Assembly (NCBI RefSeq): GCF_000017505.1
Contig: NC_009675.1
Coordinates: 2,480,001-2,544,000 of the forward strand
From: Anaeromyxobacter sp. Fw109-5
GTDB taxonomy: Bacteria > Myxococcota > Myxococcia > Myxococcales > Anaeromyxobacteraceae
Reading direction: 5' to 3'
DNA length: 64,000 bases
Shown here: piece after piece, positions 1 through 64,000 of the stretch
Position numbering within the stretch: position 1 is the stretch's first letter
Layout of the letters: every line of letters starts with the position of its first letter
Position numbers and translations under genes: made by a program
The notes under the pieces: generated by a model
The model's input: only the letters and a program-made list of their open reading frames with translations
The model's database searches: none
What the model was told of the DNA's origin: nothing

Positions 1-604
1 GCGCCCGGGGGCTGCAGAGCGCGGCGAGCTCGAGCTCGCGCTCGTGCCCGAACGAGGTGCGGGCGTGGCTCGGCGCGTACCCCGGATGTGCCATGAGCTC
101 GGTCGCCCCTTCCTCGAGACCGAGGAGCGCGGTCACGAGCGCCTCCTCCGTCCACGCGGGCCGCCGCGCGGCGTCGCCGAGGAAGCGATCCGCCGTGACC
201 ACCCCTCCCGCGCGGAGCGCCGCGCGCATCGGTGCATCGATCGCTCTCACCGGGAGTCCGCGCTCCGCCGCGACCGCGGTGAACGCCGCGAGGATCGCGG
301 GCGCCGCGTGCGCGTGCTTGTGGCTGTCGAGGTGCGTCGGCGCGGCGCCGCGCAGGTCCTCGAACCTTCCCAGCTGGGCCCGCAGCTCCGCCTCGGCCGC
401 CGCGCGCGAAAGGTCCGCCGGGACGACCGCGTGGAGGCCGACGCCGAGCGTGGGCGGGGCGGCTCCCAGGGCGGCGCGCGCGAACGGGCTGAGCACCATC
501 ACGGTGGCGCTCGTCACGATCCCGCGGGCGTGGGCCTCGAGGATGCCGCGGTCGATCTCGGGATCGTAGCCGAGGTCGTCGGCGTTGACGACGAGGAGCT
601 TCAA
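1..604 (-). CDS. ChbG/YdjC-family carbohydrate deacetylase, C-terminus cut off by window edge
   Basis: The predicted protein resembles ChbG/YdjC-type deacetylases (also HpnK), metal-dependent enzymes that remove acetyl groups from N-acetylated sugars or glycolipid head groups. The N-terminus reads LLVVNADDLGYDPE, with the family's metal-binding Asp pair, and later shows HLDSHKHAH and ELMAHPGY, the expected metal/catalytic His motifs. The start is taken as a TTG at 602-604 (MKLLVVNADDLG); an in-frame TTG at 638-640 is possible. About 200 residues are visible and the stop lies before base 1. It is 64 nt downstream of the histidine kinase on the same strand. The family is secure; the substrate is not. 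Confidence 0.8.
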   Translation of the reverse strand, partial: MKLLVVNADDLGYDPEIDRGILEAHARGIVTSATVMVLSPFARAALGAAPPTLGVGLHAVVPADLSRAAAEAELRAQLGRFEDLRGAAPTHLDSHKHAHAAPAILAAFTAVAAERGLPVRAIDAPMRAALRAGGVVTADRFLGDAARRPAWTEEALVTALLGLEEGATELMAHPGYAPSHARTSFGHERELELAALCSPRA

Positions 605-668
605 GCGCGCGAGCCTCGCTCTCGCGCCGCGCCCGGTCAAGGGACGCGCACCCCGCGCGCGCTCGCCG

Positions 669-1793
669 TCAGTGGACCGCCGGGGCGTCGAGTGCCGCGG
701 GCGCGTGCTCGCCGGGAGGGTCGCGGGGCAGCTCCACCGTGAACGTCGCGCCGGCGCCGGGCAAGCTCTCGACGCGGATCTCCCCGCCGTGCGCCGCCAC
801 GACCTGGCGCGCGACGTACAGCCCGAGGCCGAGCCCTCCGTAGTTGGCGATGGGGACGGCGCGCTCGAACCGCTCGAACACGCGGGCGTGATGCTCCGGC
901 GCGATGCCCATCCCCTGGTCGGTCACCCGCAGGCGCGCGCGCGGGCCGTCCGCCTCGACCTCCACCGCGATCGGCTTTCCCTGCCCGAACTTGGACGCGT
1001 TGAGGAGCAGATTCGTGACCACCTGCTCGAGGCGCATGCGATCCCACCGCCCGGGAGCCCGCGCGAGGTCGAGCTGGAGGACCGACCCCGAGCGCGCCAC
1101 CTCCTCGCGCACCTGGGCGGCTGCGCCGCGCACGACGTCCGCGAGGTCGAGCGCCTCGTAGCGGAGCTCCAGCCGCCCGAGGCGCATGCGGGAGACGTCG
1201 AGCAGCTCGTTCACGAGCAGCGCGATCCGGCGCGTCTGGCGCTCGAGGGCCTCGACGCGCGGCTCGAGCAGGCGCGGGACGTCGTCCTTTCCGCGCGCGG
1301 CCAGCCGGTGGAGGAGCTGGAGCTGGAGCTGGAGCGCGGTGACGGGGGTCCGCAGCTCGTGGGACGCGACGGAGAGGAACTCGTCGCGCTCGCGCACCTC
1401 GTCCTGCGCCTTGCTCCACAGCCGCGCCCGGCCCTCGAGGAGCTTCCGGTCCGTGACGTCCCGCACCGCCGCCACGACGCAGCGCCGCCCGTCGACCTCG
1501 ATCGGCGAGAGGCTGATCTCGGCCGCGAACTCCGCCCCGTCCTTGCGCAGGCCCGACAGGTCCAGCCCGAGGCCCATCGGCCGCGTGCGCGGCGCCGCGT
1601 GGTAGCCGGTCCGGTGCGCCCGGTGCTCGGCGCGGAAGCGGGACGGGAGCAGGATCTCTATCGGCCGTCCCGCCAGCTCGCTGCGCGGCCACCCGAACAG
1701 GCGCTCCGCCTCGCGGTTGGCGTGCACGATCTCCCCGTGCTCGTCCGCGATCACCATCGCGTCCGGCACGGAGTCGAGGAGGGAGAAGTCCAC
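669..1793 (-). CDS. PAS-domain sensor histidine kinase
   Basis: This 374-residue protein is a soluble two-component sensor kinase. A PAS domain covers roughly residues 5-120 (SVPDAMVIADEHGEIVHANR, then the C-cap VRDVTDRK). It is followed by a HisKA dimerisation domain with the phospho-acceptor in SHELRTPVTAL and an HATPase_c domain with N box (VTNLLLNASKFG), G1 (DQGMGIA) and G2 (GGLGLGLY). No transmembrane segment is seen, so it probably senses a cytoplasmic signal. The start is a GTG at 1793 preceded by GTGAGG; a longer frame back to a GTG at 1910 adds only an Arg/Ala-rich tail. No partner response regulator is adjacent. Confidence 0.88.
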   Translation of the reverse strand: MDFSLLDSVPDAMVIADEHGEIVHANREAERLFGWPRSELAGRPIEILLPSRFRAEHRAHRTGYHAAPRTRPMGLGLDLSGLRKDGAEFAAEISLSPIEVDGRRCVVAAVRDVTDRKLLEGRARLWSKAQDEVRERDEFLSVASHELRTPVTALQLQLQLLHRLAARGKDDVPRLLEPRVEALERQTRRIALLVNELLDVSRMRLGRLELRYEALDLADVVRGAAAQVREEVARSGSVLQLDLARAPGRWDRMRLEQVVTNLLLNASKFGQGKPIAVEVEADGPRARLRVTDQGMGIAPEHHARVFERFERAVPIANYGGLGLGLYVARQVVAAHGGEIRVESLPGAGATFTVELPRDPPGEHAPAALDAPAVH

Positions 1794-1948
1794 GGCCTCA
1801 CGTTGACCCTCCCCCGGTGCCGCGAGAAGCCTCGCCCGCTCGCCGCCCCCTCGTCCGAGGTGGCGTGGGGCGCGCGCCCGCGCTGGCGCCTCGCACGCGG
1901 TCGACCCCACCTTGAGCGAGGCGCCGTCGCGCGCCGGGAGGAGCGCCG

Positions 1949-2500
1949 ATGCCCGCCGCCGGAACCATCTCGCTGCCGCTCGCCGCCGCCGCGGCTGGGA
2001 TCCTGGCGCTGGTCGCGGGGGGCCAGAGGACGCCGCGGGCGACGCACGGAGGGGGGCGGGTCACGCTCGAGCTCGCGGCCGTGCTGCCGATGCCGGAAGG
2101 CCCCGCTGGGCTCGTCGTGCTGCGGGACGGGAAGAGCGGGACGGTGCTCCCCCTGCTCGTGCCCGACGGCGACGCCCTGGACCTGGGGGCGCGATCCGGG
2201 GCGGCCCCCGAGGGGCTGCTCGGTCGCGCCCTGGAGGCGCTGGGCGCGCGAGTCCTCGGGGTCGAGATCGACGCCGTCGAGGAGACCTCCGCCGGGGCCC
2301 GGGTTCGCCTGGCGCAGGCAGGCCGCGAGATCGAGGTGGCCGCGCGGCCCTCCGAGTCGCTCGCCCTCGCGCTGGCGGCGGGCGCGACCATCTCGACGAC
2401 CAAGCGGCTGCTCGCCGAGGCGGGGCTCACGCCCGACGAGCTGCGGCACGCGCACGAGGCGCTGGTGGCGGAGACGAGGGCGCCAGCGCTCCGCCTGTGA
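1949..2500 (+). CDS. DUF151 bifunctional-nuclease-domain protein
   Basis: The 183-residue product has an N-terminal hydrophobic stretch (residues 8-24), then a domain recognisable as DUF151/bifunctional nuclease: LVVLRDGKSGTVLPL, LGARVLGVEIDAVEE and the closing ARPSESLALALAAGATI, close to the family signature in which a conserved R-P-S-[DE] precedes an A-L-A-L helix. Plant members have DNase/RNase activity; the bacterial role is poorly known. The ATG follows GGAGGAG at good spacing. The gene is divergent from the kinase at 669-1793 and convergent with the gene ending at 2537. The hydrophobic N-terminus could be a signal anchor, which is less usual in this family. Confidence 0.78.
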   Translation: MPAAGTISLPLAAAAAGILALVAGGQRTPRATHGGGRVTLELAAVLPMPEGPAGLVVLRDGKSGTVLPLLVPDGDALDLGARSGAAPEGLLGRALEALGARVLGVEIDAVEETSAGARVRLAQAGREIEVAARPSESLALALAAGATISTTKRLLAEAGLTPDELRHAHEALVAETRAPALRL

Positions 2501-2536
2501 GGCGGGGTCCCGGGCTGCGAGCGGCGCTACCGCGCG

Positions 2537-3223
2537 CTACCCGGTCTTGGAGGGCGGCCGCGGGGTCGTCGCCCGCGGCTCGGGCGAGAAGTCGTAGATG
2601 GACTCCAGCCGGACGTTGCGGTAGCGCTCGAGCTTCATGGCCATGCGCGCCAGCCGCGCGAGGAAGGCGGGCACGTCGGGCTGGTTGCCCTTCCCCGCCG
2701 CCTTCTTCAGCCGCTTCACCTCGGCGAGCACCTCCTTGCGCACCTCCCGCGGGTGGTAGAGGAACGCGCCGGAGAAGAGGAGCGTGCCGTCGAACGGGAG
2801 CAGGCGGGCCTCGAGCAGGTCCCCCTTCTCGAGCCCGGCCGTGGTGCGCCGCTCCGTCACGTCGTAGTCGCCGCCAGTGAACACGTCCCGCAGCCGGACC
2901 ATGCCCTCCGAGATCTTGCGGACCTCGAACAGGCCGTGGACCGTCTTCGAGAGCTCGCGGTACGCCGCGACGTCCTCGGAGGCCAGCGCAGGGCCCTCCG
3001 CCTCGAGGAAGCGCTCGAGGGTGGTGCCGGCGCCGCCGGACGGGCGGAAGTCGTACAGGTAGAAGTCCAGCATCCCGTTCAGCCGGACCTCGTGCGTGCG
3101 GTCCTCCTCGTGCGGCTCGCCGTAGGCCTCGAAGTGCGCCCTCCGCGCGGCGAGCAGCTCCTCCTTGCGCTCCTCCGCCGTGGCCCACGCCAGGAGCCGT
3201 TCCTGCAGCTGCCCGAGCTTCAT
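2537..3223 (-). CDS. Conserved hypothetical protein, last gene of the pyrimidine operon
   Basis: I do not recognise this 228-residue soluble protein. It has a charged helical N-terminus ([20 protein letters not shown]), a central stretch [14 protein letters not shown], repeated Glu/Arg-rich helices and a basic, Pro-rich tail. There is no signal peptide, membrane segment or catalytic motif. Its ATG overlaps the carA stop in ATGA (3220-3223), so it is translationally coupled to carA and sits last in the lepA-lepB-pyrRBC-carA run. Co-transcription suggests, but does not show, a link with pyrimidine or carbamoyl-phosphate metabolism. Confidence 0.75.
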
Positions 3224-4338
3224 CGCGCGCGCTCCATGAGCTGCGCGAACCGCCCGAAGAGCTGGCGCGCGTCGTGCGGGCCGGGCGACGCCTCGGGGTG
3301 GTACTGGACGCTGAAGGCGGGCGCGTCGAGGAGCTCGAGGCCCTCCACCGTGCCGTCGTTGAGGTTCAGGTGCGTGACGCGGGCGTGCTTGCCGAGCGTC
3401 TTGTCGTCCACCGCGAAGCCGTGGTTCTGCACGGTGATGTCGACCTTGCCGGTGACGAGATCCTTCACCGGCTGGTTGGCGCCACGGTGGCCGAACTTGA
3501 GCTTGTAGGTCTTCGCGCCCACGGCGAGCGAGAGGATCTGGTGACCGAGGCAGATGCCGAAGATGGGGACCTTCCCGATCATCGCCGCGACCGTCTCGCG
3601 CGCGCCCACCACCGCGGCGGGGTCGCCCGGGCCGTTCGTCAGGAAGACGCCGTCCGGCTTCAGCGCCAGCGCCTCCGCGGCGGTGGTGCGAGCGGGCACC
3701 ACCGTGATCCGGCAGCCCTGCTCGGCGAGGAGCCGCAGCATCGCGCGCTTGAGGCCCCAGTCGTAGGCGACCACGTGGAAGCGCGCCTTCGCCTCGGGCC
3801 GCTCCCCGTCGGACCACGCGTCGGCGCCGGTCTCGCTCCAGCCGTAGGACCGGTCGGTCGAGATGCGCGTCGCGAGGTCCTGCCCCTCCATCCCGGGCAG
3901 CGCGCGGGCGCGCTCGACGAGCGCCTTCGCGCTCCCCTCCGTCGCGACCACGCCCATCTGCGACCCGGCCGTGCGCAGGTGGCGGGTGAGCCGGCGGGTG
4001 TCGATCCCGGCGATCCCGACGATCCCGTGCTGGACGAGGTAGCTCTCGAGGCTCCGCTCCGAGCGGAAGCTCGACGGCGCCTCGGCGAAGTTCTTGACGA
4101 TGAACCCCGTCGCGTGCGGGCGCGCCGACTCGTCGTCGGGCCCGTTGACGCCGTAGTTCCCCTGCTCCGGGTACGTCATGCAGATCATCTGCCCGACGTA
4201 CGAGGGGTCGGTCAGGATCTCCTGATACCCGGTCATCGACGTGTTGAAGACGACCTCGCCGGTCGCCTCCCCGGTCGCGCCGAACGCGCGACCTTCGAAC
4301 GTCGTGCCGTCCGCCAGCGCGAGGATCGCCTGCTTCAT
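3220..4338 (-). CDS. carA: Carbamoyl-phosphate synthase small (glutaminase) subunit
   Basis: CarA hydrolyses glutamine and passes ammonia to CarB for carbamoyl phosphate, the precursor of pyrimidines and arginine. The 372-residue length is normal. The N-terminal CPSase_sm domain reads [14 protein letters not shown] and [19 protein letters not shown]. The class I glutamine amidotransferase domain has NGPGDP, the nucleophile Cys in [11 protein letters not shown], and the catalytic His-Glu in [12 protein letters not shown]. It overlaps pyrC by ATGA at 4335-4338 and the next gene by ATGA, so it is part of a tightly coupled operon. carB is not in the window. Confidence 0.97.
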
Positions 4339-5636
4339 CTTTCCGTCCTGCCCTCCTCGTGGACGATCCGGCCGCCCACGATGGTGATCAGACAACGCCC
4401 GGTGAGGCGCCGTCCCTTCCACGGCGTGTTCCGGCTCTTCGAGTACATCCGAGCCGGGTCGACCGTCCACTCCGCCACGGGATCGAGCACCGCCACGTCC
4501 GCCGGCACCCCGGCCGCGAGGGTCCCCCCCGCGAGGCCGAACGCCCGCGCCGGCCCGGAGGTCAGCGCCTCCACGAGGCGGCGCTCGCTCAGCGCGCCCG
4601 CTCGGACGAGGTCCAGGCAGACGGGGAAGGCCGTCTCGAGCCCGGTGATCCCGTTGGCGGCGGCGTCGAACTCCACGTCCTTCTCCACCGCCGAGTGGGG
4701 CGCGTGGTCGGTGGCGATCGCGTCGAGGGTCCCGTCGGCGAGCCCCTCGCGGCACGCCCGCACGTCCTCCGCGGAGCGGAGCGGCGGGTTCATCTTGTAG
4801 TCGGTCGAGTAGCCGGACGCCGCGACGTCCTCGTCGGTGAGCGCGAGGTGGTGCGGGGTGACCTCGCCGGTGACCGGGAGGCCGCGCGCCTTGGCGTCGC
4901 GGATGGCGCGCACCGCGCCCTTCGTCGAGACGTGCGCGACGTGCAGGCGACCGCCGGTGAGCTCCACGAGCGCGATGTCGCGGAGCACCATCACGTCCTC
5001 GGCCGCGCCGGGGATCCCCTTCAGGCCGAGGCGCGTCGAGGCGGCGCCCTCGTGCATCACGCCCTTGCCGACGAGCTGGAGCTCCTCCTCGTGGACCGTG
5101 AGCGGCAGGCCGAACGCCCTCGCGTACTCGAGCGCGCGCCGCATGAGCGCCGCGGAGAGCACCGGCCGGCCGTCGTCGGAGAGCGCCACGCAGCCCGAGG
5201 CGAGCAGCTCCCCGTACTCGGCCAGCTCCTCGCCGTTCGAGCCCTTCGAGATCGCGCCCACCGGGTAGACGCGCGCGAGGCCCGCGGCCGCGGCGCGGGC
5301 GAGCACGAGCTCGGTCACGGAGGCGTTGTCGTTGACCGGCTTCGTGTTCGGCATCGCGCACACGGCCGTGAAGCCGCCCGCCACCGCCGCGCGCGCGCCG
5401 GTCGCGATCGTCTCCTTGTACTCCTGGCCCGGCTCGCGCAGGTGCACGTGCAGATCGATGAACCCCGGCGTCACCCACTTGCCGCGCGCGTCGATCGCGC
5501 GGGCGTCGCGCGGCCGCTCCAGGCGCGCGGCGACCTCCGCGACCTTCCCGTCGCGGACGACCACCGTGCGGACGCCGTCCGTCCCGCTCGCGGGATCGAT
5601 GACCCGCCCGCCCTCGATGAAGAGCACCTCAGCCAT
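4335..5636 (-). CDS. pyrC: Dihydroorotase
   Basis: PyrC cyclises carbamoyl-aspartate to dihydroorotate, the third step of UMP synthesis. The 433-residue length fits the class I type. The metal-binding motif [10 protein letters not shown] is near residue 60; further metal ligands appear in LPLTVHEE and [10 protein letters not shown], and the catalytic Asp in ATDHAPHS. The C-terminus returns to the amidohydrolase beta domain ([17 protein letters not shown]). It starts 39 nt after pyrB and overlaps carA by four bases. Confidence 0.97.
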
Positions 5637-5675
5637 GTCGTCCCCGCAAGGAAGCGCCGGCTCTCGCCGCGCGCG

Positions 5676-6626
5676 TCACGCCTTCGCCTCGCCCGCGTCG
5701 GCGGGGTTGCCGCCGGCGAGCAGGTACAGGATCGCCATCCGGACCGCCACCCCGTTCTGCACCTGGTCGAGGATGACGCTCTGCGGTCCGTCCGCCACCT
5801 CGGGCGAGAGCTCCACGCCGCGGTTGATCGGGCCGGGGTGGAGGATCACGCACTCGGGCCGCAGCCACTCCGCGGCCTTCTTGGCGTTGAGGCCCCACAG
5901 CTTCGAGTACTCGCGCGTCCCCGGGATCAGCGGATCGCCGATCCGCTCGTGCTGGATGCGCAGCATCACGACGGCGTCGGCCCCTTCGACCGCCTCGCGC
6001 AGCTGGGTGCGCACGGTGGCGCCGAGCGCCTCGATGCCGGCGGGGATCATGGTGGGCGGGCCGCACAGCCGGACGCGCGCGCCGAGCTTGGTCATGGCGT
6101 GGAGGTCGGAGCGCGCGACGCGCGAGTGGGAGATGTCGCCGACGATGGCGATCGTCTTCCCCTCGAGCGTGCCGAGCTTCTCGCGCAGGGTGAAGCAGTC
6201 GAGGAGCCCCTGGCTCGGGTGCTCGTGGGCGCCGTCGCCCGCCGAGACCACCGAGCAGCCCACGTGCTCGGCGACGAGCCGCGGCGCGCCGCCGGCCGAG
6301 TGCCGGATGACGAGCACGTCCGGCCGCATCGCCTCGAGGTTGCGCGCGGTGTCGACGAGGGTCTCGCCCTTGGTGACGGACGAGGCGGAGGCCGTCCAGT
6401 TGAGCGCGTCCGCGGAGAGGACCTTGGCGGCGATCTCGAACGAGCTCCGCGTGCGCGTGGACGCCTCGAAGAAGAGGTTCACCACCGACTTGCCGCGCAG
6501 GCTCGGCACCTTCTTGATCGGTCGCTGGAGGACCTCCTTCATGGAGACGGCGAGGTCGAGGACCTCGAGGATCTCCTCGCGCGAGTACTCCGCGAGGGAG
6601 ATGCAGTGCTTGTGACGGCCGATCAC
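5676..6626 (-). CDS. pyrB: Aspartate carbamoyltransferase, catalytic chain
   Basis: PyrB condenses carbamoyl phosphate with aspartate, the committed pyrimidine step. The protein has 316 residues, normal for a catalytic chain. The carbamoyl-phosphate loop is intact as STRTRSSFE, followed by the SSVTKGE loop that contributes Ser/Lys to the neighbouring active site, and later HPGPINRGVE. The start is a GTG overlapping the pyrR stop in GTGA (6623-6626). No pyrI regulatory chain is present, consistent with control through the adjacent pyrR instead of allosteric nucleotide binding; that is inference. Confidence 0.97.
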   Translation of the reverse strand: MIGRHKHCISLAEYSREEILEVLDLAVSMKEVLQRPIKKVPSLRGKSVVNLFFEASTRTRSSFEIAAKVLSADALNWTASASSVTKGETLVDTARNLEAMRPDVLVIRHSAGGAPRLVAEHVGCSVVSAGDGAHEHPSQGLLDCFTLREKLGTLEGKTIAIVGDISHSRVARSDLHAMTKLGARVRLCGPPTMIPAGIEALGATVRTQLREAVEGADAVVMLRIQHERIGDPLIPGTREYSKLWGLNAKKAAEWLRPECVILHPGPINRGVELSPEVADGPQSVILDQVQNGVAVRMAILYLLAGGNPADAGEAKA

Positions 6627-7156
6627 GTGCCCCTCCTCTTCACGACCACGTCGTCCTGCGCGGCGCCGCCCTCGGTGAGCCGCACCTCGACGACGTCCTC
6701 GTCCGCGACCTGGAGCCGGACGCCGACGAAGTCGGCGGCGATGGGCAGCTCGCGTCCGCCGCGGTCTACGAGCACGGCGAGCCAGACCGCGCGAGGGCGG
6801 CCGAAGTCCACGAGCTCGTCGAGCGCGGCGCGGACGGTCCGCCCGGTGTAGAGCACGTCGTCCACGAGGACGATGAGCTTGCCCGCGATCGGGAAGCGGA
6901 TGTCCGTCGGGCCGATGATGGGCGCGGCGCCCCGCTCCGAGAGATCGTCGCGATAGAGCGCGATGTCGAGGGTGCCGAGCGGCGGCTCCGCGCCGAGGAG
7001 CCGGGCGAGCTCCGCGCGCAGCCGCTGGGCGAGGTGCACCCCGCCGCGGCGGATGCCGACGATGGCGAGGTCGCGCGCCGCTCCCGACGCCTTGGCGCGG
7101 TCGGCCACCTCCTCCGCCAGCCGCCGGATCCCCCGCTGCAGCTCCTGTGCGTTCAT
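6623..7156 (-). CDS. pyrR: Bifunctional pyr operon regulator / uracil phosphoribosyltransferase
   Basis: PyrR is a PRTase-fold protein that binds pyr mRNA in a UMP-dependent way and often also converts uracil to UMP. The 177-residue product carries IVGIRRGGVHLAQRL and the PRPP-binding signature VLVDDVLYTGRTVRAAL. The ATG at 7156 has GGAG seven bases upstream and is preferred; an ATG at 7168 (MEHG) overlapping the upstream stop as TGATG is the alternative. It sits immediately before pyrB. I could not identify a PyrR-binding anti-antiterminator hairpin in the short spacers, so the regulatory role here is inferred from position and family. Confidence 0.93.
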   Translation of the reverse strand: MNAQELQRGIRRLAEEVADRAKASGAARDLAIVGIRRGGVHLAQRLRAELARLLGAEPPLGTLDIALYRDDLSERGAAPIIGPTDIRFPIAGKLIVLVDDVLYTGRTVRAALDELVDFGRPRAVWLAVLVDRGGRELPIAADFVGVRLQVADEDVVEVRLTEGGAAQDDVVVKRRGT

Positions 7157-7167
7157 GCCGTGCTCCA

Positions 7168-7686
7168 TCAGCGCCCCGGCCCCCAGTCCGGCCGGGTGAG
7201 ATCGCTCGTGAGGTCCACCGTGAAGACCTTCGTGCCCGTCCGCTCGAGGAAGGGATACCTGACCGACCGCTCGTAGTCGAAGGCGACCCGCAGCGTGGGC
7301 ACCGCGGCGCTCGCGTCGCGCTCCCAGCTCACGGCGGCGGGATCGATGACGACCGCGGGCACCCGGGCGGCGGCCCCGTAGGCGTCCTCCCCGTCGACCG
7401 AGGCGAGCACCTCGAGCTTGTGCACCATGCCCCGCACCAGCTCGGCGTCGTTCGGGTTGCGCACCGCCTGGTTCATGTACTCGCGGACGACCTGCCTCAC
7501 CTCGTAGTGGACGACGTAGACCGGCCCCCACACCCAGAGCCAGTAGCCGGCCAACGCGACGGACGCGAGGAGGAGCAAGCCGACCCACGTGACCTCTCCG
7601 CGCTCGGCGCGGCGGCGGCCGGAGCGCGCGTCTCCGGAACGCGCGGCGCCGGCGGCGCGCGCGGGAGCGGAGGGAGGGGCGAGCAT
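7168..7686 (-). CDS. Conserved membrane-anchored hypothetical protein
   Basis: The 172-residue protein has an Ala/Arg-rich N-terminus (~30 residues), one clear transmembrane helix (VTWVGLLLLASVALAGYWLW) and an extracytoplasmic domain of about 115 residues (VRQVVREYMNQAVRNPND, later LRVAFDYERSVRYPFLERTGTKVFTVDLTSDL). The topology and the late beta-strand pattern recall DUF4845-type proteins, often found beside signal peptidase, but I am not certain of the family. It lies between lepB and pyrR, and its TGA overlaps a possible pyrR start. No catalytic motif is visible. Confidence 0.75.
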   Translation of the reverse strand: MLAPPSAPARAAGAARSGDARSGRRRAERGEVTWVGLLLLASVALAGYWLWVWGPVYVVHYEVRQVVREYMNQAVRNPNDAELVRGMVHKLEVLASVDGEDAYGAAARVPAVVIDPAAVSWERDASAAVPTLRVAFDYERSVRYPFLERTGTKVFTVDLTSDLTRPDWGPGR

Positions 7687-7706
7687 CGAGGTGAGACTCT
7701 TACCAG

Positions 7707-8729
7707 CTACTCGATGCGCTTGAAAAGCCGCTCGATGCGCGGGCCGCGGCGGTCGCCGAGGAGGCCCCCGCCGTCGCCCCAGCTCCAGAACACCAGGGTC
7801 GCCCGACCGGCGATGTGGTCCAGGGGGACCTGCCAGCCGCCCTCGCCGCGGCTGTCGGCGGACCGGTCGCGGTTGTCCCCGAGCACGAACACGTGGCCGG
7901 GACGGACGATCTCGAACGGCCCCTCCGTCTGGGCGAGCCGGGCCCTGCGGCACTGGAGCACGTCGTAGGTGGCCACCCCGGCGGCGGCCCCGCTCTGCCA
8001 GCTCGCCTCCGCGTCCGCGGCGGCCTCGCCGTCCGGCCGCGTCAGCTCGCCGCGGGCCAGCGCCTCCCGGTAGCGGCGGCAGGTGTCGTTGAAGACGGCG
8101 CCCGTGACGTCGCTCCGCTCCTCGTAGGCGAGCTCGCCGGAGGCGGAGCGCGGCTGCGGCACGCCGTTCACGACCAGCACCTGCTCGCGGAGCTCGAGGA
8201 CGTCGCCGGGCACGCCCACCACGCGCTTCACGTAGTCCTTCGTGGGGTCGAGCGGGTTCTCGAACACGATGACGTCGCCGCGGCGCGGGACGCCCAGCTC
8301 GACGAGCCGCAGGTGGGTGAACGGGACGCGGATCGCGTAGGCGAGCTTCGACACGAAGATGTGGTCGCCGACGAGCAGCGTGGGGACCATCGACCCCGAG
8401 GGGATGCGGAACGCCTCGACCACGAAGCCGCGCAGCGTCAAGGCCACGAGCACCGCGGCGAGCGTGGACTCCGCGTACTCGCGCCACAGCGGGCGCGCGC
8501 GGCGCGCCAGGTGCGCCTCCCACTGCGCGTCGAGGGCGCGCAGCGCGGTCGAGAGGCGCTCGGACGTCCCCTCCTCCGCGGCCCGCTCGACCTCCTCCGC
8601 CGCGGCGTCGATCTCCGCCCGCGCCGCGCCCAGCTGGCGTGCGTGCCGGGCGGCGAGCCGCCGGGCGTCCCGCGCGAAGCGGCGCGCGTCCTTGCGAGCG
8701 CGGGCGAGCCGGCGGGCGGCGCGGTCCAC
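7707..8729 (-). CDS. lepB: Signal peptidase I with long charged N-terminal extension
   Basis: LepB removes signal peptides from exported preproteins at the membrane. The catalytic dyad is intact: Ser113 in IPSGSMVPTL and Lys168 in DYVKRVVGVPGD, and box E reads VFVLGDNRDRSADSR. A single transmembrane helix (~residues 88-105) precedes the Ser box. The first ~80 residues are an Ala/Arg/Glu-rich, probably coiled-coil extension not usual for LepB. An insertion between the substrate-binding and C-terminal strands (CRRYREALARGELTRP region) is also large. The GTG start lies 7 nt after the lepA stop, so the two are co-transcribed. Confidence 0.93.
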   Translation of the reverse strand: MDRAARRLARARKDARRFARDARRLAARHARQLGAARAEIDAAAEEVERAAEEGTSERLSTALRALDAQWEAHLARRARPLWREYAESTLAAVLVALTLRGFVVEAFRIPSGSMVPTLLVGDHIFVSKLAYAIRVPFTHLRLVELGVPRRGDVIVFENPLDPTKDYVKRVVGVPGDVLELREQVLVVNGVPQPRSASGELAYEERSDVTGAVFNDTCRRYREALARGELTRPDGEAAADAEASWQSGAAAGVATYDVLQCRRARLAQTEGPFEIVRPGHVFVLGDNRDRSADSRGEGGWQVPLDHIAGRATLVFWSWGDGGGLLGDRRGPRIERLFKRIE

Positions 8730-8736
8730 GCCGCCG

Positions 8737-10542
8737 CTACTCCTCGACCTTCAGCACCGCGAGGAACGCCTCCTGCGGGATCTCCACGGAGCCGACCTGC
8801 TTCATGCGCTTCTTGCCCTCCTTCTGCCGCTCGAGGAGCTTGCGCTTGCGGCTGATGTCGCCACCGTAGCACTTCGCGATGACGTCCTTGCGGAAGGCCT
8901 TCACGGTCTCGCGGGCGATGATCTTGGCGCCGATCGCCGCCTGGATGGCGACCTCGTACATCTGCTTCGGGATGACCTCGCGGAGCTTCTGGCAGAGCTC
9001 GCGGCCGCGGTGGTAGGCGCGCTCGCGGTGGACGATGACGCTCAGCGCGTCGACGGGCTCGCCGTTGATGAGGATGTCGAGCTTGACGAGATCCGCCTCC
9101 TCGTAGCCCTTCAGCTCGTAGTCCAGGCTCGCGTACCCGCGCGAGACGCTCTTCAGCTTGTCGAAGAAGTCGAAGACCACCTCGGCGAGCGGGATGTCGT
9201 AGGTGATCTGGACGCGCTTCGTGCCGAGGTACTTGAGATCCCGCTGCACGCCGCGGCGGTCCTGGCAGAGCTGGAGGATCGCGCCCACGTCATCCGTGCG
9301 GGCGTGGATGTGGCAGGTGAGGTGCGGCTCCTCGAGCTTCGCGATCCGCTGGACCGGCGGGAGCTTCGCGGGGTTGTCGATCTCCACCACCTCGCCCTGC
9401 GTGTCGGTCACGCGGTAGACGACCGAGGGGGCGGTGGTGATGAGGGAGAGGTTGTACTCGCGCTCGAGCCGCTCCTGGACGATCTCCATGTGGAGGAGCC
9501 CCAGGTACCCGCAGCGGAAGCCGAACCCGAGCGCGGTCGAGGTCTCGGGCTCGAACGTGAAGGCGGAGTCGTTGAGGCGGAGCTTCTCGAGCGCGTCGCG
9601 GAGCTGCTCGTAGTCCTTCGCCTCGATGGGGAACACGCCCGAGAACACCATCGGCTTCACGACCTTGAAGCCGGGGAACGGATCCTCCGTGGGCCGATCC
9701 GCCTCCGTGACGGTGTCCCCCACCTTCGCGTCCTGGACCTCCTTCACGTTCGCGACGACGATCCCCACCTCGCCCGCCGTGAGCCGCTGCACGGGCTTCG
9801 CGAACGGCGCGAAGATCCCGAGCTCCTGCACCTCGAACTTCTTCCTGTTCGAGACGAGCTGGATCTTCTGCTTCGGCGCGAGCGTCCCCTCGAACACGCG
9901 CACGAGCATGACGACGCCGCGGTACGAGTCGTACCAGGAGTCGAAGATGATCGCCTTGAGCGGCGCCTCGGGGTCGCCCTTCGGCGGCGGGACCTTGCGG
10001 ACGATCTGCTCGAGGATGTCCCCGATGCCGATCCCTTCCTTGGCGGACGCGGGGACCGCCTCCGAGGCGTCGAGCCCGATGACCTCCTCGATCTCCGCGC
10101 GCACGCCGGGGACGTCGGCGCTGGGCAGGTCCACCTTGTTGATGACCGGGATGATCTCGAGGTCGTGGTCCAGCGCCTGGTAGACGTTCGCGAGCGTCTG
10201 GGCCTCGACGCCCTGCGTCGCGTCCACGACGAGGATCGCCCCCTCGCACGCGGCGAGCGAGCGCGACACCTCGTAGGCGAAGTCCACGTGCCCGGGGGTG
10301 TCGATGAGGTTCAGCTCGTAGTCCACCCCGTCCCTGGCGCGGTAGCGCATGCGGACGGTCTGGGCCTTGATGGTGATCCCCCGCTCCCGCTCGAGCTCCA
10401 TGTTGTCGAGGAACTGCGCCTGGGCGTGACGCTCGCTCACGGTCCCCGTGTGCTCGAGGAGGCGATCCGCGAGCGTGGACTTGCCGTGATCGATGTGGGC
10501 GATGATCGAGAAGTTTCGGATGTGCGCGTTCGACTCGGGCAT
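8737..10542 (-). CDS. lepA: Elongation factor 4 (back-translocating GTPase LepA)
   Basis: LepA/EF4 is a ribosome-bound translational GTPase implicated in back-translocation and 30S biogenesis. The product is 601 residues, the family norm. G1 reads [10 protein letters not shown]3 DTPGHVDF and G4 NKVD; the LepA-specific C-terminal domain ends [20 protein letters not shown]. The ATG at 10540-10542 ([20 protein letters not shown]) is the family start; frame upstream is non-homologous. It is the first gene of the leftward run lepA-lepB-pyrR-pyrB-pyrC-carA. No clear promoter was recognised in the GC-rich DNA just upstream. Confidence 0.97.
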
Positions 10543-10790
10543 GGAACGCGGGGCTTGTAACACGCGCGTCCCCAGGGGGCCACGCCGCCCACCGCCCCGC
10601 CCGTCGCTGCGGGCGGCGAGCGGGCGCGACGTCGTGCCGCTCGACGCGTGATCGGCGGGGGTGATATCGCTGCGCGCCGCGCGGCGTGGCCTGGTCGCGC
10701 GCCCGTGTAGGCAGTGCCCTCCTGGCGCGGCGCTCGCCGCTGGACCGAGCCGTGCCCGCATCGGTTACCTCTAAAGGGGAGCCCCAGGAA

Positions 10791-10837
10791 TACCAGCGGG
10801 TTGTATTGCCCTACGTGTATGGCACTATATATTGTAG
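10791..10837 (+). promoter_or_regulatory. NrdR-type box and partial second box upstream of nrdJ
   Basis: Bases 10822-10837 read GCACTATATATTGTAG, matching 13 of 16 positions of the NrdR-box consensus (acaCwATATaTwGtgt) as I recall it. NrdR is the ATP/dATP-sensing repressor of ribonucleotide reductase genes and usually binds two boxes about 31 bp apart. Exactly 31 bp upstream, 10791-10806 keeps only the right half (TTGTA in register). The strong box lies just upstream of the -35 at 10845. The lower G+C here contrasts with the flanks. Confidence 0.7.
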
Positions 10838-10844
10838 TCACGCG

Positions 10845-10872
10845 TTGACATCAGGTGGTCGGCTGCTAGAGT
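10845..10872 (+). promoter_or_regulatory. Sigma-70-type promoter for nrdJ
   Basis: A perfect -35 TTGACA (10845-10850) is followed after 16 bp by TAGAGT (10867-10872), four of six matches to TATAAT. It lies about 250 nt before the nrdJ start and just downstream of the NrdR-type box, so bound NrdR would sit at the edge of polymerase. Transcription would begin near 10879. Confidence 0.65.
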
Positions 10873-11123
10873 AGACATTCGCGGTTGGGCGGCGTCGCAG
10901 AGGTCGGAGGGCGGAGTGCGGCGCTACGCGCGGGAAATCCAGACATTTGCGCCTCGTGAAGAGGCGCTGCGGCGGGCGCGTCAGACGCGCTTGCTACACC
11001 TCCGGCACTGAACGAGGGCCGGCCGGGGGCACGAACGTTCGATCGGCTGCGCGCCTGGCGTGCAGCCGAAGGGGCAGGCGTTTGCCCGCGCTCGCCGGGG
11101 CGCGGGGGCGGAGGACGAGGGAC
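10873..11123 (+). other. Long nrdJ 5' leader with tandem hairpins
   Basis: The roughly 245-nt untranslated leader contains a perfect 7-bp hairpin GCGCCTC/GAGGCGC with loop GTGAA (10949-10967) and, directly after, the inverted repeat GCGCGTC-A-GACGCGC (10976-10990). The rest is GC-rich with no gene that I can support. I looked for a cobalamin riboswitch because the enzyme needs B12, but no B12-box-like core was recognised. Confidence 0.4.
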
Positions 11124-13913
<2,790 letters not shown>

Positions 13914-13923
13914 CCGAGCACCG

Positions 13924-13941
13924 GGCCGCGACCTCGCGGCC
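13924..13941. terminator. Possible stem-loop terminator after nrdJ
   Basis: GGCCGCGA and TCGCGGCC form a perfect 8-bp inverted repeat with a two-base centre, ten bases past the nrdJ stop. There is no run of T, so factor-independent termination is doubtful. The remaining bases to 14144 hold nothing else I can identify. Confidence 0.35.
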
Positions 13942-14144
13942 GTGATCTTCACGCGCCGGGGCGGCTCGTCCGCTCCGGCGCGTGACGTCTTGGACCCGGT
14001 GGGTCGCGTCGCAGCGGGGTGGCGCCGAACGCCCGCACGCTCCCCTCCCTGGCGCAGCCTCCCTCACACCCTGCCCCGTTTCACCCTCGGGCGCTGCATT
14101 GCCCGGCGCGCCCCCGCGCCAAACGTTCGTGGCGGAGGTCCGCC

Positions 14145-14576
14145 ATGAGCTCGCGCGCAGTCGCCCTCGTCCTCCTCCTCTCCGCGGGGTGCGGCTTCTC
14201 CCGCGGCGCGGTGCTGGCCCGCCGCGTGGAGGAGGGACCCCCGCTCGAGGACCCCGGCTCCGAGTCGTATTCCCTCTGGCACGACGGCGGCGGCTGGCAC
14301 CTGCGCGCTCGCTCCGACCTGCCGCGGCGGTTCCACGGGGAGATCGCGGGGACCGGAGACCGGGCGTCCGCGGTGGGAGTCGCGGGGGACGCGGTGAGCG
14401 CGGGCGGAGGTCGCATCCGGTTCTCGTTCCAGGCGGGCGACGACGCGGGGTTCGACTTCGGAGGCGGCTGCGTGGACGTCGCGCTCTACATCGACGGGGA
14501 CCCGCGCCCGCTCCGCGTGTTCATCGGGGAGTTCGGCGCCGCGCCGGGGCGGGTGCCGTTCCGGGTCTGCCCGTAG
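14145..14576 (+). CDS. Predicted lipoprotein of unknown function
   Basis: The 143-residue product has a short signal peptide ending in a lipobox (LLLSAGCGFSRG, Cys about residue 16), so it should be lipidated and membrane-anchored. The mature part is Gly-rich with alternating beta-strand-like patterns (YSLWHDGGGWHLRARSDLP, FDFGGGCVDVALYIDGD) and one further pair of Cys residues. I recognise no family. The ATG is preceded by GGAGG at 9 nt. It stands alone, convergent with dnaE2, which ends 20 nt away. Confidence 0.7.
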   Translation: MSSRAVALVLLLSAGCGFSRGAVLARRVEEGPPLEDPGSESYSLWHDGGGWHLRARSDLPRRFHGEIAGTGDRASAVGVAGDAVSAGGGRIRFSFQAGDDAGFDFGGGCVDVALYIDGDPRPLRVFIGEFGAAPGRVPFRVCP

Positions 14577-14596
14577 GCGCTGCGCGCGGCGGCTGG

Positions 14597-17500
14597 TCAG
14601 CGGAACTCGCGCGCGCGGTTCCCGACCTGGGGCGCGAGCGCGAGCGGCGCGACCGAGCTCACCCGCACGTTCACGACCTCGCCGCTCCGCTCCACCCGGC
14701 CGCGCGCCAGGAGGAACGGGGCCGCACGCACGACCGGCCGGAACCGCTCGTACACGTCGGGCATCACGACGAGGTTGGCGATCCCGGTCTCGTCCTCGAG
14801 GCTCACGAAGACGATGCCCGCGGCGGTCTGAGGCCGCTGCCGGACGATCACGAGTCCCGCCACCTCGACGGGCGCGCGGTCGGGCAGGCGCGTCAGCTCC
14901 CGGGCGGTGCGGACGGCGCCGCCGGGGAGCGTGCCGCGCAGGACCGCCATCGGATGGCCGCGCACCGAGACGCTGGTCGTCGCGAAGTCCTCCGACACCT
15001 CCTCCGCCGCGCTCGCCGACGGGAGCGTCGCGTCCGGCTCGGCCGGGGTGACGCCCGCGAAGAGGTCGCCCCCGTCCGCCTCCATCGCGAGGCTGCGCCA
15101 GATCGCGCCGCGCCGGTCCGGCGCGAGCGATCCGAGCGCGTCGGCCTCGGCGAGCCGGACGAGCCAGGCCCGCGAGAGCCCCCCGCGCCGGACGAGGTCG
15201 CCCAGATCGGCGAGCGGGCGCGCCCGCCGCGCCGCCACGATGGCGTCGCCGACGTCCCGCGGCAGCCCGCGCACGAGGTGCAGTCCGAGCCGGATCGCAG
15301 GGGCTTCGCCAGCCCCCGCAGGCTCTCCAGGCGCCCTCCCCTCGAGGCCGCTCTCCCAGCCGCTCGCGCACACGTCGACCCCTCGCACCTCGACGCCGTG
15401 CCGCTTCGCGTCCTCGACGAGGGTGTGCGGCGCGTAGAAGCCCATGGGCTGGCTGTTCAGCAGGGCGCAGGCGAAGGCGGCGGGGTGATAGCGGCGGAGC
15501 CAGGCGGAGGCGTAGACGAGCAGGGCGAACGAGGCGGAGTGCGACTCGGGGAAGCCGTAGCCGGCGAACCCGAGGAGCTGGTGGAAGATGAGCTCGGCGT
15601 CCGCCGCGGAGATGCCGCGCTCGGCCATCCCGGCGAGCAGCCGCGCCTTCATCGCCGCGAGCTTCTCGTGCGATCGCCGGTGGGTCATGAGTCGACGCAG
15701 CTCGTCCGCCTCGCCCGGCGTGAACCCCGCGGCGACGACCGCGAGCCGCATGATCTGCTCCTGGAAGAGCGGCACGCCGAGGGTCTTCGCGAGGACCGGC
15801 TCGAGCGGCGGGTACGGGTAGCGGACCTGCTCCTTGCCGTCGCGCCGGCGCAGGTACGGGTGCACCATCCCCCCCTGGATCGGCCCGGGGCGCACGATCC
15901 CCACCGAGATCACGAGGTCGTAGAAGTTCCGCGGCTTGAGCCGCGGCGCGAGCGACATCTGCGCGCGCGACTCGATCTGGAACACGCCGATCGAGTCCGC
16001 CTTGCAGAGCATGTCGTAGACGGCGGGATCCTCGGGAGGGATGGTCGCGAGCGAATCCGGATGTGCGAGGCCAGCGGCGGTGGGGAGCGCCGGGGCCGGC
16101 CGGTGGGCGGCGAGGAGCGCGAGCGCGCGCGAGAGCGCCGTGAGCATGCCGAGCCCGAGGAGATCCACCTTGAGCAGGTCGAGGTCGGCGAGGTCGTCCT
16201 TGTCCCACTGCACGATGGTGCGCCCCGGCATCGCCGCGGGCTCGATGGGGACCGTCTCGCAGAGCGGCCGGCGGGTGATCACGAACCCGCCGACGTGGAT
16301 CGAGAGGTGACGCGGGAAGCCCTGCAGCTCGCGGGCGAGGTCGAGCGTCATGCGCACGCGGTCCGACGCCTCGACGTCGAGGCCCGCCTGGGCGAGGAGC
16401 TCCGGTCCGACCTCCGAGAGGTCCTCGTACATGCCGACGAGCTTGGCGAGCCGGTCGACCTGCGGGAGCGAGAGGCCGAGCGCCTTGCCCACGTCGCGGA
16501 GCGCGGACTTGCCGCGGTAGGTGATGACCTCGCAGACCATGCCCGCGCGGTCGCGTCCGTAGCGCTCGTAGACGTACTGGATCACCTCCTCGCGCCGCTC
16601 GTGCTCGAAGTCGATGTCGATGTCCGGCGGCTCTCCCCGCTCCGCCGAGATGAACCGCTCGAACAGCAGGCCCATCCGGACGGGATCGATCGCCGTGATG
16701 CCGAGCGCGTAGCAGACGGCGGAGTTCGCCGCGCTGCCGCGGCCCTGGCAGAGGATCCCGCGCGAGCGCGCGAAGCGGACGACGTCCCAGACGGTGAGGA
16801 AGTAGCTCGCGTACCCGAGCTGCTCGACGAGCTCGAGCTCCCGCGCGAGCTGCCGGGCGACGTCCTCCGGCGGCTCCCCGCCGTAGCGCCAGCGCGCCCC
16901 TTCGCGCACGAGCGCGCGGAGGAGCGCCATGCCCGAGACTCCGTCCGCTGGGTCGATCGGGGTCGAGGTCGTCCCTCGACTCCGCGCCTCCGCTGACGCG
17001 GAGTCGCTACGCTCGGGATGAGCGGCCTCTTTCCCCGGCGGTACCGGCGTCGCGGTCGGGGTCGCGGTCGGGGTCGCGGTCGGGGTCGCGGTCGGGGTCG
17101 CGGTCGGGGTCGGGGTCGCGGTCGGGGTCGCGGTCGGGGTCGCGGTCGGGGTCGCGGTCGGGGTCGCGGTCGGGGTCGGGGTCGTCCCTCGACTCCGCGC
17201 CTCCGCTGACGCGGAGTCGCTACGCTCGGGATGAGCGGCCATCGATTCCGCGGCAGGAGTTGGCGTCGTCCGCAGCGACCGGTTCGGCACCGCCGCGACG
17301 GCGCGAGCGTCCTGCGCCGGGCTCGACATCGCGGTCGCTGCGCCGCCCGCGAGGGTGGCGCGATCGACGACGACGGGCGGCAGCGGGTGCTCTCCCCGGA
17401 TCTCCTCCAGGCGGAACCGGCACCCGTCCGCGATCTCCGCGGCGGCCTCGAGTCCCTCGGGGAAGTCGCCCCACAGGCGCGCCATCTCCTCGGGGGCCTT

Positions 17501-18265
17501 GAGCGTCCGCTCCGCGTTCGGGAACAGGCGCCGGCCGGCCCGGTCGACCGTGGTGCCGTGGCGCACGCAGGTGAGGACGTCCTGCAGCACCTGCCGCCGC
17601 CGGTCGTGCGTGTGCACGTCGTTCGTGACCGCGATCCGGATGCCCAGCCGCCGGCCGATCGCGCGCGCGGCGAGCACGCGCGCCTCCTCGCCCGCCACCC
17701 GGTGACGGGCCACCGCCAGCGCGAGCCGCGCGCCGAAGATCTCCTTCAGGCGTGCCGCCGCGTCTCCGTCGGCGCCGGGGAAGAGCGCGAAGAGCCCGCG
17801 CGCCCGGGCGGCGACCGCCTCGAGCGCCACGGCGACCTCCTCCCGCGGCCGGCGGGGCGCGGCCCGCGCCGGGTCCTCCGCCCCGTGCGCGCGGGTCGCG
17901 AGGCGGCAGAGCCCCGCGTATCCCTCGCGATCCTGCGCGAGCAGCACGAGGCGCGCGGGCCGGCCGGTCGCGAGCCCGGTCACCACCAGCTCCGCGCCGA
18001 CCAGGAGCGGCAGCCCGCGCCGCTTCGCCTCCCCGTGCGCGCGGACGATCCCGTACAGCCCGTTCACGTCGGTGAGCGCGAGCGCCGAGAGCCCGAGCTC
18101 CGACGCGCGCGCGACGAGCTCCTCCGGATGGCTCGCGCCCTCCAGGAAGGAGAAGCAGGAGCGGCAGCGGAGCTCCGCGTAGCGCGGCACGCCCGGCCGG
18201 AGCGTCTTCCGCGCGCCGCCGGACGCGGCCGGTCCCGTGTCGATCCGCTGTCGCTCGTGGTTCAC
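14597..18265 (-). CDS. dnaE2: Error-prone DNA polymerase DnaE2/ImuC with in-frame repeat insertion
   Basis: DnaE2 (ImuC) is the catalytic subunit of the ImuA-ImuB-DnaE2 translesion mutasome. The product is 1222 residues, over 100 longer than usual. Domains: PHP near residues 25-230 (ELRCRSCFSFLEGASHPEEL); polymerase III alpha with catalytic aspartates in PDIDIDF (~547-553) and GRGSAANS; helix-hairpin-helix and a C-terminal OB fold. Between RGEHPLPPVVV and DGVSGMALLRALV lies a foreign stretch, about residues 320-437. It contains two copies of HPERSDSASAEARSRGTT flanking a run of Ala-Thr-Pro-Thr units, encoded by palindromic repeats and a minisatellite. The insertion precedes the palm, so function may survive. 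The GTG at 18265 is one base after the imuB stop. Confidence 0.95.
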   Translation of the reverse strand: MNHERQRIDTGPAASGGARKTLRPGVPRYAELRCRSCFSFLEGASHPEELVARASELGLSALALTDVNGLYGIVRAHGEAKRRGLPLLVGAELVVTGLATGRPARLVLLAQDREGYAGLCRLATRAHGAEDPARAAPRRPREEVAVALEAVAARARGLFALFPGADGDAAARLKEIFGARLALAVARHRVAGEEARVLAARAIGRRLGIRIAVTNDVHTHDRRRQVLQDVLTCVRHGTTVDRAGRRLFPNAERTLKAPEEMARLWGDFPEGLEAAAEIADGCRFRLEEIRGEHPLPPVVVDRATLAGGAATAMSSPAQDARAVAAVPNRSLRTTPTPAAESMAAHPERSDSASAEARSRGTTPTPTATPTATPTATPTATPTATPTPTATPTATPTATPTATPTATPVPPGKEAAHPERSDSASAEARSRGTTSTPIDPADGVSGMALLRALVREGARWRYGGEPPEDVARQLARELELVEQLGYASYFLTVWDVVRFARSRGILCQGRGSAANSAVCYALGITAIDPVRMGLLFERFISAERGEPPDIDIDFEHERREEVIQYVYERYGRDRAGMVCEVITYRGKSALRDVGKALGLSLPQVDRLAKLVGMYEDLSEVGPELLAQAGLDVEASDRVRMTLDLARELQGFPRHLSIHVGGFVITRRPLCETVPIEPAAMPGRTIVQWDKDDLADLDLLKVDLLGLGMLTALSRALALLAAHRPAPALPTAAGLAHPDSLATIPPEDPAVYDMLCKADSIGVFQIESRAQMSLAPRLKPRNFYDLVISVGIVRPGPIQGGMVHPYLRRRDGKEQVRYPYPPLEPVLAKTLGVPLFQEQIMRLAVVAAGFTPGEADELRRLMTHRRSHEKLAAMKARLLAGMAERGISAADAELIFHQLLGFAGYGFPESHSASFALLVYASAWLRRYHPAAFACALLNSQPMGFYAPHTLVEDAKRHGVEVRGVDVCASGWESGLEGRAPGEPAGAGEAPAIRLGLHLVRGLPRDVGDAIVAARRARPLADLGDLVRRGGLSRAWLVRLAEADALGSLAPDRRGAIWRSLAMEADGGDLFAGVTPAEPDATLPSASAAEEVSEDFATTSVSVRGHPMAVLRGTLPGGAVRTARELTRLPDRAPVEVAGLVIVRQRPQTAAGIVFVSLEDETGIANLVVMPDVYERFRPVVRAAPFLLARGRVERSGEVVNVRVSSVAPLALAPQVGNRAREFR
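16967..17027. repeat. 61-bp palindromic element, copy A (inside dnaE2)
   Basis: This copy is identical over 61 bp to the one at 17180-17240, in the same orientation. Its core is a perfect inverted repeat GACTCCGCG/CGCGGAGTC with a 10-base loop, so it would fold in DNA or RNA. The copies are 213 bp apart, exactly 71 codons, so both are read in the same frame and give the same peptide. It resembles REP-like intergenic palindromes but lies within a gene. Confidence 0.9.
17049..17179. repeat. 12-bp-unit minisatellite inside dnaE2
   Basis: The plus strand reads as tandem GGTCGCGGTCGG-type 12-mers, two runs of about five units split by one extra 6-bp GGGGTC. On the coding strand each unit specifies Ala-Thr-Pro-Thr. 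Because unit and interruption are multiples of three, gain or loss of units would change protein length without shifting frame. Confidence 0.9.
17180..17240. repeat. 61-bp palindromic element, copy B (inside dnaE2)
   Basis: This copy is identical to copy A at 16967-17027 and, with it, brackets the minisatellite. It encodes AAHPERSDSASAEARSRGTT-type sequence on the dnaE2 strand. The direct-repeat arrangement could allow deletion or expansion of the 213-bp unit by recombination without frameshift. Confidence 0.9.
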
Positions 18266-18266
18266 G

Positions 18267-19934
18267 TCAGTCGAAGTAGCCGTGCAGGTAGAGCCGTCCG
18301 TCCGCGGCGTCGCGGTACACCCAGCAATCGCCCAGCCCATCGAGCCGGACGCGGTAGTAGTCCCGGTCGAACGGCGCGGGCGCCCACCACTCGCCGCGCA
18401 GCCGCTCCGGCCCCTCCATCGCGATCACCGCCCGGGCGCGCCCCTCCACGCGGAGCGCGGTCACCCGCCCGCCCTCGCCCTCCGCGAGGATCGGCGCGGG
18501 GGGCTGCACGAGCCGGGTGGGCCGGGGCGGCGCCCCTTCGTCGCGCGCGGGGGCCGCGTCCCCGTCGCGGAGGAGGCTCCGCGGGCGCGCGGCCCCGGGC
18601 CGCGAGGCGGAGGGCTCGAACGGAACGGGCCGGTACGCCGCCTCGGGCCGGTAGCGCTCGACCGGCTCGGCGGCGAAGAGCGCGCCGTCGCCGAGCCGCC
18701 CGGTGAGCCGGGCGAGGACGTTCTCGAGGGCGGCGAGCGCCTCGGGCCGATCGTCGATCGCCAGCTGCTCGGCCGCCAACGGGGCGACCTCGATCGCTGC
18801 GAGCTGGACGGAGGTGACCGCACCGGGCAGCCGCAGCGCGAACACGTGCTCCTTCGCCGGGACGAGCCAGCGCGCGGCCGCCGCGGTGGGCTGGGCGAGC
18901 GGCACGATCACGCGCTCCTCCCCCCGCGGGTCGAGCTTCAGGACGATCTTGAGCCGCGTCGCGCCGAGGCCGCGGCCGGCGAGGCGCGCGGCGACGCGGT
19001 CGGCGAGCCGCTTCACCGCGAACAGGAGCGGCTCGGCGCTCTCGGCGGGCGCGTCGAGCTCGAGCGCCTCGACCGGCAACGTCTCCGGCGCGTAGGGCGA
19101 GAGCGGGGTGTCGTCCTCGCCGCGCGCGAGGCGCGCCGCCGCGACGCCGTCCGGCCCGAAGCGGTGCGCCAGCGTTCCGGCCGGCAGGCGCGCCAGCGCG
19201 CCCGCGTCCGCGACGCCGAGGCCACGGAGGCGCGCCGCCACCGCCGGCGCGAGCCCGAGCGCCTCGAGCGGCAGCGCGGCGAGGGCGCGTCCGGTCTCCT
19301 GCCGCGGCACCTGGACGATCCGCGCGGTCACGCCGTCGTGCGCGGGGAACGCGCCGTGCCGCGCGAGCGCGCCTGCCGCCGCGCGACCCGTCGCGATCGC
19401 CGCTTGCGCCACGTACCCCATCTCCGCCGCCGCCGCGATCGCCCGCTGCGCGAGGACCCGCTCGCCCGCGACGAGCGCGCGATCTCGCGCGGCCATCGTG
19501 CCGGTGATCACGGGAGCCGACGGAGCCGTTCCCCCGGCGGCGGTGGCCTCCGCGCGGGCCCCCTGCACGGCTCCGGCGAGGAGGTGCGCCGAGCTCGCGT
19601 CGAGGAGCACCACGTCCGGCGTGACCGGCTCGACCGCGGGGGCGAGCAGGAGCACCGCCTCCGCGACCGCGCGCAGCGCAGCGCGTTCCGCCGCGGGATC
19701 GAGCGCGACGGTGCGCAGCCGACCGCACGCGGCGAGCGCCGCGGATACCGTGGCGCCAGGGCGGACGCCGTCGGCGGCCGCGGCGGCGTCGCAGTGGACG
19801 ATCTTCCCGTCGGAGACGACCGCGAGCGGTCCCTCCCCCCCGTCGATGCGCAGCCTTCGCGCGCGCTGGAGCGGCAGCTCCGGCAGGCAGAGCGCGACGA
19901 CGCGCAGCCCGCTCGCCTCACGCCGCGTCGCCAT
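18267..19934 (-). CDS. imuB: ImuB, catalytically dead Y-family polymerase homologue
   Basis: ImuB is the adaptor of the SOS mutasome, bridging DnaE2, ImuA and the beta clamp. The 555-residue protein has a Y-family fold (VVALCLPELPLQRARRL at the N-terminus; HhH-like LPLEALGLAPAVAARLRGLG; little-finger region KIVLKLDPRGEERVIVPL). The acidic metal ligands of active Y-polymerases are absent: the first position reads LPELP instead of D-x-D, and the second LLDASSAHLL lacks the usual Glu. This is typical of ImuB. The gene overlaps imuA by 17 nt and ends one base before dnaE2, giving a three-gene operon. Confidence 0.9.
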   Translation of the reverse strand: MATRREASGLRVVALCLPELPLQRARRLRIDGGEGPLAVVSDGKIVHCDAAAAADGVRPGATVSAALAACGRLRTVALDPAAERAALRAVAEAVLLLAPAVEPVTPDVVLLDASSAHLLAGAVQGARAEATAAGGTAPSAPVITGTMAARDRALVAGERVLAQRAIAAAAEMGYVAQAAIATGRAAAGALARHGAFPAHDGVTARIVQVPRQETGRALAALPLEALGLAPAVAARLRGLGVADAGALARLPAGTLAHRFGPDGVAAARLARGEDDTPLSPYAPETLPVEALELDAPAESAEPLLFAVKRLADRVAARLAGRGLGATRLKIVLKLDPRGEERVIVPLAQPTAAAARWLVPAKEHVFALRLPGAVTSVQLAAIEVAPLAAEQLAIDDRPEALAALENVLARLTGRLGDGALFAAEPVERYRPEAAYRPVPFEPSASRPGAARPRSLLRDGDAAPARDEGAPPRPTRLVQPPAPILAEGEGGRVTALRVEGRARAVIAMEGPERLRGEWWAPAPFDRDYYRVRLDGLGDCWVYRDAADGRLYLHGYFD

Positions 19935-20658
19935 CTCCCACCTCCCCGCCGCCGCGCGCCTGCGGCCACCAGAGCCCGCGAGCGAGACCGCAGTGAGCCG
20001 CCGCGCCACTCCCCCATGCCGGCGCCTCCGCCGCTTGCCGGCGGCGACCGACGATCCGGCCGTCCTCTGCGCACAGCTCGAGGCGGACGGCCGCAGGGAC
20101 ACGGAGCCCCGTCCCGTTCTGCGCGGCGAGCCACAGCCCCACGGCGCCGCCCTTCTCCGCCGCCGCCTGGAGGCGGCGCGCCGCGGCGTCCGCGCCGCGC
20201 ACTGTGCGCGCCATCGGCACGTCGATCGCCACCGCGTCGAACGCACCCGACCCGAGGAGCGCCTCCGCGGCCCACAGGGCGACGAGCGCCGGGTCGCGCT
20301 CCGGGCCTCCACCGTGCGCCCGGGGCGGCGGCCGTACGACGAGGAGCCTGGAGAGCTCGACTCCGAGCGCCGCCGCGGCGGGCGGGTACAGCTCCCCTCG
20401 CCCATCGACGTAGGCGGCGAGGGCTCCTGGGCCGAGCGCAGCGAAGAGCGCCAGCGCGATCGCAGTCTTGCCGCTCGCCGGCCCTCCCGCGAGCTCGGTG
20501 AGCGCCCCACGCCGAAAACCGCCGTCTGGCAGCAAGGTGTCGATCTCCGCCCGGCCGCACGCCAGCACCCCTTCCCGCCGGGAGGGGCGCCGCTCGATGC
20601 GGCGGATCTCGTCGCGCAGCCGCGCGACCACCCGTTGACGCTCCGCCCCCGCCGACAT
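19918..20658 (-). CDS. imuA: ImuA, RecA-like mutasome protein
   Basis: This 246-residue protein has a RecA/SulA-like fold: VLACGRAEIDTLLPDGGFRRG leads into a Walker A loop GGPASGKTA, then AAYVDGRGELYPPAAAALGV, as in RecA-related ImuA. ImuA is needed with ImuB and DnaE2 for SOS mutagenesis, and is usually LexA-controlled. The ATG at 20658 follows GGAGG. It is the first gene of imuA-imuB-dnaE2, with a LexA-type box in its promoter. The C-terminus is Gly-rich and overlaps imuB. Confidence 0.88.
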   Translation of the reverse strand: MSAGAERQRVVARLRDEIRRIERRPSRREGVLACGRAEIDTLLPDGGFRRGALTELAGGPASGKTAIALALFAALGPGALAAYVDGRGELYPPAAAALGVELSRLLVVRPPPRAHGGGPERDPALVALWAAEALLGSGAFDAVAIDVPMARTVRGADAAARRLQAAAEKGGAVGLWLAAQNGTGLRVPAAVRLELCAEDGRIVGRRRQAAEAPAWGSGAAAHCGLARGLWWPQARGGGEVGDGDAA

Positions 20659-20681
20659 GCCGACCGCTGCCTCCGCGTCGC

Positions 20682-20711
20682 AAGATAGCTGCTCAAGCGT
20701 TCAGGTCGCAA
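20682..20711 (-). promoter_or_regulatory. imuA promoter with LexA box in the spacer
   Basis: On the minus strand TTGCGA (20706-20711) and TATCTT (20682-20687) are 18 bp apart. The spacer contains CCTGAACGCTTGAGCAG (20689-20705). Its reverse complement matches 15 of 17 positions of the Myxococcus xanthus LexA consensus CTRHAMRYBYGTTCAGS as I recall it. LexA bound here would block both hexamers. The predicted leader is short, about 17 nt. Confidence 0.72.
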
Positions 20712-20824
20712 GCCGTAGCAATCGGGTCTGACACGCGGCGTTGGGATGCTCACCCTATTCGCACATCAGCGAGCCACGGCAGTTCGGCCGGGCTCCGTCA
20801 TTCGGAGCAAGGGAGGGTATTGGA

Positions 20825-21481
20825 ATGAAGCATTTCGGATGGGTCGCGGGTCTCGGAGTCGCGGGTCTTCTCGTCGCGGGCATCCCCGCGCAGGCTCAGT
20901 CCGGCTCGACGACCGGCAGCCAGTCGACCGAAGATCAGATGAAGGGCTCCGGCTCCACGACGTCGCAGGGCACCGGCTCGGCCGGCTCCTCGACGATGGG
21001 CTCGGGCTCGGCCACCGGGTCGAGCACGGGGATGGAGAGCAGCAAGAACGAGCTCACCGGCACGGTCCAGAAGTTCGACCGCGAGACGAAGGAGCTCACC
21101 CTCGCGAACAGCGACAAGACGCTCAAGGTGAGCGAGAGCACCACCGTGATGAAGGACGGCCAGGCCGGCACCCTCAGCGACATCAAGGAGGGCGAGCAGG
21201 TCCGCGCGAGCTTCTCCGGCTCGGGTGACACGCTGCAGGTGAGCCAGATCGAGGTGATGACCGCGGGCAGCACCGGCACGTCGGGCATGGGGACGGGCTC
21301 CACCGGCACCACGACGCCGCCGTCCGACACCGGGACCGGCTCCACGGGCACCACCACGACGCCGCCGTCCGACACCGGCACCGGCTCCACGGGCACCACC
21401 ACGACGCCGCCGTCCGATACCGGGACCACGCATGACAGCGGCTCGAGCGGCGCGACCCCGCCTCCGAGCAAGGGTTACTAG
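20825..21481 (+). CDS. Secreted Gly/Ser/Thr-rich protein with C-terminal repeats
   Basis: The 218-residue product starts with a signal peptide (MKHFGWVAGLGVAGLLVAGI, cleavage likely after AQA). It then has a Ser/Gly/Thr-rich linker, a small folded domain (NELTGTVQKFDRETKELTLA ... VSQIEVMTAG, resembling DUF5666-type beta barrels) and a C-terminal tail of three repeats, GTGSTGTTTTPPSDT. A strong GGAGGG site precedes the ATG and a textbook terminator follows, so it is probably well expressed as a single gene. The function is unknown; a periplasmic or surface role is inferred from the signal peptide and disordered tail. Confidence 0.75.
   Translation: MKHFGWVAGLGVAGLLVAGIPAQAQSGSTTGSQSTEDQMKGSGSTTSQGTGSAGSSTMGSGSATGSSTGMESSKNELTGTVQKFDRETKELTLANSDKTLKVSESTTVMKDGQAGTLSDIKEGEQVRASFSGSGDTLQVSQIEVMTAGSTGTSGMGTGSTGTTTPPSDTGTGSTGTTTTPPSDTGTGSTGTTTTPPSDTGTTHDSGSSGATPPPSKGY
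21290..21420 (+). repeat. 45-bp tandem repeats in the secreted-protein gene
   Basis: Three near-identical in-frame units (the first 42 bp, then two of 45 bp at about 21331-21375 and 21376-21420) encode GTGSTGTTTTPPSDT. The first unit lacks one Thr codon. The sequences differ at only a few positions, so copy-number change is plausible. Confidence 0.85.
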
Positions 21482-21506
21482 CGAGGCGTCGGCAGTCGAG
21501 AACGAA

Positions 21507-21544
21507 GGGCGGGTGACCGAGAGGTCACCCGCCCTATTTTCTTC
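21507..21544 (+). terminator. Strong intrinsic terminator, probably bidirectional
   Basis: A perfect 12-bp stem GGGCGGGTGACC/GGTCACCCGCCC with loop GAGA (21507-21534) is followed by TATTTTCTTC. It closes the gene at 20825-21481. On the other strand the same stem is followed by TTCGTTCTC and may end transcription from trxA, which finishes at 21613. Confidence 0.92.
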
Positions 21545-21612
21545 GCAGGCTCGGACGACCTTCTGGCCGTCCGGGTCGTGAGCGTTCGACGAGGGAGATC
21601 GCGGACGAGCGC

Positions 21613-22008
21613 TCAGACCGAGGCGCGCTTCGTGCCGCCCTCCTGCTCCTGCGCGGCGATCTCCGCTCGCACCTTCTCCATGTCCAGGGCCCGGACCTGA
21701 CGGATGAGATCTTCCAGGGCCGCCTCGGGCAGCGCGCCGGCCTGCGAGAACAGCAGCACCTTGTCGCGCAGGATCATCAGCGTCGGGATGGAGCGGATGT
21801 CGAACGCCCCCGCGAGCTCCTGCTCGACCTCCGTGTTCACCTTGCCGAAGGTGAGGTCCGGGTGCTTCGCCGCGACCTTCTCGTACGTGGGCCCGAAGAC
21901 CCGGCACGGTCCACACCAGGGGGCCCACCAGTCGATGAGGACGATTCCGTCCTTCTCGACCGTCTCCTTGAAGTTCTTGCCGGTGATCTCGACCGTCGCG
22001 TTGCCCAT
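21613..22008 (-). CDS. trxA: Thioredoxin with short C-terminal extension
   Basis: The 131-residue protein has the thioredoxin fold and active site WAPWCGPCR (Cys pair about residues 32-35), with the cis-Pro region SIPTLMILRD. It reduces cytoplasmic protein disulfides, including, potentially, the C-terminal Cys pairs of the class II ribonucleotide reductase encoded nearby. A tail of about 20 charged residues (EIAAQEQEGGTKRASV) extends past the normal end. It is monocistronic, 140 nt downstream of the response-regulator gene. Confidence 0.93.
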   Translation of the reverse strand: MGNATVEITGKNFKETVEKDGIVLIDWWAPWCGPCRVFGPTYEKVAAKHPDLTFGKVNTEVEQELAGAFDIRSIPTLMILRDKVLLFSQAGALPEAALEDLIRQVRALDMEKVRAEIAAQEQEGGTKRASV

Positions 22009-22148
22009 GCTCGATCCTCTCGGCGCCCCCCGCCGTCCATCGGCCCTTCGGCGCCTGATGAGGGATTGGACCCGGCACGCCGGGAAAGGATTCGCGGGGC
22101 GTGCCCGCCTCGCAGGCACGCCCCGGCTGGGCAGACAGCGGGCCGGCG

Positions 22149-22697
22149 TCAGCGCGACGGCGGGTACTTGTGCAGCTTCCGCTGCAGGGATCGGCGGTGG
22201 ATCCCGAGCCGCCGCGCCGCCTCCGAGATGTTGCCGCCGCAGTCGGTGAGGACCCGCTGGATGTGCTCCCACTCCGCGCGCGCGAGCGACGGGGTCTCGA
22301 CGCCCGACTGCTTCGCCGTGTTGGTGCCGTTCAGCGCCGCCAGGATCTCGTCCGCGTCGGCGGGCTTCGGGAGGTATCCGACGGCCCCCTCGCGCACGGC
22401 CTCGACAGCGGTCGAGATGCTGCCGTAGCCGGTCAGCATGAGGACGCGGGTCGCGGGATCGTGCCGGCGGAGCTCCTTCAGCAGGTCGAGCCCCCCGCCG
22501 CCGGGCATGCGCAGGTCGAGGACCGCCATCTCCGGCGATTCCTTCGCGGCCTCGCGCAGCGCCTCCTCCGCGCTGCCCGCGGTCCGGACCTCGTAGCCGC
22601 GGGCTCGGATCGCGGTCGCGAGACGCTCGCGCAGGACCTCGTCGTCGTCCACGAGCAGGATGCTCGGGAGGGTTTCCTGCGTCCCTTCGACGTTCAT
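22149..22697 (-). CDS. RegA/PrrA-type response regulator
   Basis: The protein has 182 residues: a receiver (ILLVDDDEVLRERLA; phospho-Asp in MAVLDLRMPGG; Thr in MLTGYGS; Lys in LPKPAD) joined to a Fis-type helix-turn-helix (HIQRVLTDCGGNISEAARRLG, then IHRRSLQRKLHK). This layout is that of RegA/PrrA/ActR, global redox regulators. Its ATG overlaps the stop of the RegB-like kinase in ATGA (22694-22697), so the pair is translationally coupled. Regulated genes cannot be told from this window. Confidence 0.9.
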   Translation of the reverse strand: MNVEGTQETLPSILLVDDDEVLRERLATAIRARGYEVRTAGSAEEALREAAKESPEMAVLDLRMPGGGGLDLLKELRRHDPATRVLMLTGYGSISTAVEAVREGAVGYLPKPADADEILAALNGTNTAKQSGVETPSLARAEWEHIQRVLTDCGGNISEAARRLGIHRRSLQRKLHKYPPSR

Positions 22698-24067
22698 TGG
22701 GCACTCCTCTCGCCGGCGTCCGCCGGCAGTTCGATGCAGGCCTCGGTCCCGGCCCCGGGATGCGAGGTGATGTGGAACTGGCCGCCCAGCTGCTCGACGA
22801 GCGCTCGGGTGAGGAAGAGGCCGAGGCCCATCCCTTCGCCAGGGCTCTTGGTGGTGAAGAACGGCTCTCCGACACGGCGCAGCACCTCGGCGCTCATGCC
22901 GCGCCCGCGGTCCACCACCCGCGCGCGAATGTCCCCGTCGGTCGACGTCAGCTCGAGCGTCACGCGCTCCCCCGGCGGCGACGCCTGGATCGCGTTCTTC
23001 AGCAGGCCGCGGAGCGCGTCGCCGAGCGCCCGCGGCGGCCCGACCAGGATCGCCTCGAGCGCGCCGCCCTCGGGCGCGACCTCGACGCGCTCCCGCGTCG
23101 GGAGCCCGTCGAGCGCAGTGTCCACCCAGGCCTTCACCGTCATCGGCGCGAGCGGCTCGCCGGCGTGCTCACCGGCGTTCGCCGACATCCGATCCAGGAT
23201 GTCGCGGCAGCGGCCCACCTGCTCGCGGACGAGCTGGAGGTCGCCGCGGACCTCGGCGGGGACGTCGGCCGGGAGCGAGCGCTGCAGCTCCTTCGCCACG
23301 ACCGCGATGGTGGAGAGCGGGGTCGACAGCTCGTGCGCCGCCCCGGCGGCGAGGGTGGCGAGGGAGGCCAGCTTCTCTCGCCGCTCTGCGCGCGTCCTTG
23401 CCTGCTGCAGCTCGCGCTCGCGGGCGGCGAGCGCGCGAGAGACGCGCTGCACGAAGAAGACGATGAACACCGACGCGATCGCGAACGCGATCCACATCCC
23501 GCGCAGGTGCGAGTCCATCATCTGCAGGGCGTCCATCTGCGTGCGGATGTGGTGCGCCCGGGAGGTCGCGCCCTCGTGGACGTACAGGGAGGCGAACCCG
23601 CTGAGGGTCGCGACGGTGAGCGCCCACGACCAGCGCGGCGGCAGGAGCACGGCGCCCAGGGCGATGTTCACGAGGTACAGGGTCGAGAACGGGTTCGACG
23701 CGCCGCCGGTCAGATCGAGCAGGACGGTGAGCACCGCGGTGTCGACGAACATCACCGCCGCGACGCCCGCGTTCGTCGCGTTCGGGCTCGCGCGCCGAGA
23801 CCAGGCGCGCAGGGCCACGTTCCCGGCCACCTCCAGCACGACGATCGCCAGGAGCGGCACGAGCGGGACGCCGATGCTCGTCCAGGACGACGCGCCCACG
23901 ACGATGACCACCTGGCCGAGGATCGCCCACCAGTGAAGCTGGACGATCCACGAGAGGTTCACGCGTGCGCGCTCGACGCGCATCTCGGCGCGTGACGTCG
24001 CCTGATGTGGGACGGGGGTCGTCGCGGCGGGTTCCACTGTCGCCATCTGAGCCCGCGGGGCGCGCAT
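22694..24067 (-). CDS. RegB/PrrB-like redox sensor histidine kinase
   Basis: The 457-residue membrane kinase has about six N-terminal transmembrane helices and the quinone-binding signature GGASNPF at residues 121-127, matching the RegB consensus GGxxNPF. The H box reads AAGAAHELSTPLSTIAVVAKE with His245; the ATP-binding domain has LLKNAIQASPP, DRGRGMS and GEGMGLGLFL. The redox Cys that sits just before the H box in Rhodobacter RegB is not present: the linker 208-240 has no Cys. The ATG at 24067 follows AGGAGG; an internal ATG at 24046 is weaker. It is coupled to the downstream regulator. Quinone sensing is inferred from the motif. Confidence 0.9.
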   Translation of the reverse strand: MRAPRAQMATVEPAATTPVPHQATSRAEMRVERARVNLSWIVQLHWWAILGQVVIVVGASSWTSIGVPLVPLLAIVVLEVAGNVALRAWSRRASPNATNAGVAAVMFVDTAVLTVLLDLTGGASNPFSTLYLVNIALGAVLLPPRWSWALTVATLSGFASLYVHEGATSRAHHIRTQMDALQMMDSHLRGMWIAFAIASVFIVFFVQRVSRALAARERELQQARTRAERREKLASLATLAAGAAHELSTPLSTIAVVAKELQRSLPADVPAEVRGDLQLVREQVGRCRDILDRMSANAGEHAGEPLAPMTVKAWVDTALDGLPTRERVEVAPEGGALEAILVGPPRALGDALRGLLKNAIQASPPGERVTLELTSTDGDIRARVVDRGRGMSAEVLRRVGEPFFTTKSPGEGMGLGLFLTRALVEQLGGQFHITSHPGAGTEACIELPADAGERSAQ

Positions 24068-24158
24068 GGGCCGAAACCTCCTGGCGAAACTACCACACCC
24101 GAACGCGTGCGGCGCCGGCGCGACCCGTTGCCGCAGCCCTCGCGTCCGGCGCGGTCGC

Positions 24159-24188
24159 TTGACGCATCTCACGCCCTGCTCGTACCTT
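24159..24188 (+). promoter_or_regulatory. Putative promoter for the DUF721 gene
   Basis: TTGACG (24159-24164) and TACCTT (24183-24188) are 18 bp apart. Transcription would start just before the GTG at 24198, implying a very short leader or leaderless message. The -10 match is weak. Confidence 0.35.
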
Positions 24189-24197
24189 GCGGCACCC

Positions 24198-24494
24198 GTG
24201 AGAGGCCGCCGCCGCACCGTCGCTGCCGTGCTCGCCGAGACCTTCGCGCACCGGCGTAGCGCGGAGCCGGCGGCGCTCGTCGCCGCGTTCGCCGAGGCCT
24301 GCGGCCCTCGGCTCGCGCGCGAGGTCTCGATGCGGGGCGCGCTGCGGGACGGCCGCCTCCTCGTGCTGGTTCGCTCGGAAGAATGGGCGGCGCAGCTCAG
24401 GGCCGCTGAGAGCCTGCTGTGCGAGCGCGTGAACGCTCGGCTCGGACGGACCGTGGCCAAGGGCCTCGAGGTGCGCCTCACGCAGGAGGGTTGA
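24198..24494 (+). CDS. DUF721 (DciA-like) protein
   Basis: This 98-residue basic protein matches the DUF721 pattern: an initial helix (VAAVLAETFAHRRSA), AAFAEACGPRLAREVS, and strands LLVLVRSEEWAAQLRAAE ending with LGRTVAKGLEVRL. The family includes DciA, which loads the replicative helicase DnaB in bacteria that lack DnaC; whether this short protein does so is unproven. The GTG start was chosen because frame further upstream (from 24066) is unlike the family. It abuts the next gene with no spacing. Confidence 0.72.
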   Translation: MRGRRRTVAAVLAETFAHRRSAEPAALVAAFAEACGPRLAREVSMRGALRDGRLLVLVRSEEWAAQLRAAESLLCERVNARLGRTVAKGLEVRLTQEG

Positions 24495-26096
24495 TTGGCC
24501 GGCGCCCCGTTCCCGCGGGCGACGCTTCGCTCGGCCCTGCCGCCGGCGCTCCTCGCGGCGCTCCTCGGCGGCTGCGCCGCCCGCCCGACCGCGGGCGATC
24601 CCCCTCCCCCGACGGCACCAGACGCGACGGAGCGCGCCGACCTGCCCGTCCAGGGCAGCTACGGGCCGGAGCCGGAGACGCACCTCGCCCCGATCGAGCG
24701 CCAGCTGCTCGAGGTGGCCTCCGCCGCCCTCGGGGGCGCGCGCGCGTCGAGCGCGCTGTCGGTCGCGGCGCGCGAGCTCGCGGGTCGGGCCGCGGCGGGA
24801 GAGCTCGCGGCGAGCGCGGGGCTGGCCTCGCGCGAGGTGCTCGCCCGCGCGCTCTGCTACGACCCTTCACCTGCGGTCTACTCGGTCCGCGCGCGCCCGG
24901 AGGACGCAGCCGAGGCGCTCGCGCGGCTCCTGCCAGGCTCCTCCGCCTCGCACGTCGGCGCCGGCGCGGTGGAGCGCGCGGGGTTGCTCCACGCCGTCGT
25001 CCTCGCGGTCCAGCGCAAGGCCGCGCTCGACCCCTTTCCGCGCGAGGTCCCGGCGGGCGGCGCGGCCGTGCTCTCCGGCACCCTGGGGCGAGGGCTGCGC
25101 TCCGCCCGCGTGTTCGTGGGGGGACCGGCGGGGGACGTGCGGGAGGTGGACAACGCCGCGAGCGGAGCGCGCTTCCGCGCGCGGATCGCCTTCCCGGAGC
25201 GAGGCGCTCACACGGTGGAGGTGATCGGAGACGGAGCGCGGGGGCCCGAGGTGGCCGCGCTCCTCACCGTCGCCGCGGGGGGAGCGCGGCTCGAGGCGTC
25301 GCGGGGCGCGGGGGTCGGGGCGGATGACCCGGCCGACCCCGCCGCCGCCGAGGGGCGGATCATCCAGGCCATCAACGCGACGCGGGCGCGGCGCGGGCTG
25401 CCGCCGGTACAGGCGACCTCGGACCTGGTCGCGCTCGCGCGCCGCCACAGCGCGGCGATGCGCGACGCGGCGACGGTGGCGCACGTGCTGCCCGGCTCCG
25501 GAGAGATCGGCGAGCGGCTGCGGCGCGCGGGGATCCCCTATCGCGCCGCCTTCGAGAACGTCGCGCAGGGGCCGACGGGGCTGGCGGCGCACGCGAAGAT
25601 CGAGGAGAGCCCGGCCCACCTCGCGAACGTGATCGCGCAGGCCGCCCAGGTCGGCGTCGGGATCGCCCGCGGCGCCCTCCCCTCCGGCGCACCCGCCGTG
25701 TACCTCACCGAGATCCTGGTCGAGCCGCCGGACGACGGCCGGCAGAGCGCGCTGACGCCGGACGCGCGCGTGCGCGAGGCGCTCTGGCGCGAGCGGGCGC
25801 GGCTCGGGCGCGCGCCGCTGCTCGCGGATCCTGCGCTCGACGCCCTCGCCCGCGAGGCCGCAGAGGCGATGCGGACGGCGGACGCTCCCGACTCGGGCGA
25901 CCTCGGCACTCGCGCGCTCGCCGGGCGCGGCATCGCCGCCGTCGACGTGTTCGTCGCGAGCGCGCCGGCCGAGGCGGTCCGCTCGCGCAACCTGCCCGAC
26001 CCGCGCTTCCGCCGGGCCGGCGTGGGTGTGGCGACCGGCGACAGCCGTCGCTACGGAGCGCGGCGGCTCTGGATCGCGGTGGTCTACACGGACTGA
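24495..26096 (+). CDS. Lipoprotein with CAP (SCP/PR-1) domains
   Basis: The 533-residue product has a lipobox signal (ALLAALLGGCAARP, Cys27), a Pro-rich linker and an N-terminal region of about 260 residues without a family I recognise. A CAP domain follows from about residue 287 (RIIQAINATRARRGLPPVQ, LVALARRHSAAMRDA, FENVAQG, ANVIAQAAQVGVGIARG). After it, RERARLGRAPLLADPALDAL ... FRRAGVGVATGDSRRYG looks like a second, divergent CAP unit. Bacterial CAP proteins are extracellular and of mostly unknown role. The start is a TTG immediately after the DUF721 stop, with AGGAGGG inside that gene, so translation is coupled. Confidence 0.82.
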   Translation: MAGAPFPRATLRSALPPALLAALLGGCAARPTAGDPPPPTAPDATERADLPVQGSYGPEPETHLAPIERQLLEVASAALGGARASSALSVAARELAGRAAAGELAASAGLASREVLARALCYDPSPAVYSVRARPEDAAEALARLLPGSSASHVGAGAVERAGLLHAVVLAVQRKAALDPFPREVPAGGAAVLSGTLGRGLRSARVFVGGPAGDVREVDNAASGARFRARIAFPERGAHTVEVIGDGARGPEVAALLTVAAGGARLEASRGAGVGADDPADPAAAEGRIIQAINATRARRGLPPVQATSDLVALARRHSAAMRDAATVAHVLPGSGEIGERLRRAGIPYRAAFENVAQGPTGLAAHAKIEESPAHLANVIAQAAQVGVGIARGALPSGAPAVYLTEILVEPPDDGRQSALTPDARVREALWRERARLGRAPLLADPALDALAREAAEAMRTADAPDSGDLGTRALAGRGIAAVDVFVASAPAEAVRSRNLPDPRFRRAGVGVATGDSRRYGARRLWIAVVYTD

Positions 26097-26319
26097 TGGC
26101 GGCGATCACGCGGGTCGAGCCATCCCCTCGCCCTTCGCCAGGCTCCGGGCGCGGATCGGGGACGGCCGGTCGGTGAGCCTGCCTACGAACCGCGAGCGCG
26201 CCCGATCGACGCGAGCGGGCGGGCCATGACGACGCCGGTCGGGAGACGGGCGATCCGGGCTCGCTGGAGGCCGCGCGCCGGGGGCCTCGCAGGGAGGCCG
26301 CGATGTGCGTCGGGCGGGG

Positions 26320-26544
26320 CTAGACGAGGCGGCGCTGAGTGGCGTAGCTCTCGAGGCCGCCCTCGACCTCGGGCTGGAGGGCGTGGAGGGCGCAGCGCGT
26401 GCAGGTCCAGCTGTTCCAGCCCTTCTTGACGGCCTCGTCGAGGCACGCGTCGTAGAAGGTGCAGAAGAGGTTGCGGTGACCCTCGACCCCACGGTCGGGG
26501 TTGATCGGAGCGGTGAGCTCGCTGGGGCACGGCTTGTCGAGCAC
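26320..26544 (-). CDS. Small Cys-rich protein, possible metal-binding
   Basis: This 74-residue protein starts at a GTG with an excellent GGAGGAG site seven bases upstream. It has five cysteines, four of them in LFCTFYDACLDEAVKKGW and WTCTRCALHA, an arrangement (C-x5-C, C-x2-C) that could hold zinc or an iron-sulfur cluster. There is no signal peptide. I recognise no named family. Frame continues upstream to 26742, but that part overlaps the promoter region of the transglycosylase and looks non-coding. It is divergent from the gene at 26729. The stretch 26097-26319 holds nothing I can identify. Confidence 0.6.
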   Translation of the reverse strand: MLDKPCPSELTAPINPDRGVEGHRNLFCTFYDACLDEAVKKGWNSWTCTRCALHALQPEVEGGLESYATQRRLV

Positions 26545-26728
26545 GATGGACTCCTCCGGATGGCCGGGCCATCCCTCCAGGCAGCGCGACAGCGCGTCCT
26601 GCCCATCCGCCGTCGCCGCCGTCCCCCCTCGAGAATCGGCGTGCGGCCCGGCGCCCAAGGCGGCGCCGGAGCGCGCGCAGCCCCCCGATCGACAGGGGCC
26701 GGGCGCGCGCGCTATATGGCGCCGCTCC

Positions 26729-28999
26729 ATGGAGCGAGTCAAGCCCTGCCGTACCGATCGTGAAGGCCGCGAGAGGCGTCGCGACGAAAGCTGCGGACGC
26801 GCTTGGGCTTACACCCGTGGGGTGATCGCCTTGCTTGCTTTACTGGGGGTCGCGCCGACCCAGGCCGCGGTACGTGAGCCGCTGTGCGCCTGGCTCTCGG
26901 GCATCGCGGAGGCCGCGCAGGCGCAGGCGGACGGCGACGCCGCGGCGGCGGAGATCGCGGCACGACGGGCGCTCGGCGCACGCCCGCGCGGTGCCGCGGC
27001 GGGGCGTGCTTCGGCGGCGCTGGGGCTCGCCCTGGCCGGCCGTGGCGCGAACGCGGAGGCCGCCGAGACCCTCGAGACCGCCCTCGCGGGGGCGACGCAA
27101 TCCGCCCGCGCCCACCTCGCCCTGGCGCGCGCCGAGGCGCTGCTCTCCTCCGGGGACGCGCCGCGGGCGGCCAAGCTCTTCGGAGACGTGGCGGTTTCCG
27201 GCGATCTCGCGGTCGCGCGGCGCGCGCGCTGGCGCGAGCCGGAGGCGCTGCTGGCGGCCGGCCTCGCCCCGGAAGCCGTGCCGCTCCTCGAGGCGCTCCT
27301 GCGCGACCAGCCGGCCGACGGCGCCGCGCCCGCCGCGCGGCTGGCGCTCGCGCGCGGCCTGCGCGAGCTCGGCGAGGACGTCCGCGCGGCCGAGGTGTAT
27401 CGGTCGCTGTGGCTCGAGCGGCCGGAGCTGCCGCAGGGGCGCGCCGCGGGCGGCGCTCTCGAGACGTGGCGCGCCGCCGCAGGTCCCGTCCCCCCTGCGA
27501 CCGCGGCCGAGCAGCTCGCGCGCGCGGACCGCCTCCTCGCCACGGGGTGGCCCGACGAGGCGCTCCTCGCGCTGGACGCGGCCGAGCACGCGGATCCTCC
27601 CCCTGCCCCCGAGCGCGCCGCAGTGCTGCGCGCGGGAGCGCTCGTCGCGCTCGGTCGCTTCGAGGAGGCCCGGCGGCTCGCCGCGCCGCTCACCGGGGCG
27701 ACGGACGAGAGCGACCGTCGCGGCGCGCTGCTCGTGCTCGCGCGCGTGGCGGCGAGGGCGGCGCGCGTGGACGAGGCGAGCCGCCTCTACGGCGAGCTGG
27801 CGGCGCTCCGGGCGCCCGTCCCGGGCCTCCCGGGGTGGCGGCAGCGCGACCTCGGCGACGAGGCCGCCTACCTCGCCGCCTGGCTCCACTACGATGCCGG
27901 GCGGTACGCGCGCGCCGCGACGGCGCTGGACGCGTTCGCGAAGGCGAACCGCCGCTCGCGCCGCGCGGACGACGCGCGCTGGTTCGCGGCGTGGTCGCTG
28001 TACCGTCTCGGGCGCGGAGCCGCCGCCGCGCGCGCGCTCGCGAAGCTCGAGCGCACGTCGTACGCGGATGCCGCCGCGTACTGGCGCGCGCGCCTCGCCC
28101 GCGCGCCGCGCGAGCAGCGGCGCCTGTACCGCGCGGCGATCGACGCCGGCGGCGACGGCTGGTACGCGCTGCTGGCGCGCGCGCGGCTCAGGGCGCTCGG
28201 AGAGGAGCTCGCGCGGGTGCCGCCGGCGGACGCGCGCCCCTTGCCCGAGGTGCGCGACCCCGACGCGGCGGCGCGCCTCGCGGTCGCGGTCGAGCTCCTC
28301 GGGCTCGGGCTACGCACCGAGGCGCTGGAGGAGCTCTCCGACCTGGCCCGCTCCTGGCGCATCCGTCCGGCGGCGCCGGTCGTCGCGCAGCTCGCCGCGT
28401 TCGCGGGCGACGCGGAGGTCCCGTTCCGCGTGGCCCGGGATCACCTCCTGCCCACCCGCCGCACGCTGCGGTGGGCGCACCCCGAGCCCTACCCCGAGCT
28501 CGTCCCGGCGCGCGCGACCGCCGTGGGCCTCGATCCCTCCCTGCTGCTCGCCGTCATGCGGCGGGAGTCCGGGTTCCGCCCCCGGATCCGGAGCGGCGCC
28601 GGCGCCGAGGGGCTGCTGCAGCTTCGGCCGGCGACGGCCGAGCGCGTCGCGGCGGTGCTCGGGCTTCCGCCGGGCCTCGGGGCGCGGCTGGGCGAGCCGG
28701 AGGTGAACATCACCCTCGGCTCGCACTACCTCGGGCTGCTCCTCGCGCGGTTCGGCGAGCCGGCCCTCGCGGTCGCCGCGTACAACGCGGGCCCGGCGGC
28801 GGCCGCGGAGTGGGCCCGGTCGCGCGCCGGCATGCCCCTCGACGCCTGGGTCGAGTCGATCCCGTACCGGGAGACGCGCAGCTACGTGAGGATCGTGCTC
28901 ACGGACTGGGACGTTTATCGGGCGTTGAGGGGAGACGCGCCCGCGCCCATCGATCCCGCCCGCGTGGTGTCGGCCCCGCGCGGCGGCGTCGCGTTCTGA
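26729..28999 (+). CDS. slt: Soluble lytic murein transglycosylase (Slt family)
   Basis: The enzyme cleaves the MurNAc-GlcNAc bond of peptidoglycan with 1,6-anhydro product formation. In its 756 residues, a signal sequence (GVIALLALLGVAPTQAA) is followed by a long helical TPR-like superhelix, then the catalytic lysozyme-like domain with Glu about 612 in AVMRRESGFRP, GAEGLLQLRPATA and AVAAYNAGPAAAAEWA, and the terminal IPYRETRSYVRIVL. The ATG at 26729 gives a rather long basic n-region; a GTG at 26822 would shorten it to a standard signal peptide. It is monocistronic, ending into a palindromic repeat element. Confidence 0.92.
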   Translation: MERVKPCRTDREGRERRRDESCGRAWAYTRGVIALLALLGVAPTQAAVREPLCAWLSGIAEAAQAQADGDAAAAEIAARRALGARPRGAAAGRASAALGLALAGRGANAEAAETLETALAGATQSARAHLALARAEALLSSGDAPRAAKLFGDVAVSGDLAVARRARWREPEALLAAGLAPEAVPLLEALLRDQPADGAAPAARLALARGLRELGEDVRAAEVYRSLWLERPELPQGRAAGGALETWRAAAGPVPPATAAEQLARADRLLATGWPDEALLALDAAEHADPPPAPERAAVLRAGALVALGRFEEARRLAAPLTGATDESDRRGALLVLARVAARAARVDEASRLYGELAALRAPVPGLPGWRQRDLGDEAAYLAAWLHYDAGRYARAATALDAFAKANRRSRRADDARWFAAWSLYRLGRGAAAARALAKLERTSYADAAAYWRARLARAPREQRRLYRAAIDAGGDGWYALLARARLRALGEELARVPPADARPLPEVRDPDAAARLAVAVELLGLGLRTEALEELSDLARSWRIRPAAPVVAQLAAFAGDAEVPFRVARDHLLPTRRTLRWAHPEPYPELVPARATAVGLDPSLLLAVMRRESGFRPRIRSGAGAEGLLQLRPATAERVAAVLGLPPGLGARLGEPEVNITLGSHYLGLLLARFGEPALAVAAYNAGPAAAAEWARSRAGMPLDAWVESIPYRETRSYVRIVLTDWDVYRALRGDAPAPIDPARVVSAPRGGVAF

Positions 29000-29017
29000 C
29001 CCGGGGCGCCGCTCACA

Positions 29018-29078
29018 GGGTTGTCCAGAATGCCGGGGACCTTCGCCGCGGCGACGGGACCGGCGTTCTGGACAGCCC
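29018..29078. repeat. Short copy of a dispersed palindromic element
   Basis: The ends GGGTTGTCCAGAATGCCGG and, inverted, GGGCTGTCCAGAACGCCGG form an imperfect terminal inverted repeat around the centre TTCGCCGCGGCGAC. The same ends and centre occur at 52683-52841. The element lies between the convergent ends of slt and rnd, three bases from the rnd stop, and could serve as a two-way terminator. Confidence 0.85.
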
Positions 29079-29080
29079 GC

Positions 29081-29971
29081 TCAGGTGCCCTCGGAGACCG
29101 GCGGCGCCGCCGCACGCACCGCGGCGAGGATCTCGTCACCGAGCCGCCGCATCACCGAGGGGGTGACGCCCGGGATGCGTCCGAGCTCGTCCGCGTCGCG
29201 CGGGAGCCGGCGGGCGATGGCGATCATCGCGTCCTCGCCGAGGACCTTGAACGGCGGACGATCCAGGCCGCTCGCCCGCTCCTCGCGCGCGACGTAGATC
29301 GCGCGCAGGACGGCCAGGCCGGCCGGGTCGAGCTCGCGGGCGCCGCGCAGCCGCCGGAAGCCCTCGGGGTCGAACACCCGCTCGCGGGCGACGACCGCCG
29401 CGATCCGCTCGAACTCGCGGCGCGCCTGCTCGCTGGCGCCGAGCGTGTCGAGCTCGCCCGCGAGCATGTCGCGCAGCGCGAGGAGGTAGTGCGTGTCGAG
29501 CGCCGCGTAGGCGAGCTGCGCGGCGGTCAGCGGCCGCTGGCCCCAGTCCGAGCGCTGGAACGTCTTCGAGAGGCGCACGCCGAAGTGGGCCTCGACGAGC
29601 GCCGAGAGCCCGAGCCCCTGCCGCCCCAGCCGGCGGGCCGCCGCCATGGTGTCGAACAGGCGCGGGAGGTGCCACCCGTACTCGCGCCTGAGGCAGCGCA
29701 CGTCGTAGTCGGCGCCGTGGAGCACCGTCTCCCGCCCGTCGCAGAGCACCTCGCCGAGCGGCGAGGGATCCACCGCGAGCGGATCGACGATGTAGTCGGC
29801 CGCGCGGGTCGACACCTGCAGCAGGCAGATCCGCTCGCGGTAGACGTGGAAGCTGTTCGATTCCGTGTCGAGCGCCACCACCGGCTCCGCGCGGACCTCC
29901 TCCACCAGCCGCGAGAGCGACGAGGAGTCGGCGACGAGGAGCGGGGTGGCGCCTTGTCGAGGAGGCGTCAT
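29081..29971 (-). CDS. rnd: Ribonuclease D
   Basis: This is a 3'-5' exoribonuclease of the DEDD family involved in tRNA and structured-RNA 3' maturation. The 296-residue protein has the three exonuclease motifs: Exo I VVALDTESNSF, Exo II LHGADYDVRCLRREYG and Exo III YAALDTHYLLAL, giving D, E, D, D. A single HRDC-like domain follows (LDRPPFKVLGEDAMIAIARR). This is shorter than E. coli RNase D, which has two HRDC domains. The ATG is 29971. It lies 11 nt downstream of psuG and is probably co-transcribed. Confidence 0.93.
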   Translation of the reverse strand: MTPPRQGATPLLVADSSSLSRLVEEVRAEPVVALDTESNSFHVYRERICLLQVSTRAADYIVDPLAVDPSPLGEVLCDGRETVLHGADYDVRCLRREYGWHLPRLFDTMAAARRLGRQGLGLSALVEAHFGVRLSKTFQRSDWGQRPLTAAQLAYAALDTHYLLALRDMLAGELDTLGASEQARREFERIAAVVARERVFDPEGFRRLRGARELDPAGLAVLRAIYVAREERASGLDRPPFKVLGEDAMIAIARRLPRDADELGRIPGVTPSVMRRLGDEILAAVRAAAPPVSEGT

Positions 29972-29982
29972 CCTGCGGGATT

Positions 29983-30912
29983 CTAGCCGACGCGGGCGAG
30001 CGCCGCTGCCACCTCGGCGGCGACCCCTGCATTTCGCTCCAGCAGCGCCACGTTCGCCGCCCGCGCCCGGCCGTGCGTCGCGCGGGCGACCGCCTCCAGC
30101 AGGAAGGGCGTCACCGCCTTGCCGCGCACGCCGCGGTTGCGCGCCTCGACGAGCGCCGTCGCGATGGCCGCGTCGACGACCTCGCGCGGCACCGGCTCGG
30201 GCGGCGGGACGGCGAGCACGACGCCTTCCCTGCGCGCGAGCGCGCCGAAGTGGAGCGCGAGCACGCGGGCGACCTGCGCGGCGTCCTCGACGCGGTGCTC
30301 GAGCCCCACGCCGCTGCCGTCGGAGTAGAAGGCGGGCAGCTCGGAGGTGCGCCAGCCGAGCACCGGGATCCCCAGCGTCTCGAGGGCCTCCGCGGTCGCG
30401 GCCACGTCCAGGATCGCCTTGGGCCCGGCGCACACGACGCAGACGGGGCAGCGCGCCAGCTCGGCGAGATCCGCCGAGACGTCCGCCGCGCCCACCGCCG
30501 GCTCGCCCTCGGGGATCCGGTGTACGCCGCCGAGGCCGCCCGTCGCGAACACCCGGATGCCCGCGTGCGTCGCGACGGCCGCGGTGGCGGACACGGTCGT
30601 CCCGGCGTCGCGTCCCTCCGCCACGACCGCGGCGACGTCCCGGAGCGCGGCCTTCGCCGGGGCGCGCGCGGGGTCGGCCAGCCGGGCGAGCTGGGCCTCG
30701 GAGGCGCCGACGACGACGGTCCCCTCGAGGATCGCCACCGCCGCGGGGACGGCGCCGCCCGCCCGCACCGCCGCCAGGCACCGGCGGGCGGCCTCCAGCC
30801 CATGCGGCGGAGGGAGCCCCTGCGCGACGACGCTCGACTCGAGGGCGACCACCGGCCTGCCCGCGGCGAGCGCCTCGCGCACCTCCTCGGAGATCCGGAG
30901 CGGCGTGTCCAT
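29983..30912 (-). CDS. psuG: Pseudouridine-5'-phosphate glycosidase
   Basis: PsuG reversibly splits pseudouridine 5'-phosphate into uracil and ribose 5-phosphate, salvaging pseudouridine from RNA turnover. The 309-residue length is typical. Recognisable segments are [48 protein letters not shown] and the conserved [16 protein letters not shown]. The catalytic Lys is expected in the AKAALRD segment. The partner pseudouridine kinase psuK is not adjacent. The pairing with rnd fits an RNA-degradation theme. Confidence 0.95.
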
Positions 30913-30947
30913 GCGGCGAGCATAGCTCGGGAAACGCGGCCGGCGCG

Positions 30948-30956
30948 TGCTATAAG
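30948..30956 (+). promoter_or_regulatory. Extended -10 promoter candidate for plsC-like gene
   Basis: TGCTATAAG gives a TGn motif joined to TATAAG (30951-30956), five of six matches to TATAAT, about 45 nt before the start at 31003. No good -35 is seen at the usual spacing, as expected for an extended -10 promoter. Confidence 0.5.
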
Positions 30957-31002
30957 CCGTGCAGGAGGCGTGCGGGCGGGCGACACTCGCGCGAGGGATC
31001 GA

Positions 31003-31788
31003 ATGCTGGCGAGACTCCGAGGCTGGGTGGTGCTGGCCTACACCGCCGTCTCGATGGTGTTCTTCTTCCTCGTCAGCCTCCCCGACACGATCCTGGGCCG
31101 AGGCGACCTCGCGATGTGGTTCGCGAAGTTCACCTGGTCCCGATCGATCCTCAAGCTCGCGGGCGCCAGGGTGCGCGTGCTCCGCGTGCCCCAGCTGCCG
31201 GACGGCCCGCTCATCTTCGCGTGCAACCACGAGAGCGCGCTCGACATCCTCGCGCTCGTGGCGTCCCTCCCGCGCATCATCCGCTTCGTCGCCAAGATCG
31301 AGCTGTTCCGGATCCCCGTGTTCGGCTGGTACCTCCGGATGGGCGGCCACATCGCGGTGGACCGCGGGAACCACTCCCGCGCCATCGAGTCGCTGCGTCG
31401 CGCGGGGGCGGCGGTGCGCGGCGGGACCTCCCTCATCGTGTTCCCGGAGGGGACGCGCTCGGTCGATCTCCGCGTCCACCCGTTCAAGAAGGGACCGTTC
31501 GTCGTCGCGATGGAGGCCGGCGTCCCCGTCGTGCCGGTCGCCATCTCCGGCGCGGGACGGATCACCCCGAAGCGGATCATCGCGGTCTACCCCGGGGAGA
31601 TCCGCATCGCCCTCGGCGACCCCGTCGACCCGCGCGCCTTCCCCGACAAGAGCGACCTCCTTCGCGAGGTGCGCCGGCGCGTGATCGAGCAGCATCGCGC
31701 CATCGGAGGCGCGGGCGGCGACCCGGACGACGCCGTCGCGGCGGCCGGCCGCGAGGGGACGAGCGCGCGCGCGGGCGCGCCGGTGTAG
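31003..31788 (+). CDS. plsC: 1-acyl-sn-glycerol-3-phosphate acyltransferase
   Basis: This membrane acyltransferase should convert lysophosphatidic acid to phosphatidic acid in phospholipid synthesis. The 261-residue product has an N-terminal hydrophobic helix ([19 protein letters not shown]), the catalytic NHESALD (NHx4D) motif, the substrate-binding FPEGTRS motif and the late VPVVPVAI block. The C-terminal 30 residues are Ala/Gly-rich and probably disordered. Acyl and acceptor specificity cannot be read from the sequence. It starts a rightward run with the membrane protein and receiver that follow. Confidence 0.9.
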
Positions 31789-31838
31789 GCAGCCTTGCGC
31801 CTTGTCGTCCCCGGCGAGCGGGCGGTACCCTCCCCTGG

Positions 31839-32321
31839 ATGAAGGAGCCGGTCCGCCCCGAGCCGCTCGCCGCGGCGCACCGCGTGAAGGACCTGGCGCG
31901 CGACCTGGCCCAGGAGCTCACCGACGGGTACCGGCGCTCGACGCGCTACGTCCGGCTCCGCGCCGCGGTCGTCGGTGCGTGGGCCCTCCTCTCGCTCGGC
32001 GCCCTCTGGGCGTCGTGCCCGGGCTCCACCGCCTCCAACGACCTCGACGCCGAGGCCCAGCTGCTCCGCGGGTCGATCATGGGGACGCAGCTCCTCGTCA
32101 AGAACGGCTCGGACCGGCACTGGACCGAGGTCGCGTTCACCCTGGACGGCGGCTGGCGCTCGGAGCGCAGGACCGTCCGCTCCGGCGACAAGCTCGTCCT
32201 CTCCCTCACCCAGTTCCGTGGCCAGGACGGCGCCGCCCCGCCGCCGGACCTGCGCCCGCGGGCCATGACGATCGAGTGCGTGGAGGGTCGCGCCGCCCTC
32301 CCCCTCGGCGCCGCGGAGTGA
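31839..32321 (+). CDS. Single-pass membrane protein of unknown function
   Basis: The protein has 160 residues: a charged helical cytoplasmic N-terminus (~40 residues, [20 protein letters not shown]), one transmembrane helix ([17 protein letters not shown]) and an exported domain with beta-strand pattern ([36 protein letters not shown]). I recognise no family. Its stop overlaps the receiver gene start in GTGA, so the two are translated together and may act together, which is inference. It follows plsC by 50 nt. Confidence 0.7.
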
Positions 32322-32701
32322 TCGTGGCCAGCCCGCGCGTGCTCCTCGTCGACGACGACCCCGACATCTGCGAGTTCCTCGGAATCCTGCTCGCCACGGA
32401 GGGGATGGAGTCGCGCGCCGCCGCCTCGGCCGAGGAGGCGCTCTCGGCCCTGGGGGAGGCCGCGGCGGTCCTCCTCGACGTGGCCATGCCCGGCGTGGAC
32501 GGCCTCGAGCTCTGCGGCCGGATGCGCGCCGCCGGATTCTCCGGGCCGATCCTGATCGTGTCGGCGCGCCCCGCCGCCGACCTGGCGCGCCGGGCGGCCG
32601 CGGCCGGGGCCGACGCCTTCGTGCGCAAGCCCTTCGAGAACGCGGAGCTCGTCGGCACCCTCCGCCGCGCGCTCGCCGCGCGTGAGTCCCGCGCGATCTA
32701 G
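32318..32701 (+). CDS. Stand-alone response-regulator receiver domain
   Basis: The 127 residues contain only a receiver: acidic pair in VLLVDDDPDICEFL, phospho-Asp in AVLLDVAMPGVDG, Ser in LIVSARPAAD and Lys in FVRKPFE. With no output domain it should act by protein contact or as a phosphate relay. It is coupled to the membrane-protein gene by GTGA. Its stop codon overlaps the stop of the convergent fliJ-like gene (CTAG at 32698-32701). No kinase is adjacent. Confidence 0.88.
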   Translation: MIVASPRVLLVDDDPDICEFLGILLATEGMESRAAASAEEALSALGEAAAVLLDVAMPGVDGLELCGRMRAAGFSGPILIVSARPAADLARRAAAAGADAFVRKPFENAELVGTLRRALAARESRAI

Positions 32702-33150
32702 CCCGCTCCGTCCCGCGCCCGCGCGGCGGCGAGGTCGTCGAGCGCCGCGTCCTCCGCGCGCTCCCGCGCGCCGAGGCGCCCCTTCTCCCAGGTCTCCCGG
32801 TGCCGCGCGATGGCCTGCCGCGCCGCGGAGGCGGCGGCGAGCGACCTCCGCGCCGCGGCCACGGCGCCGGCCGCCGCCGCGAGCGCCTCCTCCGCCGTGC
32901 GCTCGTCGCGGCGGAGGCGTGCCGTCCAGCCTGCCGCGGCCGCCAGCGCGCCGGCGGAGGGCTCGAGATCTCGGGCGTCGCAGGGGGCCCGGGGCGCCGC
33001 GGCCGCGCGCTCGAGCGCGACCCGCAGGCGATCGCGGCTCCGCCGGGCCCGCTCCTCCGCCGCGAGCGCGTCCGCCAGGGCCGCCCGCGCCGCCACCTCG
33101 TCGCGCTCGCGCAGCGCGAGCACCGCCGCGAGCGGGTAGCGGTCCGTCAC
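32698..33150 (-). CDS. FliJ/SctO-like stalk protein of a type III export ATPase
   Basis: This 150-residue protein is almost wholly helical and Ala/Arg/Glu-rich (LAAVLALRERDEVAARAALA ... ARHRETWEKGRLGARERAED), predicting a two-stranded antiparallel coiled coil like FliJ or SctO, which inserts into the ATPase hexamer. Sequence alone would not name it; position does: it overlaps the ATPase gene by GTGA and completes an H-I-J set. The start is the GTG at 33150. Confidence 0.7.
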   Translation of the reverse strand: MTDRYPLAAVLALRERDEVAARAALADALAAEERARRSRDRLRVALERAAAAPRAPCDARDLEPSAGALAAAAGWTARLRRDERTAEEALAAAAGAVAAARRSLAAASAARQAIARHRETWEKGRLGARERAEDAALDDLAAARARDGAG

Positions 33151-34451
33151 CGCACCAGCTCCTCGAGGCGGGCGCGCGTGCGCTCCGGAGCCTCGGCCTC
33201 GTCCGCGCGCTGGCGGAGGAACGCCTCGATGGCGGGGAGGCGCGCCAGGGCCTCGTCGGCGTCGGGATCCGAGCCGCGCGCGTAAGCGCCGACGGCGATG
33301 AGGTCGCGGTGGCGCTCGTGGGCCGCGAGGAGCGCGCGAAGCCGGTCCGCGGCGGCGCGGTGCGAGTCCGTCGTCACCGCGGGCATGACGCGCGAGAGGC
33401 TGCGCAGGACGTCGATGGCGGGGTAGCGGCCCGCGGCCGCGACGCGCGGGTCGAGCACGACGTGACCGTCGAGGATGCCCCGCACCTCGTCCGCGATGGG
33501 CTCGTCGAGATCGCCGCCCGCGACGAGGACGGTGTAGAGGGCCGTGATCCCGCCGCGCGCGCGGTTGCCCGTGCGCTCGAGGAGGCGTGGCAGCGCCGCG
33601 AAGACGCTGGGCGGATAGCCGTGCCGCGCGGGGGGCTCGCCGGCCGCGAGGCCGACCTCGCGCTGCGCGCGCGCGTAGCGCGTCAGCGAGTCGAGCATGA
33701 ACAGGACCCGGCGGTCGCGCTCCGCGAACCACTCCGCGATCCCCGTCGCCACGTGCGCCGCCTTCAGCCGCTCGAGGGCCGGCGCGTCGCTCGTCGCGGC
33801 GACCACCACACTCCGCGCGAGCCCCTCGGGTCCGAGCGCCTCCTCGACGAACTCGCGCACCTCCCGCCCGCGCTCTCCCACGAGGCAGATGACCGACAGC
33901 TCGGCCCGCGTGTGCCGCGCGATCTGGCCGAGCAGGGTCGACTTGCCCACCCCTGCGCCCGCGAAGATGCCGATCCGCTGCCCCTCACCGACGGTGAGGA
34001 GCCCGTCGATCGCGCGCACCCCGAGCGCGAGCGGCGCCGTGATGCGGCGGCGCGCGAGCGGGCCGGGCGCCGGCCGGTCCACGGCCCATTCCTCGAGGGA
34101 CGCTGGCAGCGGCAGGCCGTCCAGGGGGCGCCCGAGCCCGTCGAGCACGCGCCCGAGGAGGCCGTCGCCGGCGCGGATCGAGAGCGGACGCCCCGTCGAG
34201 ACGATCTCGCTGTCGGCGCCGAGGCCCGCGGGATCTCCGAGGGGGAGCAGCACCGCCCGCTCGTCGCGGAACCCGACCACCTCGGCGAGGAGGGGCTCCC
34301 GGCCGGGCGTGAGGATCTCCACCGCCTCGCCCTGCCGGACGCCGGCGGCCTCGGCCTCGATCACGAGGCCCACGAGGCGCGTCACGCGGCCGCGCAGGCG
34401 CAGCGGGGCGGCCCGGTCGAGCGCGTCGCGGTGGCGGTGGGGCGCGCTCAA
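33147..34451 (-). CDS. FliI/SctN-type type III secretion ATPase
   Basis: This is the export ATPase of flagellar or type III secretion systems. Of its 434 residues, the N-terminal beta barrel is followed by GRVLDGLGRPLDGLPLP, Walker A GIFAGAGVGKSTLLGQIA, Walker B VLFMLDSLTRYARAQREVG and the signature PPARHGYPPSVFAALPRLLE, which distinguishes this family from F1-beta. The TTG at 34451 is the only start giving a full barrel. FliH- and FliJ-like genes flank it, but no export-gate or basal-body gene is present, so flagellar versus non-flagellar use is open. Confidence 0.92.
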   Translation of the reverse strand: MSAPHRHRDALDRAAPLRLRGRVTRLVGLVIEAEAAGVRQGEAVEILTPGREPLLAEVVGFRDERAVLLPLGDPAGLGADSEIVSTGRPLSIRAGDGLLGRVLDGLGRPLDGLPLPASLEEWAVDRPAPGPLARRRITAPLALGVRAIDGLLTVGEGQRIGIFAGAGVGKSTLLGQIARHTRAELSVICLVGERGREVREFVEEALGPEGLARSVVVAATSDAPALERLKAAHVATGIAEWFAERDRRVLFMLDSLTRYARAQREVGLAAGEPPARHGYPPSVFAALPRLLERTGNRARGGITALYTVLVAGGDLDEPIADEVRGILDGHVVLDPRVAAAGRYPAIDVLRSLSRVMPAVTTDSHRAAADRLRALLAAHERHRDLIAVGAYARGSDPDADEALARLPAIEAFLRQRADEAEAPERTRARLEELVR

Positions 34452-34485
34452 GCTGCCGGGCCCCCCGGCGCGATCCCCGGGGCGC

Positions 34486-35091
34486 TCACGCTCCCTCCCC
34501 GTCGAGCGCCCTCGCGAGGGCCGCGAGCTGGGTCTCGACGCGCGCGTCCACGCGGCCGGCCTCGGTCTCCACGATCGCGTCGCCGCGGGCGAGGCCAGGG
34601 TCCTCGCGCACCGCGAGGCCCGGCGCCCTGGAGAGGACCGCCGCGAGGCGCCCGGCCGCCTCGCGGATCGCCTCCGCGTCGGCCGGGTTCACGCGCAGCA
34701 CGACCTCCCGCCGGTCCCGCGCCGCGGAGAGAGCGCGCGCGGCGAGATCCGCGACGGCGGCGGGATCCTGGGCGAGCTCGCGACCGATGATCGTCCGAGC
34801 CACGTCGACGGCGACCGCGGCCACCTCGCGCTCGGCCAGCGCCAGGCGGCGGTCGCGCGCTGCGGCGGCCGCTGCGAGCGCCGCGGCGGCCCGCGCGAGC
34901 CCCTCGCGGCGCCCCTCCTCCTCCGCCTCTGCCCGGAGCCGAACGCGGTCCGCCTCCGCCGCGTCGCGGATGCGGCGCGCCTGCTCCTCGGCGGCGGCGA
35001 TCAGGGCCTCGGCCCGCGCGCGCGCGTCGAACGCCTGGGCCTCGATGCGAGCGCCGCCGGACGGTGGCCCACCCTTGAGGATCTTCGCCAA
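34486..35091 (-). CDS. FliH/SctL-like ATPase stator protein
   Basis: The 201-residue protein has a helical, Ala/Glu/Arg-rich first half (AFDARARAEALIAAAEEQAR) with AxxxA/GxxxG-like spacing, and a C-terminal domain like FliH/V-ATPase E (VAVDVARTIIGRELAQDPAA, VVLRVNPADAEAIRE, EDPGLARGDAIVETEAGRVD). FliH binds and restrains FliI. The TTG start is set by a GGGAGGGG site. It is 34 nt upstream of the ATPase gene. Confidence 0.85.
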   Translation of the reverse strand: MAKILKGGPPSGGARIEAQAFDARARAEALIAAAEEQARRIRDAAEADRVRLRAEAEEEGRREGLARAAAALAAAAAARDRRLALAEREVAAVAVDVARTIIGRELAQDPAAVADLAARALSAARDRREVVLRVNPADAEAIREAAGRLAAVLSRAPGLAVREDPGLARGDAIVETEAGRVDARVETQLAALARALDGEGA

Positions 35092-35139
35092 GCGCCCCTC
35101 CCGCCGCGATTGTAGCGCGGCGTGCGGGGAGCGGGCTCG

Positions 35140-35565
35140 CTACCGCAGGGCCTCACCGGTCGTCGCAGGGACGACCTTGCCGTACTTCACCCCGCGCGTG
35201 GCCACCAGGCTGTCCGCCATCTGGAGGATCTCGCCGGCGCGCCCGCGCAGCACGAGCACCTCGAGGCAGTTGTGCGCGTCCATGTGGACGTGCAGCGCGG
35301 AGACCACCGCCTGGTGGTTCTCGTGCTGGATGTGGGTGAGCTTCTGCGCGAGGCTCGAGGACTCGTGGTCGTAGACGATGGCCACGACCGCGACCTGCTC
35401 GCCGCCCTCCGACTCCGACCACTGGCGTTGCACGAGCTGGTCGCGGATGAGGTCCCGCACGGCCTCCGAACGGTTGACGTAGCCCTTGCGCTCGATGAGC
35501 TCGTCGAACTGCTCGAGCAGGCTGCGCTCGAGGGAGATGCCGATGCGTTCCAGCATGGCGCGCAT
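35140..35565 (-). CDS. nikR: Nickel-responsive regulator NikR
   Basis: NikR has a ribbon-helix-helix DNA-binding part (LERIGISLERSLLEQFDELI ... VNRSEAVRDLIRDQLVQ) and an ACT-like nickel-binding part. The high-affinity nickel ligands are all present: His in HENHQ, then His, His and Cys in LHVHMDAHNCLEV. It normally represses nickel importers or controls hydrogenase genes when Ni(II) is bound. The product is 141 residues. No nickel transporter or hydrogenase gene lies in the window. An internal ATG at 35556 is an alternative start. The sigma-factor gene ends about 100 nt upstream on the same strand. Confidence 0.93.
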   Translation of the reverse strand: MRAMLERIGISLERSLLEQFDELIERKGYVNRSEAVRDLIRDQLVQRQWSESEGGEQVAVVAIVYDHESSSLAQKLTHIQHENHQAVVSALHVHMDAHNCLEVLVLRGRAGEILQMADSLVATRGVKYGKVVPATTGEALR

Positions 35566-35668
35566 CGTTACCAGCGACGCTCGACCGTCGCAAGCGCCGC
35601 CCGGAAAGCGGCGAGCCCGCCGCCGGGGGGACCGGGGCGGGCTCGGGCGTCACGGCGCGGCGACTGGA

Positions 35669-36394
35669 TCAGGCGGCGTCGCGCTCGGCCGGCTGGAGGT
35701 AGCGGTGGAGGAACTGCTTGGTCTTGAGCTCGACCTGGCGGACGCGCTCTCGCGACACCCCCCAGCGCTTGCCGATCTCCTCGAGCGTGCGCGGCTGATC
35801 CTGCTCGAGGCGGTTGTGGACGATGTCCCAGCCCAGCTCCCCGATGCGCTTGCGGACCTTCCCGAGCGCGTCGCGGACGTCGCTGTCCCCCTCGGCCTGG
35901 AGGTAGGTGTCCTCGGGGCCCGGGCCGTCGTCCTCGATGCGCTCGAGGTGGGTGGCGTCACCCTCCTCGTCGATCGCGCTGTCGAGCGACAGGTCCGGCT
36001 GCGCCACGGTCCCGCTCTGCGGCCGGACGGTGGAGCGCGCCTCCTTGAGGTACTTCCCGATGTAGGCGCGGATCCACCACACGGCGTAGGTGGAGAACCG
36101 CGTCCCGGCGTGCGGATCGAACTTCTCGACGGCGCGCATGAGGCCGACGTTCCCCTCCTGGATCAGGTCGTCCAGGCGGACCGTGCCTCGGCGCTGCTTG
36201 CGCGCGATCGCCACCACGAACGCGAGGTTGTGGCGGACGAGCTTCTGCTTCGCGCGGACATCGCCCTTCCGCGCGCGGAGCGCGAGCGCGTGCTCCTCGT
36301 CGCGGCTCAGCGGCGGAAAGTCGCGGACCGCCTTGAGGTAAGGAGCGAGTTCCTCGAACTCCCTGCTGCTCTTCTGAGTGGTCGCCATCCTCAT
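35669..36394 (-). CDS. Sigma-70-family sigma factor (RpoH/SigB-like)
   Basis: The 241-residue protein has region 2 (RHNLAFVVAIARKQ, LIQEGNVGLMRAVEKFD, FSTYAVWWIRAYI) and region 4 helix-turn-helix (TLEEIGKRWGVSRERVRQVE), but lacks region 1.1 and is much shorter than a housekeeping factor. It most resembles the RpoH-like group, including myxobacterial SigB/SigC types. I do not see a clear RpoH box between regions 2 and 3. The start at 36394 follows GAGGGG. It has its own promoter at 36451-36479. The target genes are unknown; a stress or developmental role is inference from relatives. Confidence 0.88.
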   Translation of the reverse strand: MRMATTQKSSREFEELAPYLKAVRDFPPLSRDEEHALALRARKGDVRAKQKLVRHNLAFVVAIARKQRRGTVRLDDLIQEGNVGLMRAVEKFDPHAGTRFSTYAVWWIRAYIGKYLKEARSTVRPQSGTVAQPDLSLDSAIDEEGDATHLERIEDDGPGPEDTYLQAEGDSDVRDALGKVRKRIGELGWDIVHNRLEQDQPRTLEEIGKRWGVSRERVRQVELKTKQFLHRYLQPAERDAA

Positions 36395-36437
36395 GTACCG
36401 ATTGCCCCTCTCGCCTGCGTCAGAGCGCCCCGGGTAG

Positions 36438-36479
36438 GTTACGTAACGTGACTTTATTAAGATAGACTCAACAGGTCAA
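36438..36479 (-). promoter_or_regulatory. Promoter of the sigma-factor gene with palindromic operator-like site
   Basis: On the minus strand TTGACC (36474-36479) and TAAAGT (36451-36456) are separated by 17 bp. Immediately downstream, at the expected start point, is the perfect 10-bp palindrome GTTACGTAAC (36438-36447), a plausible operator. The leader would be about 50 nt. Confidence 0.6.
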
Positions 36480-36744
36480 GTATCCCACAGATGCCCGAAG
36501 ACCCTGGAAGTCTTCGGTGGATGAGGGAAGCCGCACACCACGCAAGTACCGAGCGACGCAGAATATGAACACGATACGGGAGTTGGCATTTCGCGCCCGC
36601 ACGCCTGCTCCCCTGATCCCCGGACAAGTCCCGGAAATTGCTCCACATCAAGTCCGGTAATGGCCCCATTCGGGAAACACCAAGGGTGCGGCCTCGTATC
36701 GCAAGTGGCTGCTTACCAGTCCGAAACGGTGGGTGGTCGCACCT
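36480..36744. other. Gene-free spacer of lower G+C between sigma-factor promoter and rpoC terminator
   Basis: There is no open frame of credible composition. The segment is visibly less GC-rich than its surroundings. It contains one perfect 8-bp stem CCGAAGAC/GTCTTCGG with a 7-base loop at 36495-36517. It may hold further regulatory sites or a small RNA, but nothing more specific can be supported. Confidence 0.4.
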
Positions 36745-36784
36745 CGAAAAGATAAGGGCCCGGCCCCACCTGGGACCGGGCCCT
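36745..36784 (-). terminator. Intrinsic terminator of the rpoBC operon
   Basis: On the minus strand AGGGCCCGGTCCC and GGGGCCGGGCCCT pair (36755-36784, one G-T wobble, 4-base loop), followed by TATCTTTTC. It lies 38 nt past the rpoC stop and closes the long leftward tRNA-tuf-secE-nusG-rpl-rpo run. Confidence 0.88.
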
Positions 36785-36821
36785 CATGCTGGGCACCGTA
36801 GCGGTCGCCTGACGGCCGGAG

Positions 36822-41009
<4,188 letters not shown>

Positions 41010-41071
41010 GTCGGCTCCTTACAGAAAGGCTCGTTTCGTAGACGTCAGGGCCACGGGCTGCGGGCTGCGGA

Positions 41072-41119
41072 CTTCAGGCCGGGCGCCCCCACCCGAAGCC
41101 TGAAGCCCGGAGCCTGAAG
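41072..41119. other. Alternative hairpins in the rpoB-rpoC spacer
   Basis: CTTCAGGC at 41072-41079 can pair with GCCTGAAG at either 41098-41105 or 41112-41119, giving two mutually exclusive stems in the 117-nt spacer. This might set RNA processing or the RpoB/RpoC ratio; there is no T-run, so it is not a terminator. Confidence 0.4.
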
Positions 41120-41126
41120 CCTCGTC

Positions 41127-45377
<4,251 letters not shown>

Positions 45378-45501
45378 CGAGTTCGGTCCTCTGGTCCCTT
45401 TGGAGACCCGTACAAACAGGTCTAGCCGGCCAGCCGGCCGGCTACCCAACTACGTCCGGCCGAAAAGGCCGGGAGTCCGGAATCAGTGAAAGGGATACGG
45501 G

Positions 45502-45530
45502 TTCTTAACGACTCCGCGCCCGCCCGTCAA
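45502..45530 (-). promoter_or_regulatory. Possible internal promoter for rpoBC
   Basis: On the minus strand TTGACG (45525-45530) and TAAGAA (45502-45507) are 17 bp apart, just after the large rplL-rpoB hairpin and about 120 nt before the rpoB start. The -10 is poor (three of six), so support is modest. Confidence 0.4.
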
Positions 45531-45543
45531 AGATTCCAACGTG

Positions 45544-45584
45544 GTGCACGGCGGGGTGGCCTGCAACACCGCCCCGCCGTGCAC
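45544..45584 (-). other. Large hairpin in the rplL-rpoB spacer (attenuator or processing site)
   Basis: A perfect 13-bp stem GTGCACGGCGGGG/CCCCGCCGTGCAC with a 15-base loop begins nine bases past the rplL stop. There is no U-run after it, so it may be a partial attenuator or an RNase III-type site lowering rpoBC relative to ribosomal-protein expression, as the equivalent spacer does in E. coli. The analogy is inference. Confidence 0.6.
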
Positions 45585-45592
45585 ACGCCTCT

Positions 45593-45970
45593 CTACTTGA
45601 TCTCGACCTTGGCGCCGGCCGCCTCGAGCTTCTTCTTGAGCTCGTCGGCCTCCGCCTTCGGGATGCCCACCTTGACCTCCTTGGGGGCGCCCTCGACGAG
45701 GTCCTTCGCCTCCTTGAGGCCGAGGCCCGTGATCGCGCGGACCTCCTTGATCACGTTGATCTTGTTCGCGCCGGCGTCCGCGAGGACGACATTGAACTCC
45801 GTCTTCTCCTCGACGGGAGCCGCGGCGGCGGCGCCGCCCGCGCCACCGGCGACCATCACCGGCGCGGCGGCGGAGACGCCCCACTTCTCCTCCAGCTTCT
45901 TCACGAGATCGGCGGCCTCCATCACCGTGAGGCCCGACAGCTGATCCACGATCGTGTTGAGATCTGCCAT
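45593..45970 (-). CDS. rplL: 50S ribosomal protein L7/L12
   Basis: L7/L12 forms the flexible stalk that recruits translation GTPases. The 125-residue product has the N-terminal dimerisation helices ([20 protein letters not shown]), an Ala/Gly/Val-rich hinge ([14 protein letters not shown]) and the C-terminal domain with [15 protein letters not shown]. It lies 89 nt downstream of rplJ and before the large spacer hairpin. Confidence 0.98.
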
Positions 45971-46059
45971 TTCCTTCTTCCTTCTCTGTTCCGGGGCGTC
46001 CTTCGGGACGCCCGCAGCGTCTGGCCCGCGCGTCGCCGCGCGAGCGGTTCACGTACCGT

Positions 46060-46584
46060 TTAAGACTGCTTCTCGAGCTGCTCGCGGCGTGCGCCGAGGA
46101 CGCGGGCCAGCTGCTGGCCCGGGGCCCCGAGAACGCGCGCGAGCTGGGTCGCGGGCTGCGCGATCATGGCGGCGATCTGGCCGCGGAGCTCCTGGAGCCC
46201 CGGCATCTTCGCCAGGGACTGGATCCCCTTCGCGTCGACCACTCGCCCCTCGATCACCGCGGTGCGAATGGTGAAGTTCTCGCGGTCCTTCATGAAGTCC
46301 GCGAGGAGCTTCGCCGGCGTGACGACGTCGTCGTAGCTCATGACGAGCGCCGTCGGCCCCACGAACTTCTCGGCGATCGACTCCACCGGCGTGCCCTTGG
46401 CGGCGCGCGCGGCGAGGGTGTTCTTCACGATCCGGTACTCCACCTTCGCCTCACGCAGCTTGCGTCGAAGCTCGGTGACGGTCGCGACGTTCAGCCCCTT
46501 GGGCTCCGCGAGGATGGCCGCCTTCGCCATCGCCATCTTCTCGTGGAGCTCGCCGATGACCTGCTCTTTTTCCGTCCGGTTCAA
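46060..46584 (-). CDS. rplJ: 50S ribosomal protein L10
   Basis: L10 anchors L7/L12 dimers to the ribosome. The product is 174 residues: LNRTEKEQVIGELHEKMAMA, then VEYRIVKNTLAARAAKGTPV and FVGPTALVMSYDD, ending in the L12-binding C-terminal helix with LARVLGAP/LARVLGAR repeats. The start is a TTG, since no ATG or GTG gives a normal N-terminus. A 271-nt leader separates it from rplA, the usual place for autogenous control by the L10-L12 complex. Confidence 0.96.
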   Translation of the reverse strand: MNRTEKEQVIGELHEKMAMAKAAILAEPKGLNVATVTELRRKLREAKVEYRIVKNTLAARAAKGTPVESIAEKFVGPTALVMSYDDVVTPAKLLADFMKDRENFTIRTAVIEGRVVDAKGIQSLAKMPGLQELRGQIAAMIAQPATQLARVLGAPGQQLARVLGARREQLEKQS

Positions 46585-46855
46585 TTGAGTCTCACCACCT
46601 TTCCGACCGGCCGGCTCTCGCCGGCTCGGCTTCGCTCGGGGTTCGGACCGGACGTCGGTACGAAGACCCCCTGGCCAAGCAGGGGACGCTGCGGAGAGGC
46701 TGCAGGTTCCCGTCTCGGCGGGTCGGACCCTCGCGGATCCGCTTGGCCGCTCGCTCGCCCCGGAACTGCGCTCGCACCCGGGGCCGTTCGCGGGCCCGCT
46801 GTCTTGGACCAGAAACCCCGGCGGCGTCATGCCGCCGGGAACTCCTGAGGTTTCG
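46585..46855 (-). promoter_or_regulatory. rplJ leader with hairpins
   Basis: The rplA-rplJ spacer is structured. A perfect 9-bp stem CCCGGCGGC/GCCGCCGGG, loop ATGAC, at 46817-46839 begins 16 bases after the rplA stop and is followed by GTTTCTGG, so it could attenuate. Further inverted repeats of GCCGGC type precede the rplJ start. This is where L10 leader RNAs lie in many bacteria; I cannot confirm the L10-binding fold by eye. Confidence 0.5.
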
Positions 46856-47560
46856 CTAGCCGTGGGCCGCGGCGAGCTCGGAGAGATCGAGCTTGATGCC
46901 CGGGCCCATCGTCGTGGAGAGCGTGACGTTCTTCACGTAGACGCCCTTCGCCGTCTGCGGCTTCGCCTTGTAGATGATCTCCATGATCGCGGAGAAGTTC
47001 GCCTTCAGCTTCTCCGGCTCGAAGGAGGCCTTGCCGAACGGGACGTGGACGATGCCCGCCTTCTCGACGCGGAACTCGACCTTGCCGGCCTTCTGCTCCT
47101 TCACGGCGCGGGCGATGTCCGCGGAGACGGTGCCGACCTTCGGGTTCGGCATGAGGCCGCGGGGGCCGAGGACCTTGCCGAGGCGGCCGACGACGCCCAT
47201 CATGTCCGGCGTCGCGAGCACCTTGTCGAAGTCCATGAAGCCGCCCTGGACCTTCTCCGCGAGATCCTCGGCGCCGACGATGTCCGCGCCGGCCTCCTGG
47301 GCCTCGCGCGCCTTGTCGCCCTTCGCGAACACCGCGATCTTGACCGCCTTGCCCATGCCGTGCGGCAGCACGACGGCGCCGCGGACCACCTGATCCGCGT
47401 GCTTGGGGTCGACGCCGAGGTTGATCGCGGCGTCCACCGTCTCGTCGAACTTCTTCGTCGCGGTCTGCTTCACGAGGCTCATCGCCTCGTCGAGCTTGTA
47501 CCGCTTCACCCGGTCGACCTTCGCGGAAGCCGCCTTGAACTTCTTCGCAACGTGAGCCAT
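46856..47560 (-). CDS. rplA: 50S ribosomal protein L1
   Basis: L1 forms the mobile stalk near the E site and, in many bacteria, represses its own operon. The product is 234 residues. It opens with [20 protein letters not shown] and carries [20 protein letters not shown], the L1 signature, and [15 protein letters not shown]. It lies 19 nt downstream of rplK. Confidence 0.98.
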
Positions 47561-47579
47561 GTCCGTGTCCTCCTCGCGG

Positions 47580-48026
47580 CTAGCCGACGACGTCGATGCC
47601 CATGGACAGCGCGGTCCCCTCGACGGTCCGCATCGCGGCCTCGAGGCTCCCCGCCGTCATGTCCTGCATCTTCGTCTTCGCGATCTGCTCCACCTGCTTG
47701 CGCGTCACCTGCCCGACCTTCTCCTTGCCGGGCTTGTGCGCGCCGGAGCCCTTCTTCTTCTCCGTGTGGAGGCCGGCCGCCTTCTTGAGGAGGATGGCCG
47801 CGGGCGGGGTCTTCAGCTGGAAGGTGAAGGAGCGGTCCTGGTACACCGTGATGATGACCGGGATGATGAGCGCTTCCTTCGCCTGAGCCTGCGTCGCCGC
47901 GTTGAACTGCTTGCAGAACTCCATGATGTTCACGCCGTGCTGGCCGAGCGCCGGGCCCACGGGCGGGGCCGGGTTCGCCTTTCCGGCGGGGAGCTGCAGC
48001 TTGATCTGTCCAGTGACCTTCTTCAT
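47580..48026 (-). CDS. rplK: 50S ribosomal protein L11
   Basis: L11 organises the GTPase-associated centre of 23S rRNA and is needed for the RelA stringent response. The product is 148 residues: [20 protein letters not shown], then [19 protein letters not shown], ending with [17 protein letters not shown]. The thiostrepton-binding N-terminal Pro-rich helix is intact. It lies between nusG and rplA. Confidence 0.98.
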
Positions 48027-48131
48027 CTCTGCTCCTCGGGGCCGCCGAGGCGGACCCGCGTGGTCGTACGAGCCGTTGACTCGGCTCTCCCACGGATTCG
48101 CCCACGGTGACTCACCGCGGGCGGTGCCTCA

Positions 48132-48671
48132 CTACGTCTTCTCCACCTGCATGAAGTCGAGCTCGACGGGGGTGGCGCGGCCGAAGATCGAGACCAGCAC
48201 GCGAAGCTTGCCCTTGTCCGGCTTGACCTCTTCCACCGTGCCGTTGAAGTTCGAGAACGGGCCGTCGATCACGCGGACCTGATCCCCCTCCTCGAACTGG
48301 ACCTTCGGCTTCGGCTTGAGCGAGCCCTCCGAGATCTGCGTCGTGAGCCGCTGCACCTCGACGTCGGACACCGCCGGCACCTCGTTCGGCGTCTTGGCGT
48401 TGCCGACGAACCCCGTGACCTTCGGCGTCCCCTTCACGAGGTGCCAGGTGTCGAGGGTCATCTCCATGTTCACGAGGATGTAGCCGGGGAAGAACTTGCG
48501 CTTCGAGGTCTTCTTCTCCCCCTTCACCATCTCCTGGACCACCTCCATGGGGATGAGGACCTCCCCGAACTGCTCCTGGAGGCTGTGCTGGCGGACGCGC
48601 TCCTCCAGCGACTTCTTCACCTTGTTCTCGAAGCCAGAGTAGGTGTGGACGACGTACCACTTCTTCGCCAT
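48132..48671 (-). CDS. nusG: Transcription termination/antitermination factor NusG
   Basis: NusG binds RNA polymerase and links it to Rho or the ribosome. It has 179 residues: the NGN domain (KKWYVVHTYSGFENKVKKSL, FPGYILVNMEMTLDTWHLVK) and the C-terminal KOW domain (EEGDQVRVIDGPFSNFNGTV). It is in its conserved position between secE and rplK. Confidence 0.98.
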   Translation of the reverse strand: MAKKWYVVHTYSGFENKVKKSLEERVRQHSLQEQFGEVLIPMEVVQEMVKGEKKTSKRKFFPGYILVNMEMTLDTWHLVKGTPKVTGFVGNAKTPNEVPAVSDVEVQRLTTQISEGSLKPKPKVQFEEGDQVRVIDGPFSNFNGTVEEVKPDKGKLRVLVSIFGRATPVELDFMQVEKT

Positions 48672-48792
48672 TTGCGAATCTCCGTGTCGTCGCCGCGTGT
48701 CCCGTCGAAACGCCGCGGGAGCCGCCGGCGGCCTGCCGCCGCCCAGGGCTCCCGTCGGTCGTGAGCCTCGAACCGCTCGCCCGCGGGCGACC

Positions 48793-49185
48793 CTAGTAGA
48801 CCTTCGAGCTCAGCCAGCTCCAGACGAAGTCGAACACCCCGAGGATGACCGCCGCGATGGTCGAGGCGACGATCACCGCCACGGTGGCCGCCCGCGTCTC
48901 GCGGAGGCTGGGCCAGGTGACGCGCCGGAGCTCCAGGGCGACCTCGAGCGAGACCTCCTGGGTCTTCGGGATGCGCCAGAGCGCGACCGCCAGCACGATC
49001 GCCAGGCCGAAGCCGATGATCGTGGAGAGCGTCCAGTCGCCCAGCACCGCGACGTCGTTCACGCGGGCGTACGAGAACACGAGCGCGAGGATCCGCTCGA
49101 AGAACACGCCGACCGCGATCGCGGCGAGCACGTAGAAGATCACCACGATCCGCTTCGGCTGCTCGACCCCGCCCACGTTTTCCAT
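48793..49185 (-). CDS. secE: Preprotein translocase subunit SecE, three-helix form
   Basis: SecE clamps SecY in the translocon. The 130-residue protein has three transmembrane helices (VVIFYVLAAIAVGVFFERIL; TIIGFGLAIVLAVALW; and the C-terminal VAVIVASTIAAVILGVFDFV) with the essential amphipathic segment ELRRVTWPSLRETRAATV. The extra N-terminal helices resemble enterobacterial SecE instead of the minimal single-helix type. It lies between tRNA-Trp and nusG. Confidence 0.95.
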   Translation of the reverse strand: MENVGGVEQPKRIVVIFYVLAAIAVGVFFERILALVFSYARVNDVAVLGDWTLSTIIGFGLAIVLAVALWRIPKTQEVSLEVALELRRVTWPSLRETRAATVAVIVASTIAAVILGVFDFVWSWLSSKVY

Positions 49186-49305
49186 GGCTCGCCTTCGGTG
49201 CTGCGCGGGGGCGGGACGCCTCGGCGCCCCGCCCCCTGGTTTCTGCTCGGTTTGGCAGAGAGGAGAAGCGACTCGACCTCTCCTCGGTGCGACCCTGCCT
49301 TCTTC

Positions 49306-49381
49306 TGGCAGGCCAGGAGGGATTCGAACCCCCAACCCGCGGTTTTGGAGACCGCTGCTCTACCGTTCGAGCTACTGGCCT
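49306..49381 (-). tRNA. tRNA-Trp (anticodon CCA)
   Basis: Read on the minus strand, the acceptor arm AGGCCAG/CTGGCCT closes, the anticodon loop is CTCCAAA on stem GCGGT/ACCGC, and the T arm carries GGTTCGAATCC-type sequence. Discriminator G is followed by an encoded CCA. It lies between rpmG and secE, the same order as in many proteobacteria. Confidence 0.97.
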
Positions 49382-49399
49382 ATCCCCGGCGGCTTCGCG

Positions 49400-49558
49400 C
49401 TACTTCGTCTCCTTGTGGTCCACGTGCTTGCGGCAGCGCGGGCAGAACTTGGAGAGCGCGAGCTTGTCCTGCGTCTTCTTCTTGTTCTTCGTCGTGGTGT
49501 AGTTCCGCTCTTTGCAGGTCTTGCACTCGAGCGTGATGATGCTGCGATTCCCGGCCAT
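49400..49558 (-). CDS. rpmG: 50S ribosomal protein L33
   Basis: This 52-residue protein translates as [20 protein letters not shown], then [20 protein letters not shown], and ends [12 protein letters not shown]. It has the zinc-ribbon form of L33 with C-x2-C twice (CKTC, CPRC), meaning it should need zinc; zinc-free paralogues are common elsewhere but none is seen here. It lies 12 nt downstream of tuf and upstream of tRNA-Trp, in the same operon. Confidence 0.96.
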
Positions 49559-49570
49559 GGGATCCCTTCC

Positions 49571-50761
<1,191 letters not shown>

Positions 50762-50827
50762 GTTCGCTCCTGCTGTGGGTGCCGCCGGCGCGAGCAGCCC
50801 TCCGAATGTCCGCGCGCCGTCTTAGAC

Positions 50828-50903
<76 letters not shown>

Positions 50904-50931
50904 GTATCAAATTCCGCTGTGTCGACCTCTC

Positions 50932-51007
<76 letters not shown>

Positions 51008-51049
51008 AAGGCTTTTGGCGAATCCCTTTCGCTCGAGGACGAACCGCTG

Positions 51050-51132
51050 TGGAGGGGGGTGGATTCGAACCACCGAAGGCGTAAGCCGGCAGATTTACAG
51101 TCTGCTCCCTTTGGCCGCTCGGGAACCCCTCC
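51050..51132 (-). tRNA. tRNA-Tyr (anticodon GTA)
   Basis: The acceptor arm GGAGGGG/CCCCTCC closes; the anticodon loop CTGTAAA lies on stem GCAGA/TCTGC, and the long variable arm expected of bacterial tRNA-Tyr is present, giving 83 nt. CCA is not encoded (discriminator A then CAG), unlike the two neighbours downstream. Confidence 0.96.
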
Positions 51133-51191
51133 GTAACCTCTTCAACCGCTCCTCACCACCCCGCTCCGTGCTCGACCCACTGCTCGTCTTG

Positions 51192-51264
51192 AGCTGGCGG
51201 TGGGACTCGAACCCGCGACCTGCTGCTTACAAGGCAGCTGCTCTACCAACTGAGCTACGCCAGC
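51192..51264 (-). tRNA. tRNA-Thr (anticodon TGT)
   Basis: The acceptor arm GCTGGCG/CGCCAGC closes; the anticodon loop CTTGTAA lies on stem GCTGC/GCAGC. CCA is not encoded. It is the first gene after the promoter at 51344-51372. The order Thr-Tyr-Gly-Thr-tuf matches the thrU-tyrU-glyT-thrT-tufB cluster of enterobacteria. Confidence 0.96.
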
Positions 51265-51343
51265 AAGATCCTTCCGGAAGCTCGGGCCGACCGCCGCCGC
51301 GCGCCCGCGCCGACGCCCCGCCCCCTGCTGCGTGGAGCGGTGC

Positions 51344-51372
51344 CTTTTAGATGACCTCCCAGGCCTTGTCAA
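51344..51372 (-). promoter_or_regulatory. Strong promoter of the tRNA-tuf-secE-rpl-rpo run
   Basis: On the minus strand a perfect TTGACA (51367-51372) is followed after 17 bp by TAAAAG (51344-51349, four of six). It lies about 80 nt before tRNA-Thr(TGT), downstream of rlmB, and is the best promoter match in this block. The GC-rich stretch just downstream, GGGGGCGGGGCG, would be at the start of the transcript. Confidence 0.75.
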
Positions 51373-51401
51373 GGACGCACTTCGTCGGGCGAACCGGGCG
51401 G

Positions 51402-52139
51402 TTACCGGCCCCGCTGGCGGGCCGCCTCGTACAGCGCCACCGCAGCCGAGGCTGAGACCGAGAGCGAGTCGAGATCCCCGCTCATGGGGATACGCGCCGA
51501 GTGGTCGCACGTCTTGCGGACGAGGGGGCGGAGCCCCTCCCCCTCGCTCCCCAGGACGAGGGCGATGGGCCCGGTGAGGTCCACGGCCCCGAGCGGCGCG
51601 TCGCCGTCCGCGGCCAGCGCCACCGACCAGATCCCGGCCTCCTTCAGCGCCTCGAGCGTCTTGGAGACGTTCGTGACGCGCGCCACGGGGCAGCGCTCCA
51701 CCGCGCCGGCCGAGGCCTTCGCCACGGCAGGGGTCACCCCCACCGCCCGATCCTTCGGGATGACCACCCCGTGCGCTCCGAGCGCGTGCGCGGAGCGGAT
51801 GATGGCGCCCAGGTTGTGAGGGTCCTCGACGCCGTCCAGGACCACGACGAGCGGCGGCCGCCCGCTCGCGCGGGCCGCGGCGAGGAGATCCTCCACCTCG
51901 GCGTAGCGGAAGTCCGCGACCATCGCGACGACGCCCTGGTGACGATCCGTGCCGGCGAGGCGGTCGAGCTTCGCTCGCGGGGCGCTCCGCACCTTGGCGC
52001 CCGCGGCCCGCCCGAGCCGCTCCAGCTCGCCGAACGCCGCTCCGCGGGTGCCCCCCTCAGCGAGCCAGAGCTCCGAGAGGCCCTCGCCGCCCGCGCGCAG
52101 CACCTCGCGGACGGGGTTCAGGCCATAGACGACGCGCAT
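51402..52139 (-). CDS. rlmB: 23S rRNA 2'-O-methyltransferase (RlmB/SpoU family)
   Basis: SpoU-type knotted methyltransferase, 245 residues, probably modifying a 23S rRNA guanosine as RlmB does. The N-terminal substrate-binding domain (RVVYGLNPVREVLRAGGEGL) precedes the SPOUT domain with motif 1 LDGVEDPHNLGAIIRSAHAL, motif 2 IALVLGSEGEGL and motif 3 IPMSGDLDSLSVSASAAVAL, all intact. It lies just upstream of the tRNA promoter. Assignment as RlmB and not another SpoU enzyme is likely but not certain. Confidence 0.88.
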   Translation of the reverse strand: MRVVYGLNPVREVLRAGGEGLSELWLAEGGTRGAAFGELERLGRAAGAKVRSAPRAKLDRLAGTDRHQGVVAMVADFRYAEVEDLLAAARASGRPPLVVVLDGVEDPHNLGAIIRSAHALGAHGVVIPKDRAVGVTPAVAKASAGAVERCPVARVTNVSKTLEALKEAGIWSVALAADGDAPLGAVDLTGPIALVLGSEGEGLRPLVRKTCDHSARIPMSGDLDSLSVSASAAVALYEAARQRGR

Positions 52140-52194
52140 GGGCCGAGGCTCCGGGAGCGGACGCCGAGGAGAGACGGGCGGCCGCGCCGCGGGA

Positions 52195-52617
52195 TCACTT
52201 CACGTTCACCGCGACGGTCACGTCGCGAGTCTGCTTCACGCACCACTGGTCGGAGCAGATGAAGAAGTCGAGCTTCGCGGTCGCGTCCTGCTTGCCGGCC
52301 GCGGTGGCCACGAACGGGACCTCGAAGCGAGGCCCCTCCGCCTTCGGATCGACGGCGTCCTTGTGGCCCAGGGAGGTCTTCTCGAGCGTGAGCCCGCGCG
52401 CCTCGAGCGTGATCTTGAGCGGCGCCTGCGGGTGCACGTGCACCTTCTCGACGGGCACGATGGAGAGGACGAGCGTCCCCTTCCCTCCCGCCTTCAGCTC
52501 GGTCGTCGAGCCCTGCGTCTCGATCCGGTAGCTCTTCGCCGCCTCCGCCGCGGGGTCCGCGGCGCGCGTAGCCGGCGCGAAGACGAGCAGGGCGAGGGTG
52601 GAGAGGACGCGGATCAT
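52195..52617 (-). CDS. Secreted protein with DsbD-alpha-like features
   Basis: The 140-residue product has a signal peptide (MIRVLSTLALLVFAPATRAA) and a mature beta-rich domain (GTLVLSIVPVEKVHVHPQAP, FEVPFVATAAGKQDATAKLD) with a Cys pair in FFICSDQWCVKQTRDV. The fold pattern and late C-x5-C recall the N-terminal domain of DsbD-type thiol-disulfide proteins, so a periplasmic redox or metal-binding role is possible; this is a weak inference. It is 55 nt upstream of rlmB on the same strand and downstream of a palindromic repeat element. Confidence 0.7.
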   Translation of the reverse strand: MIRVLSTLALLVFAPATRAADPAAEAAKSYRIETQGSTTELKAGGKGTLVLSIVPVEKVHVHPQAPLKITLEARGLTLEKTSLGHKDAVDPKAEGPRFEVPFVATAAGKQDATAKLDFFICSDQWCVKQTRDVTVAVNVK

Positions 52618-52682
52618 GCGGGCTCCTTGCGGGGATGCGACCGCTCTATACCAGGGACGGCGGTGGACGGCCATGCATTCAG

Positions 52683-52841
52683 GGGTTGTTCAGAACGCCC
52701 GGGGACCGAGCCGGGCGAGCGAGACGCGAGCAGCGCGAGGCGCGACGACCGAGCATGGCCGGAGGCCATGTAAGGGAGGAGCGACGCAGCGATGGACGCG
52801 GTCGTTCGCCGCGGCGACGGGACCGGCGTTCTGGACAGCCC
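52683..52841. repeat. Long copy of the dispersed palindromic element
   Basis: The ends GGGTTGTTCAGAACGCCCGG and, inverted, GGGCTGTCCAGAACGCCGG correspond to those at 29018-29078, and the last 37 bases (52805-52841) match the short copy closely. Between the arms is a 97-bp insert absent from the short copy; it contains the perfect palindrome-like CATGGCC/GGCCATG. The element ends one base before the stop of the RimK-like gene. Confidence 0.82.
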
Positions 52842-53780
52842 TCATCCTTGCGCCCGCACGGCGCGGCCCCTGAGCGGCCGGCGTGGCGACGCAGCGCGCC
52901 CGCGCGCCTCGGCGAGCGCCACCGCCCGCTCGACGATGCGGCCCGCGGCGTCCACGCCGCAGGCCACCTCGGCCTCGCGGATGGACGGCGAGCTGTTCAC
53001 CTCGAACACCCGGGGCACGCCCTTCACGTCCAGCATGTCCACCGCGCAGACCTCGAGCCGCAGCACGCGCGCGGCGTCCACCGCCGTCCGCGCGTAGGTG
53101 GCGGGCAGCTCCACCGGCTCGAAGCGGGCCCCGCGGCGCAGGTTCCGCGCGAACCTCCCGATGGGCGGGCTGCGGCGCATGGCGGCCACCACCTCGCCGC
53201 CGACGACGAGCACGCGCAGATCGCGCCCCTTCGCGCCGCGGAGGTACTGCTGGACGACGATGTTCTGGCCCAGGCCGAGGATGGCCTCCAGGGCGGCCTC
53301 GAGCGACTGGAGGCTCTCGCAGATCATGACGCCGCTCTTCTCGTTGACCGCGAGGAGCTTCACGAGGACCGGCACGCCTCCGACGACCCGCACCATCTCC
53401 TTCAGGCGCGACGGATCGCTCGCCATGACGGTGCGCGGCACCCGCACGCCGCTCGCGGCGAGGAGCTGCAGGCTGCGCATCTTGTTGCGGCTCGCGGCGA
53501 TGCCCCAGGCTCCGTTCAGCGTGGGGACGCCGAGGAGCTCGAGCTGGTTCACCACCGCGAGGCCGTACTGGTGGATGGAGAGGCCGACGCGTGGGACGAC
53601 CACGTCCGTCGCGGGGAAGCGGCGCCGGCGCCAGTACAGCGCCGGGGCGTCCCCGCCGAGCCCCATCTGCACGTCGAGCGGGTCGAGGACGCGGGTCGAG
53701 TGGCCGCGCGCGCGCGCCGCCTCGACGATGCGGCGCGTGGTGTAGATGGCGTTGGAGCGCGAGAGGACGGTGAGGTGCAC
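52842..53780 (-). CDS. RimK-like ATP-grasp ligase
   Basis: The 312-residue protein has the RimK/LysX type of ATP-grasp fold: LTVLSRSNAIYTTRRIVEAA at the start, GLSIHQYGLAVVNQLELLGV, ASRNKMRSLQLLAASGVRVP, the ATP-binding VPVLVKLLAVNEKSGVMICE and the Mg-binding CAVDMLDVKGVPRVFEVNSS. RimK adds glutamates to ribosomal protein S6; relatives make other amino-acid or cofactor conjugates. The substrate cannot be set here. The start is a GTG at 53780 with weak ribosome-binding site. Its stop abuts the palindromic element, likely its terminator. Confidence 0.85.
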   Translation of the reverse strand: MHLTVLSRSNAIYTTRRIVEAARARGHSTRVLDPLDVQMGLGGDAPALYWRRRRFPATDVVVPRVGLSIHQYGLAVVNQLELLGVPTLNGAWGIAASRNKMRSLQLLAASGVRVPRTVMASDPSRLKEMVRVVGGVPVLVKLLAVNEKSGVMICESLQSLEAALEAILGLGQNIVVQQYLRGAKGRDLRVLVVGGEVVAAMRRSPPIGRFARNLRRGARFEPVELPATYARTAVDAARVLRLEVCAVDMLDVKGVPRVFEVNSSPSIREAEVACGVDAAGRIVERAVALAEARGRAASPRRPLRGRAVRAQG

Positions 53781-53973
53781 GCGCCGGATGGTAAGCCCAC
53801 GCGGCCCGCGGCGCACGGTGCCGGACGCCCTCCCCTCGACTGCGGCCCGCGACGCGGGCCTGCGCCGGGGTGAGCGGACGGCCTCATCGCTGGCGGCGCC
53901 TGCGGCGTACGCCTCGGCGGCGCCTCGCTGCGGGGACCGGCTCGGCTCGGGTGCGGTACCCTGCGCCTCGGCG

Positions 53974-54009
53974 AACGGAAAGGGCCGCCCGCGCGAACGC
54001 GGACGGCCC
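53974..54009 (-). terminator. Intrinsic terminator of dnaK
   Basis: On the minus strand GGGCCGTCCGCG and CGCGGGCGGCCC (12 bp, one G-T) with loop TTCG are followed by TTTCCGTT. It lies 22 nt past the dnaK stop, separating dnaK from the RimK-like gene. The bases between 53781 and 53973 hold no supported gene. Confidence 0.88.
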
Positions 54010-54031
54010 CGGACGGCGGGCGGGTCGCCGA

Positions 54032-55921
54032 TCAGACCTGCTTGAACTCGGCGTCGACCACGTTCTCCTTCGGCTTCTCCTCGCCGGGCGCCCCCTCTTG
54101 CGGGCCAGGCGCCGCGCCGGGGGCGGCGCCCTTGTAGAGCTCCTCCGCGGCCTTGTGGCTGGCGCGCTCGAGCCGCTCCATCGCCGCCTTCAGCTCGTCG
54201 GCCGTGCCCTTCTCGCGCAGCTTGTGGACCTCCGCGACGGCCTCCTCGATCTCCTTCACGCTGGCGGCCGGCAGCTTGTCCTTGTTGTCCTTCAGCAGCT
54301 TCTCCATCTGGTAGGCGAGGTTCTCGGCCCGGTTCTTCTGCTCGACCTCCTCGCGACGCTGCTTGTCCTCCGCCTCGTGCGAGCGGGCGTCCGCCACCAT
54401 CTTCTCGACCTCGTCCTTCGCGAGGCCCGAGGACTGGGTGATGGTGATCTTGGTCTCCTTCCCGGTGCCCTTGTCCTTCGCGGACACGTTCAGGATGCCG
54501 TTCGCGTCGATGTCGAACGTCACCTCGATCTGGGGCACGCCGCGCGGCGCGGGCGGGATCCCCTCGAGGTGGAAGCGGCCGAGGGTGCGGTTGTCCCGCG
54601 CCATCTCGCGCTCGCCCTGGAGCACGTGGATCTCGACGGAAGTCTGGCTGTCGGACGCGGTCGAGAACACCTCGGAGCGCTTCGCCGGGATGGTCGTGTT
54701 GCGCTCGATGAGGCGCGTCATGACGCCGCCGAGCGTCTCGACGCCGAGCGAGAGCGGGGTCACGTCGAGGAGCAGGATGTCCTTGACGTCGCCGGAGAGC
54801 ACGCCGGCCTGCACCGCCGCGCCGACGGCGACCACCTCGTCCGGGTTCACCGAGCGGTTCGGCTCCTTGCCGAAGAGCTTCTTCACCCGCTCCATGACGG
54901 CCGGCATGCGGGTCTGGCCGCCGACGAGCACCACCTCGTCGATCTGCTCGGCGGAGAGCTTCGCGTCGGCGAGGCACTTCCGCGTCGGCTCGACCGAGCG
55001 CTCGATGAGGTCCTCGACCATCTGCTCGAGCTTCGCGCGCGAGAGCTTGATCGACAGGTGCTTGGGTCCGGTCTGATCGGCGGTCAGGAACGGCAGGTTG
55101 ATCTCGGTCTCCATCATCGAGGAGAGCTCGATCTTGGCCTTCTCCGCCGCCTCCTTCAGGCGCTGGAGCACCATCTTGTCCTTCGAGACGTCGATCCCGG
55201 TGTCCTTGCGGAACTCGGCGATGAGCCAGTCGATGATCTTCTGGTCGATGTTGTCGCCGCCGAGGTGCGTGTCGCCGTTCGTGGCGAGCACCTCCACCAC
55301 GTTCTCGCCCACCTCGAGGATCGAGATGTCGAACGTGCCGCCGCCGAAGTCGTAGACCGCGATCTTCTCGTTCTTCTTGCGGTCGAGGCCGTAGGCGAGC
55401 GCGGCCGCGGTGGGCTCGTTCACGATGCGCCGGACGTTGAGGCCCGCGATCTCGCCCGCGTCCTTGGTCGCCTGCCGCTGGGCGTCGTTGAAGTAGGCCG
55501 GCACCGTGATGACGGCGTCGGTCACCTTCTCGCCGAGGTAGTTCTCCGCGGCGCGCTTCAGCTTCAGCAGGATCTGCGCGCTGATCTCGGGCGCGGAGTA
55601 CTGCTTGGAGTCCACCTGGATGCGCGCGTCGCCGTTCGGCCCCTCCACCACGTGGTAGGGGACGCGCTTCATCTCGTCCTGCACCTCCGAGAACCGGCGC
55701 CCCATGAACCGCTTGATGGAGTAGATGGTCTTCTCGGGGTTGGTGATGGCCTGCCGCTTCGCCACCTGCCCGACGAGCCGCTCCCCTTCCTTGGTATAGG
55801 CGACCACGCTCGGGGTGAGGCGGGAGCCTTCCTCGTTGGTGATGACGACGGCGTCCTTGCCTTCCATCACCGCGACGACGGAGTTCGTCGTCCCGAGGTC
55901 GATGCCGATGATCTTGGCCAT
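54032..55921 (-). CDS. dnaK: Molecular chaperone DnaK (Hsp70)
   Basis: ATP-driven chaperone of 629 residues. It starts [20 protein letters not shown]; it has the ATPase motifs [15 protein letters not shown] and [12 protein letters not shown], the interdomain linker [20 protein letters not shown], and a C-terminal lid ending in a Gly/Pro/Glu-rich tail. AGGAGG precedes the ATG. Neither grpE nor dnaJ is adjacent, and many myxobacteria carry several DnaK copies, so this may be one of a set. Heat-shock control is not evident from the promoter. Confidence 0.97.
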
Positions 55922-55948
55922 GCTGTGGGAGTCCTCCTGGACGGGGGC

Positions 55949-55976
55949 AACCTAAGACCGCGAGCCTCCCTGTCAA
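55949..55976 (-). promoter_or_regulatory. dnaK promoter
   Basis: On the minus strand TTGACA (55971-55976) and TAGGTT (55949-55954) are 16 bp apart, giving a leader of about 20 nt before AGGAGG and the dnaK start. The -35 is perfect, the -10 poor (three of six). No CIRCE repeat is present. Confidence 0.5.
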
Positions 55977-56171
55977 ACGGCGCCCGGCGCGATTCCGGTG
56001 CGTAGCTCGCTACGCGGTCCGCCACCGCGGCGACGCGCCGCGCGCCCCCTCGGGGCGAGAGCACACAGACGCAAGTCCCCGGTTTGTCGGGAATTCGTCG
56101 CAGTGACGCGCCGTGGCACCCCGCTTGCTCCAGGACCGCGACATCCGCGTCACATCCTCGCCGGGGTACGC

Positions 56172-57251
56172 ATGCTTCGAATGGTCGCCAGCGCCGAGCG
56201 GTTCGCCTGCCCAACCGAGCAGCCGGTCGTCGGGCCCTCGTCGCCAGTGGCGGTCCTCCTGAACGCGCACGCGAAGCAGGTCAACGCCGAGGTCCGGCGG
56301 GCCCTCTCGCGCGTCGTTCCCGACGAGCACCTGTACCTCTCGCGCAGCCAGGACGAGGCGAGCGACATCGCGGAGGAGGTGGTCTCGCGACGCTACGGCA
56401 CCGTCTTCACCGGCGGCGGCGACGGGACCTTCGTCGCGTGGGTGAACCGGATCCTGGAGAGCGCCGAGCGTCGCGCCGCGCGCCCGCCCCGCTTCGGCGT
56501 GCTGGCGCTCGGGACGGGCAACGCGGTCGCCGAGATGGTCGGAGCGACGCCGCGGCGGCATGCCCAGGACCTCGCGCGCTTCCTGCGCGGCGACATCGGC
56601 GGCGTGCGCAGGCTCGATCTCGTCACGTGCGCCGGGCGCCGCACCCCCTTCGCCGGCGTCGGCGTCGACGCGGCGGTGGTCAACGACTACTGCTGGATCC
56701 GCGAGCGGCTCTCGGGGACCCCGCTGCGCAAGCTCTGCCTGGGCGCGCCCGGCTACGGTCTGGCCGTCGCGCTGCGCTCCGCGCCGCGCTACCTGCTCGA
56801 GCGCCGCCCGGCGTACTGCGAGATCGTCAACGTCGGCCGGGCCGCCTGGCGTCTCGACGGGAGCGGCGAGCGGATCGGCCGGCCCATCGCGCACGGCGAG
56901 CTCCTCTACGCAGGCCCGTGCATGATGGCCGCCGCGAGCACCGTCCCCTACTACGGCCTCGGCCTCCGCGCGTTCCCGTTCGCCGGACGGGCGCCGGGGG
57001 TCATGCAGCTCCGCCTCGCCACGTCCATCGGCGTCCCCACCGTCCTCATGAACCTGCCGAGCATCTGGTCCGGCGACTTCGCGCACGAGGGGCTGCTCGA
57101 CTTCCACGCGGACCGGGTAGCGCTCCGGTTCGAGCGCCCCATGCCGCTGCAGGTGGGCGGCGACGCCGAGGGCTGGCGCGACGAGCTCACGTTCGGAGTG
57201 GCGGCGAATCCCGTCGAGATCGTCGACTTCGGACCGCGCGCCGCCGCGTGA
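56172..57251 (+). CDS. Diacylglycerol/lipid kinase family protein
   Basis: This 359-residue protein has the DAGK catalytic fold: VAVLLNAHAKQVNAEVRRAL, then the nucleotide-binding TVFTGGGDGTFVAWVNRI and VLALGTGNAVAEMVGATP. The GGGDGT and GTGN motifs are those of lipid and sphingosine kinases and bacterial DgkB/YegS relatives. The long C-terminal part (VPYYGLGLRAFPFAGRAPGV) is normal for the family. No membrane segment is clear. The lipid substrate is unknown; it may phosphorylate diacylglycerol or another lipid. It is divergent from dnaK and convergent with the kinase ending at 57273. Confidence 0.85.
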   Translation: MLRMVASAERFACPTEQPVVGPSSPVAVLLNAHAKQVNAEVRRALSRVVPDEHLYLSRSQDEASDIAEEVVSRRYGTVFTGGGDGTFVAWVNRILESAERRAARPPRFGVLALGTGNAVAEMVGATPRRHAQDLARFLRGDIGGVRRLDLVTCAGRRTPFAGVGVDAAVVNDYCWIRERLSGTPLRKLCLGAPGYGLAVALRSAPRYLLERRPAYCEIVNVGRAAWRLDGSGERIGRPIAHGELLYAGPCMMAAASTVPYYGLGLRAFPFAGRAPGVMQLRLATSIGVPTVLMNLPSIWSGDFAHEGLLDFHADRVALRFERPMPLQVGGDAEGWRDELTFGVAANPVEIVDFGPRAAA

Positions 57252-57272
57252 CGCCGCCGCCAGCCCGCGACG

Positions 57273-59423
57273 CTAGCGGGCGCCGTCCAGCGGCAGCCGG
57301 ACGGTGAACACCGAGCCCTCCCCGAGACGGCTCTCGACGCCGATGGTCCCGCCGTGGGCCTCGACGATGCGCCGGGTGATGTAGAGCCCGAGCCCGAGCC
57401 CGCCGTGCGCGCGGGAGTTCGTCCCCTTGTGATAGCGATCGAAGACGAGCGCGACGTCGTCGGGTGCGATCCCGATCCCGGAGTCCGCCACGACGAGCAC
57501 GGCGTCGTCGTGCTCCCGCCGCAGCGTGACCGAGACCGGCCCCTGCCCGCCGTAGCGCACCGCGTTCGAGACCAGGTTCGTGAGCACCTGGTCCAGCTTC
57601 AGCCGGTCCCAGCGCCCGTGGACGGCCGGCTCGAGCTGGAGCTCGAGCAGGCGGCCCGAGCGCGTGAGCTCGTCGCGGAACCGTCCGGCGAGATCGGCCA
57701 CGAGCTCTCCCAGCTCGAAGGGCTCGCGCTCCACCTCGAGCCTCCCTGCGTGCAGGCGCGTCACGTCGAGCAGGTTCGCGACGAGCCGGGTCATGCGGTC
57801 GACCTGGCGCGCGCAGGTCCCGAGGCGGTCGAGGAGCGCCTCGCGGCGCGGGCTCCCCTGCAGGGCGGACACCGCCCGCTGCAGCGCCTTCATCTGGAGG
57901 TGCAGCGGCGTGAGCGGCGTCCGCAGCTCGTGCGAGGCGATGGAGATGAACTCGTCGCGCACGCTCACCGCGTGCTGCGCGGCCCGGTACACGAGCGCAT
58001 GGTCGATGGCCTGCGCGGCCCTTCGACCCAGCTCCTCCGCCAGCCGGAGCGCCCGCGCGTCCAGGTGGGGGACGGCGAGGAACTGCAGCGCGCCGACGAC
58101 GCGATCACGGCCGCGGAGCGCCACGGAGACGACGCGGATCGGGCCAGGCCCGAGGAGCGCCTCCGCGCTCGCCGCCGCCTGGGCCGACAGGAGCGGCCGC
58201 GCGTCGTCCAGGACCTCGGGGCGCCCATCCTCCCGGGGCCGCGCGAGCGGGGCGTCACGCACGAGGTCGCGCAGGAGCCCGTCGCGCGAGGGGTCGCGGT
58301 GCGCCACCGCCAGGATGGCGGGCAGCGCGTCCACCGCGTCCACGTGCACCACCGCGGCCGCCGCGAGGAACGGGACCCCGATCCTGGCCGCGACGTCCGC
58401 GGTGGTGGCGAGGTCGAGCGACTCTGCGAGGCCGGCGCCTGCACGATCCAGAAACTCGAGCGTCTCCTCGGCGAGCCGCGCGACGGTCACGTCGACCGAG
58501 AACCCGCGCACCTCGAGCCGGCCCTCCTCCTCGGAGGGCACGAGGCGAACCTCCGTCTCGAACCGGAGCATGCGCCCGTCCGCGCAGACGAGCTCATGCT
58601 CGATCGAGACACCCTCGGCCCCCGGCGCGAGGCCCCGGATCGCGTCCAGCAGGCGGGCACGGGCCGAGTCCGGGAGGAGCGTGAGCCAGTGGTCCGGCCC
58701 GCTCGTCCAGCGGTCGACGGGGTGTCCGGTGAGCTTCTCCGCCGCTGGGCTCACGAAGGTGCAGGCGAGCGTCGCCGGGTCGGCCGTCCACACGATCGCG
58801 TGGGTGATCCCCTCGACGAGGCGGCGATAGCGTTCCTGCGCGGCGCGCTCGCGGCGGAGGTTCTTCAGCTCGAGCTGCGCCAGCGCGCGCTGCCGCTCCC
58901 GCTTCTCCTGCTCGGCGAGCAGCGCCGCCTGGCGGACGATCTCCTGCTTGGCGCGGTGGAGCTCGACGAACGCCGCCACCTTCGCGCGCAGCACGTCGGG
59001 GTCGACCGGCTTGAGGAGGTAGTCGATCGCGCCGGCGTCGTACCCCCGCGCGACGTAGCGCTCCTCGTCGGACATCGCCGTGACGAAGACGATGGGGATC
59101 GCTCGCGTGCGCTCGTTCGCCCGGACGAGCTTCGCCGTCTCGATGCCGTCCATGTGCGGCATCTGCACGTCCATGAGGATGAGGGCGCACTCGTCGCGCA
59201 GCAGGAATCGCAGCGCGTCGGCGCCGGAGCGCGCCTTCACGATCTCGTACTCGGCGGTCCCCAGCACCGACTCGATGGCGAGCAGGTTCTCCGCCCGATC
59301 GTCCACCGCGAGGATCTTCACCCGGGCGGGCTGCGTCGCGGGCCCACGTCCTCGCACACCAGGCGCGTGGCCCTCGCGATCATCGTTCTCTGGGCTCAGG
59401 GAAAGCTCGCGCGTCGATGCCAT
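57273..59423 (-). CDS. Receiver-PAS-GAF hybrid sensor histidine kinase
   Basis: A 716-residue soluble signalling protein with its receiver at the N-terminus: ILAVDDRAENLLAIESVLGT, phospho-Asp in LILMDVQMPHMDG, Lys in LLKPVD. After a coiled coil comes a PAS-like domain (YRRLVEGITHAIVWTADPAT), a GAF-like domain (~330-480), HisKA with SIASHELRTPLTPLHLQMKA and HATPase_c (VLTNLVSNAVRYGGQG, DSGIGIA, GGLGLGLY). An N-terminal receiver feeding a kinase suggests it is itself controlled by another kinase. It is divergent from the HAMP-array gene. The start at 59423 is preferred over a non-homologous extension. Confidence 0.9.
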   Translation of the reverse strand: MASTRELSLSPENDDREGHAPGVRGRGPATQPARVKILAVDDRAENLLAIESVLGTAEYEIVKARSGADALRFLLRDECALILMDVQMPHMDGIETAKLVRANERTRAIPIVFVTAMSDEERYVARGYDAGAIDYLLKPVDPDVLRAKVAAFVELHRAKQEIVRQAALLAEQEKRERQRALAQLELKNLRRERAAQERYRRLVEGITHAIVWTADPATLACTFVSPAAEKLTGHPVDRWTSGPDHWLTLLPDSARARLLDAIRGLAPGAEGVSIEHELVCADGRMLRFETEVRLVPSEEEGRLEVRGFSVDVTVARLAEETLEFLDRAGAGLAESLDLATTADVAARIGVPFLAAAAVVHVDAVDALPAILAVAHRDPSRDGLLRDLVRDAPLARPREDGRPEVLDDARPLLSAQAAASAEALLGPGPIRVVSVALRGRDRVVGALQFLAVPHLDARALRLAEELGRRAAQAIDHALVYRAAQHAVSVRDEFISIASHELRTPLTPLHLQMKALQRAVSALQGSPRREALLDRLGTCARQVDRMTRLVANLLDVTRLHAGRLEVEREPFELGELVADLAGRFRDELTRSGRLLELQLEPAVHGRWDRLKLDQVLTNLVSNAVRYGGQGPVSVTLRREHDDAVLVVADSGIGIAPDDVALVFDRYHKGTNSRAHGGLGLGLYITRRIVEAHGGTIGVESRLGEGSVFTVRLPLDGAR

Positions 59424-59621
59424 CTCGGGTTTGCAGAAGTGTACTTCGCTGGCTCGCCTGCCAGCGCCCACCCTTGAAGGGAGCGGGTGGAGCGAGGCGG
59501 GTGTTGTTCCAACTAATCGGTTCGCGGTGTTGAACCATCATGGGTACCGGAAGGTTCCCCGTTAAAAGGTGGTTCGACACCGTGGAATGCTGCGGCGCGC
59601 ACGCGCACGAGGAACACACCG

Positions 59622-62600
59622 ATGTCCAAGAACGAGACGATCCCGACGCGCCGGCGTCGCCCCGCACCCCCGTCGGACGGGCCCGAGCGCGACGCGGCAG
59701 CCGCCGGCGCGCCGGATCGCGCCTGGGCCGGCCGGAGCCCGGGCGGCCGAGGTGGCGTGACGGGCGATGGCGCGAGGAGCAGGCGCCGCGGCGGCCCCCC
59801 GCCTGGCGAGGCCGTGGTCTCCGGCCCCGTTCCGCGGGCCGCCCGTGACGGCGCCGCCGCTCGCGAGGGCCTCGACGGCTTCACGGAGTGGGACCTCCTC
59901 TCGCGCGCGAGCCAGGACGAGGTGGACCAGCTCGCCGACGTCCTCAAGGCGGTGAAGGCGGGCGACTTCTCGGTCCGCCTCCCCTATCGGCGCGACGGCA
60001 TCCTCTCGCGCGTCGGCGAGATCCTGAACGACATCCTCCAGCTCAACGAGCACGTCTCCGTCGAGCTCCTGCGCGTCGCGAAGGTCGTCGGCCAGGAGGG
60101 AAAGATGACCGAGCGCGCCTCGGTGGGTCCGGCGAAGGGCGCCTGGGCCGCCGGCATGAGCGCGGTGAACCAGCTCATCGGCGATCTCGTCGCGCCCACC
60201 AACGAGGTCGCTCGCGTCATCACGGCGGTCGCGAAGGGCGACCTCTCCCAGAAGATGTCCCTCGACATCGAGGGCCGTCCGGTCCGCGGCGAGTTCCTCC
60301 GCATCGGCACGACCGTGAACTCGATGGTCGATCAGCTGAACTCCTTCGCGGCGGAGGTGACGCGCGTCGCGAAGGAGGTGGGCAACGAGGGGAAGCTGGG
60401 CGGCCAGGCCGACGTGAAGGGCGTCAGCGGCACCTGGAAGGACCTCACCGACAACGTGAACGGCCTCGCCGCGAACCTGACGGCGCAGGTGCGGAACATC
60501 GCCAAGGTGACGACCGCCGTCGCCAAGGGCGACCTCTCGCAGAAGATCACCGTCGACGCGCGGGGCGAGATCCTCGAGCTCAAGAACACCATCAACGTGA
60601 TGGTCGATCAGCTCCAGTCCTTCGCGGCGGAGGTGACGCGCGTCGCGAAGGAGGTGGGCAACGAGGGGAAGCTGGGCGGCCAGGCCGACGTGAAGGGCGT
60701 CAGCGGCACCTGGAAGGACCTCACCGACAACGTGAACGGCCTCGCCGCGAACCTGACGGCGCAGGTGCGGAACATCGCCAAGGTCACGACCGCGGTCGCG
60801 AACGGCGACCTCTCGCAGAAGATCACCGTCGACGCGCGGGGCGAGATCTACGAGCTGAAGAACACCATCAACACGATGGTCGACACGCTGCGCTCCTTCG
60901 CGGCGGAGGTGACGCGCGTCGCCAAGGAGGTCGGCACGGAGGGCAAGCTCGGCGGCCAGGCCGACGTGAAGGGCGTCGCCGGCACCTGGAAGGACCTCAC
61001 CGACAACGTGAACGGCCTCGCGGCGAACCTCACCGCGCAGGTGCGCAACATCGCCAAGGTCACGACCGCGGTCGCGAACGGCGACCTCTCGCAGAAGATC
61101 ACCGTCGACGCGCGGGGCGAGATCTACGAGCTGAAGAACACCATCAACACGATGGTCGACACGCTGCGCTCCTTCGCGGCGGAGGTGACGCGCGTCGCCA
61201 AGGAGGTCGGCACGGAGGGCAAGCTCGGCGGCCAGGCCGACGTGAAGGGCGTCGCCGGCACCTGGAAGGACCTCACCGACAACGTGAACACGATGGCGTC
61301 GAACCTGACCGTCCAGCTGCGCGACGTGTCGAAGGTCGCGATCGCGATCGCCCACGGCGATCTGACGCAGAAGATCACCGTCGACGTGAAGGGGGAGATC
61401 CTCCAGATCAAGGACGTCATCAACAAGATGGTCGACCAGCTGAACTCGTTCGCCGCGGAGGTGACGCGCGTCGCGCGCGAGGTCGGCACGGAGGGCAAGC
61501 TCGGGGGCCAGGCGGAGGTGCGCGGCGTCAGCGGCACCTGGAAGGACCTCACCGACAACGTGAACGCGATGGCGTCCAACCTGACCGTCCAGCTGCGCGA
61601 CGTGTCCAAGGTGGCGACCGCCATCGCGAACGGGGATCTCGGCCAGAAGATCACGGTCGACGTGAAGGGGGAGATCCTCCAGATCAAGGACGTCATCAAC
61701 AAGATGGTCGACCAGCTGAACTCGTTCGCCGCGGAGGTCACCCGCGTCGCGAAGGAGGTCGGCACGGAGGGCAAGCTCGGCGGCCAGGCCGAGGTGCGCG
61801 GTGTCAGCGGCACCTGGAAGGACCTCACCGACAACGTGAACGGCCTCGCGGCGAACCTCACCGCGCAGGTGCGGAACATCGCCAAGGTGACGACCGCGGT
61901 CGCGAACGGCGACCTCTCGCAGAAGATCACCGTCGACGCGCGCGGGGAGATCTTCGAGCTGAAGACCACCATCAACACCATGGTCGATCAGCTCCGTTCG
62001 TTCGCCGCGGAGGTGACCCGCGTCGCGAAGGAGGTCGGCACGGAGGGGAAGCTCGGCGGCCAGGCCGAGGTGCGCGGCGTCAGCGGCACCTGGAAGGACC
62101 TCACCGACAACGTGAACGGCCTCGCCGCGAACCTGACCACCCAGGTGCGCAACATCGCCAAGGTGACGACCGCCGTCGCGAAGGGCGATCTGTCCCAGAA
62201 GATCACCGTCGAGGCGAAGGGCGAGATCCTCGAGCTGAAGAACACCATCAACGTGATGGTGGACCAGCTGAACTCGTTCGCCGCGGAGGTGACCCGCGTC
62301 GCGAAGGAGGTCGGCACGGAGGGCAAGCTCGGCGGCCAGGCCGAGGTGAGCGGCGTCAGCGGCACGTGGAAGGACCTCACCGACAACGTGAACGCGATGG
62401 CCTCCAACCTGACCGTCCAGCTGCGGGACGTGTCCAAGGTGGCGACCGCGATCGCCAACGGAGACCTCACCCAGAAGATCACGGTCGACGTGAAGGGGGA
62501 GATCCTCCAGATCAAGGACGTCATCAACAAGATGGTCGACCAGCTGAACTCGTTCGCCGCGGAGGTGACGCGCGTCGCGCGCGAGGTCGGCACGGAGGGG

Positions 62601-64000
62601 AAGCTGGGCGGTCAGGCGAACGTGCGCGGCGTCAGCGGCACGTGGAAGGACCTCACCGACAACGTGAACTTCATGGCCTCGAACCTCACCACCCAGGTGC
62701 GGGGCATCGTGAAGGTCGTCACCGCCATCGCGAACGGCGACCTGTCGCAGAAGTTCGTGCTCGAGGCGAAGGGCGAGGTGGCCGCCCTCGCCGAGACCAT
62801 CAACTCGATGACCGACACCCTCCGCACCTTCGCGGATCAGGTGTCGACGGTGGCGCGCGAGGTCGGCGTGGAGGGCAAGCTGGGCGCGCAGGCGCGGGTG
62901 CCGGGCGTCGCCGGCACGTGGAAGGACCTCACCGACAACGTGAACTTCATGGCCTCGAACCTGACCACGCAGGTGCGCGGCATCGTGAAGGTCGTGACGG
63001 CGGTGGCGAACGGCGACCTGTCGCAGAAGTTCGTGCTCGAGGCGAAGGGCGAGGTGGCCGCCCTCGCCGAGACCATCAACTCGATGACCGACACCCTCCG
63101 CATCTTCGCGGACGAGGTGACCGGGGTCGCGCGAGAGGTCGGCATCGAGGGGAAGCTCGGCGGTCAGGCGAAGGTGCCCGGCGCCGCGGGCACCTGGCGC
63201 GACCTCACGGACAACGTGAACCAGCTCGCCGGGAACCTCACCTCGCAGGTGCGCGCCATCGCGGAGGTCTCGACGGCGGTGACGAAGGGCGATCTCACCC
63301 GCTCCATCACGGTCGAGGCGCAGGGCGAGGTGGCCGCCCTGAAGGACAACATCAACCAGATGATCTCCACCCTGAAGGAGACGACGCAGAAGAACACCGA
63401 GCAGGACTGGCTCAAGACGAACCTCGCGAACTTCTCCAACATGATGCAGGGGCAGCGGAACATCGTCTCCGTGGCCCAGGCGATCATCTCGAAGCTCACG
63501 CCGCTCGTGAACGCCGCGCACGGCGCCTTCTTCCTGATGGACCGCGACGACGAGAGCGGCGCTCCGTCCCTGAACCTCATCGCGAGCTACGGCTTCGGCG
63601 GCAGGAAGACCCTCGCGTCCTCGTACCGCCTGAAGGAGACGCTCATCGGGCAGTGCGCGTTCGAGAAGCAGCGCATCCTGCTCTCGCATGTGCCGGCGGA
63701 CTTCATCTACATCGCGACCGGGATGGGGGAGGCGCCGCCGCGCTCCGTGGTGGTCCTGCCGGTGCTGTTCGAGGGCGAGACGAAGGCGGTGATCGAGCTC
63801 GCCGCGTTCAAGGAGTTCAGCCCGAACCACCTGGCCTTCTTCGATCAGCTCATGGAGAACGTCGGCGTCATCCTCAACATGATCGGCTCGAGCATGCGGA
63901 CCGAGGAGCTCCTGCAGGAGCTGAAGCGGTCCAACGCCGAGCTCGAGGCGCAGGCGGGCGAGCTGAACGAGAAGGCCAAGCTGCTCGAGCAGAAGAACAG
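59622..64000 (+). CDS. Giant multi-HAMP, GAF-containing signalling protein (probable hybrid kinase), C-terminus beyond window
   Basis: The visible 1459 residues begin [20 protein letters not shown] and have a disordered, basic N-terminus of about 85 residues, then a first divergent HAMP-like unit. Eleven tandem 92-residue HAMP modules follow, each with [16 protein letters not shown] and GDLSQKI-type sequence. After them come a GAF domain (about residues 1270-1420; [36 protein letters not shown]) and a coiled coil ([20 protein letters not shown]). This order matches group III hybrid histidine kinases of fungi and their bacterial relatives, so HisKA, ATPase and receiver domains are expected past 64000. 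No transmembrane helix is seen. An AGGA-containing site precedes the ATG. Confidence 0.9.
60324..63359 (+). repeat. Eleven exact-length 276-bp tandem modules encoding HAMP domains
   Basis: Modules start at 60324 and every 276 bp to 63084, ending at 63359 with no length variation (3036 = 11 x 276). A landmark codon for Met (ATG at 60324, 60600 and so on to 63360) marks the period. Bases 60771-61013 are identical to 61047-61289 (243 bp), while the last three modules (from about 62530) are the most divergent. Confidence 0.95.

Follow-up and report, generated by a model that had tools for sequence, protein, structure and literature searches.

The linker of a predicted error-prone DNA polymerase, ImuC/DnaE2, carries two identical 61-bp copies of a GTAG-tagged, REP-like repeat, and GTAG-strand copies of the same repeat are read in a single frame in 17 genes of this genome. 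What is new is the in-frame family, the reading of its copies in a single frame throughout these genes, and its partnership with hexanucleotide arrays. The scenario that we favor, and consider likely as a whole, is that a REP-like element inserted into the polymerase linker, that a composite of element and array was then duplicated in tandem and that the insert has persisted after filtering by reading frame. Bacterial "junk" repeats here act as ready-made protein linkers.

The element pair and its host gene

The window, that is, the whole 64,000-nt stretch analysed, corresponds to positions 2,480,001-2,544,000 of one 5,277,990-bp contig and includes an operon in which imuA and imuB precede imuC (Table 1). 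The assignment of the host gene as ImuC/DnaE2 is based on this operon and on the following: (i) the predicted product, of which HPERSDSASAEAR is a stretch, matches the NCBIfam model NF004225 ('error-prone DNA polymerase') with 1282 bits (cut-off 939), the reading frame being unbroken through both repeats, and (ii) the catalytic motifs are in place, the PDIDIDFE segment being kept in our ImuC alignment (A1) with its P, D and I/D residues invariant. The protein (P0001) has a PHP domain (residues 36-177), DNA_pol3_alpha (453-709), a finger domain (742-889), HHH_6 and OB. From the intact frame and the intact motifs we infer that the polymerase would work normally with its insert. Elsewhere in the window there is a tandem array at 60318-63296 (276-bp unit, 10.8 copies, 86% matches), and a small ORF contains a tandem repeat of 45 bp (21290-21427), read as TGSTGTTTTPPSDTG repeats.

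Table 1. Positions, in window coordinates, of the imu genes and of the parts of the imuC insert
Feature	Position	Strand	Basis or remark
imuC/dnaE2, error-prone DNA polymerase	14597..18340	-	ORF; putative start at 18340, the first ATG in frame
imuB, Y-family polymerase-like	18267..19931	-	PF00817, 31.5 bits (cut-off 23.2)
imuA, RecA-like	19918..20658	-	PF00154, 41.3 bits (cut-off 27)
Linker between PHP domain and polymerase core, holding the insert (P0001 residues 302-445)	16946..17377	-	Homology gap, hypervariability, low pLDDT
REP-like element copy 1, 61 bp, read HPERSDSASAEARSRGTT	16967..17027	-	
Copy 1 stem-loop, 22 nt (9-bp stem with one mismatch, 4-nt loop)	16985..17006	-	Register of 34 nine-bp-class copies
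Copy 1 GTAG tetranucleotide, hairpin foot	17007..17010	-	GTAG in 66/80 copies
20-bp flank, read within PVPPGKEAA	17028..17047	-	Common to the closest other copies, in PD40/Omp85-type gene L016
(GGTCGN)n array, read (Thr-Pro/Thr-Ala)n = (PT/AT)n	17045..17184	-	Tandem Repeats Finder and translation
REP-like element copy 2, 61 bp, same frame, identical to copy 1	17180..17240	-	
Copy 2 stem-loop, 22 nt	17198..17219	-	
Copy 2 GTAG tetranucleotide	17220..17223	-	

An earlier note on this DNA had described two identical 61-bp copies at these positions, read in frame as a peptide of the SOS mutasome polymerase and lying between its PHP region and its palm. All of this holds: the copies agree at 61/61 positions, the peptide is read on the minus strand in an open frame of a gene that matches the ImuC model, and the insert sits in the linker that separates the PHP domain from the polymerase domain. 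The perfect inverted repeat, given there as 9 bp, is in fact 10 bp (CGACTCCGCG/CGCGGAGTCG), and the (GGTCGN)n array between the copies had been missed. The copies are in direct orientation with a spacing of 213 bp (3 x 71), and both single strands of the element fold better than shuffled sequences (z -3.4 and -2.6). No target-site duplication could be defined by alignment at the insert because its boundaries fall in repeats.

A repeat family read in one frame

The element is multicopy, with both intergenic and intragenic copies, which answers a question that the earlier note had raised for a genome search. The core CTACGCTCGGGATGA gave 105 matches in the genome with up to two mismatches, the reversed control giving 7; with one mismatch the two figures were 65 and 0. 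In all, 80 copies could be extracted with both ends. On the coding strand the layout is GGCCGS-TCATCCCGAGC-GTAG-stem-loop-CGNAGTCGAGGGAC, and most copies that depart from GTAG have near variants of it. The two arms of the stem are 91% paired even though the 5' arm takes 51 different forms among 78, whereas re-dealing the arms among copies of the same length gave 73% pairing and a maximum of 80% in 1000 trials. In the nine-bp class whole pairs have been replaced at stem positions 2, 3, 5 and 6 (e.g. G-C to T-A and T-A to G-C). REPs are typically 20-40 bp in length and are mostly intergenic, between convergent or unidirectional genes. We call the present element REP-like because its conservation extends over about 58 bp, from GGCCG to GAGGGAC, the stem-loop and GTAG together making up 26 nt. 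Inverted pairs of the element occur in this genome (G000), e.g. at 428072/428130, and one such pair (L004; G000:C1:515518 and 515576) lies directly upstream of recA. We also noted 56-nt variants (L040, L041, L045 and L053) whose hairpin contains CCTGAGCCTGGCGAAGG-type sequence and which resemble one repeat nested in another.

ORFs running through the copies, together with Pfam and NCBIfam matches, place GTAG-strand copies in 17 genes, all in frame +0 (HPERS...SRGT). Besides ImuC, the hosts are a DUF4388-DnaJ protein (L001), an HrpB helicase (L010), an ABC ATPase-permease fusion (L012), an acyltransferase (L013), a ClpA/ClpB-type ATPase (L015), a PD40-Omp85 protein (L016), a CheA-like kinase (L020), TPR proteins (L021 and L023), a Ser/Thr kinase (L024), a response-regulator DUF4388 protein (L025), a zinc-ribbon TPR protein (L027), a DUF4175 protein (L028), RecG (L045), DnaX (L056) and an Lhr-type helicase (L064). 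The insertions fall outside Pfam domains in every host except the DUF4175 protein, and nearly all lie in linkers, between domains or at a terminus. A copy has on average about four open frames out of six, and the product of 1/open frames over 16 genes is 2e-10, a figure that ignores possible common descent of composite units; the 17 hosts are in fact incompletely independent, as ImuC and the PD40 gene have flanks in common. Three shorter copies that run the other way use frame -1 (second copies in the CheA and DUF4175 genes and one in a putative integrase-like ORF, L032), and the frame rule is therefore limited to the GTAG strand. A codon-score classifier missed the long-array genes L016, L021, L023, L024 and L027, which were settled by their ORFs and, for L016, L021 and L027, also by orthologues; the single '+1' in-frame call of this classifier (L050) was judged to be noise. 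In L016 and L024 a related short repeat (TTCGACAGGCTCAGGG type), read as RPEPVEGRA, is found in frame near the HPERS elements.

The ImuC pair is best read as a single element-plus-array unit duplicated in tandem. The earlier note had spoken of two inserted elements; duplication of one composite is simpler, and the same layout is present in five other genes (L012, L015, L016, L021 and L025). Two independent transposition events, instead of an insertion followed by tandem duplication, would fit with the differing outer flanks of the two copies and with genes elsewhere that REPs have entered twice (Di Nocera et al. 2013, PMC3733652). We nevertheless think such an origin unlikely, since the copies are fully identical when most family members are only 80-93% identical to them, and since their shared orientation and their spacing are of the kind found in the tandem composites of the five other genes. 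Seven in-gene copy spacings, ranging from 81 to 381 bp, are all multiples of 3. The 20 bp beside the element (PGKEAA) that ImuC and the PD40 gene have in common point to exchange between those loci.

Hexamers occurred within 100 nt of 28 of the 34 copies of the 49-nt class as compared with 0.35% of background 100-nt windows. That hexamer arrays are simply everywhere in coding linkers was rejected: only 4 arrays of at least four perfect units were found in 464 kb of unselected sequence plus the window, and the three outside the window are not clearly inside genes. That the element makes the hexamers was rejected as well. Overlapping matches to (GGTCGN)5 with one mismatch numbered 1493 in this genome, 1293 in G003 and 104 in G006, with zero in G001, G002 and G005 (controls gave zero in the genomes counted), while element cores with one mismatch numbered 65 here, 68 in G001, 72 in G002, 30 in G005, 13 in G003 and 2 in G006. 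Thus G001, G002 and G005 have 30-72 cores and no arrays, and G006, G009 and G011 have arrays and 0-2 cores. Because the counts are uncoupled across genomes, we take the element and the array to be independent in origin.

The phase of the arrays gives a direct view of selection on such insertions. With 'coding' defined without regard to phase, though requiring an open frame through the element, the Thr-X phase (phase 0) was found in 30 of 30 coding flanks versus 9 of 23 non-coding ones (Fisher, 3e-7) and, counted per locus, in 14/14 versus 6/16 (3e-4). Such a contrast, with coding flanks all in phase and non-coding flanks mixed, is predicted if the frame is under selection, and we conclude that reading-frame selection filters the insertions. 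The uniform frame might instead be built into the junction of element and array, either as a target-site phase or through inheritance of the composite; several non-coding copies with a GGATCTCCTGAGGCCGG tail are also in phase 0, and uniformity may be partly inherited with the composite. The mixture at non-coding junctions makes this explanation rather improbable, and it is further disfavored by the CheA and DnaX copies, which are free of arrays and likewise in frame +0.

Origin and persistence of the insert

ImuC-type loci were found with a 183-aa query in most of 40 related genomes, and HPERS was present in none of the 29 loci read from other genomes. A wider set comprised 110 ImuC loci, 81 of which had linkers measurable with one fixed anchor pair. 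Most of these linkers are 80-100 residues; that of the window is 229 residues by the same anchors and is the sole HPERS carrier among the 81. The region is hypervariable, being compact in other families and, in several species of the genus, rich in Ala and Pro. The sister genomes G003 and G006 have (TP/TS/TA)n there, and the DNA alignment with G006 has a CGACCN array in the same place with the element absent. The homology of ImuC to solved DnaE alpha subunits extends to residue 301 and is picked up again at about 441-476, and the insert lies in this gap. An AF2 model of a 461-residue ImuC segment has pLDDT below 50 at residues 126-166 and over most of 180-248, and this low confidence agrees with a disordered linker. 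Because HPERS is absent from all ImuC orthologues examined, the ImuC element is, on sequence comparison, a lineage-specific in-frame insertion.

Similar results were obtained for 13 other host genes compared with G003, G006 and G002 (all the remaining hosts but L013, L023 and L024): the orthologues are without the element and their linkers vary. The exception is the ClpA-like gene (L015, G000:C1:1664681 and 1664771; L131), for which G003 retains a diverged HPERS copy (RPERSVSAAADTRSRGT); this is the only shared insertion of the 13, and it predates the split from G003. Since the linkers of close relatives are element-free, tolerance of the insert and any effect on SOS mutagenesis are testable with natural variants. 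Elsewhere in the genus the element behaves like an ordinary REP, 17 of 20 sampled loci in G002 lying between convergent coding frames. Its spread is patchy; G025 and G030, which belong to other families of the order, have 148 and 132 cores (one mismatch), with 0-3 in most genomes between.

We propose that the 61-bp unit belongs to a mobile, REP-like repeat of the GTAG type and would have entered a pre-existing unstructured imuC linker that was already partly encoded by (GGTCGN)n, and would have done so in this lineage only. Tandem duplication of the element-plus-array composite would then have produced the two identical copies with an array between them. The insert would persist because its frame is the one to give a hydrophilic, stop-free linker peptide, and events would have taken the same course in no fewer than 16 further genes. 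As a candidate mobiliser we suggest a transposase of RAYT-like type (Y1, HUH) that acts on the hairpin, and recombination between hexamer arrays could account for both the tandem duplication and the spread of composites. A RAYT gene flanked by the same repeat is the usual, not a universal, associate of REPs. Among 30 Y1_Tnp loci in this genome and nine others we found no Y1/RAYT-type gene flanked by the element (there was one marginal, unrelated match), and mobilisation is therefore something that we infer. The only RAYT-like gene found here (L031:1402-2349, G000:C1 near 3,811,190) scores 54.7 bits with the REP-associated tyrosine transposase model, for which the cut-off is 80. The repeats downstream of this gene (CGGACCGGTTACTCTCGGCGGGGCGCC) are of a different type and may form a second REP family.

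The ImuC insert is probably neutral. It could be argued that the element has been retained because the linker is useful or because the hairpin regulates the SOS polymerase, acting for example on imuC translation or mRNA decay, given that replication and repair hosts recur (ImuC, RecG, DnaX and the Lhr-type helicase) as they do for other REPs (PMC3733652); we regard this as quite improbable, however, as a protein kinase, CheA, an ABC transporter and TPR proteins are among the hosts too, and related species manage without the element. Least credible of all is that ImuC in this group has long had the element as a conserved domain or a functional linker peptide, for although the linker is long family-wide and (TP/TS/TA)n is shared with the sisters G003 and G006, this reading is ruled out for the element itself by orthologues without it, and the same element is present in 16 unrelated genes and outside genes. 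The earlier note had likewise preferred an inserted element to an old domain, and the segment common to all orthologues that it had named as the mark of a domain was looked for and is not there.

Going beyond the neutral insertion that we favor, one might imagine that the (GGTCGN)n array and the HPERS element make up a self-spreading, frame-neutral linker module, in which arrays encoding Thr-X linkers provide homologous landing sites in many genes and recombination between arrays carries the cassette from linker to linker. We put this forward tentatively, as possible but doubtful; if true, it would be a bacterial counterpart of repeat-driven exon shuffling.

Comparison with known repeats

There is precedent for REPs in coding sequence. 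GTAG and CGTC REPs occur inside genes of several species, many of them replication and repair genes (Di Nocera et al. 2013, PMC3733652). Because that study reports in-frame REPs and names DnaE2 among the REP-tagged proteins, the suggestion in the earlier note, which knew of no described case in an ImuC/DnaE2 polymerase, and with it any claim to a first case in DnaE2, fails. A text search of the same paper gave no mention of Myxobacteria, and our literature search found no paper on the element in Anaeromyxobacter.

Of the features expected of GTAG-type REPs we found the GTAG-tagged stem-loop, high copy number, an intergenic convergent setting (in G002) and inverted pairs; a flanked RAYT gene was not among them. 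Further points of likeness to the GTAG REPs (PMC3733652) are alternative complementary residues in the stem, copies in the tens to hundreds, arrangement in pairs or tandem groups, and in-frame genic copies, many in replication and repair genes. The present element differs from them in its longer unit of about 58 bp, in its use of one frame in 17 genes and in the Thr-X hexanucleotide array beside its coding copies, and also from those with the usual RAYT in that none flanked by the element was found here. Similarly, it resembles the REPs and REPINs mobilised by RAYT/TnpA-REP (PMC2817692, PMC3116915, PMC8266576) in having a hairpin with GTAG, inverted pairs and a patchy distribution among close relatives, but the transposase gene expected beside the same repeat was not found.

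The classic in-frame palindromes are the Rickettsia palindromic elements, or RPE (Ogata et al. 2000, 2002; reviewed in PMC10969869 and PMC2229807). Like these, the element described here is a multicopy palindrome that lies in frame in unrelated genes, 17 in this case, and encodes a common peptide. Unlike RPE, which are 105-150 bp and found in Rickettsia, it is shorter, GC-rich and GTAG-tagged; since host and size set the two apart, we have not filed it as an RPE. What the present family adds is that outside Rickettsia, in a free-living GC-rich bacterium, one small palindromic repeat has become coding sequence in many unrelated proteins, in a single frame.

Follow-up and report, generated by a model that had tools for sequence, protein, structure and literature searches.

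The GNGGTC hexamer array in the dnaE2 gene of Anaeromyxobacter sp. Fw109-5 is best explained as a dispersed repeat cassette that sits in an already variable linker between the PHP and palm domains, of which only in-frame lengths survived. We put the probability that it is such a tolerated passenger at roughly 75%. The gene lies in a stretch of 64,000 nt, here called the window, in which the relevant features have the following positions.

14597-18340, minus strand: dnaE2, ORF of 1247 amino acids for an error-prone DNA polymerase, which carries the tract (Pfam, NF004225)

16967-17027, minus strand: second copy of the PAL element, in the same direction as the first (sequence match)

17028-17044, minus strand: spacer that separates PAL from the array, TCTTTCCCCGG..., translated as VPPGKE; it recurs in the copy at 2332.6 kb (local match to L148)

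17045-17184, minus strand: GNGGTC hexamer array in the PHP-palm linker, encoding Thr-Pro and Thr-Ala dipeptides (TRF, translation)

17051-17116, minus strand: first 66-bp block (5 x 12 bp + 6 bp)

17117-17182, minus strand: second 66-bp block, identical to the first

17180-17240, minus strand: PAL, a 61-nt hairpin element, copy nearer the N-terminal side; in frame it reads AAHPERSDSASAEARSRGTT, and its first nucleotides overlap the hexamer array

18267-20753, minus strand: imuB-like ORF (Y-family polymerase-like) upstream of dnaE2, with weak DNA polymerase IV matches below the cut-off; the start is putative

19918-20658, minus strand: imuA-like ORF upstream of dnaE2 (NF033429 ImuA, 62 bits)

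The dnaE2 ORF is intact, and its product scored 1282 bits against the NCBIfam model NF004225 (error-prone DNA polymerase, cut-off 939), which places it in the DnaE2/ImuC family. Pfam domains were located at residues 56-197 (PHP), 473-729 (DNA_pol3_alpha) and 762-909 (finger), together with HHH_6 and OB domains. Order and strand agree with an imuA-imuB-dnaE2 arrangement, but the matches of both upstream ORFs remained below the curated cut-offs (150 bits in the case of ImuA). In the alignment with the E. coli Pol III alpha subunit (5fku), residues 322-495 of DnaE2 lie opposite residues 280-322, and the tract is situated in the PHP-to-palm linker, which is about 130 residues longer than its E. 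coli counterpart. The dnaE2 gene of Myxococcus xanthus is described in the accessible part of PMC5285347 as dispensable and error-prone, and tolerance of an insert in dnaE2 would fit these properties. Beside imuA, a 45-bp repeat of about three copies (window positions 21290-21427) encodes Thr/Pro/Ser-rich units in an ORF of 246 amino acids (20741-21481).

TRF reported 12.2 copies of a 12-bp unit with a score of 224, that is, head-to-tail units beyond chance expectation, and the run lies in frame within the minus-strand ORF, as had been predicted from the letters alone. With 117 of 120 positions, the 12-bp self-match of the array ranked top among 5807 sampled 132-bp windows of the 64 kb. The exact core (17051-17182) consists of the two 66-bp blocks, each composed of five 12-bp units and one 6-bp half unit. 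The original prediction had a single partial unit in the middle; this half unit is present, but a second one is found at the end. Since the two blocks are identical, they point to a recent duplication in the tract. Each 6-bp step in unit number preserves the frame, as anticipated. In a check for a G-quadruplex or hairpin, the RNA fold of the array proved more stable than that of shuffled sequences (z -4.4).

Arrays of this kind occur throughout the genome, which is a single contig of 5,277,990 bp. Searches with two hexamer queries yielded 138 and 128 overlapping matches, and own-genome loci around hexamer-query matches and PAL copies contained at least 68 arrays with a minimum of six GNGGTC units, one of them being the dnaE2 array; this number is a lower bound, as loci known only from a search for the left ends of an HNH-endonuclease element (see below) were left out. 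Five tandem GVGGTC units matched 1229 times in the own genome, 1028 times in G003, 58 times in G006, 44 times in G004, 10 times in G007 and 130 times in G008, the genome of which is incomplete, and there were 0 matches in G001, G002 and G005. Altogether, 11 of 31 genomes had such a match, and a control with the reversed pattern gave 0 matches in all 31. Seven tandem units were present in at least 117 stretches of the genome collection; among 80 listed stretches, a hand count assigned 50 to sequences titled Myxococcota or 'Deltaproteobacteria' and 30 to scattered other titles. In the own genome, arrays are found both inside unrelated genes and where no gene was recognised, and they neighbour PAL copies and the ends of the HNH element. 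Judged by this distribution, the hexamer array is not special to dnaE2 and appears as a lineage-specific dispersed family in Anaeromyxobacter. The accessible parts of the Anaeromyxobacter literature on tandem repeats and minisatellites contained nothing on GNGGTC arrays.

The sequences flanking the dnaE2 array had been described as palindromes, and each of them does fold on itself (-31.8 kcal/mol, z -2.4). They are, however, two direct copies of one element, PAL, both identical to the query over all 61 positions. The copies are 213 nt apart from start to start, which corresponds to 71 codons and is a multiple of three, and the PAL frame continues directly into the array's Thr-X frame. At least 47 copies are present in the own genome. 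Being multi-copy, self-complementary and in frame in unrelated genes, PAL has the properties of a protein-coding palindromic element similar to those of Rickettsia. Its HPERS frame is used in dnaE2, in the beta-propeller gene L148 at 2332.6 kb and in L153, which encodes an ABC ATPase-permease fusion, and a diverged form occurs in L151. The dnaE2 gene and L148 share 237 nt with 89.5% identity, including the 17-nt spacer, and L148 also has the order PAL-array-PAL; in L153, two PAL copies flank the array. In a test covering 30 of 47 PAL matches, 20 copies had at least two hexamers within a left-end window of 42 nt, compared to 5 of 300 control windows.

PAL and the hexamer arrays are separable, because PAL is common in three species without arrays (48, 45 and 27 matches in G001, G002 and G005, respectively). 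For the same reason, PAL was rejected as the sole source of the arrays. G006, in turn, has 1 PAL match and 58 array matches. G003 and G006, the closest relatives, carry hexamers at the same dnaE2 site, and no PAL was found in their dnaE2 linker peptides, suggesting that the array may predate PAL at this site in these species. In the three array-less species, PAL copies are located just past the matched end of dnaE2 (G001:C306:4585-4783, G002:C1:1849980, G005:C1:2589833).

The second neighbour of the arrays is a 1.87-kb mobile element encoding an HNH endonuclease of 467 amino acids (PF01844; L124:2944-4811, own genome ~1470.4-1472.3 kb), many full and internally deleted copies of which are present in the own genome. 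Its left end gave 29 matches, 23 of them with the full end. At least two hexamers preceded the full end within 90 nt in 22 of these 23 cases, and in the remaining one the hexamers were inverted. The element may therefore insert into arrays or nucleate them. As their sole source it was rejected, as PF01844 is multi-copy in G001, G002, G005 and G007, yet these genomes have just 0-10 array matches. None of the six HNH copies of G007 and G003 whose ends were inspected (of seven fetched) abutted a hexamer array. Several of the six sit in GGGCGCAGCCC-type palindromes instead. At L334, L335 and L337 (G007) and L343 (G003), the ends of the element resemble GATTCATCACA...GATGTGATGAATC, and the neighbouring sequences are GGGCGCAGCCC-type palindromes or other sequence.

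The hexamer is open in all six frames. Arrays were scored as coding when no stop occurred across the array and the codon-position G+C bias was at least 0.2 on both sides. Ten of the 68 own-genome arrays passed this test, nine with a Thr-X reading (Thr-Pro/Ala/Ser) and one with Arg-Gly; at a threshold of 0.25, seven passed and all were read as Thr-X. The preference is weaker outside the own genome, since the collection stretches (117, most from other species, with 125 arrays) gave 24 passing arrays at 0.2, of which 13 were read as Thr-X, 6 as Asp-X and 5 otherwise. Among the nine Thr-X genes, Pfam identified, besides dnaE2, an ABC ATPase with an ABC-2 permease, a P-type ATPase, a PAPS reductase with an APS kinase, an acyltransferase, a protein with two ABC domains and KsgA, and with weaker matches a protein kinase (below the cut-off) and a beta-propeller with Omp85 (the latter just below the cut-off). 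In the ABC ATPase-permease, PAPS reductase-APS kinase and double-ABC proteins, the two named domains are separated by the array. The ksgA gene carries a 33-unit in-frame array within the methyltransferase domain (L080:613-816, own genome 4442712-4442915); alignment with a solved homologue pairs about 80 residues of KsgA with about 13, immediately ahead of the NLPY motif. In the heavy-metal P-type ATPase, a 64-unit in-frame array adds about 130 residues between conserved stretches (L056:532-927, own genome 1381931-1382326). Arrays spotted by eye in a SpoIID-like gene and in an FtsJ-like C-terminal tail failed the coding test. The array at 1846864-1846941 (L143) joins PAPS reductase to APS kinase in a CysH-CysC fusion, and that at 1074766-1074861 (L153) joins the ABC ATPase to its permease, which in both cases looks like a fusion of adjacent genes by the repeat.

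The PHP-palm linker, measured between the conserved HPLPP and the LLR motif in 12 members of the Anaeromyxobacteraceae, comprises 150 amino acids in the own genome, 99, 69, 85, 84, 94, 87 and 83 in seven other members of the genus, and 67, 67, 52 and 23 in four other genera. At this site we counted 25 hexamers in the own genome (G000), 25 in G003, 11 in G006 and 18 in G011, and no more than 3 in each of the remaining eight; a hexamer tract is thus found at the same position in two genera, as G011 belongs to another genus, where the hexamers differ in composition. The predicted length variability is therefore borne out between species. The array-less genus members have non-repetitive linkers of 83-94 amino acids at the same site (five of the eight whose linker was read), and linkers without hexamers are rich in Ala and Pro. 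In the families of other orders that were examined, there was little or no insert. The linker site thus varies between species, and array-less relatives attain similar lengths.

The most likely process is that the dnaE2 tract arrived as, or became, a PAL-spacer-array-PAL cassette in a probably disordered PHP-palm linker. We infer that the array gains and loses units of 6, 12 and 66 bp by replication slippage or unequal recombination, and the twin 66-bp blocks would be the expected trace of a block duplication. As the units are multiples of two codons and PAL and array have one stop-free frame in common (HPERS...RG-Thr-X), dnaE2 remains open and acquires a Thr-Pro/Ala/Ser spacer. Purifying selection would retain only copies in tolerant loops and linkers, changes in multiples of 6 bp and mostly the Thr-X frame. 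The outcome in dnaE2 would be a longer, probably disordered spacer, which probably affects the polymerase little or not at all. It is possible, although we hold this only tentatively and consider it more doubtful than not, that hairpin element and GNGGTC array form a selfish cassette that is spreading in Anaeromyxobacter and that, being read in one frame as a ready-made Thr-Pro/Ala/Ser spacer in any gene it enters, it lengthens loops of core enzymes (KsgA, the metal P-type ATPase, DnaE2) and maybe fuses neighbouring genes (PAPS reductase/APS kinase, ABC ATPase/permease). Through such a cassette, repeats would generate new protein linkers.

Other explanations have to be weighed against the tolerated passenger. 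There is hardly any chance that the tract results from misassembly or a sequencing error. Assemblies may collapse short tandem repeats, as had been pointed out with the original prediction, but collapse is unlikely for a tract of 140 bp in a Sanger-finished genome (published size 5.28 Mb; PMC4319575); moreover, the genome is one contig and two sister assemblies have orthologous tracts. Selection might also keep the linker itself, in that the Anaeromyxobacteraceae benefit from a long disordered PHP-palm spacer and any low-complexity lengthening is favoured, the hexamers being one source among others. The linker length of 52-150 amino acids in 11 of the 12 family members, the Ala/Pro-rich composition where hexamers are lacking and the 18 differently composed hexamers of G011 would agree with this idea. 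The length is not constant, however, and G010 has a linker of just 23 amino acids, so we regard such selection as unlikely.

We judge it quite improbable that the tract is a contingency locus in which the unit number of the linker sets the spacing between PHP domain and polymerase and thereby tunes error-prone synthesis between cells; the original prediction had suggested that the unit number could tune the linker length between isolates. Points in favour are 6-bp units that keep the frame of a mutagenesis gene, linker lengths that differ between species and a hexamer tract at one site in two genera. There is also a known parallel, as the available portion of PMC2955026 describes three hexamer units in the lid of the ATP-binding pocket of MutL of Salmonella and E. 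coli, whose number is altered by slippage with loss of function, switching mismatch repair on and off. Both genes govern the mutation rate, and both contain hexamer units in frame. In contrast to the three lid units of mutL, however, the about 22 units of dnaE2 lie in a tolerant inter-domain linker and not in an active site, and the repeat occurs genome-wide. Other genes that contain such arrays are unrelated to dnaE2, some arrays lie outside recognised genes, unrelated proteins carry the array in the same frame, tract-less relatives have comparable linkers, and the examined families of other orders have little or no insert. Because the hexamer family is genome-wide, tuning of polymerase fidelity is unsupported and was rejected as the main reading, and neither specificity to a mutagenesis gene nor selection in it was borne out. 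As far as the accessible text on mutL goes, repeats can act as switches in genes that control mutation; nothing found here points there for dnaE2. A repeat in a mutator gene thus need not be a mutation switch, which corrects a tempting idea.

The cassette reading gives the tract a wider meaning, as about nine proteins of the own genome carry a single hexamer family in one shared reading frame, in KsgA even within the methyltransferase domain. If the cassette is mobile, it would offer a traceable case of repeats building inter-domain linkers and gene fusions in bacteria, for which the close relatives without arrays are natural controls. Bacterial intragenic minisatellites (VNTRs) are frame-keeping tandem repeats that encode disordered peptides, usually in surface proteins. 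The arrays described here resemble them in keeping the frame and in the kind of peptide encoded, but they lie in housekeeping enzymes, and one unit family occupies dozens of loci. The closest precedents of the cassette are the mutL hexamer and the Rickettsia palindromic elements (RPEs), the latter reportedly the subject of studies by Ogata in 2000 and 2002. Like PAL, RPEs are small multi-copy palindromes located in frame inside unrelated genes, according to the part of PMC10969869 available to us. Unlike the RPEs of about 150 bp, PAL has 61 nt, brackets or adjoins a hexamer array and belongs to a different phylum, and the two are likened here by description and not by sequence. Four of the five bacteria most enriched in low-complexity regions (LCRs) are myxobacteria according to the accessible text of PMC6821194, the main text of which, as far as available, contains no occurrence of Anaeromyxobacter. 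In the genome studied here, the source of the repeats is a single hexamer family at the DNA level together with a single hairpin element.

Elsewhere in the window, a 276-bp repeat with 10.8 copies (positions 60318-63296) encodes a string of 92-amino acid repeats in a large plus-strand ORF; these repeats presumably resemble those of multi-HAMP sensors.
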